Origin: Algoriphagus lutimaris
GTDB taxonomy: Bacteria > Bacteroidota > Bacteroidia > Cytophagales > Cyclobacteriaceae
Assembly: GCF_017051705.1 (NCBI RefSeq)
Contig: NZ_JAFIDJ010000001.1
Coordinates: 1 to 64,000 of the forward strand
Direction: 5' to 3'
DNA length: 64,000 bases
Notes under the pieces: generated by a model
Told to the model about the DNA's origin: nothing
What the model saw: only the letters and a program-made list of their open reading frames with translations
Database searches by the model: none
Part shown: positions 1-64,000 of the stretch, in pieces
Numbering within the stretch: the stretch's first letter is position 1
How the letters are laid out: every line of letters begins with the position of its first letter
Program-made: the position numbers and the translations under genes

Positions 1-68
1 AGAGAAGTTAAGCCCTGCAGCGCCGATGGTACTGGGGTTACACCCGGGAGAGTAGGTCGCCGCCACAT
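1..68 (+). rRNA. rrf: 5S ribosomal RNA, 3' part
   Basis: The first ~68 bases match the 3' half of a bacterial 5S rRNA: the loop segment GAAGTTAAGCCC, then the GGTACTGGGGTTACACCCGG region and GAGAGTAGGTCGCCGCCA near the 3' end. The 5' half and presumably the 23S and 16S genes lie upstream of the window. Two terminator-like hairpins follow, so this is the end of an rRNA operon. The exact 3' end is uncertain by a few bases. Confidence 0.93.
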
Positions 69-73
69 TATTC

Positions 74-110
74 AAGCCCTTTGGATCCGTCCATAGGGCT
101 TTTGTGTTTT
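74..110 (+). terminator. rRNA operon terminator 1
   Basis: AAGCCCT (74-80) pairs with AGGGCTT (95-101) around a 14-base loop and is followed by a T-rich tail. It lies directly behind the 5S gene, so it probably ends the rRNA transcript. Confidence 0.7.
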
Positions 111-151
111 CAGCCCCACAGGGAGCAAAACCCATCCCTTCCCTTTTACCT

Positions 152-178
152 AGCCAGCTATCCAGCTGGCTTTTTTTG
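152..178 (+). terminator. rRNA operon terminator 2
   Basis: AGCCAGCT (152-159) pairs perfectly with AGCTGGCT (164-171) across a 4-base loop and runs into seven T residues. This is a second, stronger intrinsic terminator behind the 5S gene. Confidence 0.7.
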
Positions 179-415
179 TTGTTACTCTTCTCTTCTAGTC
201 CTCAGGATTCTCATGTCTCGAACCAAAACTGTTCCTGATCACTGCTTACTGAATTCTATTGGTAATATATGGGTTAAATGGAATGGGAACTTACCATTTC
301 CATTTTTTTGGTTGGCAAAGAAAATTCAAAAAACTGACTTTTATCATCTTTGCAACTAGGAATGGTCATGATGTGCAAAGGCTCTGTTGAATAGCTTTGA
401 ATAAAGTTATTCTAT
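179..415. other. intergenic stretch before the first gene
   Basis: No convincing gene is seen between the rRNA terminators and the ATG at 416. A weak -7-like element, CATCTTTG at 345-352 (one mismatch to TAnnTTTG), could start the transcript of the 416-1042 gene. I found no well-spaced -33 element. Confidence 0.4.
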
Positions 416-1042
416 ATGGAAGCCAAGCCTTCAAGCATGACGAAGTTTGATCTACCGCCCCAATTGATCAATGTATTTCACCAAGAGATATTGGAAGAAA
501 AATTCAATCCAGCTATTGAACTAACCAGCCATGTCTTTGATGAATCAAACCATACCTTGTTTTCATTAGACCTTAATCAAGTATTGGATTGGCTGCAAAC
601 CCATGAATATCCTAAATCTTTGGAAAAAGAACCTTGCCAAACTCCTGTTCTACTTTACGTCCCAAAATTCTCTTTGAACCACCTGTTGTTTCATTACGAT
701 GGTACTAGTGATTCAGCGAGAATCATTCATAAGTTTTTGTACCTATTCCAAGACTTAATTAAGGGCAGTAAAGCCACTATCATTTCACCCAGCTTCATTC
801 CTAAATCCAGGTCAAAAGAAGAACAAGAAATTATTCAAAAAATTACTTCTGCGACCATGGAAACCAGTTTTATCAAATTCAATTTTATGCGAATTGGAGA
901 CTTTTGGTCCTATGCAGTGCAACATGACTGTACTCTTTTGGTCACGTCGAAAACCTATCAGCAAGAGCTCTCTAATGTGCTTTTTGATTTTTACAAAGGT
1001 AATTTGTGGGATGACCAATTATCATTTTACCTATCCCTTTAA
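416..1042 (+). CDS. hypothetical protein upstream of cbb3 oxidase genes
   Basis: This is a 208-residue soluble protein with no signal peptide or membrane segment. I do not recognise a family. Its N-terminal third is acidic. The middle (about residues 95-140) carries a SxATIISPSFIPKS stretch, and the C-terminal part has alternating hydrophobic and aromatic segments ending FYLSL. The ATG at 416 is used; a second ATG seven codons in is also possible. Only 71 bases and no terminator separate it from ccoI, so co-transcription with the oxidase genes is possible. Codon use looks like its neighbours and the reading frame is intact, so it is probably a real gene. Function unknown. Confidence 0.7.
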   Translation: MEAKPSSMTKFDLPPQLINVFHQEILEEKFNPAIELTSHVFDESNHTLFSLDLNQVLDWLQTHEYPKSLEKEPCQTPVLLYVPKFSLNHLLFHYDGTSDSARIIHKFLYLFQDLIKGSKATIISPSFIPKSRSKEEQEIIQKITSATMETSFIKFNFMRIGDFWSYAVQHDCTLLVTSKTYQQELSNVLFDFYKGNLWDDQLSFYLSL

Positions 1043-1113
1043 TTAATGTATTCAACTGACTTTAATCATGTTTTTTTATTACTTTATAAGGTAAATTTAG
1101 TAAACTAATATCC

Positions 1114-3543
1114 ATGAAAGCCACCTCTAACTCAAATTCTATTACTAAATGCTATCATTGTGGTGAGGTGTGCAGTGAATTGAATTTGGTGCTTGAAGAA
1201 AAGCATTTTTGCTGTCAAGGCTGTAAACTAGTCTACGAAGTTCTTTCTGAAAATGACCTTTGCAGCTACTATGAATTGGAGGAATTTCCTGGAGAAAATC
1301 AAAAATTAAAGAGTTCCAAAGAAAATAGATTTGACTATTTAGAAGATTCGGATATTCAGTCACAACTTTTGGATTTTAGAAGTGATTCTGAAAGTCATAT
1401 TACCTTTACTATTCCTCATATCCATTGCGCATCCTGTATATGGTTGCTCGAAAACTTGGTTCAAATCCATTCTGGAATCCTATCAAGTAGGGTTGATTTT
1501 ATTAAAAAGAAAGTTCAAGTCAAATTTAATCAACATAAAATCAGCTTAAAGGAGCTGGTTTCATTGTTGGCTACTATAGGTTATGAACCGAAAATCAGCT
1601 TATCTGATACAGGAGGGAAACCAAAAGCTACGATAGATAAAAAACTGATTTCCCAATTAGCAGTAGCAGGGTTCTGTTTCGGGAATATGATGTTATTCAG
1701 TTTGCCGGAATATTTTTCTGAGACCCAGTTTTTAGGAGAAGGATTTAAAGGCTTATTTAATTACTTGAATGTTTTACTTGCTTTACCTGTCGTTTTCTAC
1801 TCAGCTAATAGCTATTATTTATCTGCCTGGAATTCTCTAAAGCAGTGGAAAATTAATATGGATGTGCCTATCGTATTAGGCATTATTGCATTATTTCTGT
1901 ATTCCCTTTGGCAGATATTTATTTTTGGGAATGCTGGTTTTATGGATAGCCTAGGAGGATTATTGTTCTTCCTTTTATTGGGTAAATTTTATCAGCAGAA
2001 GACTTTTTCAGCCTTGGAATTTGATCGTGATTATAAATCCTATTTTCCAATGGCAGTTACCAAACTAGTTCAAGACAAGGAAAATGTGGTTCCTATTTCA
2101 AAACTTGAAATAGGAGATGTGATCTTGATAAGAAATGAGGAGTTGATCCCAGCAGATTCAATTTTACTCAGTGATCAAGCAAGTATTGATTATAGTTTTG
2201 TCACAGGAGAAGAGATTCCTGTACCTAAGTATAAAAAAGAAATTATATATGCTGGTGGAAGACAAGTAGGCGATCCCATTCTCTTAACTATTCAAAAATC
2301 TCCATCCCAAGGGTATTTAACAGACCTTTGGAACAACGAAATCTTTGAAAAAAAGCATGATGGACTTTTAGAACCTTTGGCCAATAAAGTAAGTAGCGTG
2401 TTTACTTGGACTGTGCTTACTATCGCTTTCCTGGCATTTTTTTATTGGAGTTTTCAGGATTTATCAATTGCAGTCAAAGCCTTTGCTTCTGTATTGATTG
2501 TGGCATGTCCATGTGCATTGGCGATGTCTACTCCATTTACCTTAGGCAATACTTTGAGAATTTTTGGGAAGGCAAAGTTTTATTTAAAAAATGCTTCTGT
2601 TATTGAAAAGATGGCTCAGCTAGATACCATCGTTTTTGATAAGACAGGAACACTTACTTCCCCTGCCAATGCACAAATAGAATTTGTTGGAGATGAATTG
2701 ACTGCACAAACTAAGAATGTTTTGAAATCTATGGTTTCCAAGTCGAGTCATCCATTAAGTAATCGAATTAATCATTATTTGGGAGATTGTGAACTGGAGC
2801 GTATTACAGATTTTCAAGAACTCAAAGGGAAAGGGATACAGGCTATTTTCAAGGGACAACTTTTTCAATTGGGATCTAAAGATTTCACAGGGTCACAACT
2901 AGAACCTAATATTGTGGAAGGGAATCTGGTCTATTTTACTGTTGCGGGACAAAGTTTAGGTTATTATTCCATCAAGTCAGGATTGAGGGAAACTGCCCCA
3001 TTTGTCATCCAACAATTGGAAGAAGAATATGAATTGCACTTACTTTCAGGGGATCATAGTCATGAACAGGTTGCTTTGCGGGATAAACTCGGTACTTCTA
3101 TTCAGTTTAATTTTAATCAAAGTCCTTCCGATAAGCTTCAATATCTAAAACATCTTAACCAAAAAGATAAACATACGCTGATGATAGGTGACGGTTTGAA
3201 CGATGCGGGGGCCTTACAAGAAAGCGAAGTTGGAATAGCCGTGACAGAGCAGATCAGTCATTTTTCTCCTGCAAGTGATGCCATTATGGATGCCTCTGTG
3301 ATTTCTGAAATTCCTTCTTTTTTAAGCTTTGCAAAGGCGAATAGAACGATTATTAAAATCAGTTTTATCTTGAGTTTAATGTACAATATTGTCGGGATTT
3401 CCTTAGCAGTTCAAGGAGTTCTGAGTCCAGTTATTTGTGCCATTTTAATGCCTCTTAGCAGCATTACGGTTGTGGTGTTTACCACAGTAGCAACTAATCT
3501 AGTGGCTATGAGAAAAGGATTATTTAAGACAAACTTCAAATAA
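1114..3543 (+). CDS. ccoI: heavy-metal P-type ATPase, cbb3 oxidase assembly (CcoI/FixI)
   Basis: P1B-type copper-transporting ATPase of 809 residues, expected to move copper across the inner membrane for the CuB centre of cbb3 oxidase. The N terminus has a cysteine-rich metal-binding region (CxxC at about 13-16, CCxxC at about 38-42), as is typical of CcoI. An HMA domain with C105-A-S-C108 follows, then membrane helices. The ion-binding C465-P-C467 motif, the phosphorylated D509 in DKTGT and the hinge GDGLNDA near 692 are all present. The neighbouring ccoS and ccoNO separate it from general copper exporters. The stop is one base from the ccoS start, so the genes are translationally linked. 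Confidence 0.95.
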   Translation: MKATSNSNSITKCYHCGEVCSELNLVLEEKHFCCQGCKLVYEVLSENDLCSYYELEEFPGENQKLKSSKENRFDYLEDSDIQSQLLDFRSDSESHITFTIPHIHCASCIWLLENLVQIHSGILSSRVDFIKKKVQVKFNQHKISLKELVSLLATIGYEPKISLSDTGGKPKATIDKKLISQLAVAGFCFGNMMLFSLPEYFSETQFLGEGFKGLFNYLNVLLALPVVFYSANSYYLSAWNSLKQWKINMDVPIVLGIIALFLYSLWQIFIFGNAGFMDSLGGLLFFLLLGKFYQQKTFSALEFDRDYKSYFPMAVTKLVQDKENVVPISKLEIGDVILIRNEELIPADSILLSDQASIDYSFVTGEEIPVPKYKKEIIYAGGRQVGDPILLTIQKSPSQGYLTDLWNNEIFEKKHDGLLEPLANKVSSVFTWTVLTIAFLAFFYWSFQDLSIAVKAFASVLIVACPCALAMSTPFTLGNTLRIFGKAKFYLKNASVIEKMAQLDTIVFDKTGTLTSPANAQIEFVGDELTAQTKNVLKSMVSKSSHPLSNRINHYLGDCELERITDFQELKGKGIQAIFKGQLFQLGSKDFTGSQLEPNIVEGNLVYFTVAGQSLGYYSIKSGLRETAPFVIQQLEEEYELHLLSGDHSHEQVALRDKLGTSIQFNFNQSPSDKLQYLKHLNQKDKHTLMIGDGLNDAGALQESEVGIAVTEQISHFSPASDAIMDASVISEIPSFLSFAKANRTIIKISFILSLMYNIVGISLAVQGVLSPVICAILMPLSSITVVVFTTVATNLVAMRKGLFKTNFK

Positions 3544-3544
3544 T

Positions 3545-3733
3545 ATGGAGGTAATTTTTCTATTGATCGGTGTGAGTTTAATTCTAGCAGGGACATTCCT
3601 TTACCTGTTTTTTAAAGCAATGAAGGATGGCCAGTTTGATGATGATTATACGCCATCCATTAGAATATTATTCGACAGCAAACAGAAAAAAGTAACAAAA
3701 GATCAACCAACAAAAACAAAGTCCTATGAATGA
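3545..3733 (+). CDS. ccoS: cbb3 oxidase assembly protein CcoS
   Basis: A 62-residue protein with one N-terminal membrane helix (about residues 3-25) and a short cytoplasmic tail containing the family sequence GQFDDDYTPSIRILFD. CcoS proteins are small, single-span factors needed for insertion of heme and copper cofactors into the CcoN subunit. Position between ccoI and ccoNO, with a one-base gap upstream and an 8-base overlap downstream, supports the call. The tail is lysine-rich, which fits cytoplasmic orientation. Confidence 0.93.
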   Translation: MEVIFLLIGVSLILAGTFLYLFFKAMKDGQFDDDYTPSIRILFDSKQKKVTKDQPTKTKSYE

Positions 3734-5855
3734 TTCTACTTTAGAAACGTTCCAATATGACAATAAAATTGTCAAGTATTTTGGAGCAGCCACCGTTATA
3801 TGGGGGCTCGTCGGGATGTTGGTGGGAGTCATCGCTGCCACCCAATTATTCCTACCAGAAGCCAATTTGGGTAATCCCTATACCACTTTTGGTAGGATTA
3901 GACCATTGCATACGAATGCGGTAATTTTCGCCTTCGTGGGAAATGCGATTTTCGCAGGTGTGTATTATTCCATGCCGAGGTTGTTAAAAACGCCTATGTG
4001 GAATAAAACATTGAGCTGGTTTCATTTCTATGGATGGCAGCTAATTATTTTGGCCGCTGCAATCACCCTTCCTTTAGGACTTACCACCTCAAAAGAATAT
4101 GCTGAGTTAGAGTGGCCAATTGACATTGCCATTGCCTTGGTTTGGGTGGCGTTTGGTGCCAATATGATTGGTACGTTGATGACTCGAAGAGAGCGACACA
4201 TGTACGTAGCCATTTGGTTTTACATGGCTTCCTTTGTGACTGTGGCTGTACTGCACATTTTTAATTCCTTGGCTTTGCCAGTTTCCTTTCTAAAAAGTTA
4301 CTCTGCCTATGCTGGGGTTCAGGATGCTTTGGTACAGTGGTGGTATGGTCATAATGCGGTTGCATTCTTCCTTACAACCCCCTTTTTAGGATTGATGTAT
4401 TATTTCCTGCCAAAGGCGGCGAACAGACCTGTTTATTCTTATAAACTTTCTATAGTTCACTTTTGGTCATTGATATTCATTTACATGTGGGCGGGCCCTC
4501 ACCATTTATTGTATACAGCACTTCCTGAATGGGCTCAGGTATTGGGTACTGCATTTTCGGTAATGTTGATTGCTCCATCATGGGGTGGAATGGTCAATGG
4601 ATTATTGACCCTTCGAGGAGCTTGGGACAAAGTAAGCAATGAACCTATATTGAAATTTATGGTCGTGGCTCTTACAGCATATGGTATGGCGACCTTTGAA
4701 GGACCTATGTTGTCCTTGAAAAATGTGAATGCGATTGCTCACTATACCGACTGGATCGTTGCTCACGTGCATATTGGAGGATTGGGCTGGAATGGCTTCT
4801 TGACTTTCGGCATGTTGTATTGGATGTGGCCAAGGATATTCAAAACCAAGATCTATTCAATCAAATTGGCCAATACCCATTTTTGGATGGGAACCTTAGG
4901 GATTATTTTCTATGCACTACCGATGTATGTGGCTGCCTTGACTCAGTTCTTGATGTTAAGAGAGTTTGATGAAATGGGACGATTGTCTTACGGTAACTTC
5001 TTACAAACTGTAGTAGAATTAGTGCCGATGTATATGTTGAGAGCCTTTGGGGGTTTATTATACTTAAGTGGTGCGGTGATCATGGTATACAACATGTGGA
5101 AGACTGCTCAACAAGGAGTATTCCAAGAGTCAGAAGAAGATTCTGCGCCAGCCTTGGCTAAAAACTATAAGCCAGCTGGAGAATTTTGGCACAGAGCCTG
5201 GGAAAGAAAGCCTGTTTTCTTTACTGTATTGGCAACAGTTGCCATTGCAATAGGAGGTGCGATTGAGATTATTCCAACTATTTTAGTGAAATCCAATGTA
5301 CCAACCATTAGTTCTGTAAAACCATATACCCCATTAGAATTAGAGGGTAGAGATTTGTATATCGCGAATGGCTGCGTTGGTTGTCATTCACAAATGATCC
5401 GTCCATTTAGATTTGAAACAGAACGATATGGGGAATATTCCAAAGCCGGAGAGTTTGTCTATGATCGGCCTTTCCTATGGGGATCCAAGCGTACAGGGCC
5501 TGATTTACATCGTGTAGGAGGTAAATATCCTGATAGCTGGCACTACTTCCATATGATGGATCCAAGGTCCATGTCTCCGGGTTCATTGATGCCACCTTAT
5601 CCATGGATGGTGGAGAATGTAATGGATTACTCAGATTTACCAGCCAAAATCAGGACGCTTCAAAAATTGGGAGTTCCTTATCCAGAAGGATATGATGAGC
5701 GCGCGATGGCAGACTTGGAATCCCAAGCTGCTCAGATTACTGCTAACCTAAAAGATGCAGGTGTCGAGGTAATGCCAAATACTGAAATCGTGGCATTGAT
5801 ATCTTATTTGCAAAGACTTGGTACAGATATCAAGGCAACTTCTTCAAACGAATAA
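3726..5855 (+). CDS. ccoNO: fused cbb3 cytochrome oxidase subunits I and II (CcoN-CcoO)
   Basis: A 709-residue fusion. Residues 1 to about 480 are CcoN, the catalytic heme-copper subunit with about twelve or more membrane helices. Expected histidine ligand segments are visible (RPLHTNAVIF, YGHNAVAFFL, GPHHLLYT, VAHVHIGGLGWNGF). After a linker and one more membrane helix (about 490-515), residues 525-709 are CcoO, a membrane-anchored cytochrome c with one heme motif, C550-V-G-C553-H554, and the conserved QMIRPFRFETERYGEYSKAG region. Most proteobacteria encode the two separately; fusion is common in Bacteroidota. It is the terminal oxidase reducing O2 to water under low oxygen. The frame is continuous, so this is not an assembly artefact. 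Confidence 0.95.
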   Translation: MNDSTLETFQYDNKIVKYFGAATVIWGLVGMLVGVIAATQLFLPEANLGNPYTTFGRIRPLHTNAVIFAFVGNAIFAGVYYSMPRLLKTPMWNKTLSWFHFYGWQLIILAAAITLPLGLTTSKEYAELEWPIDIAIALVWVAFGANMIGTLMTRRERHMYVAIWFYMASFVTVAVLHIFNSLALPVSFLKSYSAYAGVQDALVQWWYGHNAVAFFLTTPFLGLMYYFLPKAANRPVYSYKLSIVHFWSLIFIYMWAGPHHLLYTALPEWAQVLGTAFSVMLIAPSWGGMVNGLLTLRGAWDKVSNEPILKFMVVALTAYGMATFEGPMLSLKNVNAIAHYTDWIVAHVHIGGLGWNGFLTFGMLYWMWPRIFKTKIYSIKLANTHFWMGTLGIIFYALPMYVAALTQFLMLREFDEMGRLSYGNFLQTVVELVPMYMLRAFGGLLYLSGAVIMVYNMWKTAQQGVFQESEEDSAPALAKNYKPAGEFWHRAWERKPVFFTVLATVAIAIGGAIEIIPTILVKSNVPTISSVKPYTPLELEGRDLYIANGCVGCHSQMIRPFRFETERYGEYSKAGEFVYDRPFLWGSKRTGPDLHRVGGKYPDSWHYFHMMDPRSMSPGSLMPPYPWMVENVMDYSDLPAKIRTLQKLGVPYPEGYDERAMADLESQAAQITANLKDAGVEVMPNTEIVALISYLQRLGTDIKATSSNE

Positions 5856-5866
5856 ATCTATAAGTC

Positions 5867-6049
5867 ATGTATAAAGAAGTTTTAAGATCTATCGAAAACA
5901 TAGAAATCTATCCGATCATTTCGCTTTTGATTTTTGTCCTGTTCTTTGTCGCCATGTTGCTATGGGTGATTAAGGTGCCTAAATCCTACATTGACCATAT
6001 GAGGTCACTTCCTATGGAAGAAGACGATATTATAAAGAAAGAGCCATGA
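5867..6049 (+). CDS. ccoQ: small cbb3 oxidase subunit, CcoQ-like
   Basis: A 60-residue protein with one central membrane helix (about residues 16-37) and a charged C-terminal tail. Sequence identity in CcoQ proteins is low, so the call rests on size, topology and position between ccoNO and ccoP. In other bacteria CcoQ stabilises the oxidase complex. The stop overlaps the ccoP start by four bases (ATGA), which indicates translational coupling. Confidence 0.82.
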   Translation: MYKEVLRSIENIEIYPIISLLIFVLFFVAMLLWVIKVPKSYIDHMRSLPMEEDDIIKKEP

Positions 6050-6960
6050 AAAATATACTAACCTTATTATTTGCATTTGTTGGGCTTTCTGTGACCAACG
6101 CAGTTTTTGCTCAAGCAGTAGAAAGTTCGACTTACGAAAAACTGATGAATATGGATGGGAATCAATTAACCCTTCTTATCATTATGGGGGTCATATTAGG
6201 AGTCATTGTTCTTCTTTTGATATTGATTATTTACCTCATGTCTTTTATAACAGCAATGTTTAGAAAGGAAAACCCTGCTATGGCAGAAGAGCCAACATGG
6301 TGGGAATCCTTCAAAGAAAAGTTCATTACAGGGGATGTAGAAGAAGAAGCAGTGGAGAAAAGGGAAATGACAGATCACTCCTACGATGGGATTACTGAGC
6401 TAGATAATTTCATGCCTCCTTGGCTTCAATATACGTTCCTAATCACAGCCATCTTTGGGATAGGTTATTTCATCAATTACTCTGTATTGGGCTATGGCAA
6501 GACTGGAGTGGAAGAATATGAAGAGGAATTGAGAATTGAAGCAATAGCCTCGGAAGAGCGTAAGGCAAATGCCGCCGCGGGAATAGATGAGACTACTGTC
6601 GTTTTTGATGAGTCTGCATCCGCATTAGCATCAGGTAAGACCATCTTTGAAGGTAATTGTGCTGCATGCCACGCTATTGATGGAGGTGGGGGAGTTGGTC
6701 CTAACTTAACGGACGATTACTGGATTCATGGAAATACTATATCTGAAGTGTTTTCTGTTATTAAATATGGGGTCGTAAGTAAGGGAATGGTGCCATGGGA
6801 GGATCAGTTAAGCCCTGAAGAAATCCAACAAGTAGCAAGCTATATTCTTACGTTGAATGGCACAAGCCCTGCAAACCCTAAGGAACCTCAAGGTGAGCTG
6901 GTCGGTGCAGCACCTGCCACCGAAACTCCTGTAGAGTCCGATAGCACCACAGTAGAATAA
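6046..6960 (+). CDS. ccoP: cbb3 cytochrome oxidase subunit III, mono-heme CcoP
   Basis: A 304-residue membrane-bound cytochrome c. The start shows a signal-like hydrophobic segment ending near NAVFAQA. A long membrane helix follows at about 42-70, then a cytoplasmic stretch, another helix at about 125-147 and a periplasmic heme domain with C205-A-A-C208-H209. Classical proteobacterial CcoP has two CxxCH motifs; only one is present here and the frame is intact, so electrons would enter through a single heme. The C-terminal ~35 residues are low-complexity, rich in P, E, T and S. It lies between ccoQ and ccoG in the oxidase operon. Confidence 0.92.
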   Translation: MKNILTLLFAFVGLSVTNAVFAQAVESSTYEKLMNMDGNQLTLLIIMGVILGVIVLLLILIIYLMSFITAMFRKENPAMAEEPTWWESFKEKFITGDVEEEAVEKREMTDHSYDGITELDNFMPPWLQYTFLITAIFGIGYFINYSVLGYGKTGVEEYEEELRIEAIASEERKANAAAGIDETTVVFDESASALASGKTIFEGNCAACHAIDGGGGVGPNLTDDYWIHGNTISEVFSVIKYGVVSKGMVPWEDQLSPEEIQQVASYILTLNGTSPANPKEPQGELVGAAPATETPVESDSTTVE

Positions 6961-7024
6961 GAAATAGACTGAACATAATTAGTCGGGAGAAGAAATTCTT
7001 CCGACTATTCCTTAGCTATCAATC

Positions 7025-8440
7025 ATGGCAAAAAAGAATCCACATTTAAACCCCGAGAATTTCCGTGATGCCTTGGCAACTGTTCAAGAAGATGGGAAAA
7101 GAAACTGGGTATACCCAAAAAAAGTCAAGGGTCTGTTCTATAAATATAGGACCTATCTTTCCTGGCTTTTATTGGCTATTTTATTTGCGGGACCTTTCAT
7201 AAAAGTGGATGGTAGACCATGGCTTTTGTTCAATATTTTTGAAAGGAAGTTTATCATATTTGGAGCTGTATTTTGGCCTCAGGATACCTATTTATTGATT
7301 TTTCTCCTATTGATCTTTTTCGTTTTTGTCATTCTTTTTACGGTGATTTTTGGAAGAGTTTTTTGTGGTTGGGCTTGTCCTCAAACTCTTTTTATGGAAA
7401 TGGTTTTTCGTAAAATTGAGTATTGGATCGAAGGAGATGCCAATCAGCAAAGAGCTTTGAATAGTGCTCCTTGGGACTCAAGAAAAATTGGCAAAAAAGG
7501 GGCAAAGTACTTGATCTTTGGATTCATTTCACTGATGATTGGTCATTTGGTGATGGCTTATTTAATAGGGGTAGATCAGGTAATAGAGGTAGTTACTCAG
7601 CCACCTTCTGCCCATATGGCTGGTTTTATAGGGTTGATCGCGTTTTCAGGAATTTTCATGTTTGTATTTTCCTGGTTTCGAGAGCAGGCATGTTTGGTTG
7701 TTTGCCCTTATGGAAGACTTCAAGGCGTTTTGCTGGACAATAACTCCATCAACGTCATGTATGATTATGTGAGGGGTGAACCTAGAGCTCCAATACGGAA
7801 AAATAAGACGGAACTTGAGCCTAAAGGTGATTGTGTGGATTGCAGCCTTTGTGTACAGGTTTGTCCAACAGGGATTGATATTAGAAATGGAATTCAAATG
7901 GAGTGCGTAAACTGCACCGCTTGTATTGATGCCTGTGATGAGGTCATGGAAAAGGTGGATAGACCAAAAGGCTTGATCCGGTATGCCTCTCAGAATAGCA
8001 TTAAAGAAGGATTCCAAAAATTGATCACGGGTAGGGTCAAGGCATACGTGGTGGTTTTATTGGTGTTAGTAGCCGCTTTTGTTTCATTAATTGCTACAAG
8101 AGAACCTATTAATGGAACAGTCACTAGATTTCCGGGTATGACTTATCAAACCAGAGAAGATGGAAGAGTTTCAAACTTGTATGAAATCACGTTAATCAAC
8201 AAAACATTTGAACCTCAAACTGTAGAATTAATACCATTGGAAGAAGGGATTGATTTGGAAGTAGTTGGCGATACTCATTGGACTTTAGAACCCCAATCAA
8301 AGTTTGAAGGAAGGTTTTTCTTAGTTAGAAATCAATCTGATGTGCAAGTGACCCAGGAAAAGGTAAAGTTGCAACTAAGTGCTGGGGGTCAAGAATTTGG
8401 TGATATTGAAACAAACTTTATGGCTCCCATAAACAAATAA
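7025..8440 (+). CDS. ccoG: cytochrome oxidase accessory protein CcoG (FixG family)
   Basis: A 471-residue polyferredoxin-like membrane protein. About four to five helices lie in the first 215 residues, including the family motif CGWACPQTLF beginning at C114. Two [4Fe-4S]-type cysteine clusters follow (CVDCSLCVQVCP from C270, and CVNCTACIDACD), then a further helix and a periplasmic beta-rich C-terminal domain. CcoG is reported to reduce Cu(II) to Cu(I) for CuB assembly. It sits 64 bases behind ccoP and 4 bases before ccoH, as in other cco/fix loci. Confidence 0.94.
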   Translation: MAKKNPHLNPENFRDALATVQEDGKRNWVYPKKVKGLFYKYRTYLSWLLLAILFAGPFIKVDGRPWLLFNIFERKFIIFGAVFWPQDTYLLIFLLLIFFVFVILFTVIFGRVFCGWACPQTLFMEMVFRKIEYWIEGDANQQRALNSAPWDSRKIGKKGAKYLIFGFISLMIGHLVMAYLIGVDQVIEVVTQPPSAHMAGFIGLIAFSGIFMFVFSWFREQACLVVCPYGRLQGVLLDNNSINVMYDYVRGEPRAPIRKNKTELEPKGDCVDCSLCVQVCPTGIDIRNGIQMECVNCTACIDACDEVMEKVDRPKGLIRYASQNSIKEGFQKLITGRVKAYVVVLLVLVAAFVSLIATREPINGTVTRFPGMTYQTREDGRVSNLYEITLINKTFEPQTVELIPLEEGIDLEVVGDTHWTLEPQSKFEGRFFLVRNQSDVQVTQEKVKLQLSAGGQEFGDIETNFMAPINK

Positions 8441-8444
8441 AGCG

Positions 8445-8882
8445 ATGAAATTAAATATGAATTGGGGAACTGGAATATTCCTTTCGTTTTTAGGTTTTAT
8501 TGTGGTCATTATGACCATGGTGACTATTTCGGTTAGAATGGATGGGATTGAATTAGTGACAGAAAGCTATTATGAAAAGGAAATAGTTTATCAGGATCAA
8601 ATAGATAAAGAACAGGCTACTTTAGATCAAAACAAGGATATTATGACCTTTGATATCAAGGCGAAGGTGATATTAGTGGATTTGCCTTCAGGCGCTTCAG
8701 GAACTCTTCATCTTTTCAGACCTTCTGATGCCGCCTTAGACAAAAAAATTAAATTAGATGGTAATAGCCAAAGAGTTATTGAAGTTCCAACTGATCAATT
8801 GAAAAGTGGGTATTGGAAAGCTCAATTAAATTGGGAGGAAAATGGAGTTGAATATTATCAAGAAAAGAAATTGAATTTTTAA
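8445..8882 (+). CDS. ccoH: CcoH/FixH family oxidase maturation protein
   Basis: A 145-residue protein with one N-terminal membrane helix (about residues 9-30) and a periplasmic domain that opens with the FixH signature ESYYEKEIVYQ. FixH/CcoH is needed for stable cbb3 oxidase and interacts with the copper ATPase. Genes on both sides belong to the same pathway. Its stop codon shares a base with the next start (TAATG). Confidence 0.9.
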   Translation: MKLNMNWGTGIFLSFLGFIVVIMTMVTISVRMDGIELVTESYYEKEIVYQDQIDKEQATLDQNKDIMTFDIKAKVILVDLPSGASGTLHLFRPSDAALDKKIKLDGNSQRVIEVPTDQLKSGYWKAQLNWEENGVEYYQEKKLNF

Positions 8883-9586
8883 TGCTTTGGACCGCTGTCA
8901 TACTTGGTTTTTTGGGATCATTCCACTGTGTTGGAATGTGTGGGCCAATTGCTTTGGCAGTGGGAGGATCCAATAAAAATAAATTTTTAGGTAAAAAAAT
9001 AGTTTACCACTTTGGACGAAGTTTTACTTACTCCCTATTAGGACTTCTGGTAGGTAGTCTAGGTTTTTCCTTAGCATTGGCAGGAGTTCAGAAAGGCCTA
9101 TCTATTGGGATGGGAATAATTATTTTAATCCTTGCACTTTCTATTAAAAAATCAGATCAATTCCTATCAATCCCAATTTTTTCAGGATTTGTAAAATGGA
9201 TCAAAAAGACCTTAGGAACCTATCTAAAATCTGGAAAAACAGCTGCTTATTTAAGTACAGGTATGATCAATGGTTTATTGCCTTGTGGCATGGTCTATAT
9301 GGCACTGATCGCAGCTTTGGCTTTGCAAAATCCTTGGTTAGGAGCGGCCTACATGTTTTTCTTTGGATTGGGTACTGTGCCGCTCTTATTGGCATTAATG
9401 ATTTCTGGAAGTCTTTTTAGTCTGTCTTTAAGACAAAAATTCCAATCAGCTATCCCTTACTTGGGAGTTCTGATTGGAATACTATTTATTTTTAGAGGCT
9501 TGGGCTTAGGGCTGCATGGCTTTAGTCCTGAATTGCAAGTCTATGACTATGGCACTGAACAAATCGAAATAACGATGTGCCGTTAA
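8882..9586 (+). CDS. TauE/SafE-family (DsbD-like) membrane protein of the cbb3 locus
   Basis: A 234-residue protein with about six membrane helices. The N-terminal motif H15-C16-x3-C20-G-P and a second GLLPCGMVY motif in the middle are typical of the TauE/SafE-like branch (DsbD_2 type) that commonly closes cco operons. Its role there is probably metal (copper) or redox handling during oxidase assembly, inferred from position rather than shown. It starts on the last base of ccoH and its end overlaps the convergent hemN by four bases, so no terminator lies between the two genes. Confidence 0.85.
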   Translation: MLWTAVILGFLGSFHCVGMCGPIALAVGGSNKNKFLGKKIVYHFGRSFTYSLLGLLVGSLGFSLALAGVQKGLSIGMGIIILILALSIKKSDQFLSIPIFSGFVKWIKKTLGTYLKSGKTAAYLSTGMINGLLPCGMVYMALIAALALQNPWLGAAYMFFFGLGTVPLLLALMISGSLFSLSLRQKFQSAIPYLGVLIGILFIFRGLGLGLHGFSPELQVYDYGTEQIEITMCR

Positions 9587-10941
9587 ATCGCTTTACTAAA
9601 TACTTGATGTTGCTTTTGGTTTTCGGCTAGTCTTAAATCCAACTGCTTGCAAACATGACGGATAATTGCCATCCCCATTTCGGTAATTTCTAATTTTCCA
9701 TCTTCTAATCTGATCAGATTTTCAGATTCCATATTTTTCAGTTTAAAAATCTGATCTTCATTTAGCTTTTCCCAAACCTGCAAAGGGATATGTGCTTCAT
9801 TTCTACAAATCAAGTCAAGAATGATTTCTCTGATCTGAATATCTTCTTTTGTTAATACGTGTCCTTTTTGAATCGCCCATAGATTTTCGTTCATGGTTTC
9901 TTTATAGGCTTCAATATTCTTTTCGTTTTGAGCATAGCCAAGATGTATATCACTAATACTACTTGCGCCCAAGCCAATTAATATCTTGGAAGGAGAGGTG
10001 GTGTAGCCCATGAAATTTCTATGCAAAGTACCCTTGTGTTTTGCCAAGTTTAGTGGGTCATTGGGTAGGGCAAAATGATCCATTCCTACTTCCTCATATC
10101 CTAGATCAATTAATTTTTTTCTTCCAAATTCATATAATGCCCGCTTTTCAATATCTACAGGTAAATGTTTTTCAAAGCTCTTTTGTGCAGGGAATACGGT
10201 TGGTAGATGCGCATAGGAATAAAAAGCAATGCGATCCGGTTTTAAATCGGCCACCTTCTCAAAGGTATCTTCTAGAGATGCTATTGTCTGATGTGGCAGT
10301 CCATAAATCAAATCAAAGTTGATAGAAGTATACCCCGACTTTCGAGCATTTTCGGTAGCTTCAATTACCTTTTCCAAAGGTTGTAGCCTATGAATGGCCA
10401 GCTGTACTTTCGAGTCAAAGTCTTGAATCCCATAACTCACTCGATCAAAACCGAGGCTATTTAATGTTTGTAAGTGGGCCAAGGTAGTGTTGTTGGGGTG
10501 TCCTTCAAAACTGAATTCGGCCGATTCCAAAACTTCAGAATTTTGAATGATTTCGTTAAGAAAATACTCTAGGGATTCAGGTTGGAAAAAGGTAGGTGTT
10601 CCGCCGCCAAGATGAATTCCAGCTAGCTTGGGCTTGCTATTAAATAGCTTAAGGTATTTTTTCCATTCAGTTAGGATAGCGTCCAAATAGGGAATTTCCA
10701 CCGAATGGTTTTTAGTAATTCGTTTATTACAGCCGCAATAGGAACAAAGGCTTTCACAATAGGGAAGGTGGATGTATAAAGTAATTCCTTCTTGTTCACC
10801 AAACTGGTCAAATGCAGTTTGAACAAGCGCTTCCCAGGTCTCTGAATGAAGGTTGTTTTCCCAAAGTGGTACCGTTGGATACGAAGTATAACGAGGTGCA
10901 GGTTTGTTATACTTTTCTATAAGTTCTGGTGATAAAGTCAT
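9583..10941 (-). CDS. hemN: oxygen-independent coproporphyrinogen III oxidase HemN
   Basis: A 452-residue radical SAM enzyme that converts coproporphyrinogen III to protoporphyrinogen IX without oxygen, a step of heme synthesis. The radical SAM cysteines are C62, C66 and C69 (CxxxCxxC), followed by the GGGTP motif and the HemN C-terminal domain. The frame is open six codons further to a TTG at 10959, but the ATG at 10941 fits the family N terminus and follows a purine-rich stretch. It is convergent with the cbb3 locus, a common association because low oxygen needs both the oxidase and oxygen-independent heme synthesis. A 14-bp inverted repeat lies 13 bases upstream. Confidence 0.94.
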   Translation of the reverse strand: MTLSPELIEKYNKPAPRYTSYPTVPLWENNLHSETWEALVQTAFDQFGEQEGITLYIHLPYCESLCSYCGCNKRITKNHSVEIPYLDAILTEWKKYLKLFNSKPKLAGIHLGGGTPTFFQPESLEYFLNEIIQNSEVLESAEFSFEGHPNNTTLAHLQTLNSLGFDRVSYGIQDFDSKVQLAIHRLQPLEKVIEATENARKSGYTSINFDLIYGLPHQTIASLEDTFEKVADLKPDRIAFYSYAHLPTVFPAQKSFEKHLPVDIEKRALYEFGRKKLIDLGYEEVGMDHFALPNDPLNLAKHKGTLHRNFMGYTTSPSKILIGLGASSISDIHLGYAQNEKNIEAYKETMNENLWAIQKGHVLTKEDIQIREIILDLICRNEAHIPLQVWEKLNEDQIFKLKNMESENLIRLEDGKLEITEMGMAIIRHVCKQLDLRLAENQKQHQVFSKAI

Positions 10942-10953
10942 TCTTTTTTCTTT

Positions 10954-10967
10954 GTACAAAACTGTAC
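10954..10967 (-). promoter_or_regulatory. inverted repeat upstream of hemN, candidate operator
   Basis: GTACA (10954-10958) and TGTAC (10963-10967) form a perfect five-base inverted repeat with a 4-base spacer, 13 bases upstream of the hemN ATG. It does not match the TTGAT-N4-ATCAA FNR consensus, though the symmetry and spacing are of the size bound by CRP/FNR-type dimers. A regulatory role is inference. Confidence 0.3.
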
Positions 10968-11001
10968 TTAAATGACTTTTTTTTGACTGACTAGAATAAG
11001 A

Positions 11002-11029
11002 CTAAAACCTGATATTTATCAGGTTTTAG
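11002..11029 (-). terminator. hairpin between the bat operon and hemN
   Basis: CTAAAACCTGAT (11002-11013) is perfectly complementary to ATCAGGTTTTAG (11018-11029) with a 4-base loop. It lies 17 bases behind the batA stop. On the minus strand the tail is only moderately T-rich (TCTTATTCT), so it probably ends the bat operon but could be a symmetric regulatory site for hemN. Confidence 0.5.
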
Positions 11030-11045
11030 CGATTTGTAGGAATAT

Positions 11046-12089
11046 CTAATCAAGTAGGAAATTATTGAGAAAGCTACTTTTCAAAAGTAACCAGACAAAG
11101 AATAATAGGATTCCCCAAAATAAATAAATACGATAGTAATCTGAAGTCTCTTTATACCTGTTTTCTATAATTTCTGCCTTTTCCAAGGTGTCAATTCTTT
11201 CAAAAATACTATTTAGTGTACCTCCGTCTGATGCCCTAAAAAACTCTCCATTACCAATTTTTGCAATTTCTCTTAAAGTAGTTTCATCCAGGTAACTTTC
11301 CACCATTTGAGGTCTCCCGAAAAAATCAGTCCCGTAAGGAACCATCCCATCTTTTCCCACTGCAATGGTATATATTTTTATATCTAATGCAGAGGCAAGT
11401 TCCGCTGCAAACAGAGGGTCTACGTTTCCAGCATTACTTTCACCATCACTCAGTAGAATCAAAACTTTGGAAGCCGACTCTGATTCTTTCATTCGATTGG
11501 TTGCTGAGGCTATTGCGGAACCGATGGCAGTACCTTTTGCTTCCATCATATTAAATGAAATATCCTCTATCAAATCTGTCAAAAGCTGATAATCATTCGT
11601 CAATGGCGCAAGTGAATATGCTTCTCCTGCAAATACCACCATTCCTATTCTATCTCCAAAACGGCCGTTGATAAAGTCAACAGCGGTGGATTTAGCTGCT
11701 TCCAACCGATTTGGCGTAAAATCTTGAAGATCCATGGATTCAGAAATATCCATTACTAAGACAATGTCTATTCCTTCCGTAAATTGCTCTACCCGTTCGT
11801 TACTTCGCTGAGGTCTTCCTAAGGCGATCACGATCATGACCAAGGCCAAGAAGAAGAATCCTGTAGGGATAAGTCTAAGGTAAGTCCATGGATTGTTTTT
11901 TGCGGCTCTTTTAGGAAGTGAAAGCTCTAAAACAGGATTTTTCAAAAACTTCACGAAAATTCTCAAAAGCATAAGCGCAGGAATGATCCAAAGCAAATGC
12001 AGAATCCAAATATTTTCCCATTCGTATGATTTGAAGGTCTCAGGCAAAAACCAAGACCAGCTAAAAAACTCAGCTAGTTGCTCTTGCAT
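11046..12089 (-). CDS. batA: BatA-like von Willebrand factor A domain membrane protein
   Basis: A 347-residue protein with membrane helices at about 28-48 and 74-92, a VWA domain at about 105-290 with an intact metal-ion site (D114-x-S116-x-S118), and a C-terminal helix at about 320-340. This is the BatA architecture of Bacteroides aerotolerance operons: inner-membrane anchored with the VWA domain outside the membrane. It overlaps the upstream gene by 20 bases and is the last gene of the operon. BatB, BatC and BatD, which normally follow, are absent; a hairpin and hemN come next. VWA/MoxR/DUF58 systems are thought to act in envelope protein folding or metal insertion, but the exact role here is unknown. 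Confidence 0.9.
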   Translation of the reverse strand: MQEQLAEFFSWSWFLPETFKSYEWENIWILHLLWIIPALMLLRIFVKFLKNPVLELSLPKRAAKNNPWTYLRLIPTGFFFLALVMIVIALGRPQRSNERVEQFTEGIDIVLVMDISESMDLQDFTPNRLEAAKSTAVDFINGRFGDRIGMVVFAGEAYSLAPLTNDYQLLTDLIEDISFNMMEAKGTAIGSAIASATNRMKESESASKVLILLSDGESNAGNVDPLFAAELASALDIKIYTIAVGKDGMVPYGTDFFGRPQMVESYLDETTLREIAKIGNGEFFRASDGGTLNSIFERIDTLEKAEIIENRYKETSDYYRIYLFWGILLFFVWLLLKSSFLNNFLLD

Positions 12090-12966
12090 GCTTCATCTCG
12101 TTTAGTTTTTCTAAATGCTTTTCTTTTGCTACCTGAAGTAGATAATCAGTAGCTTCTTCACTTTTTTCTGAAACCCCTGCATAAATGATCAAGTCAATTG
12201 CTCTTAATGCTTTGAAAACTTCAGGGTCATCCAGTTTTTCCCCGATTTCGCTGGAAGTCCACTCTTGGAAAGGCTGGTGAGTGAGTTTCTCCATAAATGA
12301 TTTCCAAAGTCCCTGTACTTCATCTGCAAGGTCCAAGGTAGGGTTTTGGGTAAGAAGAGTGGTTTGTTTGATCCATTCTTTTTCAAATTGCCTCCATCTT
12401 CTTTTTTGACTTTTATCCTTAAGTAAGCGTTTGATACGTTCCGCAAATAGGAGATAGAATACCAATAAGACTAAAACAATTCCTCCTAACAGAACCCCAA
12501 TGACAATCCAATTGAATTCTTTTTCAAGTGGCTGATATACATTGTTTTCCTGAAAAACAGGTTGCTCTGGAATACTGTCTAACGTGAGCTTTAATTTTAA
12601 TTCGGCCTCTAATGGGAAATGAGTGATGCTATCGTATCTGGTTAACTCATATACTGGAAGCGTCATAAAGATACTGGGCTCCAGAGAAAAGTTGGAAACA
12701 TAATAGATAGTACTATCACTGGTTACTCCTTCGATAGTACTCGAAATAAATGTCTTTTTTTCAAGCAGCACCAACGGGGAATAATCATATAATGAATCAG
12801 GAAATATTAGCTGTTTCTGTTCAGGGTAGGTAGCTTTTAAAACATAACCTACACGTTCTCCAAGTTTTGCAGAATCCTGGAGAAAATATCCATCTATCTT
12901 GACCTCTTGAGCCCAGCTTAGAACGGGGAGGAAAAATAAAAGAATGATTTTACTTAGTTTACCCAC
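12070..12966 (-). CDS. Bat-operon membrane protein (DUF4381-like)
   Basis: A 298-residue protein with a signal peptide (ending near LSWAQE), a beta-rich periplasmic region to about 150, one membrane helix at about 155-175 and a basic then helical cytoplasmic C-terminal half. The pattern matches the small membrane partner found between DUF58 and BatA genes in Bacteroidota. The start is GTG at 12966, overlapping the DUF58 gene by 8 bases. No nearby ATG would keep the signal peptide, which supports the GTG. It probably forms a membrane complex with BatA. Family name moderately sure, function unknown. Confidence 0.78.
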   Translation of the reverse strand: MGKLSKIILLFFLPVLSWAQEVKIDGYFLQDSAKLGERVGYVLKATYPEQKQLIFPDSLYDYSPLVLLEKKTFISSTIEGVTSDSTIYYVSNFSLEPSIFMTLPVYELTRYDSITHFPLEAELKLKLTLDSIPEQPVFQENNVYQPLEKEFNWIVIGVLLGGIVLVLLVFYLLFAERIKRLLKDKSQKRRWRQFEKEWIKQTTLLTQNPTLDLADEVQGLWKSFMEKLTHQPFQEWTSSEIGEKLDDPEVFKALRAIDLIIYAGVSEKSEEATDYLLQVAKEKHLEKLNEMKHARATS

Positions 12967-13837
12967 GTTTCATTCTTTTGTTTCTGTACTTAAATAATTC
13001 AATTAATGGGGCTACGATATCTTGACTCGTATCAATACTTAGGTAATTGATCTGATTTTTTTTACAAATTTCTTGAAGGTTCACCCGTTCCGAAGAAAAA
13101 GTTTCAGCAATTTTTTTTGAAAAACTTCCGAAGGCTGTATTTACCCAAGTTGTTTTACCTCTCTCTTTATCATAGATGGGAATAATTCCTAAAGAAGGTA
13201 ACGCTGATTCCCTTGGGTCTGTCAACTGGATTGCTACCAAGTCATGTCTTTCTGCCAGAGCTCTGAAAGGTCTTTCATAACCTTCATCGATAAAGTCAGA
13301 AATCACAATGATGACACTTCTTTTTTTAATAAGATTTAATGCGAAGGTAAACATGGCATTCAAATCTGTTTTTAAAGATTTGTTCTCATGCTCAAAGATC
13401 CCTCTAACCATCTTTACACCTTGTTTTGGACCTTTACCGGGTAAAATCAGGTTCTCTTTTTGATCAGAAAAGCTGATAAGTCCTACCTGACTGCCATCAA
13501 AGACCGCAGCAAGGTTAAGCACTCCTGCGATGATTTTTCCCTGATCTATTTTCTTGTTTCCTACTTGACCAATATCCTGACTTCCACTGATGTCCAATAA
13601 GAAATAAACACATTGATCTTTGTCTTCACGAAAGGTCTTTACAAAGGTACCATGACCTTTAGCAGACACTTTCCATTCGATCGTTCTTACATCATCCCCG
13701 TATTGATAAGGACGTAAGTCGTCAAATTCCAAACCAGAGCCTTTGAACAGAGATTGGTACTCTCCTTGCAAGTGGTTGTTAGCCACTTTTCGGATCATTA
13801 TCTCATATTTTCTAAGCTTACTGAATAGTTGATTCAT
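12959..13837 (-). CDS. DUF58 domain protein of the bat operon
   Basis: A 292-residue soluble protein. Residues about 30-75 carry the DUF58 core (GSGLEFDDLRPYQYGDDVR, then the IEWKVSAKG stretch), followed by a degenerate VWA-like fold with DISGS near residue 99. DUF58 proteins are normally partnered with a MoxR AAA+ ATPase. None is encoded here: upstream is the divergent DUF4296 gene. It is the first gene of a three-gene minus-strand operon with overlapping reading frames. The ATPase may be encoded elsewhere. Confidence 0.9.
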   Translation of the reverse strand: MNQLFSKLRKYEIMIRKVANNHLQGEYQSLFKGSGLEFDDLRPYQYGDDVRTIEWKVSAKGHGTFVKTFREDKDQCVYFLLDISGSQDIGQVGNKKIDQGKIIAGVLNLAAVFDGSQVGLISFSDQKENLILPGKGPKQGVKMVRGIFEHENKSLKTDLNAMFTFALNLIKKRSVIIVISDFIDEGYERPFRALAERHDLVAIQLTDPRESALPSLGIIPIYDKERGKTTWVNTAFGSFSKKIAETFSSERVNLQEICKKNQINYLSIDTSQDIVAPLIELFKYRNKRMKRG

Positions 13838-13943
13838 TCCTGGAGATTTGAACTGGCTAATTTATAGGAACAGGTTGAATTATAAAATTTGTCTTATATG
13901 AAGGGTGAAGGAAATTTCAGTTAAAAAACCATAATTTTACATC

Positions 13944-14303
13944 GTGAAACGATTACTACTAATTTGTTTAAGTCTCCTTTTTGTAGCCTCTTGCTCCAAA
14001 GATGAGAAACCAAAAGGTTTGTTGAGTCAGGATAAAATGATTAATGTCTTGATTGATATACAGATAACGGAGGGGATTGCCAGTGCAATTCCAGTGCCCT
14101 ATGATTCTTCTGAGGTTTTATACAAATTAATGGAAAAAGAAGTCTTCAAAAAACATCAAGTTGAAGATTCAGTTTTTACTCAAAGCCTCCGATATTACCT
14201 GCAATACCCAGGAATCATGGATAATATGTACGCCCAGATTTTAGATTCGTTGGCAGCAAGAGAAACAATTGGAATTAAAAAAGACGAAGGAGAGATTTTC
14301 TAA
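13944..14303 (+). CDS. DUF4296 domain lipoprotein
   Basis: A 119-residue protein with a type II signal peptide (LLFVASC, lipid-modified C17) and the DUF4296 pattern: MINVLIDIQITEG near residue 32 and YYLQYPGIMDNMYAQILDSL in the C-terminal half. The family is a Bacteroidota-specific small lipoprotein of unknown function. The start is GTG at 13944 directly before the KRLLLICLSL signal. The stop overlaps the mutS2 start (TAATG), so the two are co-translated. Confidence 0.85.
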   Translation: MKRLLLICLSLLFVASCSKDEKPKGLLSQDKMINVLIDIQITEGIASAIPVPYDSSEVLYKLMEKEVFKKHQVEDSVFTQSLRYYLQYPGIMDNMYAQILDSLAARETIGIKKDEGEIF

Positions 14304-16690
14304 TGATATACCCCTCTAATTTAGAGCAAAAAATAAATTTCGGAAAGGTCAAGGAATTACTTAAAGAGGAATGCACCTCTCCTTTGGGAATGAGTTATGT
14401 AGATAAAGTTTCCTTTTCTTCTGATCCCAAATTGGTTGTAAAACTCCTAGACCAAACACATGAATTTTTTCAGATCCTGATTTCCGGGGAAGTTTTTCCC
14501 TCCTCCAATTTTACGAACCTTTATCCTTTTTTAGATAAAGCCAAATTGGAAGGCTCATTTCTAGATCAGGAGGATTTTCATGAAGTGAAGTTGGCTCTAT
14601 ATACCTTGAGAGGATGTATTTCATTTTTTAAAAAATTTGGGGATGAATATCCTGCTCTTAGTCAACTTCTGGGATTATTGGTTGATCTGGATTTGAGCTT
14701 ACTGAAATCAATAGAACAAGTAATCGATGAAAAAGGAAAGATCAGAAGTAATGCGAGTAGAGATCTTCAATTGATAAGGAACCAGATCATTTTTGAAGAA
14801 GGAAGGCTAAGAAAGGTGATGGAAAGAATCTTTAAAGAGGCAAGGGCCAAAGGTCTAACTCCTGAAGATTCGGCTATGACCATCCGTGGAGGCAGAATGG
14901 TGATTCCAGTGGCAGCAGAAAATAAGAGGAAGCTAAGAGGGTTTATCCATGATGAATCTGCAACAGGCCAAACTGTCTTTATGGAGCCAGAAGAAGCCTT
15001 GGATATCAATAATGAAATCCGGGATTTGGAATACATGGAGCGCCGTGAGATTATCAAAATACTCACGACTCTAACTGATAAATTGCGACCGACAATCCCT
15101 GCATTAAGAAAAGCGACAAATTACCTGGGTTTGATGGATTTTGTCAGAGCAAAAGCAAAATTTGCTCAAAAGACAGAGAGCGTAAAACCTGAGATCACCA
15201 AAGAAAGACAATTGACTTGGACCAAAGCAAGGCATCCACTCTTGGAAATGGCTTTGAAAAGCCAAGGAAAGAGAATCATTCCTTTGGATGTGAAATTAGG
15301 AGGGCATGAGCGTCTGTTAGTGATTTCAGGACCCAACGCAGGAGGAAAATCAGTAACCCTAAAAACAGTAGCATTGCTCCAGTATATGTTGCAATGTGGT
15401 TTGTTAATCCCTGTTCAGCCTGATTCAAAAAGCTCGCTCTTTGATAATTTCTTCATCGATATTGGAGATGAACAGAATCTTGAAAATGACTTGAGTACAT
15501 ATAGCTCTCATCTCCTAAGTATGAAGCATTTTACTCAATTTTCGAATAGAAAGACGATCCTCTTCATTGATGAATTTGGAACAGGAACTGAACCGCAGTT
15601 TGGTGGGGCGATTGCTGAATCTATATTACTGGCTTTGAATAAATTAGGAGCCTTTGGTATTGTGACTACCCACTATGGAAACCTGAAGCAGATAGCCAAT
15701 AAGAACCAAGGGTTGGTAAATGGGGCCATGCGCTATGATGTAGATAAATTGGAGCCACTGTACCAATTGGAAATTGGTAAGCCAGGATCTTCTTTTGCTT
15801 TGGAAATCGCCTCTAAAATCGGGATTTCTAAAGATATTCTTCAATATGCAAAGGATAACATCGGAGAAGAACGGGTTCGCTACGATAGATTGTTGACCCA
15901 GCTTGAAAATGAGAAGAATCAATACACTAGCCTATTGGCAGATGCAAAAGCAAAAGAAAGGTTACTCAAGACCAGGCTCAGAGAATATAATGAACTGAAA
16001 GAAACCTTAGAGCTTACAAAGAAGCGATATATCCAAGAGGCCAAACAAGAAGCCAAAGCATTATTGGATCAAACCAATAAAAAAATCGAATCTACTATCC
16101 GTCAGATAAAGGAAGACAAAGCAGATAAAGAGGCCACTAAAAAAATCCGACAGGAACTCGAAACATTTAAAGAGGAGGTAAAACCTGAGAAAATGGCCAT
16201 TAAAGATCCGGAGATCGTGGTTATAGGTGGCAAAATTTCCAATGGAGATTGGGTCAGGTTAAAAGATAATGGAGCGATTGCTCAAGTGCTTCAGGTGAAA
16301 AATAAGGAAGTGGAACTTTCAATTGGAGAGTTGAAATCTAATGTTAAGCTTTCTAGATTGGAAAAAATCTCCCAAACTCAGGTGAAGAAAGAATTGAAGT
16401 CATCTTCCAAAAGAAGTGGGTATAACACCAACGAGAAACTCATGGATTTTTCTCCAAACTTGGATTTGAGAGGAAAAAGGGGAGAAGAAGTGCTGTCTAT
16501 AATCCAGACATTTATTGATGAAGGATTTATGTTTGGAGTCAAAGACCTAAGGATCGTTCATGGAAAAGGTGATGGGATCCTAAGAGATATTACCAGAAAT
16601 TTACTTAGAACCATGCCTCAGGTGGCAAGGTTGGAGGATGAGCATCCTGATCGTGGTGGAGCTGGGGTAACTCTGGTAACTTTAAAATAG
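14303..16690 (+). CDS. mutS2: MutS2-family ATPase/endonuclease with Smr domain
   Basis: A 795-residue protein, the usual MutS2 length. The N-terminal half holds the MutS core and clamp-like region. The ATPase domain has Walker A GPNAGGKS near residue 343, STYSSHL, and Walker B ILFIDEFGTGTEP. A long coiled coil follows at about 510-620, and the C-terminal Smr nuclease domain (about 715-795) has LDLRGKRGEE and HGKGDGILR. MutS2 lacks the mismatch-recognition domain and acts on recombination intermediates and, in some bacteria, on collided ribosomes. It follows the lipoprotein gene directly and ends at a shared hairpin. Confidence 0.94.
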   Translation: MIYPSNLEQKINFGKVKELLKEECTSPLGMSYVDKVSFSSDPKLVVKLLDQTHEFFQILISGEVFPSSNFTNLYPFLDKAKLEGSFLDQEDFHEVKLALYTLRGCISFFKKFGDEYPALSQLLGLLVDLDLSLLKSIEQVIDEKGKIRSNASRDLQLIRNQIIFEEGRLRKVMERIFKEARAKGLTPEDSAMTIRGGRMVIPVAAENKRKLRGFIHDESATGQTVFMEPEEALDINNEIRDLEYMERREIIKILTTLTDKLRPTIPALRKATNYLGLMDFVRAKAKFAQKTESVKPEITKERQLTWTKARHPLLEMALKSQGKRIIPLDVKLGGHERLLVISGPNAGGKSVTLKTVALLQYMLQCGLLIPVQPDSKSSLFDNFFIDIGDEQNLENDLSTYSSHLLSMKHFTQFSNRKTILFIDEFGTGTEPQFGGAIAESILLALNKLGAFGIVTTHYGNLKQIANKNQGLVNGAMRYDVDKLEPLYQLEIGKPGSSFALEIASKIGISKDILQYAKDNIGEERVRYDRLLTQLENEKNQYTSLLADAKAKERLLKTRLREYNELKETLELTKKRYIQEAKQEAKALLDQTNKKIESTIRQIKEDKADKEATKKIRQELETFKEEVKPEKMAIKDPEIVVIGGKISNGDWVRLKDNGAIAQVLQVKNKEVELSIGELKSNVKLSRLEKISQTQVKKELKSSSKRSGYNTNEKLMDFSPNLDLRGKRGEEVLSIIQTFIDEGFMFGVKDLRIVHGKGDGILRDITRNLLRTMPQVARLEDEHPDRGGAGVTLVTLK

Positions 16691-16691
16691 C

Positions 16692-16718
16692 AAAGGGGCA
16701 TTTTTAGCTCCTTTTTCT
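16692..16718. terminator. bidirectional terminator behind mutS2
   Basis: AAAGGGGC (16692-16699) pairs with GCTCCTTT (16707-16714), with one G-T wobble, and is followed by TTCTT on the plus strand. It sits between two convergent genes only 27 bases apart. Confidence 0.55.
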
Positions 16719-17203
16719 TAATCCTTCAAAAGATCAAATTCGTAGGTTCCTGCAATGGCTTGGACCCCATTGATTCTAGCTCCTGGTAAAGGAATAGTAA
16801 AGATCAAAACCAGGCGATCACCAGTTCGGGTGAATGAAATCTCTCTACCGGAAACTGGTTTAGATCCGGTCAAAACTATTTTGTCAAAATTACTACCAGC
16901 AAAAGACCAAGTTCCTGCATTATCAAAAATGTCATTGTTGTTTTTACTGGTATATGTTTTAGCGGCTGTGTTGGCACTCAAATTCAATTCAAAGTTTTGA
17001 TAAAGGTCTGTGACCAAGGTCCCATCTCTTTTGACGGTACCTCCTCCTGCAATAACCCAATTTATTCTACCAGTTTCTGTTAATGCTTCAATCGCTAATT
17101 CCTCAGCTGTTTTTTGAGGAGGGGTTGGATCGTCATTCCAACAAGCTTGAGCGAAAGCTGCAATAATTACAAAGGATAAGAATCTAAAATATTTGAGTTT
17201 CAT
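16718..17203 (-). CDS. predicted lipoprotein, unknown function
   Basis: A 161-residue protein with a type II signal peptide (AAFAQAC, lipid-modified C21) followed by an acidic/proline linker and a beta-rich domain. The second half has repeated strand-like segments (NAGTWSFAGSNFDKIVLTG and neighbours), resembling small lipocalin-like or adhesin-like lipoproteins of Bacteroidota. I do not recognise a named family. It follows the lpx/ABC gene string by 56 bases on the same strand; co-transcription is possible. Confidence 0.78.
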   Translation of the reverse strand: MKLKYFRFLSFVIIAAFAQACWNDDPTPPQKTAEELAIEALTETGRINWVIAGGGTVKRDGTLVTDLYQNFELNLSANTAAKTYTSKNNNDIFDNAGTWSFAGSNFDKIVLTGSKPVSGREISFTRTGDRLVLIFTIPLPGARINGVQAIAGTYEFDLLKD

Positions 17204-17259
17204 GAATTGAATTGTTCCTTCTTAAAAATAAATATACACAAGTATCCCTAAAACTAATC

Positions 17260-17880
17260 TTATTTGTAGTCCTCTAGTTTTATTTTTTGCGTACAAAACT
17301 CATATTCTCTAGGTTCATTGGAACAAACGAAAATTGTTCGATCTGATTTATAAGTATCGATCAATTCTTGGTACCATTGAATTCCTTTTTTATCGAGGTT
17401 TGATGTAGGTTCGTCCAAAAATATAAGAGGGACTTCCGAAAATAATGCGATACCAAGTTTTACTCTTTGTTTCATTCCAGAAGAAAACTGGGAGATTGGC
17501 TTATTAGCATGTTGTTCCAAATACAGCATAGAAATGATCTTTTCTACCGTAAAATTGGAAATCATATCCTTGAACTTGAAATGAAATTTCAATAATTCTT
17601 CGAGGGTGAATTCCTCAGGTAGCTCCATGTATGGTGCTGCGACACTTAAATAGGAAAACCAATCAGATTCTGAAATCGATTGGTTTTTATAGATGTAGTT
17701 GACTTTTCCTGAGGTAAGGGGAATGGCCCCACTGATGCATTTGAGTAAGGTGGATTTACCAGAACCATTGCTTCCCGTGACAGCCAAAGATTCACCTGAT
17801 TCTAATGTTAAATCCAGGTTTTTAAAAATCCATTCATATTGAAAGCGCTTTGTAGCCTTTTCAAGTTGGATTTTAAACAT
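17260..17880 (-). CDS. ABC transporter ATP-binding protein, CcmA-like
   Basis: A 206-residue ATPase with Walker A GSNGSGKST at about 36-44, Q-loop region, signature FSSGMKQR, Walker B LIFLDEPTSNLD and an EPREYEF segment in place of the usual H-loop histidine. Its short length resembles the heme-exporter ATPase CcmA, but no ccmB or ccmC permease lies nearby, so the partner membrane protein is unknown. The stop of lpxA is 2 bases upstream, making it the next gene of the lipid A operon. Substrate not assigned. Confidence 0.82.
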   Translation of the reverse strand: MFKIQLEKATKRFQYEWIFKNLDLTLESGESLAVTGSNGSGKSTLLKCISGAIPLTSGKVNYIYKNQSISESDWFSYLSVAAPYMELPEEFTLEELLKFHFKFKDMISNFTVEKIISMLYLEQHANKPISQFSSGMKQRVKLGIALFSEVPLIFLDEPTSNLDKKGIQWYQELIDTYKSDRTIFVCSNEPREYEFCTQKIKLEDYK

Positions 17881-17882
17881 GA

Positions 17883-18662
17883 TTAATTAATATAACCTTT
17901 CATAACCCCGCGCTCTGATGAACGGATGAAATTCAGGATTTCATCCCGCTCCTTGGTAGCAGGTAAATTGATTTCGATTTCTTCTAGAGCCCGGCTATTA
18001 TTCATGCTATTCAGGAATAAATACCTGTATACTTCCTGAATATGCCCTATAGACTCACTGGAAAAACCCCTTCTTCTTAATCCAAGTGAATTGACTCCTG
18101 CATAAGAGAGCGGTTCTCTAGCGGCTTTTGTAAATGGAGGTACGTCTTTTCTGACCAAAGATCCGCCAGAAATCATAGAGTGCATTCCAATTTTTACGAA
18201 TTGGTGAATAGCACTGGAACCTCCAATAATTGCCCAGTCATCTATAGAAACATGACCCGCGATTTGAACTGAGTTTGCTATAATTACATGGCTACCTAGG
18301 ACGCAATCATGAGCCACGTGAACATAAGCCATTAATAAGCAGTCACTTCCAATAACAGTAGTTTGCTTGTCTACTGTTCCTCGGCTAATGGTAACACATT
18401 CTCTGATGGTCGTATTGTCACCAATAATTACCGTTGATTCTTCCCCCTGAAATTTTAAATCCTGGGGAATTCCTGCTACTACCGAACCAGGGAAAATCTT
18501 ACAGTTTTTACCAATTCTAGCACCAGGAAAAATGGTCACATTCGGGCCAATCCAAGAGTTATCACCAATAGTCACATTCTCATGGATCATGGTGAAGGGA
18601 TCCACCGTTACATTTTTCCCCAAAATTGCCTTTGGGTCTACGTGGGCCATTGGGCTTATCAT
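17883..18662 (-). CDS. lpxA: UDP-N-acetylglucosamine acyltransferase LpxA
   Basis: A 259-residue left-handed beta-helix enzyme that transfers a 3-hydroxyacyl chain from ACP to UDP-GlcNAc, the first step of lipid A synthesis. Hexapeptide repeats run through residues 1-185. The catalytic segment VHVAHDC contains H115 and H118, and the C-terminal helical region is present. Length is typical (255-262). Its ATG overlaps the lpxC/fabZ stop by four bases. The enzyme is cytoplasmic and works with LpxC and LpxD in the same operon. Confidence 0.95.
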   Translation of the reverse strand: MISPMAHVDPKAILGKNVTVDPFTMIHENVTIGDNSWIGPNVTIFPGARIGKNCKIFPGSVVAGIPQDLKFQGEESTVIIGDNTTIRECVTISRGTVDKQTTVIGSDCLLMAYVHVAHDCVLGSHVIIANSVQIAGHVSIDDWAIIGGSSAIHQFVKIGMHSMISGGSLVRKDVPPFTKAAREPLSYAGVNSLGLRRRGFSSESIGHIQEVYRYLFLNSMNNSRALEEIEINLPATKERDEILNFIRSSERGVMKGYIN

Positions 18663-20053
18663 GATTCTTTACGGGTTATGCTGGCTGTCATTACTGCTTC
18701 ACAGACCAATGTGTTTCCAACATAAGCCTCTCCTCGCATCTTTGCAATGCCTCTTCTAATAGGAGCCAAAAGTTCGCATTTAAAAATAAGGGTATCTCCC
18801 GGTAGCACCATTTTTCTAAACTTACAGTTTTCAATACCTAGAAAATAAGTCCAATAGTTTTCTGGATCTTCTACTGTACTTAATACTAATATTCCACCTG
18901 TTTGAGCCATAGCTTCTACTTGCATAACTCCTGGCATCACTGGGTTTCCTGGGAAGTGTCCCATGAAAAAAGGCTCGTTGATAGTCACATTTTTTACCCC
19001 AGCAACTACTGTTTCATCCAAGTAGATGATTTTATCCAATAGCTGGAATGGATATCTATGAGGTAAAATATTACTGATCTGATTGATGTCCATTACTGGA
19101 GGCAGCTTCGGATCATAATGTGGTATATGGGAGGAGCCGGATTTTTCCATGGCTCTCTTCAATTTCTTAGCAAAAGCAACGTTGGCAGCATGACCAGGTC
19201 TAGCAGCTAAAATCTGGGCTTTCAATGGTCTGCCCACTAGTGCCAAATCACCAACTACATCGAGCAGTTTGTGTCTAGCAGGTTCATTGCGATAGCGAAG
19301 GTCCACATTGTTCAAAATGCCTTCTTTTTTCACTTCAACCTTCTGCTTATTAAACATCTTGGCTAGATGTACTAATTCTTTTTCTTCTACTACGCGGTCC
19401 ACCACCACAATAGCATTATTGAGATCTCCCCCTTTGATTAAGTTGGAGTTATAGAGCATTTCTAATTCATGTAGAAAACAGAATGTTCTACAGGAAGCAA
19501 TCTCAGGGATGAATTGACTAATGTCAGTGATAGAAGCATGCTGACTTCCTAACACTGGAGAGTTATAATCCACCATCACCGTGACCCGGTAATTATCAGT
19601 GGGCAATGCCACCATTTCTACCTCTCTTGAAGGGTCCTTGTATTGAATGCTTTCTTCTACTTCAAAAAATCTTCTCAAAGCATTCTGCTCTTCTAATCCA
19701 GCATCTTGTAAAACATCGATGAATTGAATAGAAGAACCATCCATAATCGGGGGTTCTGGGCCATCTAGTTGAATCAGCACGTTGTCTATTTCCATGCCAA
19801 CCAAAGCGGCAAGTACGTGTTCAACAGTATATACTCGAGCACCATTTTGCTCCAAAGTAGTGCCTCTAGAAACATCTACTACTAAATCGCAGTCAGCATC
19901 CACAGTAGGCCGACCTTCTAGATCAACTCGTTGGAACTTAATTCCATGATTTGGTGGGGCTGGCAGAAAAGTCATATTGGAAATTACTCCAGTATGAAGT
20001 CCTACTCCGGATAGTTCCACCTGCTTTTTGATGGTATGTTGTTTTACCTTCAT
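18659..20053 (-). CDS. lpxC-fabZ: bifunctional LpxC deacetylase / FabZ dehydratase
   Basis: A 464-residue fusion. Residues 1 to about 305 are LpxC, the zinc deacetylase committing step of lipid A synthesis, with zinc ligands H79, H261 and D265. Residues about 318-464 are FabZ, the 3-hydroxyacyl-ACP dehydratase of fatty acid synthesis, with [11 protein letters not shown], catalytic H366 in [11 protein letters not shown] and E380. Both enzymes compete for the same 3-hydroxyacyl-ACP pool. The fusion is a known Bacteroidota arrangement. The operon order lpxD, lpxC/fabZ, lpxA confirms the role. Confidence 0.96.
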
Positions 20054-20092
20054 CTGATATTTTAGACTTTCAGGATGATTAAGGGTGCAAAT

Positions 20093-21115
20093 TTACGGCT
20101 TTTTTTCCAGTTCTCTTAAACGGTTTTCAAGGACATCCAGATTTTTGAAGATTGAATAAGATTTTAGGAAGTTTTTCATCTCCATTCCTATGTACCCAAA
20201 AATCGTTTCCCCCTCTTTCTTTATCGTTTTAGATATCCCTGTTTTCGCACCAATAGTGGTTCTATTTGCTATTTTGATATGACCGCTAATTCCTACCTGA
20301 CCAGCAACCACACAATTTTTTCCGATTTCTGTAGATCCGGAAATTCCGGTTTGGGAAGCAATAACGGTGTCCTCACCAATCACAACATTATGGGCAATCT
20401 GAACCAAATTGTCAATTTTGACTCCTCTTTTAATAATGGTTGAGCCCATGGTGGCGCAGTCGATGGTGGTGTTTGCTCCAATACTCACATGGTCCTCAAT
20501 GATCACATTTCCAATTTGTGGAATGGGTTTGTATGTTCCATCAGGTTGAGGAGCAAACCCAAACCCGTCAGAACCGATTACAGCACCCGGATGAATTTCA
20601 CAATTATTACCGATCACGGTACCGGAACAGATTTTTGCTCCAGGATGAATAATTGTATAGTCTCCGATTTTCACATTGTCACCAATAAAAACTTGGGGAT
20701 GAATCTTTACCTCTGATCCTATTTTGCAAAGTTTTCCAATATGTGAAAATGCACCCCTGAATCCATTTTCTCCCATTTCAGAACTTGAATCCATGTAGGA
20801 AGGTTCTTGAACACCCACTAGACTCATCTTTGAAAATTGGCTATAGGCTTCCAGTAAAGTGGTAAAACCAGTATAGGCATCCTTTACCCGGATCAGATTG
20901 GTCTTGATCTCCTTGACAGGAGTGAAGTTTTCTGAAACGATTACAGCAGTTGCCTCTGTTTCATATATAAAAGATTGATATTTCTCATTGGAAAGGAAGC
21001 TGATTCCACCTTCTTTTCCTTCTTGGATTTTATCCAGTCTATATACTTTTTGGGTTTCATCCCCTTCTACTTTTCCCTGAAGGATAGCGGCCACTTGACC
21101 TATAGTAAATTCCAT
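20093..21115 (-). CDS. lpxD: UDP-3-O-acylglucosamine N-acyltransferase LpxD
   Basis: A 340-residue enzyme adding the second 3-hydroxyacyl chain in lipid A synthesis. It has the N-terminal uridine-binding domain (ISFLSNEKY), a left-handed beta-helix of hexapeptide repeats at about 100-300 with the catalytic [12 protein letters not shown] segment, and a C-terminal helix. The frame extends to a TTG at 21130, but the ATG at 21115 fits the family start (MEFTIGQVA). It lies 16 bases behind the HD-domain gene and 39 bases before lpxC/fabZ. Confidence 0.94.
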
Positions 21116-21131
21116 ATGCAGGTTGGACAAT

Positions 21132-22364
21132 TTAGAATTTTAAATTTAAGCTTTTGGCTTTACATACATAGTGTTTCTCGACGATTTTGCTCATTACCTT
21201 AATATTTGGTAAGTCTGCAGCTTGGGCTACATCAATGACCTTGCCTTTTTTGGTCAATATATTTATTCGATCTTTTGCTAAGTATCCATAATTACTGACT
21301 GCCCCATGAGAGAAGAAGTATTGGATGTCTTCATCAGGGATGCCTAGTTTATGAATGGTCTTTAATTTCATTTCTTCAATTTCTTCAGCTCCAAACTGCT
21401 CATTTGTTAAGGTGATCTTAAATAAGTCCCTTGTCAAGAACATATTGGAAATATTGCTAAGCACATAGTCTGGATGTCTCTTCCAAAGCTTTACTGCTCC
21501 CCATATATCCAAGTCATCCATTTCCAGAAACTTCTTTAAAGTGTCAGGGTTCCTCTGAAAATCTTCAACTGAGTTTTCATGTTGTAAGAAGAAATCAAAC
21601 TCATCTGTAATTGTAAAATTCATGCCTGATTTCCGAAGCATTTTTGCCCGTTCGATCAATTTGATCAACATTTTTTCTGCACTGACCGTGGTTTTATGAA
21701 GATATACCTGCCAATACATCAACCTTCTTGCACTTAAGAAGTTTTCTATGGAATAAATTCCTTTTTCCTCAATGACCACTTGGTCATTTTTGACATCCAT
21801 CATCTTGATGATACGATCTGCACCAATCGTGCCTTCTGATACACCGGTAAAGAAACAGTCCCGTTGTAAGTAGTCCAATCGATCAATGTCCAATTGGCTA
21901 GAAACTAGCTGATGAAAGAACTTTCTTTCATAAGTATTCTTAAATATTCTTAAAACTAAATCTAGTTTCCCGTCCAATTCCTTGTTCAAAAGTTCAATAA
22001 TGAGCAAGGATAATTGTTCATGTGGTACCCTTTTAAGCAGACTATACTCCAAGGCATGGGAAAATGGGCCATGGCCAATATCATGTAATAGAATAGCAAT
22101 TAAGGCAGCTTCGTACTCTTTATTCGAAATTTCTGTTCCTTTTATGCGTAAATTATCCAGCGTTATGCTCATGAGATGCATGGCGCCGATGGCATGATGG
22201 AAACGGGTATGAAGAGCTCCTGGGTATACAAAGTCAGTCAAACCCAGCTGTTTTATTCTCCGTAACCTCTGGAAATAGGGATGGTCAATAATTGTAAAAA
22301 TTAACTCGCTTGGGATAGTGATAAATCCGTAAACCGGGTCATTTAGTATCTTTTGGCTTTTCAA
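21132..22364 (-). CDS. HD superfamily phosphohydrolase
   Basis: A 410-residue protein related to dNTPase-type HD hydrolases. Metal ligands are visible: the H56/H57 region of [10 protein letters not shown]94-D95 in [12 protein letters not shown], and a distal D in [11 protein letters not shown]. The N-terminal [11 protein letters not shown] is characteristic. The start is TTG at 22364: an in-frame TAG lies three codons upstream and there is no ATG before the conserved N terminus, so TTG is the only reasonable choice. It heads the lipid A operon and is divergent from porX with only 59 bases between starts. Substrate unknown. Confidence 0.88.
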
Positions 22365-22374
22365 TTGGGCCTAA

Positions 22375-22405
22375 TTTGATTGACTCAAAAGTAATTATAA
22401 TTTTA
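22375..22405 (+). promoter_or_regulatory. candidate porX promoter
   Basis: TTTG (22375-22378), 19 bases, then TAATTTTA (22398-22405), one mismatch from the Bacteroidota -7 element TAnnTTTG. The porX ATG lies 19 bases on, preceded by AAAGGAAA. The same 59 bases must also serve the divergent HD-hydrolase/lpx operon. Confidence 0.45.
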
Positions 22406-22423
22406 AAAGAAAAGGAAACTCTA

Positions 22424-23980
22424 ATGTCTCAAAAGTTTAATATTCTATGGGCGGACGATGAAATCGACCTTCTTAAACCACATATTCTTTTTCTGGAGCA
22501 AAAAGGATATCAGATTACTACGGTAAATTCTGGAGTGGATGCAATTGATGAAGTCGAAGCTCAAAATTTCGATGTCATTTTTTTAGATGAGATGATGCCT
22601 GGTATGACAGGCTTGGAAACCTTGCAGCAAATCAAAATTATCAAGCCTCAAATACCTGTGGTGATGATTACCAAGTCAGAGGAAGAGCATATTATGAATG
22701 ATGCTATTGGGGGTAAAATTGCTGATTACCTGATCAAACCTCTGAATCCCAATCAAATCTTGCTTTCTGTTAAAAAGCTGTTGCAAAACAAACAACTAAT
22801 TGATGAAAAAACTACCCTGAATTATCAGCAGGAGTTTATGAAAATCAGTATGGCTTTTGGAGATGCACAAGATCATAATGATTGGACTGATATTTATAAG
22901 AAGCTGATTTATTGGGAGATGCAAATCGATTCTACTGAAAATAAAAGTATGATTGAAGTGCTGGAAACCCAGAAAACAGAAGCAAATGCCTCTTTTGCTA
23001 GGTTTGTAAAAGACAACTACCTGGACTGGATGGAGGAGCAAAACAAAGACAAACCTCTTTTGTCCCACCAAGTCTTGAAACAAAAGGTGTTTCCTCAGAT
23101 CAAATCTGGGAAGCCGCTGTTTTTGATTGTAATTGATAATTTGAGATTAGATCAATGGGAGGACATTGAGCCCTTGTTGACTACTTATTTCAACATTGGG
23201 CAAAAGGATACTTATTATAGCATATTGCCAACCACAACTGCCTTTGCAAGAAATGCGCTCTTTAGTGGAATGATGCCCATGGATATGGCTCGATTCTATC
23301 CAAAACTTTGGGAAGATGAAGATTCAGACGAAGGGAAAAATAATTTCGAGGAAGACTGGTTGAAAATCAACTTGGATAAAAACAGGTTACCCATCAAGTC
23401 TTCCTATCATAAAATCCTACAGGCAAATCAAGGAAAAACTGTGGTGGAACAATTCCATCAGCTTCTTCAAAATGATTTGAATGTATTGGTCTATAATTTT
23501 GTGGATATGATGTCTCATGCCAGGACCGATATGAAAATGATTCGGGAACTTGCCCCTGATGAATCTGCTTATCGATCCATCACAAAAAGCTGGTTTGAGC
23601 ATTCCTCTCTTTTTGAGTTATTTAAAAAAATACAACTAGCTGGGGCAGAGGTAATCGTGACTACGGATCATGGGACTAAACGAGTGAATAGACCCTATCG
23701 AATCATTGGAGATAAGAATGTGACTACAAATCTGAGGTACAAACAAGGGAAAAACCTTAATTTTGAAGGAGGAAAGGTTTTTGAAATAAAAAGACCAGAA
23801 GATGCAAAGCTTCCTAGGTTGAATGTTTCTTCCAGTTATGTATTTGCAGTGGAGGATTATTTCTTTGCCTATCCCAATAATTACAATTATTATGTGAACT
23901 TCTATAAAGATACTTTTCAACATGGAGGTGTATCTTTGGAAGAAATGATCATTCCGATTGTTCATTTGTCACCAAAATAA
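22424..23980 (+). CDS. porX: PorX response regulator with PglZ domain (T9SS regulator)
   Basis: A 518-residue protein of the PorX type. A receiver domain (about 1-125, phosphoacceptor D55 in VIFLDEMMPG) is joined by a helical linker to a PglZ domain of the alkaline phosphatase superfamily (FLIVIDNLRLDQW near 230, VTTDHGTKRV near 412). PorX with the kinase PorY controls type IX secretion in Bacteroidota, and its PglZ domain is reported to have phosphodiesterase activity. A TTG at 22376 is in frame, but the ATG at 22424 has a good ribosome site and fits the family start. No T9SS structural gene is in the window. It is followed by tsaE 8 bases later. Confidence 0.94.
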   Translation: MSQKFNILWADDEIDLLKPHILFLEQKGYQITTVNSGVDAIDEVEAQNFDVIFLDEMMPGMTGLETLQQIKIIKPQIPVVMITKSEEEHIMNDAIGGKIADYLIKPLNPNQILLSVKKLLQNKQLIDEKTTLNYQQEFMKISMAFGDAQDHNDWTDIYKKLIYWEMQIDSTENKSMIEVLETQKTEANASFARFVKDNYLDWMEEQNKDKPLLSHQVLKQKVFPQIKSGKPLFLIVIDNLRLDQWEDIEPLLTTYFNIGQKDTYYSILPTTTAFARNALFSGMMPMDMARFYPKLWEDEDSDEGKNNFEEDWLKINLDKNRLPIKSSYHKILQANQGKTVVEQFHQLLQNDLNVLVYNFVDMMSHARTDMKMIRELAPDESAYRSITKSWFEHSSLFELFKKIQLAGAEVIVTTDHGTKRVNRPYRIIGDKNVTTNLRYKQGKNLNFEGGKVFEIKRPEDAKLPRLNVSSSYVFAVEDYFFAYPNNYNYYVNFYKDTFQHGGVSLEEMIIPIVHLSPK

Positions 23981-23988
23981 TAGATCAG

Positions 23989-24420
23989 TTGATTCAATTT
24001 TCATATGGGAAGGATGCTATTTCTAAAGCTGCAGAGAAAGTAATTGAAATAGCAGGTTCTGAAAAGGTTTGGGTGTTTAAAGGAGAGATGGGAGCTGGAA
24101 AGACGACCTTTATCAAAGCCCTGGCAGAGCAGTTTCATATTCCAGATCAGATCAGTAGTCCTACCTTTGGAATCGTCAATGAATATCAAAATGATAGGGG
24201 AGAAGAATTTTATCATTTTGACTTTTATAGGCTCGATGATCCTACCGAGGCATTGGATATCGGAATAGAAGAGTATTTTTATAGTCAGAATTATTGCTGG
24301 TTGGAATGGGCCGAAAAGGTGGCGGATTTTCTTCCAGATCAATATTTTCTAATCAAGTTAGAAATTCTTTCTGATTCAGAAAGAAAACTCACGCTTCAAC
24401 ACGTTAACGATGTCAGCTGA
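23989..24420 (+). CDS. tsaE: tRNA threonylcarbamoyladenosine biosynthesis ATPase TsaE
   Basis: A 143-residue P-loop ATPase required with TsaB, TsaC and TsaD to make t6A37 on ANN-decoding tRNAs. The Walker A GEMGAGKTT lies at about 32-40, then SSPTFGIVNEY, HFDFYRL and WLEWAEK, all family hallmarks. The start appears to be TTG at 23989: the frame is open upstream to 23907 but contains no ATG. It starts 8 bases after porX and overlaps the next gene by 11 bases, so the three genes form an operon. Confidence 0.92.
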   Translation: MIQFSYGKDAISKAAEKVIEIAGSEKVWVFKGEMGAGKTTFIKALAEQFHIPDQISSPTFGIVNEYQNDRGEEFYHFDFYRLDDPTEALDIGIEEYFYSQNYCWLEWAEKVADFLPDQYFLIKLEILSDSERKLTLQHVNDVS

Positions 24421-25621
24421 ATTAAGTGAACTGTCTGCAGTAGGTTTAATACCTAAGGAATCTCCATCAAAAGTAAGAAAGGACTCTAAATCCATCACGA
24501 TTGGAATTCCCAAAGAGGTTTCTGATCAGGAAAAAAGAGTGGTCCTAACTCCTGAGGCAGTAGGTATTCTTTCCAATAATGGGCTAAGTGTAATTCTAGA
24601 AACAGGTGCAGGCTTGCAAGCAAAATTCACCGATCAGGATTATTCCGATGCTGGTGCAAAGGTGGTTTATTCAAAAAAAGAGGTACTGGCTGCTCAAATT
24701 GTTTTGAAAATCGATTCTCCTACCTTGGAGGAGGTGGAGGATATGAGCCAGGGGAGTTGTTTGATCTCAGCATTACAACTTGGAAGACAGAGTAAAGAAT
24801 TCATTGAAGCTTTGAATTCAAAAAAGATAACTGCCGTCGCTTTTGAATATTTGGAAGACAAAGTGGGAGGGATGCCTGTAGTCAGAGCAATGTCTGAAAT
24901 CGCAGGAAGTACTGTCATGCAAATTGCTGCTGAGTACCTTTCCAGTGTCAATGATGGGAAAGGTTTGATTATGGGTGGAGTAACTGGTGTTCCGCCTACT
25001 CAAGTAGTCATTATAGGAGCCGGAACTGTAGCCGAGTATGCTGCTAGAACCGCTTTGGGATTAGGTGCGAATATCAAAGTATTTGATAATCATATCTACA
25101 AGTTGAGAAGAATAAAGCAGTTGCTGGGACAGCAAGTATATACTTCCACTATTGATAATTTCAGTTTAAGTCAAGCCATGGCAGAAGCAGATGTTGTGAT
25201 AGGGGCATTAAGAGCTGAAAAAGGTAGAAATAAAATAGTAGTCAGTGAAGAAATGGTAGCCAACATGATGCATGGAAGCATTGTGATTGATGTAGGAATT
25301 GATCAAGGGGGTTGTATTGAAACTTCGAAGGTGACCAGTCATGATGATCCTATCTACAGGGTTCATGACATCATTCATTATTGTGTTCCTAACATAGCCT
25401 CTAGAGTTGCACGTACAGCATCTTACTCTTTAAGTAATATTTTTACTCCTATTATTTTGCAGACTGCAGATCTTGGCGGAGCAGAAGAAATGATATTTAA
25501 TTACAAGTGGTTTTTGAGAGGGGTGTATACGTATCGAGGAAGCCTGACAAATGCATATTTGGGAAGAAAGTTTGGGCTTTCTCACAAAGAACTTCAATTA
25601 TTACTGGCAGCTCGATATTAA
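24410..25621 (+). CDS. ald: alanine dehydrogenase-like protein
   Basis: A 403-residue protein of the alanine dehydrogenase / transhydrogenase-alpha family with a 27-residue N-terminal extension. Family features seen: IGIPKEVSDQEKRV, the substrate lysine K100, MSEIAGSTVMQ, the nucleotide-binding VVIIGAGTVAEYAA fold and VIDVGIDQGGCIETS. However, the active-site histidine expected in the YLHLA segment of classical enzymes is a glutamine here (Q123, ALQLGRQ), so deamination of alanine to pyruvate should not be assumed. The ATG at 24410 overlaps tsaE by 11 bases. The gene ends head-on with the next one, two bases apart. Confidence 0.82.
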   Translation: MSAELSELSAVGLIPKESPSKVRKDSKSITIGIPKEVSDQEKRVVLTPEAVGILSNNGLSVILETGAGLQAKFTDQDYSDAGAKVVYSKKEVLAAQIVLKIDSPTLEEVEDMSQGSCLISALQLGRQSKEFIEALNSKKITAVAFEYLEDKVGGMPVVRAMSEIAGSTVMQIAAEYLSSVNDGKGLIMGGVTGVPPTQVVIIGAGTVAEYAARTALGLGANIKVFDNHIYKLRRIKQLLGQQVYTSTIDNFSLSQAMAEADVVIGALRAEKGRNKIVVSEEMVANMMHGSIVIDVGIDQGGCIETSKVTSHDDPIYRVHDIIHYCVPNIASRVARTASYSLSNIFTPIILQTADLGGAEEMIFNYKWFLRGVYTYRGSLTNAYLGRKFGLSHKELQLLLAARY

Positions 25622-25622
25622 T

Positions 25623-26096
25623 TTAGGAAAGTAGGTTTTGTCTTAGCAGAAACTCAAGTTGCTCATTGGCTTTCAATAAGGCCTCTGTTAACTTTTCATT
25701 CTCCCTTCTGAGTGTATACATCTCAAAAGCATTTTTGATCACAGTTCTTAAATAATCTTCCTCCCAAGGTTTTGTCAAGTAATGATATACTTGGCCTTTG
25801 TTGATTGCGTCAATTACTGCTTGTATATCAGTATATCCAGTTAATAAAAGACGTATTGGTTTAGGGTAAATAGGAATGATGCTTTCTAAAAATTCAACGC
25901 CAGTTTCTTCTGGCATCCGTTGATCTGTAATAATCAAATCAACTTCTTGTTCTATTAATATTTCTCTTGCTTCTTTTGCTGAGATAGCAAGAAATATTTT
26001 ATAATCTCTTCGGAATGTTGCTTTAAATGCCTGAAGATTATTTTCTTCATCATCTACATAAAGAATTTTTATTTTTTCTTCACTTCCAGTTTCCAT
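25623..26096 (-). CDS. stand-alone response regulator (receiver domain)
   Basis: A 157-residue protein: a receiver domain (acidic D15-D16, phosphoacceptor D58 in ITDQRMP, T/K positions in LLTGYTD and TKPW) and a short C-terminal helix, with no DNA-binding or enzyme domain. The frame runs further upstream to a TTG at 26138, but the ATG at 26096 is preferred. Its receiver is clearly paralogous to that of the 31376-32461 protein (shared DDExNNL, DQRMP, AVIDAINKG, KPW). It is divergent from the E1/nitroreductase operon and likely belongs to the same signalling pathway. Confidence 0.88.
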   Translation of the reverse strand: METGSEEKIKILYVDDEENNLQAFKATFRRDYKIFLAISAKEAREILIEQEVDLIITDQRMPEETGVEFLESIIPIYPKPIRLLLTGYTDIQAVIDAINKGQVYHYLTKPWEEDYLRTVIKNAFEMYTLRRENEKLTEALLKANEQLEFLLRQNLLS

Positions 26097-26247
26097 AAGG
26101 CATCTATAACTGTCAACAGATTGAAATCTGTAGGACAAATAATCTCTTTTTTAGTTAAAAAACAAACTAAGGTCGGTTTGAAATCTATTTAGGGTGTTAG
26201 GTGATGAATTATTCTCAATAAATTAATTGAATATGTTTAAGAATATA

Positions 26248-26277
26248 TTTGACATAAATCTTAATAAATTATCTTTA
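26248..26277 (+). promoter_or_regulatory. promoter of the E1/nitroreductase-kinase operon
   Basis: TTTG (26248-26251), 18 bases, then TATCTTTA (26270-26277): a near-consensus Bacteroidota housekeeping promoter (TTTG / TAnnTTTG). The ATG of the first gene is 28 bases downstream. The surrounding 200-base divergent region is very AT-rich. Confidence 0.55.
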
Positions 26278-26305
26278 CTGAGCTATTCACCCCCAGATTA
26301 CACAA

Positions 26306-28573
26306 ATGTCCATTAAAAATTTCGCGGATCAAAATGTAAATTATTCTGCTGTAATTCTAAATCCGAACCTTGAGTCTGACTGGTTAAAAATCAAAGAATT
26401 GCAAAAGAGTGAATTTGTTTTTGTTTCCGATCAAATTGAAAGTCAAGTAGGAGATTTAATCAAATCAGAAAATCCTGAAAGGACTATACCTAGTCAAGAA
26501 TTAAAAGGCTTAGTACTAAATTTTTTTAAAGAAATAGAGAAAGAAAAGTATGGCAATTGGGTGTTCTTTCCCTGGAAAAACACCTTGGTTCATGTGTTAG
26601 CAGAGGAGGAGTTTATTAAAATCAGAACACTTCGAAATAATTTTAAAATAACTCCTTCGGAACAAGATTTATTAAGTAAAAAGAAGGTCGGTATTGTAGG
26701 TTTATCTGTAGGTCAAAGCATCGCGTTGGCTATGACTTTGGAGAGAGGATATGGGGAGATCAGATTAGCAGATTTTGATACATTGGAACTTAGTAATCTA
26801 AATAGGCTGAAAGCAGGTGTAACTAGCTTAGGGTTAGAGAAAGTCGTGCTAGCGGCCAGGGAGATAGCAGAAATTGATCCGTATCTCAAGGTGAAGGTTT
26901 ATAGAGAAGGGATCACACCAGATAATATCGAAGATTTTCTATTAGAGGGGGGGAAGTTGGATTTGCTTATTGATGAGTGTGATAGCTTGGATATTAAAGT
27001 GTTAGTACGAGAAAAGGCAAGGCAACATCGAGTGGTCGTGATGATGGATACTTCGGATAGGGGTATGTTAGACATTGAACGCTTCGATATTGAGCCGGAA
27101 AGAGAATTGTTTCATGGTTTACTGAAAGGGGTTGATGTGAAGTCTCTAAAAAGCCTTTCTAATACAGAGAAAGTATCCATAGTTTTAAAGATTACAGGAT
27201 TAGAAACCCTGACACCCCGAATGAAAGTCTCTCTTTTGGAAATCGGGCAAACGATTAGCAGTTGGCCTCAGCTGGCCTCTGGAGTTTTTCTGGGAGGAGC
27301 ATCTGTTGCACATGCAGCTAGGAAATTTCTTTTAGGAGAAGATGTGAAATCCGGGAGATTTTATGTGGACTTTGATCAACTTTTTAATTTTAAGGAAGCG
27401 GAAGAAATTAAGGTAGATGCTCCAGTCTTTGAACAACTTTCAGATTTTCAATTTGAAGTTCCGACGGATGTTCTGCAGTCTGCTTATCGACTGTCAAGGG
27501 AAGAACTAGAACTATTAGTGGATCAAGCTAATTGGGCTCCTTCAGGAGGGAATATCCAGCCATGGGTTTGGGTTTTTGATAAAAAAGGAATCCTGCATCT
27601 TTTTCATGATAAAGTCAGAAGTCATTCCATGCTGGATTATAAGGGTACAGGTTCTTTAATTGCTTTTGGAGCAGCATTGGAAAATATTCGACTGCAAGCC
27701 GGTCAACTTGGGATTGAGGTAGAAATAATTTATCAAATCAGCGATTTTGAACAGGATTGTATTGCCAGTGTTCGGTTTGTTTCCAAACAACCTAACCCAC
27801 TACCTATCAAATTTGCTGAATTAGTGGACGGGATTAACCTTCGTTGCACCAATCGAAAAAATGCATCTAGGTATATGTTAAGCGAGGTGGAACTTCAGGC
27901 TTTAGTTGAGGTAGCAAAAGAAGATGATGTTTCGATGGAATGGACTTCTGAGCCAGAAGATTTAGTTCAATTGGCAAAAGTGGTGGGAGGAATGGACCGA
28001 TTGCGCTTTTTTCACGATCAGGGTTTGACGGATTTCATAAATGAAGTTCGGTGGACTGAAAAAGAAGCTATAGAAACGAAAGATGGGATTGATATAGCTA
28101 CGTTGGAGTTGAAAGGGGCAGAAAGAGCTGCAATGGGACTATTGAGAGATCCCAGAACCATTCAGTTTTTCAGAAAGTATCTGATGGGCTATGGCTTAAC
28201 CAAGATTTCCAAGGATACGATTACCACCGCTTCCGCAATATTCTTACTGAAAACTCCAGATTATACACCGGTTTCTATTTTGAAAGTAGGAACTGTCCTC
28301 CAAAGGGTTTGGATTAAAGCCAATATGTTGGGCTTAAGTGCTCAACCGGTTTCAGCGATGTTGTTTATTTTTCACATGTATTTGAATGAAAAGGAATCAG
28401 GTTTTACCGAAATTGAAGGCAAAGAGATTAGAGAATTAAAGAAAACTTTTAATTATATTTTTAATAAGCCAGTTGATCAGAAAGAAATTTTTATGTTTAG
28501 GGTAAATAAGGCAGGTGATCCTTCAGTAAAATCCTATCGCAGAGATCTGTCAGAAACCTTAATTACTATCTGA
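26306..28573 (+). CDS. Rv1355c-family fusion: ThiF/E1-like domain plus nitroreductase
   Basis: A 755-residue soluble protein. Residues 1-120 form an N-terminal region I cannot assign. Residues about 122-360 are a ThiF/E1-like adenylylating fold, with the nucleotide-binding loop GLSVGQS at 132-138, the DFDTLELSNLNR segment and LLIDECDS. Residues about 395-710 are a nitroreductase-like FMN domain (LSREELELLVDQANWAPSGG, IQPW). The M. tuberculosis relative Rv1355c is listed as MoeY, but no molybdopterin genes or ubiquitin-like partner are near. The C-terminal domain suggests an FMN-dependent reduction or dehydrogenation of an activated carboxyl compound (inference). It is the first of four tightly linked genes; the next ATG is one base after its stop. 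Confidence 0.88.
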   Translation: MSIKNFADQNVNYSAVILNPNLESDWLKIKELQKSEFVFVSDQIESQVGDLIKSENPERTIPSQELKGLVLNFFKEIEKEKYGNWVFFPWKNTLVHVLAEEEFIKIRTLRNNFKITPSEQDLLSKKKVGIVGLSVGQSIALAMTLERGYGEIRLADFDTLELSNLNRLKAGVTSLGLEKVVLAAREIAEIDPYLKVKVYREGITPDNIEDFLLEGGKLDLLIDECDSLDIKVLVREKARQHRVVVMMDTSDRGMLDIERFDIEPERELFHGLLKGVDVKSLKSLSNTEKVSIVLKITGLETLTPRMKVSLLEIGQTISSWPQLASGVFLGGASVAHAARKFLLGEDVKSGRFYVDFDQLFNFKEAEEIKVDAPVFEQLSDFQFEVPTDVLQSAYRLSREELELLVDQANWAPSGGNIQPWVWVFDKKGILHLFHDKVRSHSMLDYKGTGSLIAFGAALENIRLQAGQLGIEVEIIYQISDFEQDCIASVRFVSKQPNPLPIKFAELVDGINLRCTNRKNASRYMLSEVELQALVEVAKEDDVSMEWTSEPEDLVQLAKVVGGMDRLRFFHDQGLTDFINEVRWTEKEAIETKDGIDIATLELKGAERAAMGLLRDPRTIQFFRKYLMGYGLTKISKDTITTASAIFLLKTPDYTPVSILKVGTVLQRVWIKANMLGLSAQPVSAMLFIFHMYLNEKESGFTEIEGKEIRELKKTFNYIFNKPVDQKEIFMFRVNKAGDPSVKSYRRDLSETLITI

Positions 28574-28574
28574 A

Positions 28575-29285
28575 ATGTTCAATTTTAAGGCATTTAGAGC
28601 GATTGATGAACCAGAACGATGTGAGAAATTCGTTCAAGGGCATTCTGACGTATTGAAGCAATATGGAGTTACAAAAGTAACCTCCTCAAATAATGATTGG
28701 GTTAATAACCCGTTTGTGTATGTGGTGACAGTGGAGACGGCAGATACCAAAGAAGTAGTGAGTGGATTAAGAATACATATTGCCCATCCAGACTATCCAT
28801 TACCGATGGAGCAAGCAGTATCTCAGGTAGATCATAAAATTTTTGATTTGGTAAAAAATTATTCAGTCGAAGGCACAGGAGAAGTTTCTGGTTTATGGAA
28901 TTCAAAGTCCATTTCTGGATATGGAGTGGGGGCTGTCTTATTAATTCGAGCTGGTATTGCAATCGCATCACAACTAAAATTAGGCTCTTTGTTAGCCTTA
29001 GTAGCTGAATACACTTTAAAACCTTCTTTGCAAAAGGGATTTGAAATTGAAACTGGAATAGGTAATTCAGGAACTTTCTTTTACCCAAAATTGGATTTGG
29101 TTGCTACTTCGATAGTGATGAAAGATCCTGAAAATTTACCTTTGGCAGATTCTTCAGAGAGAGAAAGAATTAAGGAGTTGAGGGAAAAGCTTCAGTTTAA
29201 TAAGATTGAAGAAGGGCCCAAGGGTAAGTTTGAGGTTAATTATGACCTATTATTGACTAATATTAATTGGAGAAATGACATTTAG
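28575..29285 (+). CDS. GNAT/autoinducer-synthase-like protein
   Basis: A 236-residue protein with no signal peptide or clear membrane span. The pattern resembles N-acyltransferases of the GNAT or LuxI/FeeM-like fold: a strand SGLRIHIAHP, a strand GEVSGLWNSKSISGYGVG followed by a helix, a strand/helix region LALVAEYTLKPSLQKGFEIE, and a YPKLDLVATSIVM strand. No catalytic residue can be assigned with certainty. It starts one base behind the E1/nitroreductase gene and overlaps the sensor kinase start by 11 bases, so expression is coupled to both. The family call is inference from pattern and needs a structure search. Confidence 0.6.
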   Translation: MFNFKAFRAIDEPERCEKFVQGHSDVLKQYGVTKVTSSNNDWVNNPFVYVVTVETADTKEVVSGLRIHIAHPDYPLPMEQAVSQVDHKIFDLVKNYSVEGTGEVSGLWNSKSISGYGVGAVLLIRAGIAIASQLKLGSLLALVAEYTLKPSLQKGFEIETGIGNSGTFFYPKLDLVATSIVMKDPENLPLADSSERERIKELREKLQFNKIEEGPKGKFEVNYDLLLTNINWRNDI

Positions 29286-31386
29286 GATTTTTATTTTGGT
29301 TCTCATGTTTTTCGCAGGAACCTTTCAGGTATCTGCACAAGAAACAGAAAAGGTTGAATGTTTTTCTTTTTTGCTCGCAGAAAATGACGTAGAGATTGGT
29401 GAAATAATCAAAAGTGGTGAGTTCAGTTCCAATGACTGTCAAAACTTTAATTTTGGAATCAATTCTAAAACCCTGTGGATTAAGTTGGATTTCCCCAACT
29501 TAAATAGATTTGAAAATCCAGTGTTTGCTCTTAATTCATCTTCTGCTGACCTTGTTAGGCTTTTTTCTGTAAAAAATGGAGAGGTACTAAAGATCCATGA
29601 TAACGGACGTCTTTTAGGGGTCGATGAACGGGATTTTCCGACACAGAAAATAGCATTTAAATTTGATCAGGATGAAATTGATGCAGATTATTTTATTGTA
29701 AGACTTGATAATGTAGACAAAAAGATATTCTACGGATTCCTTTCTTCAAGGGAGACATTACTGGATATAATCACATTTGAAGATTTGCTTTTTGGACTTT
29801 TAACAGGAGTTTTCTTAGGGCTATTCTTCTATAACTTGTTTCTCTATTTCTCTGTCAAGGATAAGATTTACTTTGTTTATGTTCTTCATACCTTATTGGT
29901 TTGGTTTGCACAAGCTTCAATATTGGGATATACACAAAGTTTACTTTGGCCTGAATGGGATTGGATGAATCAAAGGTCCATTGTTATTTTCTCTTCTTTG
30001 GTAAGTATTGTGGGGATTTGGTTTTTGAGATTATTTCTAATGTCCAAAAGCATTGTTCCTAAAATAGATAAAGGGTTTCTAATTGTATTTATTGTATATG
30101 GATTTATTCTGGTTAATGCCTTATTTTTTTCCACTACCATAAGTTATCAGGTCATCTTAGTCACCCAATCCATTGTAGTCATTTTTGTGCTATTAGTGGC
30201 AGTTATGATCTTACGGAAGGGATATAGACCTGCCAGATATTATTTGCTGGCCTGGTCTATCTTCATGATCGGTATTTTCCTTTTTGTTTTCAGTGAAATG
30301 GGAATTATTCCTTCCAATAACTTGACGGCTTATATTATGCCTCTGGGGTCTGCATTGGAAGTAATCTTGCTTTCCTTTGCATTGGCTGATCGGATAAATA
30401 TTCTTAAGAAAGAAAAAGAGAGAGAGCAGGCGGAGCGTCTGGAGATCTTGAAAGAAAATGAAACTCTAGTGCGCGAGCAGAACACCCTTTTAGAGAAAAA
30501 AGTGAAATTAAGAACCGATGAACTAGAGCATGCACTTCGAAATTTACAGAATACCCAAAGTCAGTTGGTGAGTCAGGAGAAGATGGCTTCACTGGGTCAG
30601 TTGACAGCTGGTATTGCACATGAAATCAATAATCCGATCAACTTTGTGAGTTCAAATATCACTCCGCTGAAACGGGATATTAAGGATATCATGGATGTAA
30701 TAGAGTTTTATAGAAATACAGGAAATACTGAGTTTTCCGAGAGTTCTAAAAAGAAAGCCAAGGACTTGGAAGAAGAGTTGGAGTTGGATTATGTGCTTGA
30801 CGAAGTAGATCAATTGCTCAAAGGGATGGAGGATGGAGCAAGAAGAACTGTTGAGATCGTAAAAGGATTGCGGATTTTCTCTAGAGTAGATGAACAGGAC
30901 GTTAAAAAAGTAGATATTCACGATGGCATCAATAGCACCATCATTCTTTTAAATAGTCAAATTCCCGGGAAAATCAGAATAGTTAGGGAATTTGGAGAAT
31001 TGCCAATGGTAGAATGTCTGGCGGGAAAGATTAATCAGGTATTTATGAATATCATCAATAATGCTATCCATGCATTATCTGACAATATCGATGAAATTAA
31101 GGATCCGCATATTACCATCCGGACAGTGGCCAATGCTGAAGAAACTGTCACTGTAGAGATAGAAGATAATGGGCCGGGTATGCCAGATAATGTGAAAGAG
31201 CGTATATTTGAACCATTCTTTACTACAAAAGCAGTCGGCAAAGGTACTGGCTTGGGGCTGTCAATTGTTTATTCTATTATTGAGAACCACAAAGGAACCT
31301 TGGAAGTAAAATCAAAACAAGGAGAGGGAACCACTTTTATTATCACCCTTCCAGTATACCAAAGTACCCAGAAATATGAGCAATAA
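29275..31386 (+). CDS. 7TMR-DISM sensor histidine kinase
   Basis: A 703-residue membrane kinase. A signal peptide (ending near VSAQE) precedes a periplasmic 7TMR-DISM extracellular domain (about 25-165), seven membrane helices (about 175-372), a coiled coil (about 375-435), a HisKA domain with H449 in GIAHEINNP, and an ATPase domain with N-box [15 protein letters not shown] and GTGLGLSI. 7TMR-DISM receptors are thought to bind carbohydrate-like or other small ligands. The start overlaps the preceding gene and its stop overlaps the next, so it is the fixed partner of both. Likely phosphoacceptor partners are the two DQRMP receivers at 31376 and 25623. Confidence 0.93.
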
Positions 31387-32461
31387 AATCCATGTGCTCT
31401 ACATTGATGACGAGGACAACAACTTGAAATCATTTAGAGCAACGCTTAGAAAAGACTTTAAAATTTTTACAGCCATAGATGCTGAAGAGGGACTTAGAAT
31501 CGCTCAGGAAGAGGAGATTCATGTGGTCATTGCTGATCAAAGAATGCCTGGAATGACGGGCACCGAATTCTTTGAAAAAATGGTGAAAATCAATCCGGAC
31601 CCTATCAGAATCTTGTTGACAGGCTATTCGGATATTGCTAGTGTCATTGATGCGATCAATAAAGGGGAGGTATATCGTTTTATTGACAAGCCTTGGAATA
31701 TTGAGCAAATCAAAAACTCGATTAAAAATGCCGCTGATATTTATTTCATGCGGATGGAATTAAAAGAAAAGAATGTGAAGCTCAAAAAGCTTCATTCGGA
31801 AATGAACCAGTTTGTTTATAGTCTTTCGCACGAATTGCGTGGTCCATTAATGAGTATTTCCGGGATTTCAAAGTTGGCCAAACTGGAAGTTCAGGATCCT
31901 CAGACTCTGGAATATTTTGAAATGATTGATTCGGCAACAGTCAAACTTGATGACTATATCTACAAGATGCTGGATTTTTACAGGTCCACTAAAATAGATC
32001 ATAAAGTTACTGCTGTCGATTTTAAAGAAATTGTTCGTCAACAAATGGAAGCTTATCATGCTAAATTTGATTTGACTAATTTTCATATCGATATACAAAT
32101 CAATCAAGATCATGATTTCTTTTCCGATGATGCCAAAATCCGTGTGATTTTGAATAATCTGTTCAGTAATTCGGTGCAATTTCAAAAACAAGAGCCTGGA
32201 CCTAAGAACATTAGCTTGACCATCGATGTGATGGAAGATTCTGCAATGATAGCTATTGAGGACAATGGAATAGGGATTGATGCCAAACATCATCCAGAAG
32301 TTTTTAATCTTTTTACCCGAGCCACGCAAAAAAATGTGGGTGTAGGATTAGGGCTATATATGGTGAAGGAGGCAGTAGAACAAATGGGGGGAAAAATCAA
32401 CTTGGAATCAGCTTTGGATGAAGGAACACAGATAACTGTGATTCTTCCAAGCATGAAATAA
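31376..32461 (+). CDS. response regulator-histidine kinase (receiver plus HisKA/HATPase)
   Basis: A 361-residue soluble protein. The receiver domain (1-125, D54 in VIADQRMPG) comes first, followed by a short linker, a HisKA domain with H152 in SLSHELRGP and an ATPase domain with DNGIGID and GVGLGLYMVKEA. The architecture receives phosphate from the 7TM kinase and passes a signal through its own kinase domain. No output DNA-binding domain is present, so the final effector is elsewhere, perhaps the stand-alone receiver at 25623. Overlaps the 7TM kinase by 11 bases. Confidence 0.92.
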   Translation: MSNKIHVLYIDDEDNNLKSFRATLRKDFKIFTAIDAEEGLRIAQEEEIHVVIADQRMPGMTGTEFFEKMVKINPDPIRILLTGYSDIASVIDAINKGEVYRFIDKPWNIEQIKNSIKNAADIYFMRMELKEKNVKLKKLHSEMNQFVYSLSHELRGPLMSISGISKLAKLEVQDPQTLEYFEMIDSATVKLDDYIYKMLDFYRSTKIDHKVTAVDFKEIVRQQMEAYHAKFDLTNFHIDIQINQDHDFFSDDAKIRVILNNLFSNSVQFQKQEPGPKNISLTIDVMEDSAMIAIEDNGIGIDAKHHPEVFNLFTRATQKNVGVGLGLYMVKEAVEQMGGKINLESALDEGTQITVILPSMK

Positions 32462-32493
32462 GACAGAAAAGATGTCAAATAACTTCTAAACTG

Positions 32494-32501
32494 TATCTTT
32501 G
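32494..32501 (+). promoter_or_regulatory. ppa promoter, -7 element
   Basis: TATCTTTG is an exact match to TAnnTTTG, 49 bases upstream of the ppa ATG. I see no clear TTTG box at the right distance upstream. Confidence 0.45.
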
Positions 32502-32549
32502 CAATCCAAAAGTAAAGAATCCTACTTTTTATTACCAAATTCAAAAAAT

Positions 32550-33089
32550 ATGATTAATCCTTGGCACGACGTCAATATCGGGAAAAATGCCCCTGAAACT
32601 GTAATGGGCGTGATCGAAATTCCAAAAGGAAGTAAAGGCAAATATGAGCTAGATAAAAAGACTGGTATGTTATACCTAGACAGAGTTCTTTTCTCTGCGG
32701 TTCATTATCCAGCTAACTATGGGTTTATTCCACAGACTTTTTGTGAGGACCATGATCCATTGGATATTTTGATTATCTCCCAAATTGATATCCCTTCCAT
32801 GTGCTTGGTAGAAGCAAAAGTGATCGGAGTAATGAGAATGGTTGATGGTGGCGAAGCAGATGATAAAATCATTGCCGTAGCAGCAGGGGACCAGTCTGTA
32901 AACTATATTGATGATATCGATAACCTTCCCCCTCATTTGATGAAGGAAATCCACAGGTTCTTTGAAGATTATAAGAAGCTTGAAAACAAAGAAGTGAAAG
33001 TTGAAGACTTCCTTGGAAAAGAAGATGCCATGCGAATCATCCAAGAAAGTATTGAGATGTACGATAAGAATTTTAGAACTGCACGATAA
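32550..33089 (+). CDS. ppa: inorganic pyrophosphatase, family I
   Basis: A 179-residue soluble enzyme that hydrolyses pyrophosphate to two phosphates and pulls biosynthetic reactions forward. Family I features: [15 protein letters not shown] near 22-36, the metal-binding ED68HDPLD72 signature, and a third acidic cluster near GGEADDK. Length matches the prokaryotic type. A TTG at 32499 is in frame but lies inside the -7 promoter element, so the ATG at 32550 is the start. It is monocistronic, with a terminator behind. Confidence 0.95.
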
Positions 33090-33093
33090 AATG

Positions 33094-33124
33094 AAAGCCT
33101 GGGAATTATCTCAGGCTTTTTTAC
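33094..33124. terminator. bidirectional terminator behind ppa
   Basis: AAAGCCTG (33094-33101) pairs with CAGGCTTT (33112-33119) and is followed by a T run. It lies between convergent genes and overlaps the 3' end of the minus-strand gene ending at 33111. Confidence 0.75.
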
Positions 33125-33569
33125 TTTTCACTTTTTGCTTCCCTGCCTTCTTTTGAAGGTATTTGATCAGCTGATCATAGGATTCATGTTCATGGTTGGA
33201 AATAGAGATCGATTGCTGATCTTTAAATGCCACGGTCAACTGCTTAAACTCTTTTTTGTTGGCCATGATCTTTTCTTCATCCCATGCTAAAATCTCGGTT
33301 ACCGGATACACTTTCTGATAGCTTTTAAGTGGCATCCTGACTACAATTTGATCTTTTCCCGCCGCAATGAATCGATATCCAGCCAATAATTTGACTAGGA
33401 TCATTAAAATGACCAGGGTAATTAAAGGGCAGGCAATCAAATAAAACCAAAGACCAAAACTTCCTACATAGGCAAAATCACGTAAAATAAACACTAGGCC
33501 AGCAATTAGGATCAGGACTACAAGTCCTAATGAAAAGTAGGTAGAGAGTTTTGGTTTAATCAGAATCAT
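33111..33569 (-). CDS. small membrane protein with two helices, unknown
   Basis: A 152-residue protein with two membrane helices (about residues 12-32 and 37-60) and a soluble beta-rich, then basic, C-terminal domain that looks like a membrane-anchored PH-like domain (strands RFIAAGKDQIVVRMP, EILAWDEEKIMA, LTVAFKDQQSISI). The frame is open to a TTG at 33605, but the ATG at 33569 starts right before the first helix and is preferred. It overlaps the AcpH-like gene by 14 bases, so the two are coupled. No function can be assigned. Confidence 0.75.
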   Translation of the reverse strand: MILIKPKLSTYFSLGLVVLILIAGLVFILRDFAYVGSFGLWFYLIACPLITLVILMILVKLLAGYRFIAAGKDQIVVRMPLKSYQKVYPVTEILAWDEEKIMANKKEFKQLTVAFKDQQSISISNHEHESYDQLIKYLQKKAGKQKVKSKKA

Positions 33570-34161
33570 TGGTTTGTTGGATTTCGTCCAGTTTTTGCTT
33601 TGCAAAAGTCTTTAAATCTTCGAAAAAAGCGAAGAATATCAATTCAAATTCTGCTTCTTTCTCCAAGAGGGCCAGATGCGCTTGTTCCATTTTAGAGTCA
33701 AAACGCGTTCTTTTTGATAATCCTGTCAAGGAACGTTGAATCCCTTCAATGGAGGAATAGTTCAAGAGCCAATTATCTTTTTTCATCCAGTAAAACAGAT
33801 TGCCGAAGCGCTCAGGGAAATAGTTTTCATGCTTAGATATGTGCTCATACACTTCCATGGTAAAGCTTTCTAGCGATTGATTCGAATATCTGTCCCAATT
33901 TCTTCCAAGGAAATAGTCAAAGTAAATATCGGTGATGACGGTAGAATAGTGACCGAATTTCGGTCTGAGGTAGGTCTGACCAGCTCTTACGAGTGGATGA
34001 GTATCTGTAAATTTATCGATTTCACGATGTAATAGGATTCCTTGTCTTATCCCAATGGGATACTTGTCCAACATTTTCCCTTTTACGAAATCCCCGAAAA
34101 AATTACCTACAAGAATTTCTTCTTGATGAAAGGAAAGATAGGCATGGGCTAAATAATTCAT
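33556..34161 (-). CDS. acpH: acyl carrier protein phosphodiesterase (AcpH family)
   Basis: A 201-residue protein of the AcpH (DUF479) family, which removes the 4'-phosphopantetheine group from acyl carrier protein. Family signatures are clear: MNYLAHAYLS at the N terminus, VGNFFGDFVKG, the HREIDKFTDTHP segment and ITDIYFDYFLGRNW. These carry the histidine and aspartate residues of an HD-like metal site. It is the first gene of a two-gene minus-strand unit. The E. coli activity is established; activity in Bacteroidota members is less studied. Confidence 0.88.
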   Translation of the reverse strand: MNYLAHAYLSFHQEEILVGNFFGDFVKGKMLDKYPIGIRQGILLHREIDKFTDTHPLVRAGQTYLRPKFGHYSTVITDIYFDYFLGRNWDRYSNQSLESFTMEVYEHISKHENYFPERFGNLFYWMKKDNWLLNYSSIEGIQRSLTGLSKRTRFDSKMEQAHLALLEKEAEFELIFFAFFEDLKTFAKQKLDEIQQTNDSD

Positions 34162-34224
34162 CCTTACTCTTTGAATAGAAAACCTAAAAGGTTTTGATTA
34201 GTTTCAACCCTAAAATACGGATAG

Positions 34225-36153
34225 ATGCCAAATATCAAGGAAGAATTAAAAAATGGACTGAAACTACTGAAGTTAGAATGGCAGGAAGACCTCGCTCAAT
34301 ACAAGAAAAAATTCCTAAATACTTCCTTGGCGGATAAGAAAAAAGAGGGAATTACCTGGCATCCCATTCAATTGAAGAAGAGTAAGATAGGGATGGGGGA
34401 GAGGTTATTGGTAGAGGTGGAGCGATTCGACTCCAACCATCCTTCTGCCTTTAATTCCGGGAAATCCGTATCATTTTTTACCACTCAGGATAGTTATCAA
34501 AGTGCTGAGCACCGGGTGAACGGAGTCATCAATTTTGTGAAGAAAAATACCATGACGGTCACGCTTCAGGTAGATGAAATCCCGGATTGGATGGAAGGGA
34601 ATAGGCTGGGAGTGGATTTACTGTTTGATGAAGCAAGCTACCGGGAAATGGAGTTTGCCTTAAAGAAGGTGATTTCTGGAGAAAATCAACGGGTAGAAGA
34701 ATTGACTGAAATTTTTCTTGGAGAAAAAGCCCCTCAGTTTTCAGACAAGCCTCATGTACTAAATGAATCCTTAAATAAATCCCAGAATGATGCCTGTGCC
34801 AAAATAGCCAATGCCAGAGATGTGGCTATTGTACATGGTCCTCCAGGTACCGGAAAAACCACTACACTGATTGCAGCCATAGAGCAGGCAGTAATTGCTG
34901 GACAATCCATCTTAGTCTGTGCACCCAGTAATGCTGCTGTGGATCTGTTAGTTGAGAAATTAATTGATCGAGGTATTGAGACATTACGATTGGGACATCC
35001 GGCTAGGGTGGAGGAGAAAATCTTGAATCAGACGTTGGACGCCAAGACAGCAAACCATGCAAGCTACAGAGATCTTAAAAAGCTTCGTAAAGAAACAGAT
35101 CAGTACTTAAAATTGGCCAAGCAGTACAAGCGTAACTTTGGCCCGGAAGAGCGAGCACAGCGCAAGTTAATGTATGCAGAAGTGAGCAGAATCAGGGAAG
35201 CGGCCAAATCTCTGGAAGAATACATCCAATACGATATTTTTCAACAGACCAAAGTCTTTGCAAGTACGTTGGTAGGTGCTTCAGCCTATAGTTTGAAGGG
35301 GATGGAATTTGACCTGGTTTTCATAGATGAAGCTGCTCAGGGGCTGGAAGCAGCAACTTGGATTCCGATCTTAAAGGCTAAGAAAGTTGTCTTGGCTGGG
35401 GATCATTGTCAGCTGCCTCCAACGATCAAATCCTATCAGGCTGCTCAGGAGGGCTTGGCTGAAACATTATTTGAAAAAGTAATAACCAGGAAACCGCAGG
35501 CTGCTCAGATGCTTCAGGTACAATACCGGATGCCAGAAGATATTATGGGTTTTTCCAATGATTATTTTTACCATGGAGAGCTTAAAGCTGCTGATAACAC
35601 CGCAATCCATTTTTTTCCAAATGAGACGGGAGTCTTGGAGTGGATTGATACGGCTGGGGCTGGATTTACAGATCAAAAAGAAGAGGAAAGCCTCAGTACC
35701 TTTAATCCTGAGGAAGCAGCTTTTGCTTGCAGGTATTTGAATGAGATGATCCTTAGAATTGGAGTTGCTAATTTCAAACAGGAAGGGTGGACCATTGGAT
35801 TAATTGCTCCTTATGGAGCACAAGTGCGCTTGTTGAGATTCTTGATTTTTGAGGGATATGATTATCCTAACCTGAGGGCATTTTCAGAAATGATTTCCAT
35901 TGATACCGTAGATGGTTTCCAAGGACAAGAACGGGACCTGATAATGATTTCATTGACCCGATCTAACGAAAAAGGAGAGATTGGTTTTTTGGCAGACGAA
36001 CGCAGGATGAATGTGGCTTTGACCCGTGCTAAAAGAAAACTGGTGCTGATTGGGGATAGCAGCACCTTGGCTCCCCATGCGTTTTTCGATAAGCTATTGG
36101 CCTATTTTGAAAAGAAGAGTGGGTATAAGAGTGTATGGGAATTTATTACCTAA
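34225..36153 (+). CDS. Upf1/IGHMBP2-like superfamily 1 helicase
   Basis: A 642-residue nucleic acid helicase of the SF1B Upf1-like type. An N-terminal beta-barrel region (about 1-160) precedes Walker A GPPGTGKTT from G205, motif Ia APSNAAVD, Walker B D368-E-A-A-Q, motif III GDHCQLPPT, motif IV YRMPEDIM, motif V DTVDGFQGQE and motif VI NVALTRAKRKL. All motifs are intact. The preference for RNA or DNA cannot be told from sequence. It is a single gene divergent from the acpH unit. Confidence 0.92.
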   Translation: MPNIKEELKNGLKLLKLEWQEDLAQYKKKFLNTSLADKKKEGITWHPIQLKKSKIGMGERLLVEVERFDSNHPSAFNSGKSVSFFTTQDSYQSAEHRVNGVINFVKKNTMTVTLQVDEIPDWMEGNRLGVDLLFDEASYREMEFALKKVISGENQRVEELTEIFLGEKAPQFSDKPHVLNESLNKSQNDACAKIANARDVAIVHGPPGTGKTTTLIAAIEQAVIAGQSILVCAPSNAAVDLLVEKLIDRGIETLRLGHPARVEEKILNQTLDAKTANHASYRDLKKLRKETDQYLKLAKQYKRNFGPEERAQRKLMYAEVSRIREAAKSLEEYIQYDIFQQTKVFASTLVGASAYSLKGMEFDLVFIDEAAQGLEAATWIPILKAKKVVLAGDHCQLPPTIKSYQAAQEGLAETLFEKVITRKPQAAQMLQVQYRMPEDIMGFSNDYFYHGELKAADNTAIHFFPNETGVLEWIDTAGAGFTDQKEEESLSTFNPEEAAFACRYLNEMILRIGVANFKQEGWTIGLIAPYGAQVRLLRFLIFEGYDYPNLRAFSEMISIDTVDGFQGQERDLIMISLTRSNEKGEIGFLADERRMNVALTRAKRKLVLIGDSSTLAPHAFFDKLLAYFEKKSGYKSVWEFIT

Positions 36154-36159
36154 TCTCCG

Positions 36160-36267
36160 CTAGTTTTTGTTCTTTCCTCCATTGATCTTATAGATCAAAT
36201 AACCAATCCCGACCACAAAGTGAAGAGCTAAAATCCCTACGACTATATATATGGTGGTATTACTCAT
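36160..36267 (-). CDS. 35-residue single-span membrane peptide
   Basis: A short open frame that standard gene callers may miss: ATG at 36267, stop TAG at 36160-36162, 35 residues. It begins MSNTTIYIVVGILALHF and forms one hydrophobic helix (about 6-26), ending in a basic tail (KINGGKNKN). It lies 13 bases behind the DUF4924 gene on the same strand, consistent with co-transcription. The hydrophobic/basic pattern is what a real small membrane protein shows (positive-inside tail). Function unknown; expression unproven. Confidence 0.6.
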   Translation of the reverse strand: MSNTTIYIVVGILALHFVVGIGYLIYKINGGKNKN

Positions 36268-36280
36268 AGCTTGGGAGTGC

Positions 36281-36820
36281 TTAGTTCTCAGGCAAGGAGT
36301 GCACCGTATGGTAATAGCGGCTTAGGTAAGACAATACATCCCCATAGGCTTCAGCTGATTTCAGCTGGTCATCAGAGACTTTTTTTCCTAAAAGTCGGCA
36401 AAGTAACAATCCATAAATCCCATTTAAGCAAATCTGAATCTCATTGCCCAAGTCTTTTCCTTCAGCCTGCATGACCGCATCCAAGATAAATGGTTTTACT
36501 TTGGAGTAAGCTTCAAAATAGGTGCCGTCCGTTTTCAATAAATTCCAATGGATTTTAGCCAATTCCCCCACCAATTGATTGAGCTCCTCCAAATGCCCCT
36601 TTTCTAGAATTTTCTGAGCATTCATTTCATCCAACAAGGATAAATACCAATCGGATATTTCAGCTTTTTCCTCTTCTGAAACGGGATACTTTTCTACTAC
36701 ATATTGCTTGATTTCGGCTGGATTTCCTTGATAGGATCTTATCAGGTCTTCCATTTGATACATGTAAATAATGTATTCAGCGATGTTTTGGGACTTTTTG
36801 TTTTCTGCTACCGACTTCAT
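36281..36820 (-). CDS. DUF4924 family protein
   Basis: A 179-residue all-helical soluble protein. The N-terminal motif KSQNIAEYIIYMYQMEDLIR and the central DEMNAQKILEKGHLEEL are typical of DUF4924, a Bacteroidota family of unknown function. A -7 element (TACCTTTG) ends five bases before the ATG, so the transcript may be leaderless or nearly so. It is followed by the 35-residue membrane peptide gene. Confidence 0.85.
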   Translation of the reverse strand: MKSVAENKKSQNIAEYIIYMYQMEDLIRSYQGNPAEIKQYVVEKYPVSEEEKAEISDWYLSLLDEMNAQKILEKGHLEELNQLVGELAKIHWNLLKTDGTYFEAYSKVKPFILDAVMQAEGKDLGNEIQICLNGIYGLLLCRLLGKKVSDDQLKSAEAYGDVLSYLSRYYHTVHSLPEN

Positions 36821-36824
36821 GGGG

Positions 36825-36832
36825 CAAAGGTA
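36825..36832 (-). promoter_or_regulatory. -7 element at the DUF4924 start
   Basis: TACCTTTG on the minus strand, an exact TAnnTTTG match, lies four bases from the ATG (36820). If used, transcription would begin at about the start codon. Confidence 0.4.
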
Positions 36833-36881
36833 AGAAAAGATTATTTTTTGCGCTTCCGATTTTAAATCCTAAACAAAACAA

Positions 36882-36913
36882 AAAAGCAACCTTCATATTC
36901 GAGGGTTACTTTT
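36882..36913 (-). terminator. terminator of the RND efflux operon
   Basis: On the minus strand AAAAGTAACC (36913-36904) pairs with GGTTGCTTTT (36891-36882), with one G-T wobble, and continues into T residues. It lies 33 bases behind the stop of the outer-membrane efflux gene. Confidence 0.6.
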
Positions 36914-36945
36914 AATAAATGTCGCCTTGTTAAAATTAATAGAAT

Positions 36946-38418
36946 TTAATCCGTATTGACCTGCCAACCGCCACCAAGGCTTCTGTATAATTCTACTTTG
37001 GCCAAAGCCAATTGCATTTTTAACTGAACTACCTCCAACTGGTTTTGAAGTGCGTCCTCTTGGGCATTGATGATTTCCAAGTAATTCGCAAAGCCACTTT
37101 GAAAGAGCAAAAATGCATCAGTCATACTCTTGGTAGTTGTTCTTAACCGCTCTTGGGCAATATCGTATTCCTCTTGAAGCTTTTCAATATTAACCAACGC
37201 ACTAGATACTTCACTAATGGCAGTATTCACTTTGTCTCGGAAGTCTAATTCGGCAATCTCACGTTCCTTGATCGCAATACGGTGATTGGTCTTTAATTTT
37301 CTGTTTTGGAAAATAGGCTGGAACAAAGCCCCATTGAGCAGTGCAAATCCAGAACTGAATGGATCTAATACATTCCCAAAACTCATGGAGTTTAACCCGG
37401 CACCTGCATTAATGGTTAAAGAAGGGTATTTCATGGCTTGGGTGATCCCTACTTTTGCATTGGCAGCTAATAGATTATACTCTGAACCAGCCACATCAGG
37501 TCTGTTTTGAATCAAGTCGATCGGTACCCCGGTACTGAATCGGTGGTCTAATGCCAGCTGGTCCAGTACTCCCTCCAGTTCGATTTCAGAAGGTACATTT
37601 CCTAACAAATTGTTTAATTTATTTTCCTGGATGATATAGGCTTTTTCCAATTGAGGAATCAATGCCTTGGCTCGTAACATCTGGGACTGGGTTTGCTGAA
37701 CAGCCAAGGATGTGTTCTCGCCTGCATCGTACTGAAGTTTGACGATTTTTAAGGTGTTTTGGCTGAGGCTGTAGTTTCTTTGTGCTACAGTCAATTGTGA
37801 TTTCAGCATCAACATATTGAAATAGGTCGAAGAGATCTCCGAAACCAAAGCCGTTTGAAGTGCTTTTTGAAACTCTGCCGTTTGCATATACTTGGCTTGG
37901 GCAGCTTCTTTTTGCCATCTCAATTTGCCCCAAATATCAATCTCCCAGCTTGCTTGCAAGGTTACCGCATAGGCTAAATTTTCGGTATATAAAGTTCTGG
38001 GAACTCCATCTGGATGGTTTCTCCTCGCTCTATTCGAGCCGTAATTGTTGTAGTTTTCTGAATAATATTCCCGGGTAAATCTTGCAGGATTGGACCCAAG
38101 GCTAGGTAAGAAATTGGCTTTTGTTTGCAGGAAGCTTTCACTTGCAATTTCAATTTGCTTTCTGGCTTTTTGCATATCAAAGTTTCCTGAAAGCGCCGAG
38201 TCGATCAGAGAATTCAATGTAGAGTCCTGAAAGAAATCTTCCCAAGAAATCAATGCGATTTTTTCATCACCGATAAATACACTGTCTTGCAATTTTTCGC
38301 TACCATAAAATTCGTCGGGTAAATCCGTGTCGGGTCGTGTATAATTCTCTCCGACTTTGCAACTTACCGCTACGATAAGCAATAAGAAAAGGGGTATTAA
38401 TCTCTTAGTGTAAATCAT
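36946..38418 (-). CDS. outer-membrane efflux lipoprotein (NodT/OprM family)
   Basis: A 490-residue TolC-like channel, third part of an RND tripartite pump. A type II signal peptide (LLLIVAVSC, lipid-modified C20) is followed by KVGENYTRPD, the usual OprM/NodT start, and two repeated outer-membrane-factor halves with long coiled-coil helices. The SFGNVLDPFSSGFALLNG beta-barrel segment lies in the middle. Its ATG overlaps the RND permease stop by four bases. It would form the exit duct through the outer membrane. Confidence 0.92.
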   Translation of the reverse strand: MIYTKRLIPLFLLLIVAVSCKVGENYTRPDTDLPDEFYGSEKLQDSVFIGDEKIALISWEDFFQDSTLNSLIDSALSGNFDMQKARKQIEIASESFLQTKANFLPSLGSNPARFTREYYSENYNNYGSNRARRNHPDGVPRTLYTENLAYAVTLQASWEIDIWGKLRWQKEAAQAKYMQTAEFQKALQTALVSEISSTYFNMLMLKSQLTVAQRNYSLSQNTLKIVKLQYDAGENTSLAVQQTQSQMLRAKALIPQLEKAYIIQENKLNNLLGNVPSEIELEGVLDQLALDHRFSTGVPIDLIQNRPDVAGSEYNLLAANAKVGITQAMKYPSLTINAGAGLNSMSFGNVLDPFSSGFALLNGALFQPIFQNRKLKTNHRIAIKEREIAELDFRDKVNTAISEVSSALVNIEKLQEEYDIAQERLRTTTKSMTDAFLLFQSGFANYLEIINAQEDALQNQLEVVQLKMQLALAKVELYRSLGGGWQVNTD

Positions 38419-41400
38419 TGTTCTGCGGTTTCTACTTTTTTACTGGTAGTCAAAGTGAATCTATCCTGTAGTTGTTGGAATAGATAGGCCAATACAGGAA
38501 TGAAAATAAGTCCTAGTGAAATCCCGAATATCATTCCCCCAGCAGTACCAATACTGACTGATTTGGTTCCTTCTGCGGAAGATCCTACGGAGAACATCAA
38601 AGGAATCAACCCAGCTGTAAAGGCAAAAGAGGTCATCATAATAGGTCTCAATCGCAATTCACAAGCTTCTATGACCGCCTCAAAGACGGGTAGTCCAGCT
38701 CTTCTTTTCTGTGCCACGAATTCTACAATCAGGATGGCATTCTTTGCCAACAAACCAATCAGCATGATCAGTCCCACCTGGACATAAATATTATTATCTA
38801 TTCCTACCAGATTTATGGATGCGAAAATCCCCAGAATACCTGCTGGCAAGGAAAGAATCACGGCCATAGGAAGCCAGAAACTTTCATATTGTGCTGCCAG
38901 AATGAAGTAAGTCAGGATGATACTGATGATGAAAATCGTGGTGGTACTTGAACCGGATTTCTTTTCTTCCAAACTCATCCCAGTCCATTCAAAGCCCAAG
39001 TTGGCAGGAAGTTTATCTGCACTGAATTTCTCCAACATATCCATGACATCCCCCGTGCTGTACCCTTGAGCTGGCGTAATATTAATTCTTGCTGCATTGT
39101 ATAGATTGTACCTAAATACCGTCTCCGGTCCATACGTTTGTTCCAGACTTACAAAGGAGCTAAGCGGCACCATTTCGCCCTTATCATTTTTGACCATAAT
39201 GGAATTGATGGCATCGGGGGTTTCTCGGTATTCAATGTCCGACTGCATGTATACCATGTATTGACGAGTGAATCGGTTGAAGTCACCCACTCGGGTTCTA
39301 CCGAAGTTAGACTGAATGGTAAACATCATGTCTTTCACACTGACCCCTAAAGCTTTTGCTTTTTCATAGTCGATGTTCAGTTTGAACTGAGGGAAATTGG
39401 TGTTGTAGGAAGTAAAGGCTTTTTCGATTTCTTTTTGTCTAGAAAGTTCCGCTACAAACTCATGGATCAACACTCCAAACTCAGCCAAATCCCCATCTGA
39501 ATAGTCCTGAAGTACAATCTGAACCCCATCGAAATTACCAAATCCCTGTACCGTCGGTCTTGGATACATATTAATTTTGGCTTCATTCAATACGCTAAGT
39601 TTTTTGGTCAAATGCTTGACCACTTCCTGAATATCAGAAATGTCTCCTCGCTCAGAAACTTCTTTCAGTTTCACATAGCCCAGCCCTGTTGAAGCGCTTT
39701 CTGAATCATCCACAATATTGTAACCAGAAACCGTGTTGACGCTTGCTACGGCTGGCTCCAAGTGTAATAAGGAGTCTGCCTGTCTAAGCAACTGGTTAGT
39801 TCGGTAAAGAGAAGAACCTTCCGGCATGGATAATGAGAAAATCAGGAAGTTGTCATCTTCGGTAGGAATAAAGCCTTTTGGCGTATTGGAAGCCAAGAAA
39901 AAGGTAAGTCCAGTTACGATGACCAATCCCCCTACGGTCCACCATTTACGAAGGATGGCCCATTTGATCAATCGGATGTATTGAAAGGTAAACTTGTCAA
40001 AAACGGTGTCAAATTTCTTTAAGCTTTTGGTCTTGATAGACTTGATTTTGTCCATCTTCTCAGACTCTTTGATCTTTCCGATCAGGTTGTTTTTAGCAGG
40101 TTTTTTCTCTTTTTTCTTGCCTAAAATTAAGGCGCTCAAAACAGGAACCAACGTCAATGCATTGATTGCTGAAATCAAAACTGCAAAGATGATGGTGAAT
40201 GCAAATTCCTTATAGAATACTCCCACTGGTCCATCCAAGAAACCTGCAGGTAAAAATACGGCAGCAATTACAATGGTAATGGAAATAATCGCTCCGGTGA
40301 TTTCAGACATGGCTGCATTGACCGCATCCAATACCTGCATTTCTTGATCGTGGATTTTTTCGTAAATTGCCTCAATCACCACAATGGCATCATCCACCAC
40401 AATACCGATTGCCAACACGATGGAGAACATACTGAGCACATTCATGGTAGCCCCGATTAATTGAAGGAAAAAGAATGTGCCTATTAATGAAACAGGGATA
40501 GAAATCGCCGTGATAAGGGTCGCTCTAAAATCCTGTAGGAAGATAAATACGACCAAAAAAACCAATACAAATGCCTCAATTAAGGTTTGCCGCACATGGT
40601 GCATGGACTCATCAATTTGGTCACGCACACTATAGGTGATTTTGTAATGAATTCCTTCTGGGAATGCCTTGGCTTGCTCTTCCATGATTTCACGAACAGC
40701 CTTGTCAATTTCCACTGCGTTGGCTCCTTGCTGTTGTACAATATCAATGGTGACTGCAGATTTACCATCCAGTTTATTTTCACTGGCATAGTTCGATGCT
40801 CCGAACTCTAGTCGGGCCACATCCTTTAATCGAAGTTGGGATCCGTCTTCCTCAGATTTAATGACGATGTTTTCATATTCTTCTGGTTCACTGAACCGTC
40901 CACTATGTTTTAATACAATCTCAAAAGTTTCTTCTGAATTTTCCCCAAACCTACCTGGAGCCGCTTCAAAACTTTGATCTCTTACTTCATTTAACACCTC
41001 TCTAGGAGTCAATCCATAGAGCGCCAGTTTTTCTGGATTGAGCCAAATTCGCATGGCATAATCCCGGGAACGCAAGATGGATGCTTCTGCAATACCGCCC
41101 ACACGTTTTAACTCTCTACGGATTTTCATCCGGGTGTAGGCATTTAGGAAAGTCTCGTCATAATCATCACTTTCACTGTAGATGTTGATGGTCATCAAGG
41201 AACCTTTCAGTCGTTTCAAAACGACAATACCTCCTTCTCTCACCTCGGCAGGGATTTGTTCCATGACTTTCGAAATCCTGTTTTGAATTTCTACTGCAGC
41301 AACATTGGGATCGGTTCCGGGTTCAAAGTACACGGTAGATCGACCTCTTCCTGAGTTAGTAGCTGTGGAGTTGACATAACTCATGTTTTCTGCCCCGTTG

Positions 41401-41606
41401 ATTGCTTCTTCAAGAGGTAAGAGTACTGAATTGGCTACGGTCTCTGCATTGGCTCCAGGGTAGTAAACCTGTACACTGACACTGGGAGGTGCGATTTCGG
41501 GAAATCGCTCCACGGGAAGCATGGTCATGCTCGCTGCACCGGCCAATACCAATAGAATGGAGATTACCAATGCCAATACTGGCCTTTGTATAATATTTTT
41601 AATCAT
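38415..41606 (-). CDS. RND efflux permease, AcrB/MexB (HAE1) family
   Basis: A 1063-residue proton-driven inner-membrane exporter. It has the family layout of twelve membrane helices and two large periplasmic loops. An IVVDDAIVVIEAIYEKI segment in TM4 carries the paired aspartates of the proton relay. The GFIPTEDDNFL and PRPTVQGFGNFDGVQ regions and the terminal NAILIVEFV segment with a lysine in TM10 (GLLAKNAIL) are also present. Substrates are probably hydrophobic drugs or dyes, but cannot be read from sequence. The adaptor gene lies 145 bases upstream and the outer-membrane channel follows with overlap. Confidence 0.94.
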   Translation of the reverse strand: MIKNIIQRPVLALVISILLVLAGAASMTMLPVERFPEIAPPSVSVQVYYPGANAETVANSVLLPLEEAINGAENMSYVNSTATNSGRGRSTVYFEPGTDPNVAAVEIQNRISKVMEQIPAEVREGGIVVLKRLKGSLMTINIYSESDDYDETFLNAYTRMKIRRELKRVGGIAEASILRSRDYAMRIWLNPEKLALYGLTPREVLNEVRDQSFEAAPGRFGENSEETFEIVLKHSGRFSEPEEYENIVIKSEEDGSQLRLKDVARLEFGASNYASENKLDGKSAVTIDIVQQQGANAVEIDKAVREIMEEQAKAFPEGIHYKITYSVRDQIDESMHHVRQTLIEAFVLVFLVVFIFLQDFRATLITAISIPVSLIGTFFFLQLIGATMNVLSMFSIVLAIGIVVDDAIVVIEAIYEKIHDQEMQVLDAVNAAMSEITGAIISITIVIAAVFLPAGFLDGPVGVFYKEFAFTIIFAVLISAINALTLVPVLSALILGKKKEKKPAKNNLIGKIKESEKMDKIKSIKTKSLKKFDTVFDKFTFQYIRLIKWAILRKWWTVGGLVIVTGLTFFLASNTPKGFIPTEDDNFLIFSLSMPEGSSLYRTNQLLRQADSLLHLEPAVASVNTVSGYNIVDDSESASTGLGYVKLKEVSERGDISDIQEVVKHLTKKLSVLNEAKINMYPRPTVQGFGNFDGVQIVLQDYSDGDLAEFGVLIHEFVAELSRQKEIEKAFTSYNTNFPQFKLNIDYEKAKALGVSVKDMMFTIQSNFGRTRVGDFNRFTRQYMVYMQSDIEYRETPDAINSIMVKNDKGEMVPLSSFVSLEQTYGPETVFRYNLYNAARINITPAQGYSTGDVMDMLEKFSADKLPANLGFEWTGMSLEEKKSGSSTTTIFIISIILTYFILAAQYESFWLPMAVILSLPAGILGIFASINLVGIDNNIYVQVGLIMLIGLLAKNAILIVEFVAQKRRAGLPVFEAVIEACELRLRPIMMTSFAFTAGLIPLMFSVGSSAEGTKSVSIGTAGGMIFGISLGLIFIPVLAYLFQQLQDRFTLTTSKKVETAEQ

Positions 41607-41650
41607 GCGACTTTCAGGATATACCTAGATAAAAAATGGGGGAAAACCAA

Positions 41651-41658
41651 CAAAGGTA
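41651..41658 (-). promoter_or_regulatory. possible internal -7 element before the RND permease
   Basis: TACCTTTG on the minus strand, an exact TAnnTTTG match, 45 bases before the permease ATG in the 145-base gap behind the adaptor gene. I see no well-spaced -33 box, so this internal promoter is tentative. Confidence 0.3.
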
Positions 41659-41751
41659 AACCACCCCGCTTCCAAGAGAAGTGGATAAATGTCTAGGTGT
41701 CATGTTAGATGGTCTAAGCTTTCATAAAAGTTAGACTACAGCTTGTCTGAA

Positions 41752-42906
41752 TTAATTTTGTGTTAGTAATTGCCCTTGCTCCAAAGGTTTTACAAGTACG
41801 CCTTCACTGAGTTTATCGAGTCCTGCAGTGACGATTCGGTCATTTGCTTTCAAAAGACCTCCGGTTACGATAAAATCATTTCCAGATCTGCCTTCAATCG
41901 TAATTTCTTTTCTTGAAACAGTATTGTCTCCATTTAATACGTAAATAAACCGTTTATTTTGAATGGAAATAGTTGCAGATTGGGGGACCAATATCGCGTT
42001 AGGATAAATCTGTTCCATCAGGATTTTTCCAGTATTACCAGTTCTCAATAAGGTGTCTGGATTTTCAAAATGGGCACGTAAAGTAATAGAGCCAGTTGAT
42101 CGGTTGATTTGACCTGAATTTGCATCTATTGTTCCCACTTTATCATACACACTACCATCAGCCAACACCAGCTTCACGTCGGGATTCATTTTTTTGGAAG
42201 TGGAATCCTTTTTCATTCGTTCAAAGTAGAGATAGTCAGACTCGCTCATTGAAAAATACACATAGATCTCACTCACATTGGATAAGACTGTCAATGGCGT
42301 GTCATCTGATTTTTTCACTACGTTACCTATCGATTTTGGAATTCTTCCCATCAAACCATCCACTGGTGCTTTGATCGTGGTGAACGCCATATTGATTCGC
42401 ATGTTAGCGGCCTCTGCTTCTGCTTTTGCCAAGGAAGATTGAGCTACCTCATAATCAGCGATTGTGGTCTCCATTCGTACTTCTGAGATCACTTCATTTT
42501 CAATCAATGGACGTAGTCTGTCGATTTCAGTTTTTGCTTTTCTGAGTCTTGCTTTTTCAAGTTCTACATTGGCAAGAGCATTTTTCAAGTCTTCCATGTA
42601 AGGTTGACTATTAATCTTAAACAATGCATCTCCTTTATTGACGTATTGGCCTTCATCCACGTAGATTTCTTCCAATATTCCTTCAACTTGAGGCCTTATT
42701 TGTACGTTTTCAACTCCTTCTACGGAGCCTAAATATTTGTAGGAAATAGCTGCGGGCTCTTCTTTCAAGGTAAGTACAGGCAAAGGGATTCCTTCCTCTT
42801 TTACCTCAGCTTCCTCGCAACCGTAAAACCCGAAACTTGCTGCTAGACAGCTGAGGATGACGGCGAAAGTTTTTAGCCTGTATGTTTTGATAGATAGATA
42901 GTTCAT
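41752..42906 (-). CDS. RND efflux periplasmic adaptor (AcrA/MexA family)
   Basis: A 384-residue membrane fusion protein. The N terminus has a lipoprotein-type signal (FGFYGC, C30). A lipoyl/biotinyl half-motif (VQIRPQVEGILEEIYVDEG), an alpha-hairpin coiled coil (about 95-165), a second lipoyl half (FTTIKAPVDGLMGRI), a beta-barrel and a membrane-proximal domain follow. It connects the permease with the outer-membrane channel. It is the first gene of the efflux operon; no regulator gene of TetR or MarR type is adjacent. Confidence 0.93.
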   Translation of the reverse strand: MNYLSIKTYRLKTFAVILSCLAASFGFYGCEEAEVKEEGIPLPVLTLKEEPAAISYKYLGSVEGVENVQIRPQVEGILEEIYVDEGQYVNKGDALFKINSQPYMEDLKNALANVELEKARLRKAKTEIDRLRPLIENEVISEVRMETTIADYEVAQSSLAKAEAEAANMRINMAFTTIKAPVDGLMGRIPKSIGNVVKKSDDTPLTVLSNVSEIYVYFSMSESDYLYFERMKKDSTSKKMNPDVKLVLADGSVYDKVGTIDANSGQINRSTGSITLRAHFENPDTLLRTGNTGKILMEQIYPNAILVPQSATISIQNKRFIYVLNGDNTVSRKEITIEGRSGNDFIVTGGLLKANDRIVTAGLDKLSEGVLVKPLEQGQLLTQN

Positions 42907-43261
42907 GTTTAATAGGTAGTCTATGTCCTGATAACAGTTGGTTTTGCTGTGGTTTTAGAAATAATCATACCACTGGCTTTTATAGTGCTAACTTGAACCT
43001 AGTAGCTGATTTTCAGGTAGTAGTGTAGATAAAATACAAAAAAAGTGGGTATTTCTTGCTGATTATTGGGGAATAATTCCTCATATATTCTCTAAAAGTT
43101 GGGGTGAATTCCAATACTTTCCAGTTTATACCCTTTTTCTTCCTCATCCTGAGTAAGTTGTTTTAACATTTTTTAAACTGGAGGTTCAGAATTTGGAAGC
43201 TTTTAAGAAAGCAATAAAAATAAAAGCGATAAGCCTATTTTTTACTACTTTTGCCCCCAGA
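42907..43261. other. divergent intergenic region between the RND adaptor and lepA
   Basis: This 355-base region holds the start regions of two divergent genes. The lepA -7 element lies at its right end. A symmetric element ATTATT-GGGG-AATAAT (43062-43077) is the only clear dyad and could be an operator for the efflux operon (inference). I see no exact TAnnTTTG on the minus strand for the adaptor gene and no gene inside. Confidence 0.4.
43246..43253 (+). promoter_or_regulatory. lepA promoter, -7 element
   Basis: TACTTTTG is an exact TAnnTTTG match whose end is 8 bases before the lepA ATG (43262). The leader would be only a few bases long. A -33 box is not obvious. Confidence 0.45.
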
Positions 43262-45055
43262 ATGGATATGCAAAAAATTAGAAATTTCTGTATCATCGCC
43301 CATATTGATCATGGGAAGAGTACACTGGCGGATAGATTACTGCAGGAAACCCAGACGGTCGCTGATCGTGATATGCAGAATCAATTGTTGGACAACATGG
43401 ATTTGGAGCGTGAGCGTGGGATTACCATAAAGTCTCATGCGATTCAAATGAGATATACTCATGAAGGAGAAGAGTATACACTCAACCTGATTGATACTCC
43501 AGGACATGTGGATTTTTCCTATGAGGTTTCCCGTTCTATAGCTGCCTGCGAAGGTGCTTTGTTGATTGTGGATGCTTCACAGGGTATCGAAGCCCAAACA
43601 ATTTCCAATTTGTATTTGGCTTTAGGACATGATCTGGAAATCATTCCTGTCCTTAACAAGATTGACCTTCCTGGAGCAGATCCCGAGGCAGTAGCGGATG
43701 AGGTGATTGATTTGATAGGTTGTGACCGAGAAGATATCATCTTGGCATCTGGAAAAACAGGTATTGGAGTAGATGATATCCTAAAAGCCGTAGTAACCAG
43801 AATTCCCGCTCCTACTGGAGATCCAGAAGCCCCTTTACAGGCCATGATATTTGATTCTGTATATAATCCTTTCCGAGGTGTTGAAGTAATTTTCCGAATT
43901 TTCAACGGTACCTTTTCTAAAGGAGATAAAATCAAGTTTGTCAATACAGGAAGAGAATATGAGGCGGATGAAATTGGAATCCTGGGTCTAAATCAAATAC
44001 CGCAACAAACCATGAGTGCAGGTAACGTAGGTTACTTGATCTCCGGAGTAAAAGTGGCTAAAGAGATTAAAGTAGGGGATACTATTACTCACATCAAGCG
44101 ACCTTGTGAAAAAGCAATTCAAGGGTTTGAAAATGTGAAGCCCATGGTATTTGCCGGGATTTACCCTGTTGATACGACTGATTATGAGGAACTCAGAGCT
44201 TCCATGGAAAAGCTTCAGCTAAATGATGCTTCTTTGGTTTGGGAACCTGAAACTTCAGCTGCATTGGGCTTTGGATTCCGTTGTGGATTCCTAGGAATGC
44301 TTCATATGGAGATCATTCAGGAACGATTGGAACGTGAATTTGATATGACTGTGATTACCACGGTTCCTTCAGTGCAGTTCAAGGCTTTGATGACTGATGA
44401 TACATACAAATTGATCAATGCGCCTTCAGATATGCCTGACCCAACACGAATGAAGCATATTGAAGAGCCTTATGTCAAAGCTTCAATCATTACAGCCTCC
44501 GATTATGTGGGTTCAGTGATTACTCTTTGTATGGAGAAGAGAGGTCAGATCAAAAACCAAGTTTATTTGACAGCAGATCGAGTGGAATTGACTTTTGATA
44601 TGCCTTTGGCAGAGATTGTCTTCGATTTCTTCGATAAATTAAAAACGATCTCCAGAGGGTACGCCTCTTTGGATTATGAATTGATCGGTTATCAGGTTTC
44701 CCATATGGTGAGATTGGATGTGATGTTGAATGGAGAGCCGGTAGATGCGCTTTCTGCGGTCGTTCACAGAGATAAAGCTTATGAATGGGGAAAGAGACTT
44801 TGCGAGAAGTTGAAAGAATTGGTACCAAGACAAATGTTTGAGATTGCAATTCAGGCAGCTATTGGAACTAAGATCATTGCCCGTGAAACAGTGAAAGCAT
44901 TACGTAAAAACGTGTTGGCGAAGTGTTATGGTGGTGATATTTCTCGTAAGCGTAAATTGTTGGAGAAGCAGAAGAAAGGTAAAAAGCGAATGAGACAAGT
45001 TGGAAACGTAGAGGTTCCTCAGGAAGCGTTTATGGCGGTGTTAAAACTTGATTAG
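43262..45055 (+). CDS. lepA: elongation factor 4 (LepA), translational GTPase
   Basis: A 597-residue ribosome-binding GTPase that acts on stalled or mis-translocated elongation complexes and on initiation. G motifs: AHIDHGKST at 13-21, DTPGHVDF and NKIDLPGA. The EF-G-like domains and the LepA-specific C-terminal domain ([20 protein letters not shown]) follow. The frame is open to a TTG at 43193, which lies upstream of the -7 promoter element, so the ATG at 43262 (or the one at 43268) is the start. The stop runs straight into a repeat array. Confidence 0.95.
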
Positions 45056-45135
45056 GAAGTACGAACGACGAAATCGGAAGTACTAGATTAGAAGTACGAA
45101 GAACGAAATTGGAAGTGCGAAGTCAGAAATGCGAG
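45055..45135 (+). repeat. degenerate GAAGTACGAA direct repeats
   Basis: Four imperfect units begin GGAAGTACGAACGACGAAATC (approximately; 45055), GGAAGTACTAGATTA (45076), GAAGTACGAAGAACGAAATT (45091) and GGAAGTGCGAAG (45111). The array begins at the lepA stop codon. An inverted copy of the same motif lies at 45584-45610, on the other side of the S23-type pseudogene. Confidence 0.75.
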
Positions 45136-45204
45136 TTGTGACAGATTAAGAATTAATTGGAATAGAAATATTGAATTATTATTTTAGTTCAAATATTTTT
45201 TTCA

Positions 45205-45567
45205 ATGAGTCAAGACTTGAAAGACCGAACAAAGAAGTTTGCCATTGATGTTTGGTATACATGTTCGAAATTACCGCAAACCAGAGAGTTTAATAATTAT
45301 GTGAATCAGCTTCTTCATTGCTCTAGTTCAGTTGCCGCAAATTAAAGAACTGAAATGAGAGCAAAATCGAATGCTGATTTTATTTATAAACTTCAAATTG
45401 TTGAAGAAGAAGCTGATGAGAGCCAGTTTTTTCTAGAGATTTTAGAGAAAATAAATTCAAAACTGGAACTGAAACCAGAAATAGAAAGATTAATAAAGGA
45501 ATCAAATGAGCTAGTTGCTATTGTTGTGGCAAGCCTTAAAACAGCTCGGTTTAAAATAAAAGGTTAA
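45205..45567 (+). pseudogene. four-helix-bundle protein (S23/23S rRNA-IVS family), in-frame stop
   Basis: The frame from ATG 45205 reads as a four-helix-bundle protein (NQLLHCSSSVAAN, then RTEMRAKSNADFIYKLQIV, then EEADESQFFLEIL). It is interrupted by TAA at 45343-45345, exactly where the family has a tyrosine (SSVAANYR). One base change (TAT or TAC to TAA) would restore a 120-residue protein. An internal ATG at 45355 opens the second half (70 residues) but would lack the first helix. The family occurs as rRNA intervening-sequence proteins and as stand-alone genes in repeats. Here it sits between inverted GAAGTACGAA arrays, like a small inserted cassette. A sequencing error at this base is the main alternative. 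Confidence 0.8.
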
Positions 45568-45583
45568 TATTATTAAAATGCCC

Positions 45584-45610
45584 GTACTTCGTACTTCGCA
45601 TTTTGTACTT
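45584..45610 (-). repeat. inverted copy of the GAAGTACGAA repeats
   Basis: On the minus strand AAGTACAAAATGCGAAGTACGAAGTACGGG-type sequence repeats the motif found on the plus strand at 45055-45135. Together the two arrays bracket the S23-type pseudogene with inverted orientation. Confidence 0.7.
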
Positions 45611-45634
45611 AATTTGACCCCAATCGAAATTCAT

Positions 45635-46516
45635 ATGATCTTAATAGACGGTAAAAAAACATCTTCCGAAATCAAATCCGAAATTGCTGCGCGTGTCAGT
45701 GAAATTAAAGCTGAAGGAGGAAAAACTCCTCATTTGGCTGCGATCCTGGTAGGAAATGATGGCGCTAGCCAAACCTATGTAGGAGCAAAAGTAAAAGCTT
45801 GTGAAGAGTGCGGTTTCGATTCTACTCTGGTTCGATTGGAAGATACGGTATCTGAAGAAGAACTTTTGAAAGTAGTCGAGGATATCAATGAAAACCCATC
45901 CATTGACGGATTGATTGTACAATTGCCTTTGCCGAAACATATCTCTGTGGAGAAGGTAACTGATAAAATCAAACCAGAGAAAGATGTAGATGGGTTTACA
46001 CCAGCCAACGTAGGTAGAATGGCTTTGAACTGGCCTGCTTATGTCGCGGCTACTCCTTATGGAATCATTGAGTTATTGAAAAGATACGAGATCGAGACCT
46101 CAGGTAAGAATTGTGTGGTGATCGGAAGAAGTCATATCGTAGGTAGCCCTATGAGTATTTTGATGGCAAGAAACGGATACCCTGGCAATGCTACTGTCAC
46201 GTTGACTCACAGCCGCACCAAGAATCTGGAGGAGATTGCTAAGTCTGCCGATATCTTGATCGTTGCCTTAGGAAAGCCTCATTTTGTTACTGCTGATATG
46301 GTGAAGCCAGGAGCAGTAGTCATTGACGTGGGAATTCATAGAATTGAAGACAGCAGCAAAAAATCAGGATTTAGATTGGTAGGAGATGTAAAGTTTGATG
46401 AGGTGTCTGAGATTGCTTCCGCAATTACTCCAGTTCCTGGAGGGGTCGGCCCGATGACCATTGCTTCTTTACTTTACAATACCTTATTGGCAGCCGAGAA
46501 GAAAGTTTACGGGTAA
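45635..46516 (+). CDS. folD: methylenetetrahydrofolate dehydrogenase/cyclohydrolase FolD
   Basis: A 293-residue bifunctional enzyme that interconverts 5,10-methylene-, methenyl- and 10-formyl-tetrahydrofolate. The catalytic [11 protein letters not shown] segment holds Y48 and K52. QLPLPKHI, the Rossmann [10 protein letters not shown] and the C-terminal [12 protein letters not shown] signature are present. The frame extends upstream to an ATG at 45578, but those residues derive from the repeat array; the ATG at 45635 fits the family N terminus. Its 10-formyl product feeds purine synthesis and initiator tRNA. Confidence 0.95.
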
Positions 46517-46552
46517 ACGATAAAAATAATTGGAAAAGCTTGAGGGAAGGGG

Positions 46553-46583
46553 TTGCTTTGAATAGGCAACATTTCTACTTTTG
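46553..46583 (+). promoter_or_regulatory. tRNA-Leu promoter
   Basis: TTG (46553-46555), 20 bases, then TACTTTTG (46576-46583), an exact -7 element. The mature tRNA begins 12 bases further on. This is a clear example of the Bacteroidota housekeeping promoter in the window. Confidence 0.6.
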
Positions 46584-46595
46584 CTGACCCTATCC

Positions 46596-46679
46596 GCGCA
46601 CGTGGTGAAACTGGTAGACACGCCATCTTGAGGGGGTGGTGCATTAAGTTGTGTGGAGGTTCGAATCCTCTCGTGCGCA
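46596..46679 (+). tRNA. tRNA-Leu (anticodon GAG)
   Basis: An 84-base class II tRNA. Acceptor stem GCGCACG (46596-46602) pairs with CGTGCGC (46672-46678). The anticodon stem CCATC/GGTGG encloses loop TTGAGGG with anticodon GAG at 46630-46632 (reads CTC/CTT). A long variable arm and the T loop GGTTCGAATCC are present. The discriminator base is A at 46679 and CCA is not encoded, so it must be added by a nucleotidyltransferase. Confidence 0.96.
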
Positions 46680-47047
46680 CTAAGAGCTCTGAAGTAATTC
46701 AGGGCTTTTTTTCTTTCTACTGCAGAGTCCGCAGAGTTATTCGCAGAGTGTGGTAATCTCATTTCCCAAAGTCTTGATTGCCACGTCGGCTTTAGAGAAT
46801 CCTAGCAATGACGGCACTAATGCCAGTCCCCTGGACTATGCATATACTGTAATCATGAGTTTGTCAAGGGATGAATATTCATATTTATATTAACCCTTTG
46901 CGCCTTCGCGGCTTTGGGGGAGGTTTAAAATTCGAAGGAGGGTGAAATTAAAAATGATCCTAAGAGCTCATTACATGTATTTTTTCCACCAATGGCCACT
47001 CATTTCCTCAATAAAATCCCTACTTTTTCGGGCTAACAAAATTTCCT
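46680..47047. other. gene-free stretch with decayed short repeats
   Basis: After the tRNA terminator there is no convincing gene for about 335 bases. The left part carries three GCAGAG units (GCAGAGTCCGCAGAGTTATTCGCAGAG, about 46722-46748). The right part carries CTTTGCGCCTTCGCGGCTTTG (about 46896-46916). These look like flanks of a decayed repeat cassette with nothing coding left between them. TACTTTTTC near 47030 may be a weak -7 element for the DsrE gene. Confidence 0.45.
46685..46713 (+). terminator. tRNA-Leu terminator
   Basis: AGCTCTGAA (46685-46693) pairs with TTCAGGGCT (46698-46706), with one G-T wobble, and runs into seven T residues. Confidence 0.7.
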
Positions 47048-47596
47048 ATGAATCAACTAATGAGAGCGGCACTTTTCTCTGCTGCGCTTTTGCTTATTAC
47101 CCAAGTTACATTTGCCCAATCAGAAGCTCAATTCCCTTTAGTTAAAGGTTATGGTGGGATTTATGAAGTTCCTGATGCGACGGAACGTCCGGATCCAAGT
47201 TTGGATTATAAAATCATCGTGGACTTATCTACAGGTGCGGATAACCCCAAAGAAATCAGCAGATGGGTAGATAATATTGCTCGATTAATGAACCTACATG
47301 GTTTAGCAGGTGTGAAGCAAGAACAGATGCATGTGAAAGTCGTGATTCATGGGGGAGCGATCTTTACTTCGATTACAGATGAAAACTATCAGTCTCGGTA
47401 TCAGGTAGATAATCCAAACCTAAAAGTATATCAAGCATTGAAGGATGCAGGCGTAGAATTCTATGTTTGCGGGCAGTCGATGAGAGCCCGTGGCCTTACC
47501 AAAAAGGATATTTGGCCAGGGATAGAAATAGCCCATTCAGCCTTGACCACTCTTACTACCTATGTCCCTCAGGGATATACAATGCTCAAATTTTAA
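47048..47596 (+). CDS. periplasmic DsrE/DsrF-like protein
   Basis: A 182-residue protein with a signal peptide (MNQLMRAALF to about TFAQ, residue 24) and a DsrE-like alpha/beta fold at about 52-180. The central VKVVIHGGAIF and VEFYVCGQSMRARG segments are family-typical, and the cysteine C141 sits at the position used for sulfur binding. Cytoplasmic DsrE proteins carry sulfur; exported versions are common in Bacteroidota but their role is not known. The hybrid kinase starts 37 bases later, so the two probably share a transcript. Confidence 0.85.
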   Translation: MNQLMRAALFSAALLLITQVTFAQSEAQFPLVKGYGGIYEVPDATERPDPSLDYKIIVDLSTGADNPKEISRWVDNIARLMNLHGLAGVKQEQMHVKVVIHGGAIFTSITDENYQSRYQVDNPNLKVYQALKDAGVEFYVCGQSMRARGLTKKDIWPGIEIAHSALTTLTTYVPQGYTMLKF

Positions 47597-47633
47597 ATAC
47601 TTGGAATAATTATTGGTAATTTTGGAGGGTAGA

Positions 47634-50171
47634 ATGAAAAAAGTCAATCCTCCTTCCAAGACCGCCAGAAAAGTCGTGATCGGATTTTTCTTTGCTGCCA
47701 TCTTTTTGATCGGTGTGGCAGGACTGACTTATTATACCCTAAATCGTCTGGTAGATACGGTAGCAGAATTGGCTCAGCCCAACCAGAAATTGAATTTACT
47801 GAGTGAGCTGCAGTCGGAGATTTTTCAGATTACCCAAATCGAACAGGTAGACCAAGGAGGTGATTTTAGGGTGCAGGATTCTACCATGAATTCCCTGAAT
47901 GCCAAACTCATTCAGTTAAATGAATGGGCTTCCGATACCTTGGAGGAATCCAATATCAGAAGTATCCGAGAAAATTTAATTGCCTTGGTAGTTGGGTACA
48001 AAGATCTGTACGAGGTAAAAAAGAATCTTGCCGATAGGAATTTTACCCAGGAAGCACTTCGAAAGGTAGAATTGGGGATTCGGCGGAGAGCAGCTGATGC
48101 AGAGACGGAACCTTTGATCACACTTCGTCCAAGAGATATCATCTTGGATGAATTGGAACAGCAAAACGCGACCCGACAAGAGCTTCCCAAGAATCAGGAG
48201 TTGCAAGTAGGTAGGGTATCGCCGGAGGAAATTTCTCGAGAGGAAGATAAATTGGTAAACTACCTTCGAAATCTTCAAAAGCAGAATACCCGCACCAATT
48301 CTACACAACCATTTACTATTGATAGCATCCTTTATAATATCAAAGGAGTCATCAGCAGGATTTATAGAGAAGAATCTTACCAAAGACAAAAGTTGGCTAC
48401 GCTGGAGGCAGATCTTTCCCAAAAGCAAAGTGAAATCGTCGGAACCATTCAGGAATTGCTGGTCACCTTACAAAGAAGGACAATTGAAGAATCCAATGAT
48501 CAAAACAATGCTGCTTATGGGCTTGCCAATGATGTGACTTATTTTTTAGTGCTGGTGGTAGTTCTGGCAGTGTTAGCTTCAGCTTTATTGGTGTATTCGA
48601 TTTTGAAAGAGATTCGACTCAATAGAAAGTACCAAGAAAACCTATTGATTTCCCAGCAAAAAGCAGAACAGTTGGCTAAATCCAAGCAGGAATTTTTGGC
48701 AAACATGAGTCATGAGATTCGTAATCCTTTGCATGTGATCCAAGGATATCAATCTGTATTGGAAAAATCGGAATTGGATTCTGCCCAGCAATCTTATTTG
48801 AGAATGATAGGTTTTGCTTCCCAGACTTTGATGGAAATTGTGGACGATGTCCTTGATTTTTCTAAGCTAGAGGCAGGAAAGTTAAAATTGGAATACACGG
48901 CTTTTGATCCGGTAAGATTATTTAGTGCTCTTCAAAAATTCTATGAGCTTCAAGCAACTGAGAAAAAGCTGGGCTTTTATTGGTCTTTAAAGCTACCTGA
49001 AGATAAATGGTTGGAGGGAGACCAACTTCGATTGAAGCAAATCTTGAATAACCTCTTGTCAAATGCCTTTAAGTTTACCCAAGCAGGTTCGATTCATGTA
49101 GCTGTAGAATGGTCAGAAAATCAGCTAGTTGTGGAGATAAGGGACACTGGGATAGGGATGAGTAAAGAAGTGCTGGAAAAAGTCTTCTTAGAGTTTGATC
49201 AGGCGGATAACTCAATTTCCAGAAAATTTGGGGGTACTGGACTCGGATTGGCAATCGTACATCGATTGGTGATGTTGATGAATGGTGAAATTGATACCCA
49301 GAGTGAAGAGGGAGTTGGAACCAATATCAAGATCTCTTTGCCTATGGAAACTACCCCAGCTCAAGAATCTGAAGTTGACCAGGAGGAACTTAATTACATT
49401 GACCTGGAAGGGAAAAATGTTTTATTGGTTGATGACGATAAAGTGGGGCTTCGGTATTTGGAAACTATCTTTTCCTACTTTGGAGCCAATGTGATTGCCT
49501 ACCCTGGAGGAGCCACTTTTAGAGATGAATTTGAAGAGATTGATATTGATTTGGCGATCATTGATATTCAGATGCCAGAATTTTCCGGATTTGATGTTGT
49601 GAAATCCTTAAGATCTATTGCTGCTTATCAAACGCTTCCGATTTTAGCAATGACAGCCAATGTTTTTGTGGAGGAAAAGGAAAAAATGATGAGAGAGGGT
49701 TTCAATGAGCTGTTATTCAAACCATTTCAAGAAAGAGCATTGGTAGCTTGTTTGAGTAGAGTATTCCCTGACCGTGCTACTAAAGGGCAACCTATCAATC
49801 CGGAACCGAATGCTGATAAGCATGATCATTTTGACCTAAAAGATATGAGAAGGTTCTGCATGGGAGATGAGGACCTCTTGATGGATATCTTGAAGGATTT
49901 GATCAAGGATACTCAAAATGACATGACCAAACTGAAGAAAGCAAGGTTAAATGATCGTTGGGATCAGGTTTTGGAAATATGCCACCAATTGGGAAGTAGG
50001 CTTGGTCAAATTAAAAGCCCAAGTGGGGAATTAGCCAGGAAGGTAGAAAATAGCCTGAAACTGGGTACCCATAATGGAATGGAAGATGTGCTTAATCTCT
50101 TGGATATTGAAGTGAAAAACCTGTTGGCAGCTCTCTCAGATTTGGTGTATGCTCCAGAGAGCTATTCTTAA
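47634..50171 (+). CDS. hybrid histidine kinase with receiver and HPt domains
   Basis: An 845-residue membrane kinase. A first helix at about 12-35, a large periplasmic helical sensor region (about 36-295), and a second helix (about 300-322) lead to a HisKA domain with H360 in MSHEIRNP, an ATPase domain (DTGIGMS, GGTGLGLAIVH), a receiver with D644 in AIIDIQMPE, and a C-terminal HPt domain with H784 in ICHQLGSRL. The full phosphorelay is thus on one chain. A TTG at 47613 is in frame but the ATG at 47634 follows a GGAGGG site. It ends head-on with the NtrC-type regulator 17 bases away, a plausible partner. Confidence 0.93.
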   Translation: MKKVNPPSKTARKVVIGFFFAAIFLIGVAGLTYYTLNRLVDTVAELAQPNQKLNLLSELQSEIFQITQIEQVDQGGDFRVQDSTMNSLNAKLIQLNEWASDTLEESNIRSIRENLIALVVGYKDLYEVKKNLADRNFTQEALRKVELGIRRRAADAETEPLITLRPRDIILDELEQQNATRQELPKNQELQVGRVSPEEISREEDKLVNYLRNLQKQNTRTNSTQPFTIDSILYNIKGVISRIYREESYQRQKLATLEADLSQKQSEIVGTIQELLVTLQRRTIEESNDQNNAAYGLANDVTYFLVLVVVLAVLASALLVYSILKEIRLNRKYQENLLISQQKAEQLAKSKQEFLANMSHEIRNPLHVIQGYQSVLEKSELDSAQQSYLRMIGFASQTLMEIVDDVLDFSKLEAGKLKLEYTAFDPVRLFSALQKFYELQATEKKLGFYWSLKLPEDKWLEGDQLRLKQILNNLLSNAFKFTQAGSIHVAVEWSENQLVVEIRDTGIGMSKEVLEKVFLEFDQADNSISRKFGGTGLGLAIVHRLVMLMNGEIDTQSEEGVGTNIKISLPMETTPAQESEVDQEELNYIDLEGKNVLLVDDDKVGLRYLETIFSYFGANVIAYPGGATFRDEFEEIDIDLAIIDIQMPEFSGFDVVKSLRSIAAYQTLPILAMTANVFVEEKEKMMREGFNELLFKPFQERALVACLSRVFPDRATKGQPINPEPNADKHDHFDLKDMRRFCMGDEDLLMDILKDLIKDTQNDMTKLKKARLNDRWDQVLEICHQLGSRLGQIKSPSGELARKVENSLKLGTHNGMEDVLNLLDIEVKNLLAALSDLVYAPESYS

Positions 50172-50188
50172 ATAAGTTTGTTTATTAC

Positions 50189-51589
50189 TTAATCCAACCC
50201 GTACTTTTCCATTTTACTATACAAAGTCTTTCGGTCCATGTTTAGAATCCTGGCGGTTTTGGATTTATTGAATTTCGTATCGTTGAGGACTTTTTGAATC
50301 AATTCCTTTTCCTGCTCGATCCACTTGGATTTATAATCTTTGGGTGAGGGCAATTCATTTCCCATGGAGGAGGCTCCTCCCGACATGGAACTGGGAGAAG
50401 ATTGAAGGGAAGGTTCGTACAAATCCGCAGGTAGCGCATCTTTTTCCACTAATCCTCCAGCAGTAAGCAACACGGCTCTTTTGATGATATTTCGTAATTC
50501 TCTTAAGTTTCCTGGCCAATCATAAGCTAAGAAAATCTCCCAAACTTCAGGAGTGAACCCACTGACAGATTTATTGAGTCGAGCATTACTTTCTTCTAAG
50601 AATTGCTGAGAGAAATCCTCCAAATCTTCTTTTCTTCTTCTTAGAGGGATCGCATGAAGCGTGAATTCATTCAGTCTATGATACAAGTCCTCTCTAAAAT
50701 GTCCATCCCCAGATTGCAGAATTAGGTTGTCATTAGTTGCTGCAATAATTCGGACATCTATTTGAATTTCCTTATTGCCTCCGATTTTACGGATAGTCCT
50801 TTCCTGAATGGCACGTAATAGCTGAATCTGAACCTCATAACTCAAGTTTCCTATTTCATCCAGGAAGATGGTTCCTCCATTTGCAGACTCAAAATGTCCC
50901 GTTTTATGTTCTAGTGCACCTGTAAAAGCACCTTTTACGTGGCCAAATAGTTCACTTCCTGCAAGTTCTCTTGGTAGGGCTCCGCAATCAATAGCGATGA
51001 AAGGTCCGTCTTTTCTGGTGGATAGCTCATGAATTCTACGAGAGACGAACTCTTTCCCTGTTCCTGTTTCACCCAATACTAATACACTTAAATCGGTGGG
51101 AGCTACCAATTGAATGTGCTTTTCCAATTTTTCTGCCTCAGCAGAACTTCCTATTACATAGCTCCCCTTGGATACCTTGGGTTCCGTACTTTTTTGTGGA
51201 GAAGAAGATATTTTTGGTGCTTCATTCTCCTTTACGGAAAGAGACTCTTTTACCGTTGCCAATAACTCATCCGGATTGATCGGTTTGGTGATATACTCAA
51301 ATGCACCAAGCTTCATGGCTTTGATGGCAATGCGTATGTCTGAATAGTGTGTGATGAGGATTACTTGGGTCTGGGGAAATTTGGACTTGGTCCATTGGAG
51401 TAGTTCCATACCTGTACCATCAGGCAGGCGGAAATCAGCTATGATCAAATCAAAGCTATTGGAGCTCATTATCTGCTGAGCATCTTTTACTTTGATGCAG
51501 GTTTGAACAGCGTATCCGTTTTTCTCCAAAAAGGTTTTTACTATTCTTGAGTAAGTCAGGTCGTCTTCGACTAATAAGATCTGCTTCAT
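50189..51589 (-). CDS. NtrC-family sigma-54 activator (response regulator)
   Basis: A 466-residue regulator. The receiver domain (1-120, D52 in IIADFRLPDG) is followed by an AAA+ domain with Walker A GETGTGKE, the sigma-54 contact motif GAFTGA, GGTIFLDEIG, the RREDL/arginine finger region and WPGNLREL. A Fis-type helix-turn-helix lies at the C terminus (FNKSKTARILNMDRKTLY). The frame extends to 51646, but the ATG at 51589 fits the receiver start. It must act with sigma-54; a matching promoter lies in front of the neighbouring secreted-protein gene. Confidence 0.95.
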   Translation of the reverse strand: MKQILLVEDDLTYSRIVKTFLEKNGYAVQTCIKVKDAQQIMSSNSFDLIIADFRLPDGTGMELLQWTKSKFPQTQVILITHYSDIRIAIKAMKLGAFEYITKPINPDELLATVKESLSVKENEAPKISSSPQKSTEPKVSKGSYVIGSSAEAEKLEKHIQLVAPTDLSVLVLGETGTGKEFVSRRIHELSTRKDGPFIAIDCGALPRELAGSELFGHVKGAFTGALEHKTGHFESANGGTIFLDEIGNLSYEVQIQLLRAIQERTIRKIGGNKEIQIDVRIIAATNDNLILQSGDGHFREDLYHRLNEFTLHAIPLRRRKEDLEDFSQQFLEESNARLNKSVSGFTPEVWEIFLAYDWPGNLRELRNIIKRAVLLTAGGLVEKDALPADLYEPSLQSSPSSMSGGASSMGNELPSPKDYKSKWIEQEKELIQKVLNDTKFNKSKTARILNMDRKTLYSKMEKYGLD

Positions 51590-51622
51590 GAAATTATTAT
51601 CATTGAATAATTCTAAATTACG

Positions 51623-51657
51623 AAAAAAGCATCGAGCAAAGTGCACGATGCTTTTTT
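51623..51657 (-). terminator. terminator of the PepSY-like gene
   Basis: AAAAAAGCATCG (51623-51634) is perfectly complementary to CGATGCTTTTTT (51646-51657). On the minus strand the hairpin ends in six T residues. It isolates the small secreted-protein gene from the NtrC-type gene. Confidence 0.8.
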
Positions 51658-51677
51658 AATATAAGGAGATTGAGCAA

Positions 51678-51995
51678 CTAGCCTTTTATTTCATTCCCCT
51701 CTTGGTCATATTTCTTAGTTACCTTTTCATCGGTTCCGCCGTCAAATACGACCTCAAAGTGGAAGGTTCCATCGAGCTGGGTGATTTGGAATGCTTCATC
51801 TATAGGCAAAGATTTAACCAAATTATCTTCAGCGATAGAAGTTTTCACTGCTTCGGGCAATGATTCAGCTTCGATTTTCATTTTGTCTTGTTGAACCGAA
51901 ACAGATTTTGGGTTTAAGCTTTCTAGGGTCATTAGTGGAGTAGCCATTGCAGCTCCAGTAAATAACATTGTGGACACTAAAATCAGAGTTTTCAT
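51678..51995 (-). CDS. small secreted protein, PepSY-like
   Basis: A 105-residue protein with a signal peptide (MKTLILVSTMLFTGAAMA, cleaved near 18) and a small alpha/beta domain: LPEAVKTSIAE helix, then FHFEVVFDGG and KKYDQEGNEIKG strands. This resembles PepSY-like (BLIP-like) periplasmic proteins of Bacteroidota. The frame is open further upstream to 52052, but the ATG at 51995 starts the signal peptide. A sigma-54-type promoter lies 93 bases upstream and an NtrC-family gene lies downstream, so it may be that regulator's main target. Function unknown. Confidence 0.75.
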   Translation of the reverse strand: MKTLILVSTMLFTGAAMATPLMTLESLNPKSVSVQQDKMKIEAESLPEAVKTSIAEDNLVKSLPIDEAFQITQLDGTFHFEVVFDGGTDEKVTKKYDQEGNEIKG

Positions 51996-52087
51996 AATGC
52001 TATTTGGTTTAGTTAGATAATAGTAAACTAGTTGGAATCCGGACTCCTTCATTCGTAATGATCATTTTCGAACTGTAAATAGTAGAT

Positions 52088-52102
52088 GCGAAGCCTGTGC
52101 CA
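52088..52102 (-). promoter_or_regulatory. sigma-54 (-24/-12) promoter
   Basis: On the minus strand TGGCACAGGCTTCGC matches the consensus TGGCAC-N5-TTGC with one mismatch, and keeps the invariant GG-N10-GC spacing. Transcription would start near 52077, about 80 bases before the ATG of the PepSY-like gene at 51995. Confidence 0.6.
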
Positions 52103-52204
52103 ACCGCCTAAACTTCTCCTAAAGCAACTTTTTTGAGATAGATCAAAAATAATTTTGGGGAAAAGTCCCTCAGTTTGTACTTAATAAGCCAAAAAATCAC
52201 CCTT

Positions 52205-52256
52205 GAATAGTGGCTATTTCATCTAAATCGGCGATTTGTAAGAAATAGGGCTATTC
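52205..52256. promoter_or_regulatory. 52-bp dyad, candidate activator-binding region
   Basis: Outer arms GAATAGTGGCTATTTC (52205-52220) and GAAATAGGGCTATTC (52242-52256) are imperfect inverted repeats. Each also contains AATAG/CTATT as its own small dyad. The centre AAATCG-G-CGATTT (52225-52237) is a perfect palindrome. The whole lies about 100-170 bases upstream of the sigma-54 promoter, the normal range for NtrC-type enhancer sites. Confidence 0.5.
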
Positions 52257-52314
52257 ACAAAATTTAAAATCATGAAATAGAACTTTTTTGAAGAAAAATT
52301 CTTTTAAAAACTAG

Positions 52315-52322
52315 TAACTTTG
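52315..52322 (+). promoter_or_regulatory. -7 element of the PurF-type gene
   Basis: TAACTTTG, an exact TAnnTTTG match, 30 bases before the ATG at 52353. A TTTG at 52287-52290 is 24 bases upstream, somewhat too far for an ideal -33 box. Confidence 0.45.
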
Positions 52323-52352
52323 AATCATCAAAAATAACATTCGCCAGAATCC

Positions 52353-54236
52353 ATGAGTGACGCCATCAAACACGAATGCGGCATAGCAATGATAAGGCTA
52401 CGCAAACCTGTTCAATACTATATCGATAAGTACGGAACGGCAGCCTACGCAGCAAACAGGCTTTATGTCTTAATGCAAAAGCAAATCAATCGAGGTCAAG
52501 ATGGCGCAGGTGTCGCCAACATTAAAATTGGTACTGACCCCGGAACAAGGTATATCAGTAGATATCGTTCGATTGAGCCATCAGCAGTCAATTATATTTT
52601 TGACAAAATCAACAAGAAGTACAAGAAAGCCAAGAAGTTAGGAGGGCATGATGCTTTGACAGATGCCGATTGGTTGAAAGAAAATATTGCCTTTACAGGT
52701 GAAGTTTGGTTGGGACATCTTCGTTATGGAACGCATGGTGAAAACAGCATTGAAACTTGCCATCCATTCTTGAAGCAAAATAACTGGAGAAGTCGTAACC
52801 TAGTGATGGCCGGTAACTTCAACATGACGAATGTGGAGGAATTGTTCAGCAAACTGGTTCAGCTTGGACAGCATCCAAAAGAGAAGACAGATACAGTAAC
52901 CGTGATGGAGAAAATTGGTCACTTTCTTGATGAGGAAAACCAACGCATCTTCGATAAATATAAGCACCAATATTCCAATGAGCAGATCACGAATGTGATT
53001 GAAAATGAATTGGACGTAGCTAGGATTTTAAGAAGGTCCTGTAGAGACTTTGACGGAGGATATACCATGGCCGGCATGATAGGGAATGGTTCTTCTTTTG
53101 TAGTTCGTGACCCTTCTGGAATCCGTCCTGCTTATTATTATGCAGATGAGGAAGTGGTAGTAGTAGCTTCCGAAAAGCCAGCAATCAAATCGGCCTTCAA
53201 TATTGATTTTAATGCAATCCAAGAGATCAAACCAGGACATGCATTGGTGATCAATAAAGATGGGTCTTATGCTGAATCAGAAATCCTTCCTGCCAGAGAA
53301 AAGAAGTCTTGTAGTTTTGAACGTATTTACTTCTCTAGAGGAACAGATCCAGCAATCTACCAGGAGCGGAAAGATTTGGGTAAGGCCCTAATCCCCCAGA
53401 TCTTGAAAGCCATTGATTTCGATCTAAAAAATACCGTGTTTTCCTATATCCCAAATACGGCTGAAACGGCCTTTTTGGGAATGATTGAAGGTTTAGAAGA
53501 TTACTTAAGCGCGAAAAGACGTGAGGTATTTCTAGAAGGAAAACCACATATGGGCGAGCTCGATGAGTTGCTTAATTTCCGCCCAAGAGTAGAAAAGTTG
53601 GTGAGTAAGGACGTGAAGTTAAGGACTTTCATTACCAATGACGATGATCGTGATACTATGGTGGCTAATGTATATGATACTACTTTTGAGGTAGTAAATT
53701 CAGGCATTGACTCCTTGGTGGTGATTGATGATAGTATTGTAAGAGGCACTACCTTGGAGAAAAGTATTTTGACCACCTTGGATAAATTAAATCCTAAAAG
53801 AATCATCATCGTTTCTTCTGCTCCCCAAATAAGATTCCCTGATTGTTATGGAATTGATATGTCAAGAATGAAGGAATTCATAGCCTTCAGAGCTGCATTG
53901 GCTTTACTAAAAGAGAGGGGGATGGAGTCTGTTTTGGATAGAATCCACGAGTCCTGCTTGAATGAGCCAAATTCCTATGAAAACTTTGTGAAGGATGTTT
54001 ATAACTCTTTTACAGACGATGAGATTTCTGATAAAGTAGCCCAGATTGTGGCGGGAGATAATATCAAAGCTGAAGTAAAAGTGATTTTCCAAACAGTGGA
54101 GAACCTTCATAAATGTATTCCAAAACATACCGGAGACTGGTATTTTACTGGAAATTATCCAACTACAGGAGGAACAAGAGTGGTAAATAGATCATTTGCC
54201 AACTATATGGAAGGTAAAACAGTAAGAGCTTATTAA
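52353..54236 (+). CDS. purF: PurF-type amidophosphoribosyltransferase
   Basis: A 627-residue enzyme of the glutamine PRPP amidotransferase type (first committed step of purine synthesis: PRPP plus glutamine to phosphoribosylamine). The nucleophile C9 in HECGIAMI follows an eight-residue propeptide. The N-terminal glutaminase region has INRGQDGAGVA, LGHLRYGTHG and MAGNFNMTN. The PRPP site SLVVIDDSIVRGTT lies at about 465-480. It is 100-150 residues longer than classical PurF, with extra segments in the glutaminase and C-terminal parts. Bacteroidota often have this long form beside a normal PurF, so it may be the paralogue rather than the sole purine enzyme. It has its own promoter and terminator. 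Confidence 0.85.
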   Translation: MSDAIKHECGIAMIRLRKPVQYYIDKYGTAAYAANRLYVLMQKQINRGQDGAGVANIKIGTDPGTRYISRYRSIEPSAVNYIFDKINKKYKKAKKLGGHDALTDADWLKENIAFTGEVWLGHLRYGTHGENSIETCHPFLKQNNWRSRNLVMAGNFNMTNVEELFSKLVQLGQHPKEKTDTVTVMEKIGHFLDEENQRIFDKYKHQYSNEQITNVIENELDVARILRRSCRDFDGGYTMAGMIGNGSSFVVRDPSGIRPAYYYADEEVVVVASEKPAIKSAFNIDFNAIQEIKPGHALVINKDGSYAESEILPAREKKSCSFERIYFSRGTDPAIYQERKDLGKALIPQILKAIDFDLKNTVFSYIPNTAETAFLGMIEGLEDYLSAKRREVFLEGKPHMGELDELLNFRPRVEKLVSKDVKLRTFITNDDDRDTMVANVYDTTFEVVNSGIDSLVVIDDSIVRGTTLEKSILTTLDKLNPKRIIIVSSAPQIRFPDCYGIDMSRMKEFIAFRAALALLKERGMESVLDRIHESCLNEPNSYENFVKDVYNSFTDDEISDKVAQIVAGDNIKAEVKVIFQTVENLHKCIPKHTGDWYFTGNYPTTGGTRVVNRSFANYMEGKTVRAY

Positions 54237-54266
54237 TTCATTTAAAGAATTGATAAAAATATTGAT

Positions 54267-54298
54267 AGGCACAAGGAATATTCCTTGTGCCTTTTTCT
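54267..54298 (+). terminator. terminator behind the PurF-type gene
   Basis: AGGCACAAGGAA (54267-54278) is perfectly complementary to TTCCTTGTGCCT (54281-54292) and is followed by TTTTCTTT. Confidence 0.85.
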
Positions 54299-54354
54299 TT
54301 AATAATCTTAGCGATCAATAAATTAGTGTTTTGAAACAAAACAGATTCATCGAA

Positions 54355-55407
54355 ATGGACATAAACGTATCTCTCTTAAAAGAAATTTGTGAAATCGCCG
54401 GCGCACCGGGCTTTGAAAAGCGTGTGAGGGATTTGGTAATAGAATTAGTAACTCCGCTTTCAGACGAAGTAAAGGTGGATAACCTAGGAAATGTGATCGC
54501 TATCAAGAAAGGGAAAAGAAATCCTGATCAAAAAAAAGTGATGGTGGCTGCGCACATGGATGAGATTGGGTTTATCGTGACGCATATTGATGATAATGGG
54601 TTTTTGAGATTCCATACATTAGGTGGTTTTGATCCAAAAACATTGACTGCACAACGGGTGATCGTACATGGTAAGGAAGATCTGGTAGGAGTAATGGGAA
54701 GTAAGCCTATCCATGTGATGTCCCAGGAAGAGAAAACCAAGCTTCCTAAAACTACAGACTTTTTCATTGATCTTGGGATGCCGAAATCTCAAGTAGAAAA
54801 AGTGATTTCCATTGGAGATCCTGTTACCAGAGACCGGGAGTTAATTGAAATGGGGGATTGTGTGAACTGTAAATCCATTGATAATAGAGTAGCGGTATTC
54901 ATCTTGATTGAGACCTTGAAAAAATTGGAGAATCCTGCCTATGATGTATATGCGACTTTTACGGTGCAGGAAGAAGTGGGTATCCGAGGTGCCAATGTGG
55001 CCGCACATGGAATCAATCCTGATTTCGGAATCGCATTAGACACGACTATCGCCTTTGATGTGCCGGGAGCTCAAGCTCATGAGAAAGTGACGGAACTAGG
55101 AAAAGGAACGGCGATAAAGATCATGGATGCTTCCACAATCTGTGACTACAGAATGGTGGAGTTTATGAAGCAAACTGCAAATAAACAATCCATTACCTGG
55201 CAGCCAGAGATCTTAACTGCAGGAGGAACTGATACTGCAGGCGTTCAGCGAATGGGGAAACATGGGGCGATTGCGGGAGCGATCTCTATACCTACCAGAC
55301 ACCTTCACCAGGTGATCGAAATGGCCCATAAGCAAGACATAGCGGATTCTATTTCTTTGTTAACTGCATGTTTGGAGCAAGTAGATCAATACGATTGGAA
55401 ACATTGA
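54355..55407 (+). CDS. M42 family metallo-aminopeptidase
   Basis: A 350-residue cytoplasmic zinc peptidase of the M42 (tetrahedral aminopeptidase) family. Metal and catalytic segments are in order: VAAHMDEIGF (His ligand), GDCVNCKSIDNRVA (bridging Asp), QEEVGIRGA (catalytic Glu pair), ALDTTIAFD (Asp ligand) and PTRHLHQ (His ligand). Such enzymes trim short peptides produced by the proteasome-like proteases. The frame begins at a TTG (54331), but the ATG at 54355 fits better. It is flanked by terminators, so monocistronic. Confidence 0.92.
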   Translation: MDINVSLLKEICEIAGAPGFEKRVRDLVIELVTPLSDEVKVDNLGNVIAIKKGKRNPDQKKVMVAAHMDEIGFIVTHIDDNGFLRFHTLGGFDPKTLTAQRVIVHGKEDLVGVMGSKPIHVMSQEEKTKLPKTTDFFIDLGMPKSQVEKVISIGDPVTRDRELIEMGDCVNCKSIDNRVAVFILIETLKKLENPAYDVYATFTVQEEVGIRGANVAAHGINPDFGIALDTTIAFDVPGAQAHEKVTELGKGTAIKIMDASTICDYRMVEFMKQTANKQSITWQPEILTAGGTDTAGVQRMGKHGAIAGAISIPTRHLHQVIEMAHKQDIADSISLLTACLEQVDQYDWKH

Positions 55408-55427
55408 TAGACTAAAATTTCTTGGTT

Positions 55428-55463
55428 GGCCATTTCGAGAAATCAGAATGGCTATTTTTTTTT
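55428..55463 (+). terminator. terminator behind the M42 peptidase
   Basis: GGCCATTTC and GAATGGC form a stem with one bulge around GAGAAATCA, followed by a run of nine T residues (55454-55463). Confidence 0.6.
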
Positions 55464-55526
55464 GGCAACCTACTTCAAATGCACTGAATTCGATTCTGAG
55501 GCCTCTCTTTTGCATTTATAGTAAGT

Positions 55527-56519
55527 ATGAATTCAGAAACAATCGTTCAGAGAGAGGTCAGCTCGAAGGAAAAAGTAAAGGTGGAGCCTTTTCTTTCCTT
55601 TGGAAATGAGGATACCATCTTTGTTAATGGAAGAGTTATTACCTCTTATACGCAAAAAAGACCTTCTTCAAGAAACTCTTGGCTGAAAAACATCATTGCC
55701 TCCATTAGAAGATATTCTGTCAAGACTATTCCCAATGCATTGGTGGAGATTCATTTACATGATCAAAAATTACAAGTCAGAACAGATGAAGAAGGGGTTT
55801 TTGAGAAACAAATTGAGGTAAAAAATCCCTATTCTGTAGACAGATTGGAACATGTGAATTTTACGGTTCTGGAACCTGAACAAAAAATTAATTCCACTTG
55901 GGTTACTAGGGAAGTTAAGAGGTTTAGTGAACGGCAGGGAGTGATTTCAGACATTGATGATACAGTTTTGATTTCCCATTCCACAGATATTGGGAAGAAG
56001 TTTTGGCTTTCTATTTCTAAAAATGCCTATACAAGAAGACCCTTGCCTGGGGTGTCAGAGTTCTACAAAGAACTTACTCGTCACAAAGAGAATCCCATAT
56101 TTTACGTATCCAGCAGTGATTGGTCGATTTATGATCTGATCCGGGATTTTATGCGATATAGACATATTCCAATGGGTCCCACCTTACTGAAAGACAAACA
56201 TCTAAATCTTAGGAATATTTGGAAATCTGGTCATGGAAATCACAATCATAAAAAGGATAAGATTGAGTTTCTGTTTCGTTTTTTTCCAGATATGAATTTC
56301 TTTTTGGTGGGGGACAGTGGCCAACATGATCCGGAAATCTATACTGAAATAATGAAGAAATTTCCAGATCGGGTCACTGCTGTTTTTATACGACTAGTGG
56401 ATGAGTTGGACGCTAAAAGAAAGCAAACGCTAGAATCCCAGGTGTCATTAGAGAATTTTTTCTTTTTCAAAACTTCAAAAGAGGCCTTGGAATTAGCGAA
56501 AGAAAATCAATTTATTTAA
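55527..56519 (+). CDS. App1-type phosphatidate phosphatase (DUF2183)
   Basis: A 330-residue protein of the DUF2183 family, whose yeast member App1 dephosphorylates phosphatidate to diacylglycerol. An N-terminal beta-sandwich-like region (about 20-125) is followed by a haloacid-dehalogenase phosphatase domain with the nucleophile motif D142-I-D144-D-T146, then YVSSSDWSIYD and FFLVGDSGQHDPEIY. It has no signal peptide. The lipid kinase gene starts 11 bases after its stop. Together they would interconvert phosphatidate and diacylglycerol, which suggests control of phospholipid precursor pools (inference). Confidence 0.87.
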   Translation: MNSETIVQREVSSKEKVKVEPFLSFGNEDTIFVNGRVITSYTQKRPSSRNSWLKNIIASIRRYSVKTIPNALVEIHLHDQKLQVRTDEEGVFEKQIEVKNPYSVDRLEHVNFTVLEPEQKINSTWVTREVKRFSERQGVISDIDDTVLISHSTDIGKKFWLSISKNAYTRRPLPGVSEFYKELTRHKENPIFYVSSSDWSIYDLIRDFMRYRHIPMGPTLLKDKHLNLRNIWKSGHGNHNHKKDKIEFLFRFFPDMNFFLVGDSGQHDPEIYTEIMKKFPDRVTAVFIRLVDELDAKRKQTLESQVSLENFFFFKTSKEALELAKENQFI

Positions 56520-56530
56520 TAGAATATGTA

Positions 56531-57436
56531 ATGAGAAAAGTTTGTCTATTTGTTTTTAACCCCATATCTGGGGAGAATGGTTTGAGGGAGGAGGATTTGA
56601 TGGAAATGGTGCAAGTTAAACTTCACCAATATGATACTCATATTTTTAGGACTACAGGTCAAGGAGATGCTGAAAAAATCAAACTGGAATATGACCGGAT
56701 TCAGCCAGATCTAGTATTAGTTGGGGGAGGAGATGGTACGGTAAAATTAGCTGCCATGGCATTACGGGAAATGAATACCACTCTGTGTATTGTTCCATTA
56801 GGCTCTGCCAATGGACTTGCCAAGTGTATGGGCATCAACACGATAGAAGATACTTGGGAGGCGGTAAGGAATTTTCAAGTTCACAACATCGATGCTATTC
56901 ATATCAACGATGAGCTTTGCTTGCACTTAGCTGATTTTGGTTTTAATGCCAACTTGGTTAAAAAGTTTGAATCAACCGATGGTCGAGGAATGCTGGCCTA
57001 TATTACCAGCTCGGTATCTGAGATTTTTTCTACTGAGCCAAAAGTATTTCGATTGAAGATCAATGGCGAGACTAAGGAAGTTTCTGCAAAAATGCTTGTA
57101 ATAGCCAATGGAGACAAATATGGGACAGGAGCTTTGATTAATTGCAAAGGTAGGTTAGATGATGGTAAGTTTGAAATTATAGCCCTAAACCCAGAGTCTG
57201 CCAAAGATTACATTCGTATGACCATGGCCATGTTTAAAGGTGACTTAGAGGAGCAGGATTCTTCAAGAGTTTTTCGCTGCGAATCCTGTGTGATTGAAAA
57301 TCCTGAGGAAGTGGAGTTTCAAATTGATGGAGAATTAATGGGAACACCGTATTCTGTAGAGGCAGTGATAGACAAGGAAGCATTTCAATTCATCACTTCC
57401 AAGAAATATTCTGTCTGCCAAAAAAAGCTTTCCTAA
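56531..57436 (+). CDS. diacylglycerol/lipid kinase (YegS/DgkB type)
   Basis: A 301-residue soluble lipid kinase. NPISGENG near residue 10, the nucleotide-binding GGGDGT at 65-70 and PLGSANGLAKCMG are typical of the diacylglycerol kinase catalytic family. The C-terminal beta-sandwich with QIDGELMGTPYSVE completes the fold. Substrate could be diacylglycerol, a sphingoid base or another lipid. It follows the App1-type gene by 11 bases and they likely form a two-gene operon. Confidence 0.9.
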   Translation: MRKVCLFVFNPISGENGLREEDLMEMVQVKLHQYDTHIFRTTGQGDAEKIKLEYDRIQPDLVLVGGGDGTVKLAAMALREMNTTLCIVPLGSANGLAKCMGINTIEDTWEAVRNFQVHNIDAIHINDELCLHLADFGFNANLVKKFESTDGRGMLAYITSSVSEIFSTEPKVFRLKINGETKEVSAKMLVIANGDKYGTGALINCKGRLDDGKFEIIALNPESAKDYIRMTMAMFKGDLEEQDSSRVFRCESCVIENPEEVEFQIDGELMGTPYSVEAVIDKEAFQFITSKKYSVCQKKLS

Positions 57437-57508
57437 ACCTATTATAACTTCTTGATAATAGATTTTAGTAGATTTCCATATCTTCCACTTTCATTTATCA
57501 AAAGCCTT

Positions 57509-58318
57509 ATGATCAAGAAAATTTTATATTTTTCGCTGTTGAGTTCAGTACTTTTTTCATGTGCCCAAAATAAAGCAGGAGAAAGAGAGGGAATGCAGAA
57601 TGAAGCCAAACCTGAATGGATTCAAATGTTTAATGGTAAAGATCTACAAGGATGGATTCCAAAAATTCAACATCATGAAACCGGCGAAAACTACGCCAAT
57701 ACTTTTAGAGTGGTAGATGGGTCGATTGAGGTGAACTATGATGATTATAAGGAAGGTTTTGATGATCGTTATGGCCATCTATTCTACGAAAAACCTTTTT
57801 CATCCTTTCATATGACCTGGGAATACCGATTTACAGACCAGTGGTTAGAGGATGCAGCAAGCTACACCTATAGAAACAGTGGCGTGATGTTCCACTCCCA
57901 AGCACCAGTTACTATCTTAAAAGAGCAGGATTGGCCCATTTCTGTGGAATGGCAGATGCTAGCAGAGGAAAAGGAAGGAGTGGCAAGACCAACCGGCAAT
58001 ATGTGTTCTCCAGGGACAGATGTGTATTTCGAAGGAAAGAAAGATCCTAGGCATTGCATCAATTCCACCTCTCCTACTTTTAAATGGGATGAATGGGTCA
58101 GAGCAGACTTAATAGTCTTTGCGGATTCATTGGTGATCCATTTGGTAAATGGAGATACTGTTTTGCAATACACGAAACCTCAAATAGGAGGAGGGACTGC
58201 GAATAGATTTGACCCAAAGATGAAAGTGGATGGGCAACTTCTTAAAGAAGGATTTATAGGACTTCAAAGTGAAGGACAAGGTGTGTTATTCAGAGATTTG
58301 AGAATTAAAGAGCTTTAA
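57509..58318 (+). CDS. DUF1080 lipoprotein (3-keto-disaccharide hydrolase family)
   Basis: A 269-residue lipoprotein. A type II signal peptide (SSVLFSC, lipid-modified C18) precedes a beta-jelly-roll domain of the DUF1080 family. Typical segments are FNGKDLQGWIPK, the HMTWEYRF strand, NSGVMFHSQ, SVEWQMLAEE and EGFIGLQSEGQGVLFRDLRI. Members act as concanavalin-like sugar-binding or 3-keto-glycoside hydrolase modules. The frame is open upstream to 57452, but the ATG at 57509 starts the signal peptide. No polysaccharide locus is adjacent. Confidence 0.9.
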   Translation: MIKKILYFSLLSSVLFSCAQNKAGEREGMQNEAKPEWIQMFNGKDLQGWIPKIQHHETGENYANTFRVVDGSIEVNYDDYKEGFDDRYGHLFYEKPFSSFHMTWEYRFTDQWLEDAASYTYRNSGVMFHSQAPVTILKEQDWPISVEWQMLAEEKEGVARPTGNMCSPGTDVYFEGKKDPRHCINSTSPTFKWDEWVRADLIVFADSLVIHLVNGDTVLQYTKPQIGGGTANRFDPKMKVDGQLLKEGFIGLQSEGQGVLFRDLRIKEL

Positions 58319-58397
58319 AGCTGTTCTTGGACAAGGATTGGATTTTTCTGGTTAAATTAAATGGAAATCAAATTTTTAACGTTTAATCAGAAGATTC

Positions 58398-59387
58398 ATG
58401 GAGTCAAAATATGGATTTTTAAAAATGAGTTTGGCAGAGTTTGTTCCTTGGATTCAAGAGCAGCGGATTGCAAGGACTATTTTAACAGTACAGCAACATC
58501 ATACCTGGAGTCCTAGCTATGTTCATTTCAATGGGTCGAATCATTTCGAACGGCAATCAGCGATGAAAAACTACCATGTCAGAAACAATGGGTGGCAGGA
58601 CATAGGACAGCATTTCACAAGTTTTCCGGATGGATCCATTGTGACAGGAAGGTCGCTGGAATTGACTCCGGCATGCATCTATGGAGCCAACCGGGACTCT
58701 ATTTGTATGGAGCATTTTGGGAATTTTGATAAGGGAGGCGATGAGATGACACCCGAACAAAGGGAAACGGTAGTGGGAATGACCGCAGCGCTCTGTGACA
58801 AGTTTCGATTGCCTTTGAACAGTTTCAGTATTATCTACCACCATTGGTTTGATTTGAATTCCGGAAAAAGGAATAATGGGACTGGTAACAATAAGTCATG
58901 TCCAGGGACTAATTTTTTTGGTGGAAATAAGGTTGATGATTTTAATAGGGATTTTTTGCCTTTGGTTTCGCAAAAGCTCCAAGGTAGACCTGCGCCTACC
59001 CCTCCTGCAGCAATTCAGAAATATGTAGTGGTAACAGCAAACTTATTGAATGTTCGAGAAGGTCCTTCAGGTTCAGCGCCCAAAGCCTCCGACAGAGGTG
59101 CCGCTCAATTAGGGTCAATTCTTCGGGTTTATGATGAGTCCAATGGATGGTTGAAAATCTCAAATAGTCAATCCCATTGGGTGTATGGTCAATATACGAT
59201 TGAAGTAAAAAGAGCAACTGTAAATGCCAATGTATTACGGGTGAGAAGTGGACCAGGGACCAATTTTTCCGTTGTAGATAACTTAATGGAATCAGAGGAA
59301 GTGTTTCTCTCTGAAGAGGAAAATGGTTGGTGTAAAATCAGTTTAGAGGAAAAATGGCTTAGTAAAAACTATTTGAATTTTTCCTAA
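58398..59387 (+). CDS. N-acetylmuramoyl-L-alanine amidase (Amidase_2) with two SH3b domains
   Basis: A 329-residue protein. The amidase domain (about 25-190) has zinc-site residues in QQHHTWSP (H34/H35), IYHHWF (H148/H149) and KSCPG (C168). Two bacterial SH3 domains follow (about 205-265 and 268-329), each with the LLNVREGPSG or VLRVRSGPGT signature. It has no signal peptide or membrane anchor: the start MESKYGFLKMSLAEF is polar. That is unusual for a wall enzyme and resembles phage endolysins or contractile-system lysins, but no phage gene is nearby. A different start with a signal peptide was not found. Confidence 0.87.
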   Translation: MESKYGFLKMSLAEFVPWIQEQRIARTILTVQQHHTWSPSYVHFNGSNHFERQSAMKNYHVRNNGWQDIGQHFTSFPDGSIVTGRSLELTPACIYGANRDSICMEHFGNFDKGGDEMTPEQRETVVGMTAALCDKFRLPLNSFSIIYHHWFDLNSGKRNNGTGNNKSCPGTNFFGGNKVDDFNRDFLPLVSQKLQGRPAPTPPAAIQKYVVVTANLLNVREGPSGSAPKASDRGAAQLGSILRVYDESNGWLKISNSQSHWVYGQYTIEVKRATVNANVLRVRSGPGTNFSVVDNLMESEEVFLSEEENGWCKISLEEKWLSKNYLNFS

Positions 59388-59441
59388 AAGGGGAGAAGTT
59401 AAAGGTTAGTAATTGATTTTCTGATTTTTTACTAAAAGTTC

Positions 59442-59469
59442 AAAACCCGAAGTCTTCACTTCGGGTTTT
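59442..59469. terminator. bidirectional terminator between the amidase gene and valS
   Basis: AAAACCCGAAGT (59442-59453) and ACTTCGGGTTTT (59458-59469) are perfectly complementary around CTTC, a stable tetraloop sequence. It serves the convergent genes on both sides. Confidence 0.85.
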
Positions 59470-59504
59470 GATTTATTACTCTATATAATTAAACCACTTT
59501 TGGT

Positions 59505-62138
59505 TTAGCCTAATTTGGCTAAGCTGTCTTCCAAAGCCTTTATTTTTGCTTCGGCATCAGCTTGCTTTTTACGTTCCATTTCGATCACCTTCGCTGGAGC
59601 TCCAGATACAAATCGCTCATTGCTTAATTTTTTCATTACAGAATTCAAGAATCCTTTCGTGTAGTCAAGCTCTTTCTGGATGTTTGCTTTTTCCTCCTCT
59701 ACATTGATAGAGTCTCCCATTGGTACGAAGCACTCATCTGATTTTACAACAAAGCTAATGGCGTTTTCAACTTTCTCTCCAAAGTTTAATGAAGCCAAGT
59801 TGGCTAGCTTATTCAATACAGATTCAAATCGTTGATAAACACCTTGGCTTTTGGTATTGATGGTCAATTCCAAGGCTTCTTTTGGAGACATTCCTTTAGA
59901 GGCACGTAGATTTCTCACTTGTGAAACGACCTCAAAAATTTGATTCGCCTCTTGAATGATTTCCAGATCAAACGGTTTTTCTTCAGGCCATGAAGCAAGA
60001 ATCAATGATTCTTCCACTGTTCTATCCTTGATTTGATGCCAAAGTTCTTCGGAAATAAATGGCATAAATGGATGAAGAATCTTCAGGATATCTTCGAACA
60101 AGGAAATGGTCTTGTCATAGGTTTCTTGGTCAATTGGATGCTGGTATTCCGGTTTGATCATTTCAAGATACCAAGAGCAAAAATCTCCCCATACCAATTT
60201 ATAGGTAGTCATTAAAGCATCCGAAATTCTGAATTTCTCAAAATGCTCATTGATCTCTATCAAGGCTTGGTTAAAGCGGTTTTCAAACCATTGAATACTT
60301 GAACGGTTGGCTGCACCATCTAGGTTAGGGTCGATTTCCCAACCTTTCACCAATCGGAAGGCATTCCAAATTTTGTTGGCAAAGTTCCTTCCTTGCTCTA
60401 CCAATTTGTCATCGTATGGAAGGTCATTGCCGGCAGGAGAAGAAAATAGCATGCCTGTTCTAACCCCGTCAGCACCATTTTGGGCTATCAATTCCAGAGG
60501 GTCTGGAGAATTCCCCAATGACTTGGACATTTTTCGCCCCAATTTATCTCGTACAATTCCTGTAAGATATACGTTTTTAAATGGCTTTTCTCCCATGTAC
60601 TCATATCCTGCGATGATCATTCTTGCTACCCAGAAAAACAGAATTTCTGGAGCAGTAACCAAGTCATTCGTAGGATAGTAGTATTTCAGGTCTTCGTTTG
60701 GTTTTCCCGTTTTAAATACCTCTGTGTCAAAAACAGAGATCGGCCATAGCCAAGAGCTAAACCAGGTGTCTAACACATCTTCTTCCTGATTAAGGTCTTC
60801 AAGGCTGTACTTCTCCCCATATTGTTCGTTTGCAATCTGCAAGGCTTCCTCTGCAGTTTTGGCTACTACATATTCCCCATTAGGAAGGAAAAATGCAGGG
60901 ATTCTATGTCCCCACCAAAGCTGGCGGGAAATACACCAGTCACGAACATTCTCCATCCAAGAACGATACATGTTTTTGAATTTTGGAGGGTATAGCTTGA
61001 TGACATCATCCATCACTGAGCTCAATGCCGGCTTGGTGATTTCATCCATTTTCAGGAACCACTGCATGGAAAGCTTTGGCTCAATAACAGCATCTGTTCT
61101 TTCGGAATGACCTACATTGGATTTATAATCTTCGATCTTATCCAGCTGATCTACTTCCTTCAGGAGTTTACCAATCATCTTTCTGGCGATGAATCGGTCT
61201 TCACCCACCAAAATCTGAGCTTTCTCATTCAGCGTACCATCGTCATTCAGAATGTCAATAACTTCCAGTTTGTGCTTGATTCCTAACTCATAGTCATTGA
61301 TATCATGCGCTGGAGTCACCTTCAGACATCCCGTACCAAACTCCATGTCTACATATTCATCTTCAATAATTGGAATGGCACGATTGATCAAAGGAACAAT
61401 GGCTTTCTTCCCTTTCAAATGAGTAAATCTTGGGTCATTTGGATTCACACAGATGGCCACATCAGCCATGATGGTTTCAGGACGTGTGGTTGCAATCGTC
61501 AAAAACTCGTTTTCAGTACCTTCGATTTGGTACTTGATATAATATAGTTTGGATTGGATTTCTTTGGTGATTACTTCGTCATCGGACAAAGCAGTTTTAC
61601 CTTGTGGATCCCAGTTAACCATACGGATTCCACGATAGATTTCCCCTTTTTTATGGAGGTCTATGAATACCGTCAATACTGCATCGCTCAGACCCTCATC
61701 CATGGTAAAGGCAGTTCGATCCCAATCGCAGGAAGCACCTAGCTTTTTCAATTGCTCTAGGATGATCCCTCCGTATTTTTCTTTCCATTCCCAAGCATGC
61801 TTCAAGAATTCCTCACGGGTAATTGATTTTTTATCAATCCCCTGTTCTTTGAGCATGTTTACTACTTTGGTTTCTGTTGCAATGGATGCATGGTCAGTTC
61901 CTGGAACCCAGCAGGCATTTTTTCCTTGCATTCTGGCTCTTCGAATCAATACATCCTGAATAGTATTATTCAACATATGTCCCATGTGCAAGACCCCTGT
62001 GACGTTAGGTGGAGGGATTACGATGGTGTAAGGCTCTTTATTCGGATCTACTTTCGAAGAAAAAAGCTTGTGCTCCATCCAGTAAGCATACCACTTGGCT
62101 TCTGCTGAGGCTGGATCGTATTTGCTGGCAATAGACAT
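59505..62138 (-). CDS. valS: valyl-tRNA synthetase
   Basis: An 877-residue class I synthetase that charges tRNA-Val. It carries PPPNVTGVLHMGH (HIGH motif, 51-54), the editing domain with the TTRPETIMADVA segment, KMSKSLGNSPDP (KMSKS), the anticodon-binding domain and a C-terminal coiled coil (about 810-877) that ends LEDSLAKLG. The frame is open to 62267 but the ATG at 62138 matches the family start. It has a -7 element 23 bases upstream of the ATG. Confidence 0.96.
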   Translation of the reverse strand: MSIASKYDPASAEAKWYAYWMEHKLFSSKVDPNKEPYTIVIPPPNVTGVLHMGHMLNNTIQDVLIRRARMQGKNACWVPGTDHASIATETKVVNMLKEQGIDKKSITREEFLKHAWEWKEKYGGIILEQLKKLGASCDWDRTAFTMDEGLSDAVLTVFIDLHKKGEIYRGIRMVNWDPQGKTALSDDEVITKEIQSKLYYIKYQIEGTENEFLTIATTRPETIMADVAICVNPNDPRFTHLKGKKAIVPLINRAIPIIEDEYVDMEFGTGCLKVTPAHDINDYELGIKHKLEVIDILNDDGTLNEKAQILVGEDRFIARKMIGKLLKEVDQLDKIEDYKSNVGHSERTDAVIEPKLSMQWFLKMDEITKPALSSVMDDVIKLYPPKFKNMYRSWMENVRDWCISRQLWWGHRIPAFFLPNGEYVVAKTAEEALQIANEQYGEKYSLEDLNQEEDVLDTWFSSWLWPISVFDTEVFKTGKPNEDLKYYYPTNDLVTAPEILFFWVARMIIAGYEYMGEKPFKNVYLTGIVRDKLGRKMSKSLGNSPDPLELIAQNGADGVRTGMLFSSPAGNDLPYDDKLVEQGRNFANKIWNAFRLVKGWEIDPNLDGAANRSSIQWFENRFNQALIEINEHFEKFRISDALMTTYKLVWGDFCSWYLEMIKPEYQHPIDQETYDKTISLFEDILKILHPFMPFISEELWHQIKDRTVEESLILASWPEEKPFDLEIIQEANQIFEVVSQVRNLRASKGMSPKEALELTINTKSQGVYQRFESVLNKLANLASLNFGEKVENAISFVVKSDECFVPMGDSINVEEEKANIQKELDYTKGFLNSVMKKLSNERFVSGAPAKVIEMERKKQADAEAKIKALEDSLAKLG

Positions 62139-62160
62139 AGAAGGATAATTAATTGAGGGG

Positions 62161-62168
62161 CAAAAATA
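62161..62168 (-). promoter_or_regulatory. valS promoter, -7 element
   Basis: TATTTTTG on the minus strand, an exact TAnnTTTG match, 22 bases before the valS ATG. A -33 box is unclear. Confidence 0.4.
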
Positions 62169-62294
62169 GGGAAAAAGCCAATTTTTGCGGCATGATTGGA
62201 GGATCAATTGCAAAGCGAAGAAAAAATAGTCTCTAAAGCTATGGTGAATTTTAATTCTAAAAATCAATTGGGAATAGGTCTTATTCCAATTAGG

Positions 62295-62795
62295 TTAATA
62301 GTGGATTGCTACTATTTCAAAAACTCGATCTTCTTTTGCAAGTTTTAATACCGCCTGATCGCCGACTTTTTTACCAGTTAAAATTTTTGCGATAGGGGAA
62401 ATAAATGAAATTTTGTTTTTGGAAATATCTGCTTCATCTACCCCTACAAGTTGATAAGTCATCTTTATGGGGCTTTTGTTTACTTTGAGTGTTACTGTGG
62501 CTCCAAACCGTATTTCATCTTGTGGTTGCTCACGTAGGATTACCGGTTTAGCGGTAGCAATTCGTTCTTCGAGCAAATGGATTTTAGCATTGATAAAATT
62601 GGAAAGGATACGTTTTTCCTGTTCAGTGGTAGCTTGAATTTTGGTTTTTTCTTCCAATAAAGCTTCCTTTTCGGAAAGTAATTCAACCAATCCATTTTCG
62701 GTCACGTAATTGGTAACACCATTTGGAAGCTCTACTCTTGGTGGAACCAAGGGGGTTTCTTCCTGATCTTCTTCTTTTACAAATCCTCTACTCAT
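62295..62795 (-). CDS. GreA/GreB-family transcription elongation factor
   Basis: A 166-residue protein. Residues 1-35 are the MSRGFVKEEDQEE-type tail common in GreB-like proteins of Bacteroidota. A coiled-coil region (about 35-75) precedes the GreA/GreB C-terminal FKBP-like domain with FGATVTLKV and PIAKILTGKKVGD. It lacks a full-length N-terminal coiled coil of classical GreA, so RNA cleavage stimulation by backtracked polymerase is uncertain. It may instead act as a competing secondary-channel factor. Transcribed in the direction of valS; 156 bases separate the two. Confidence 0.87.
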   Translation of the reverse strand: MSRGFVKEEDQEETPLVPPRVELPNGVTNYVTENGLVELLSEKEALLEEKTKIQATTEQEKRILSNFINAKIHLLEERIATAKPVILREQPQDEIRFGATVTLKVNKSPIKMTYQLVGVDEADISKNKISFISPIAKILTGKKVGDQAVLKLAKEDRVFEIVAIHY

Positions 62796-62890
62796 GGTGT
62801 ATTCTCAATTTCTTTCCTAAAGAAGGTATTGTGCTAGGATAAAGTTTCATTTTCTAGGTATTCCGAAGAAATCTTTTTCCTATTACGATG

Positions 62891-63349
62891 CTATTCAGAC
62901 ACCTTTTTATCCAAGACATTCAAAAGTTTGAACAGTGTTTTTTGAAAGGAAAGTATCTCATCTTCAGAAATAATCTTATCATGAAATGATTCCACAATTT
63001 TTTTGGGTATCTCCACCGCTTTTTCCTTCAATTCCATTCCTGCTTGGGTTAAGGTAATCATGACCGTACGCTCGTCCGTTTTGGAGCGTATTCGTTGGAT
63101 GAGGTTTTTCTGTTCCAATCGTTTCAAAAGAGGGGTTAAGGTATTGGATTCCAAAAACAGGCGTTTTCCAATGGACTTGACGCTTTGTTCCTGAAATTGC
63201 CATAAAGTAAGCAAAACTAGGTATTGGGGATAGGTAATACCCAACTCCTCTAGGAATGGGGTATATATTTTGGTGGTCAAACGAGACGCTGCATATAAGG
63301 GAAAGCAGAGCTGATTTTCTAAATACAGCTCTGGTGCCGGATTAGCCAT
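62891..63349 (-). CDS. MarR-family regulator, OhrR-like
   Basis: A 152-residue winged-helix repressor. The N-terminal motif [14 protein letters not shown] contains C15 at the position of the peroxide-sensing cysteine of OhrR. The DNA-binding region has [21 protein letters not shown] and the wing [14 protein letters not shown]. It overlaps the glutathione peroxidase gene by 8 bases, consistent with a peroxide-responsive repressor controlling its own operon (inference). Confidence 0.92.
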
Positions 63350-63836
63350 GGTTTAATACTTTTTCAATGTCTTTTTCCATCTTTTTGGGTACAGAAATAG
63401 GGGCATATCGCTTGATAGGAACCCCATTTTGATCAATTAGAAATTTGGTGAAATTCCATTTAATTTTACTTCCCAAAAGTCCTCCGGATAGCTTTGATTT
63501 AAGAAATTTGTAAAGGGGATGGGCGTTATTACCATTCACTTCGATCTTTTCAAACATCGGAAAACTCACGCCATAATTTACCTGGCAAAATTCCTGTATC
63601 TGCTCTGAATTTCCTTTTTCTTGATTTCCGAACTGGTTACAGGGAAATCCTAAAACGACCAAGCCTTGATCTTTGTATTTTTGATAGAGCTCCTCCAGGC
63701 CTTCATATTGGGGAGTCAGACCGCATTGGCTGGCGGTATTGACTATCACGAGTGGTTTACCTTGATATTCTTTAAGACTGATCTTTTTCCCGGCAAGCGT
63801 ATTCGCCTCAAAATCATATACAGTTTTCAATTTCAT
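63342..63836 (-). CDS. glutathione peroxidase family protein
   Basis: A 164-residue thioredoxin-fold peroxidase. The peroxidatic residue is C38 in [14 protein letters not shown] (cysteine, not selenocysteine), with [11 protein letters not shown] supplying Q and a candidate resolving cysteine, and WNFTKFLID supplying W and N. Such Cys-type enzymes usually take electrons from thioredoxin. No signal peptide, so cytoplasmic. It sits one base behind a membrane protein gene and overlaps the OhrR-like gene. Confidence 0.93.
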
Positions 63837-63837
63837 G

Positions 63838-64000
63838 CTATTTTTTATTTCTGTTAATTAAATATTTCAATGCTCCGGTTGACCATAATGCCCATAAAAT
63901 CAAAACAGGCTGAAAAAACAGGCGGATCAATCGTTTTTGATCAGTGTCTAAACCAAATGCGCTGATTTCATTGGTGTACTGGGAAATGTTCCCTGGGAAT
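63838..64000 (-). CDS. membrane protein, C-terminal part (cut by the window end)
   Basis: An open frame enters from beyond base 64000 and ends at TAG 63838-63840, giving the last 53 residues of a protein. They include a membrane helix ([17 protein letters not shown]) and a basic tail (KYLINRNKK). The stop is separated from the glutathione peroxidase ATG by one base, so it is the upstream gene of the same operon. The family cannot be told from this fragment. Confidence 0.7.

Follow-up and report, generated by a model that had tools for sequence, protein, structure and literature searches.

A candidate self-sensing module in Algoriphagus linking predicted oxazolone-type enzymes to a 7TMR-DISM sensor kinase

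Organisation of the locus

The window, that is the whole 64,000-nucleotide stretch of DNA analysed here, comes from Algoriphagus (Bacteroidota), and between 25623 and 32461 (open reading frame coordinates) it carries four plus-strand genes and one divergent receiver gene (Table 1). A first-pass annotation had described a tightly joined locus, and both its gene coordinates and its junctions, a gap of one base (28574) followed by two overlaps of 11 bases, were recovered. The domain content it had read is likewise seen with Pfam, which places ThiF (76.5 bits) and Nitroreductase (39.4 bits) in gene 1, the E1/nitroreductase fusion; 7TMR-DISMED2, 7TMR-DISM_7TM (172.7 bits) and HATPase_c, with HisKA under the cut-off, in the 7TM kinase (HK7TM); Response_reg, HisKA and HATPase_c in the receiver-kinase (RRHK); and Response_reg as the sole domain of the divergent stand-alone receiver (RR). 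The predicted phospho-acceptor of HK7TM, H449, follows from the H-box, and the combination of DISMED2, 7TM and HATPase is present in the window and in 12/12 relatives scanned, HisKA falling mostly under the cut-off. The domain scan found no DNA-binding domain in RRHK, no output domain in RR and no methyltransferase gene in the window's module, and none of the module's own genes was seen to encode an exporter or a DNA-binding regulator. RR probably starts at 26096, giving a protein of 157 aa, the commonest length among relatives. The candidate TATATTTG in the divergent intergenic region may be a -7-like element for Bacteroidota.

Table 1. Features of the locus, in window coordinates
Feature	Position	Strand	Basis or remark
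Stand-alone receiver RR	25623..26138	-	PF00072 67.3 bits; in 59/60 gene-1 sequences
Divergent intergenic region, 167 bp	26139..26305	.	holds one candidate TATATTTG
TrzS-like cyclase-oxidase, Rv1355c family, 755 aa (gene 1)	26306..28573	+	NF005901 732 bits, cut-off 476, residues 7-752
ThiF-type ATP-dependent cyclase half	26306..27400	+	PF00899; D226
Flavin-dependent oxidase half (nitroreductase superfamily)	27491..28570	+	PF00881; Acg/2ymv E 0.00022
TrzA-like N-acyltransferase candidate, 236 aa (gene 2)	28575..29285	+	position, conserved family, weak GNAT signal, weak colinear Rhodococcus match
Exchange cassette, TrzA and HK7TM sensor half	28575..30400	+	approximate boundaries, taken from relatives
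7TMR-DISM sensor histidine kinase HK7TM, 703 aa	29275..31386	+	Pfam domains; H449
Hypervariable periplasmic domain, 7TMR-DISMED2	29275..29769	+	mean in-genus distance 0.73 vs 0.17 for kinase half
7TM region	29779..30393	+	co-varies with TrzA, r 0.91
Receiver, HisKA and HATPase protein RRHK, 361 aa	31376..32461	+	domain scan; H152

The enzyme genes

Gene 1 matches the NCBIfam entry 'Rv1355c family protein' over its full length and above the curated cut-off. Since 2025 this family has been equated with TrzS, in which a ThiF-type cyclase and a flavin oxidase form one protein that yields N-acyl-amino-acid oxazolones (PMC12856293, PMC10404671), and on the strength of this assignment the enzyme half of the locus is no longer of mystery function. 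The product of gene 1 is accordingly predicted, from the characterised homologues, to be an N-acyl amino acid oxazolone. Residues were matched to the M. smegmatis TrzS by spacing, routed via a Mycolicibacterium plasmid homologue rather than by direct comparison with the M. smegmatis sequence. By this route D226, invariant in 15/15 aligned sequences, takes the place of D217, and in the oxidase half R565 or R567 takes the place of R540 and Q680 that of Q651. The nitroreductase half is dispensable, since it is missing in 8 of the 11 gene-1 genomes outside the genus. Ubiquitin-like conjugation by gene 1 was dropped as a candidate function because the characterised family works on small molecules.

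Gene 2 occupies the slot expected for the N-acyltransferase TrzA, and its identity as an acyltransferase is that of a candidate resting on weak homology. As for the earlier description of it as GNAT-like, no Pfam match exceeds the cut-off; PF00583 is found in 4/36 family members (best E 0.0093), and those displayed do not include the window's protein. A weak, colinear match links it to the uncharacterised gene adjoining TrzS in Rhodococcus, itself a TrzA candidate (hhalign probability 9%, E 0.0035, 163 columns), with a score of 27.5 as against a maximum of 26.0 among 200 shuffles. The single-sequence AlphaFold2 model reached a pLDDT of only 34, and the sole match in a PDB profile search with TrzA was 1vhs (E 0.96). 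Between lineages, TrzA identity is 30-47%.

Distribution of the gene set

The gene clustering is non-random. Among 60 gene-1 sequences (the window, Algoriphagus aestuarii L033 and, of the other 59 gene-1 genomes, all except G032, which is split between two contigs; two loci with a merely distant nitroreductase match were also left out), 58 have the TrzA-like gene in the cluster, 56 the receiver-kinase, and 59 each the 7TM kinase and the receiver. The misses comprise two contig ends (L042, L074), one locus without the receiver-kinase (L069) and a 6.7-kb contig of a fragmented genome (L064), on which cyclase and kinase are present and TrzA, receiver-kinase and receiver are not, TrzA being absent from that genome's sequence altogether. 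The TrzA profile matches 13/395 Bacteroidota genomes, and the HK7TM profile scores 939-1034 bits in the identical 13, the next best match being 472 bits, with no solo copy. In all 13 the acyltransferase family and the 7TM kinase subfamily share one cluster, and synthase and candidate receptor are thus co-encoded, a property expected of quorum-sensing systems. The adjacency of kinase and enzyme genes, on which the first-pass annotation had staked its proposal, extends to eight family codes, the window's counted.

Cyclase-only loci are common. In six of them, from Bacteroidota other than this genus, the stretch covered contains no second TrzS-profile match and therefore no separate oxidase half. 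In two distant loci, L160 and L161, a membrane carboxyl methyltransferase (ICMT) fills the TrzS slot.

Co-variation and exchange of TrzA and sensor half

Correlations were computed over the 45 in-genus loci with a fused gene 1, drawn from the 51 of 62 annotated sequences that had all needed genes, L049 and five cyclase-only loci being excluded. TrzA correlated with the ectodomain at r 0.90 and with the 7TM region as given in Table 1, as against 0.21 with the kinase half, 0.24 with RRHK, 0.33-0.37 with TrzS and 0.08-0.25 with other flanking genes; the C-terminal half of TrzS, equally adjacent, gave 0.33. With AlaDH, the PglZ-receiver protein, the kinase half, RRHK and the TrzS C-terminal half as controls, the partial correlation between TrzA and sensor was 0.89-0.90 overall and 0.67-0.88 inside the two large classes (0/299 permutations as high). 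A modest co-variation of TrzS with TrzA remains after control (partial 0.17-0.53, likewise 0/299), and inside class 2 the raw correlations of TrzA were 0.59 with the kinase half and 0.57 with RRHK. Over 13 distant lineages, where distances are near saturation, the TrzA-ectodomain correlation was 0.23, no better than for other pairs.

Under hand-chosen class cut-offs (0.46, 0.50, 0.72, 0.32), each TrzA class has one ectodomain class in 51/51 loci. The two largest classes switched jointly in 7/7 independent tree pairs (p 0.0156), and the remaining class pairs, among those listed, each gave one or two pairs with same-way switches, except TrzA classes 1 and 2, which share one ectodomain class. Specificity groups of synthase and receptor are thus present at the level of sequence. 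Loci L077 and L083 have a TrzA distance of 0.00 and ectodomains that are 18% different.

Between near-identical relatives, TrzA and the sensor half have been exchanged as one block. Loci L035 and L089 are 98-99% identical in TrzS, 99% in the kinase half and 98% in RRHK, as against 46% in TrzA, 17% in the ectodomain and 39% in the 7TM region, and in 3/3 pairs compared DNA identity falls at the TrzA start and returns at the 7TM end. The genome's only other 7TMR-DISM protein, an unrelated paralogue, has close full-length copies in 4/73 genus genomes, its own included, so that as a control it is limited to three genome pairs, one of them near-identical; its ectodomain drifts fast too (53-59% in the two informative pairs). 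In one of these two, the G042 pair, HK7TM itself shows 74% in the 7TM region against 78% in the kinase half, with no break.

Comparison with known systems

In TrzAS (Mycobacterium/Rhodococcus) and OxzAB (Pseudoalteromonas rubra), as here, an Rv1355c-family fusion adjoins an acyltransferase-type gene and the catalytic residues match by spacing; the window's locus adds a 7TM kinase, a receiver-kinase and a receiver, whereas the available text on TrzAS/OxzAB describes no sensor kinase. The earlier statement that no characterised system has this set therefore holds for the combination with kinases only, because the enzyme pair belongs to the TrzAS/OxzAB oxazolone synthesis pathway (PMC12856293, PMC10404671). 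TyzACB of M. tuberculosis, which makes tyrazolone, has its ThiF cyclase, its oxidase and its acyltransferase as separate proteins; the six cyclase-only loci described above differ in showing no separate oxidase half in the stretch covered, and a sensor is attached. In layout the locus is like phcBSRQ of Ralstonia, which has a synthase, a sensor kinase, a stand-alone receiver and a receiver-kinase that lacks a DNA-binding domain, RRHK resembling PhcR and RR resembling PhcQ when the parts are compared by kind and not by sequence. In Ralstonia, too, the grouping of synthase and sensor goes with signal type, that of PhcR/PhcQ with phylotype. PhcB, however, is a methyltransferase giving a hydroxy-fatty-acid methyl ester, in place of which we find here an N-acyltransferase candidate with a cyclase (or ICMT). 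In the LuxM/LuxN and CqsA/CqsS systems of Vibrio a membrane histidine kinase senses a lipid-type autoinducer, as proposed here, although their synthases and sensor families are unrelated to those described above. Likewise, in agr and comQXPA the synthase and the sensor half of the kinase vary jointly while the kinase half is constant, but those systems are Gram-positive and use peptide signals. A literature search outside most subscription journals returned no report of an oxazolone receptor or sensor kinase; further sources were PMC8578825, PMC11960443, PMC12479983 and PMC8895600.

A self-sensing reading and its alternatives

The first-pass annotation had proposed that the enzymes make a compound which the 7TM kinase senses. 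Gene linkage, co-variation and cassette exchange all favour this proposal, of which the sensing itself is the inferred part, and we put at about 0.74 the probability that the locus is a self-sensing (quorum-sensing-type) module of Phc-like layout that signals with carboxylate-capped N-acyl amino acids. The quorum-sensing reading is suggested by the joint passage of maker and sensor between species. In the mechanism envisaged, the TrzA-like protein would couple an acyl group with an amino acid, and the TrzS-like protein would activate the carboxylate with ATP, close the 2-alkyl-oxazolone ring and desaturate it; in cyclase-only relatives synthesis would end at the ring. Since a membrane carboxyl methyltransferase replaces the cyclase in some relatives, presumably capping the carboxylate otherwise, the common logic would be an N-acyl amino acid with a capped carboxylate. 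The periplasmic/7TM half of the kinase would sense either this compound or the N-acyl amino acid that precedes it, and the kinase would in turn phosphorylate the receiver of RRHK and the stand-alone receiver, both of which could act on a regulator encoded elsewhere. Sequence shows the domain content, the conserved gene set, the co-variation, the cassette exchange and the enzyme replacement; we infer ligand binding, the direction of the relay and its output from this arrangement, as we do the enzymatic products from characterised homologues.

Regulators often adjoin the genes they control, and the locus could in principle be a biosynthetic one with its own regulator, making a membrane lipid, protectant or antibiotic when the kinase senses envelope or oxidative stress. 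Published work connects oxazolone loci with exposure to antibiotics and with oxidative stress, and describes N-acyl tyrosine derivatives as antimicrobial. A stress sensor has, however, no evident reason to co-vary with an acyltransferase and yet not with its own kinase half, or to be exchanged jointly with that enzyme, and we regard this alternative as improbable. With TrzA lying next to the sensor half, one recombination tract could carry both, and linkage alone could explain part of their co-variation. Diversifying selection on the ectodomain only, for example by phage or toxins, might then have dragged TrzA along, as its overlap with the kinase gene, the large mean ectodomain distance and the L077/L083 pair would allow. 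Against such hitch-hiking, the tracts of three pairs run from the TrzA start to the 7TM end and no further, the TrzS C-terminal half (0.33) and the kinase half (0.21) stay behind, and the co-occurrence of the TrzA and HK7TM families is left unexplained, all of which makes it very improbable.

Different chemistry would be compatible with self-sensing: the ThiF half could turn some acylated amino acid into a lactone, acyl-homoserine lactones included, or into another activated product, and the signal would not be an oxazolone. The frequency of cyclase-only loci, the divergence of TrzA between lineages and a substrate specificity unreadable from sequence leave room for this. It is nevertheless unlikely, given that the fused form retains the cyclisation and desaturation residues by position and that the characterised homologues described in PMC12856293 and PMC10404671 make oxazolones.

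Should the self-sensing reading be correct, swapping TrzA with the sensor half would create a new signal 'dialect' and leave the relay unchanged. We consider it fairly probable that the locus represents a new quorum-sensing family in Bacteroidota, with N-acyl amino acid signals capped as oxazolone or methyl ester, a 7TMR-DISM kinase, a Phc-like relay and dialect change by one-cassette swap. What is new is the sensor link, the enzyme chemistry being already known. A signalling role for oxazolones has been proposed in the oxazolone papers, whose authors call the physiological role of these compounds 'a major unresolved question', and the 2025 TrzS paper reports tryptazolones at higher levels inside cells and acyl-tryptophan intermediates accumulating mainly outside. 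The locus offers a concrete receptor candidate, making that question testable in Algoriphagus, an environmental genus; bacterial oxazolones would gain their first receptor, and Bacteroidota would have a lipid-type autoinducer of their own that comes in natural dialects.

No TrzA-like protein occurred in the viral contigs or plasmids searched. A search of genome contigs with gene 1 returned only A. aestuarii and a Clostridium contig (27% over 184 residues). On three Rhodococcus plasmids the neighbour of the TrzS locus is a GGDEF protein.

Layout of the locus

The first-pass annotation had placed five open reading frames here, and both their placement and their coordinates were borne out: a stand-alone receiver (RR), a gap of 167 bp and then four tightly packed genes on the other strand (see table). 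The named relative found, Algoriphagus aestuarii (L033), has the same gene order, its five genes being 78-94% identical. Two genes before the end of the module flanked by AlaDH lies a receiver-PglZ protein, a layout which we take to be that of PorX, the regulator of type IX secretion.

Coordinates and lengths of module genes, a neighbouring gene and extra small receivers in other loci
Feature	Description	Location	Length	Remark
Gene 1	TrzS-like ThiF/nitroreductase fusion	window 26306-28573 (+)	755 aa	
Gene 2	TrzA-like	window 28575-29285 (+)	236 aa	
HK7TM	7TM kinase	window 29275-31386 (+)	703 aa	
RRHK	receiver-kinase	window 31376-32461 (+)	361 aa	
RR	stand-alone receiver	window 25623-26138 (-)		
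Receiver-PglZ	neighbouring gene	window 22376-23980		
L105	extra small receiver	13163-13588		
L106	extra small receiver	12726-13136		
L110	extra small receiver	4889-5290		
L071	extra small receiver	4852-5292		below Pfam cut-off

Predicted chemistry

Membership of gene 1 in the Rv1355c family extends across its full length. This family is TrzS, reported to cyclise N-acyl tryptophan, the product of the neighbouring TrzA, in an ATP-dependent step and then to desaturate it to an N-acyl tryptazolone, the related tyrazolones being products of OxzAB and TyzACB (PMC12856293); D217, R540 and Q651, residues tested for TrzS in that report, have counterparts by position in gene 1. Gene 2 occupies the place of TrzA beside gene 1, and its family is real (17 invariant columns among 36 aligned members). 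Homology to characterised TrzA is weak and the GNAT signal faint; hhalign against the gene that neighbours TrzS on plasmids of Rhodococcus gave one colinear match of 163 columns, itself weak, which scored above 200 of 200 shuffles. We refer to this family as TrzA below.

The fused cyclase-oxidase was seen in G073 and family f5 as well as within the genus. A cyclase-only gene 1, lacking the flavin oxidase half, was seen at seven loci of the genus (L063, L065-L070) and, among the 11 outside genomes that carry the gene, in 8. Five of these genus loci are in the class table (L063, L065, L066, L068 and L070), and all five have a TrzA class and a sensor class of their own, as would be seen had chemistry and receptor changed jointly. 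Two further loci, L160 and L161, whose genomes have no gene 1 at a cut-off of 1e-60, have in place of the cyclase a carboxyl methyltransferase of the ICMT type, 213 aa long (70.6 and 66.2 bits; 41% mutual identity). Either way, an N-acyl amino acid would lose its free carboxylate, as expected if TrzA makes such a compound and the product has to be neutral and diffusible.

Joint exchange of TrzA and the sensor half

Over pairwise distances among 45 in-genus loci, TrzA correlates with the HK7TM ectodomain at 0.90 and with its 7TM part at 0.91; with HK7TM's own kinase half the value is 0.21, and with the adjacent TrzS halves 0.33-0.37. When AlaDH, the PglZ-receiver protein, the kinase half, RRHK and the TrzS C-terminal half are controlled for, the TrzA-sensor partial correlations are 0.89-0.90 overall and 0.67-0.88 within the two large classes (n = 19 and 26). 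The TrzS-TrzA partial correlation is smaller (0.17-0.53), as would be expected if TrzS must accept the product of TrzA. At deep divergence the TrzA-sensor co-variation is not visible.

The three TrzA classes require 11 changes on the tree of flanking genes and kinase half, and with six finer classes every TrzA class goes with one ectodomain class only (51 of 51 loci), the mapping being many-to-one, since classes 1 and 2 have an ectodomain class in common, as do classes 5 and 6. Between the two largest classes, TrzA and ectodomain both switch in 7 of 7 independent pairs. The clearest pair is L035/L089, in which AlaDH, receiver, TrzS, kinase half, RRHK and PPase are all 98-100% identical, whereas TrzA is 46%, the ectodomain 17% and the 7TM part 39% identical; DNA identity drops at the start of TrzA and is regained where the 7TM part ends. 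Two more pairs break at about the same places, less sharply, and L046/L051 is another swap. The genome's only other 7TM protein has no such break: in the two informative genome pairs its 7TM part is 82-84% identical against 83-86% for the catalytic part, the corresponding figures for HK7TM being 35% against 86% and 74% against 78%.

Two neighbours can of course travel together by physical linkage. Linkage leaves unaccounted for a boundary placed within the kinase gene, where the sensor ends, and the fact that TrzS and the kinase half for the most part do not travel along. What is seen agrees with cognate specificity between signal and receptor, a reading drawn from sequence comparison, within which the molecule, its export and its binding are proposals. 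The true ligand could be the acyl amino acid precursor, because tryptazolones are reported to be more abundant in cells and the acyl amino acid mainly outside (PMC12856293). A signalling role had already been raised in 2025 from chemical resemblance and c-di-GMP neighbours (PMC12856293); the new element here is a dedicated, co-varying receptor candidate.

Comparison with other systems

The best precedent is phcBSRQ of Ralstonia, described as having the same four functions and, like the module, a receiver-kinase and a bare receiver, both without DNA-binding domains; its synthase and sensor are said to sort by signal type, while PhcR and PhcQ do not. The likeness lies in the kinds of parts and their layout; because the synthase differs from PhcB, we do not class the window as a Phc system. 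On a Streptomyces plasmid (L111), a cyclase-only homologue is paired with a clear GNAT acetyltransferase from another family, with no 7TM kinase annotated within 13 kb. On three Rhodococcus plasmids (L112, L163, L164), a TrzS homologue, an opposite-strand TrzA candidate and a GGDEF protein stand side by side, and the link to c-di-GMP described in M. tuberculosis (PMC12856293) recurs.

Distribution

Gene 1 occurs in 55 of 73 genus genomes, the window's own included (47 fused over the cut-off, seven cyclase-only, one split over two contigs), and in every one of at least 3.3 Mb; the 18 without it, from which the module is missing, are all at most 2.9 Mb and 67-91% complete. Outside the genus, two samples yielded gene 1 at E 1e-60 or better in 11 genomes of seven family codes, their clusters including the 7TM kinase in 11 and TrzA in 10. 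L064 lacks TrzA. In the two of these genomes that belong to the window's own family, AlaDH and PPase flank the module; in the other families neither was found beside it. One copy (L109, genome G147) sits among conjugation genes, flanked by a T4SS coupling protein on one side and a relaxase on the other, and may be on a conjugative element.

In a phylum sample, TrzA was found in 13 of 395 Bacteroidota genomes, eight of which had supplied rows to its profile, and the 7TM kinase subfamily in the same 13, ten of which had supplied rows to the kinase profile; the score falls from 939 bits to 472 for the kinase ranked next. What is informative is that the other 382 genomes have no solo copy of either family, the kinase survey having scored the two best candidates per genome. 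A receiver-kinase lies within the cluster in all 13 and a receiver of the RR type in ten; L107 and L110 are without the latter, and L162 is a 4.7-kb contig. In L069 the receiver-kinase has given way to a 404-aa ORF on the opposite strand, and in four non-genus loci an extra small receiver follows the receiver-kinase.
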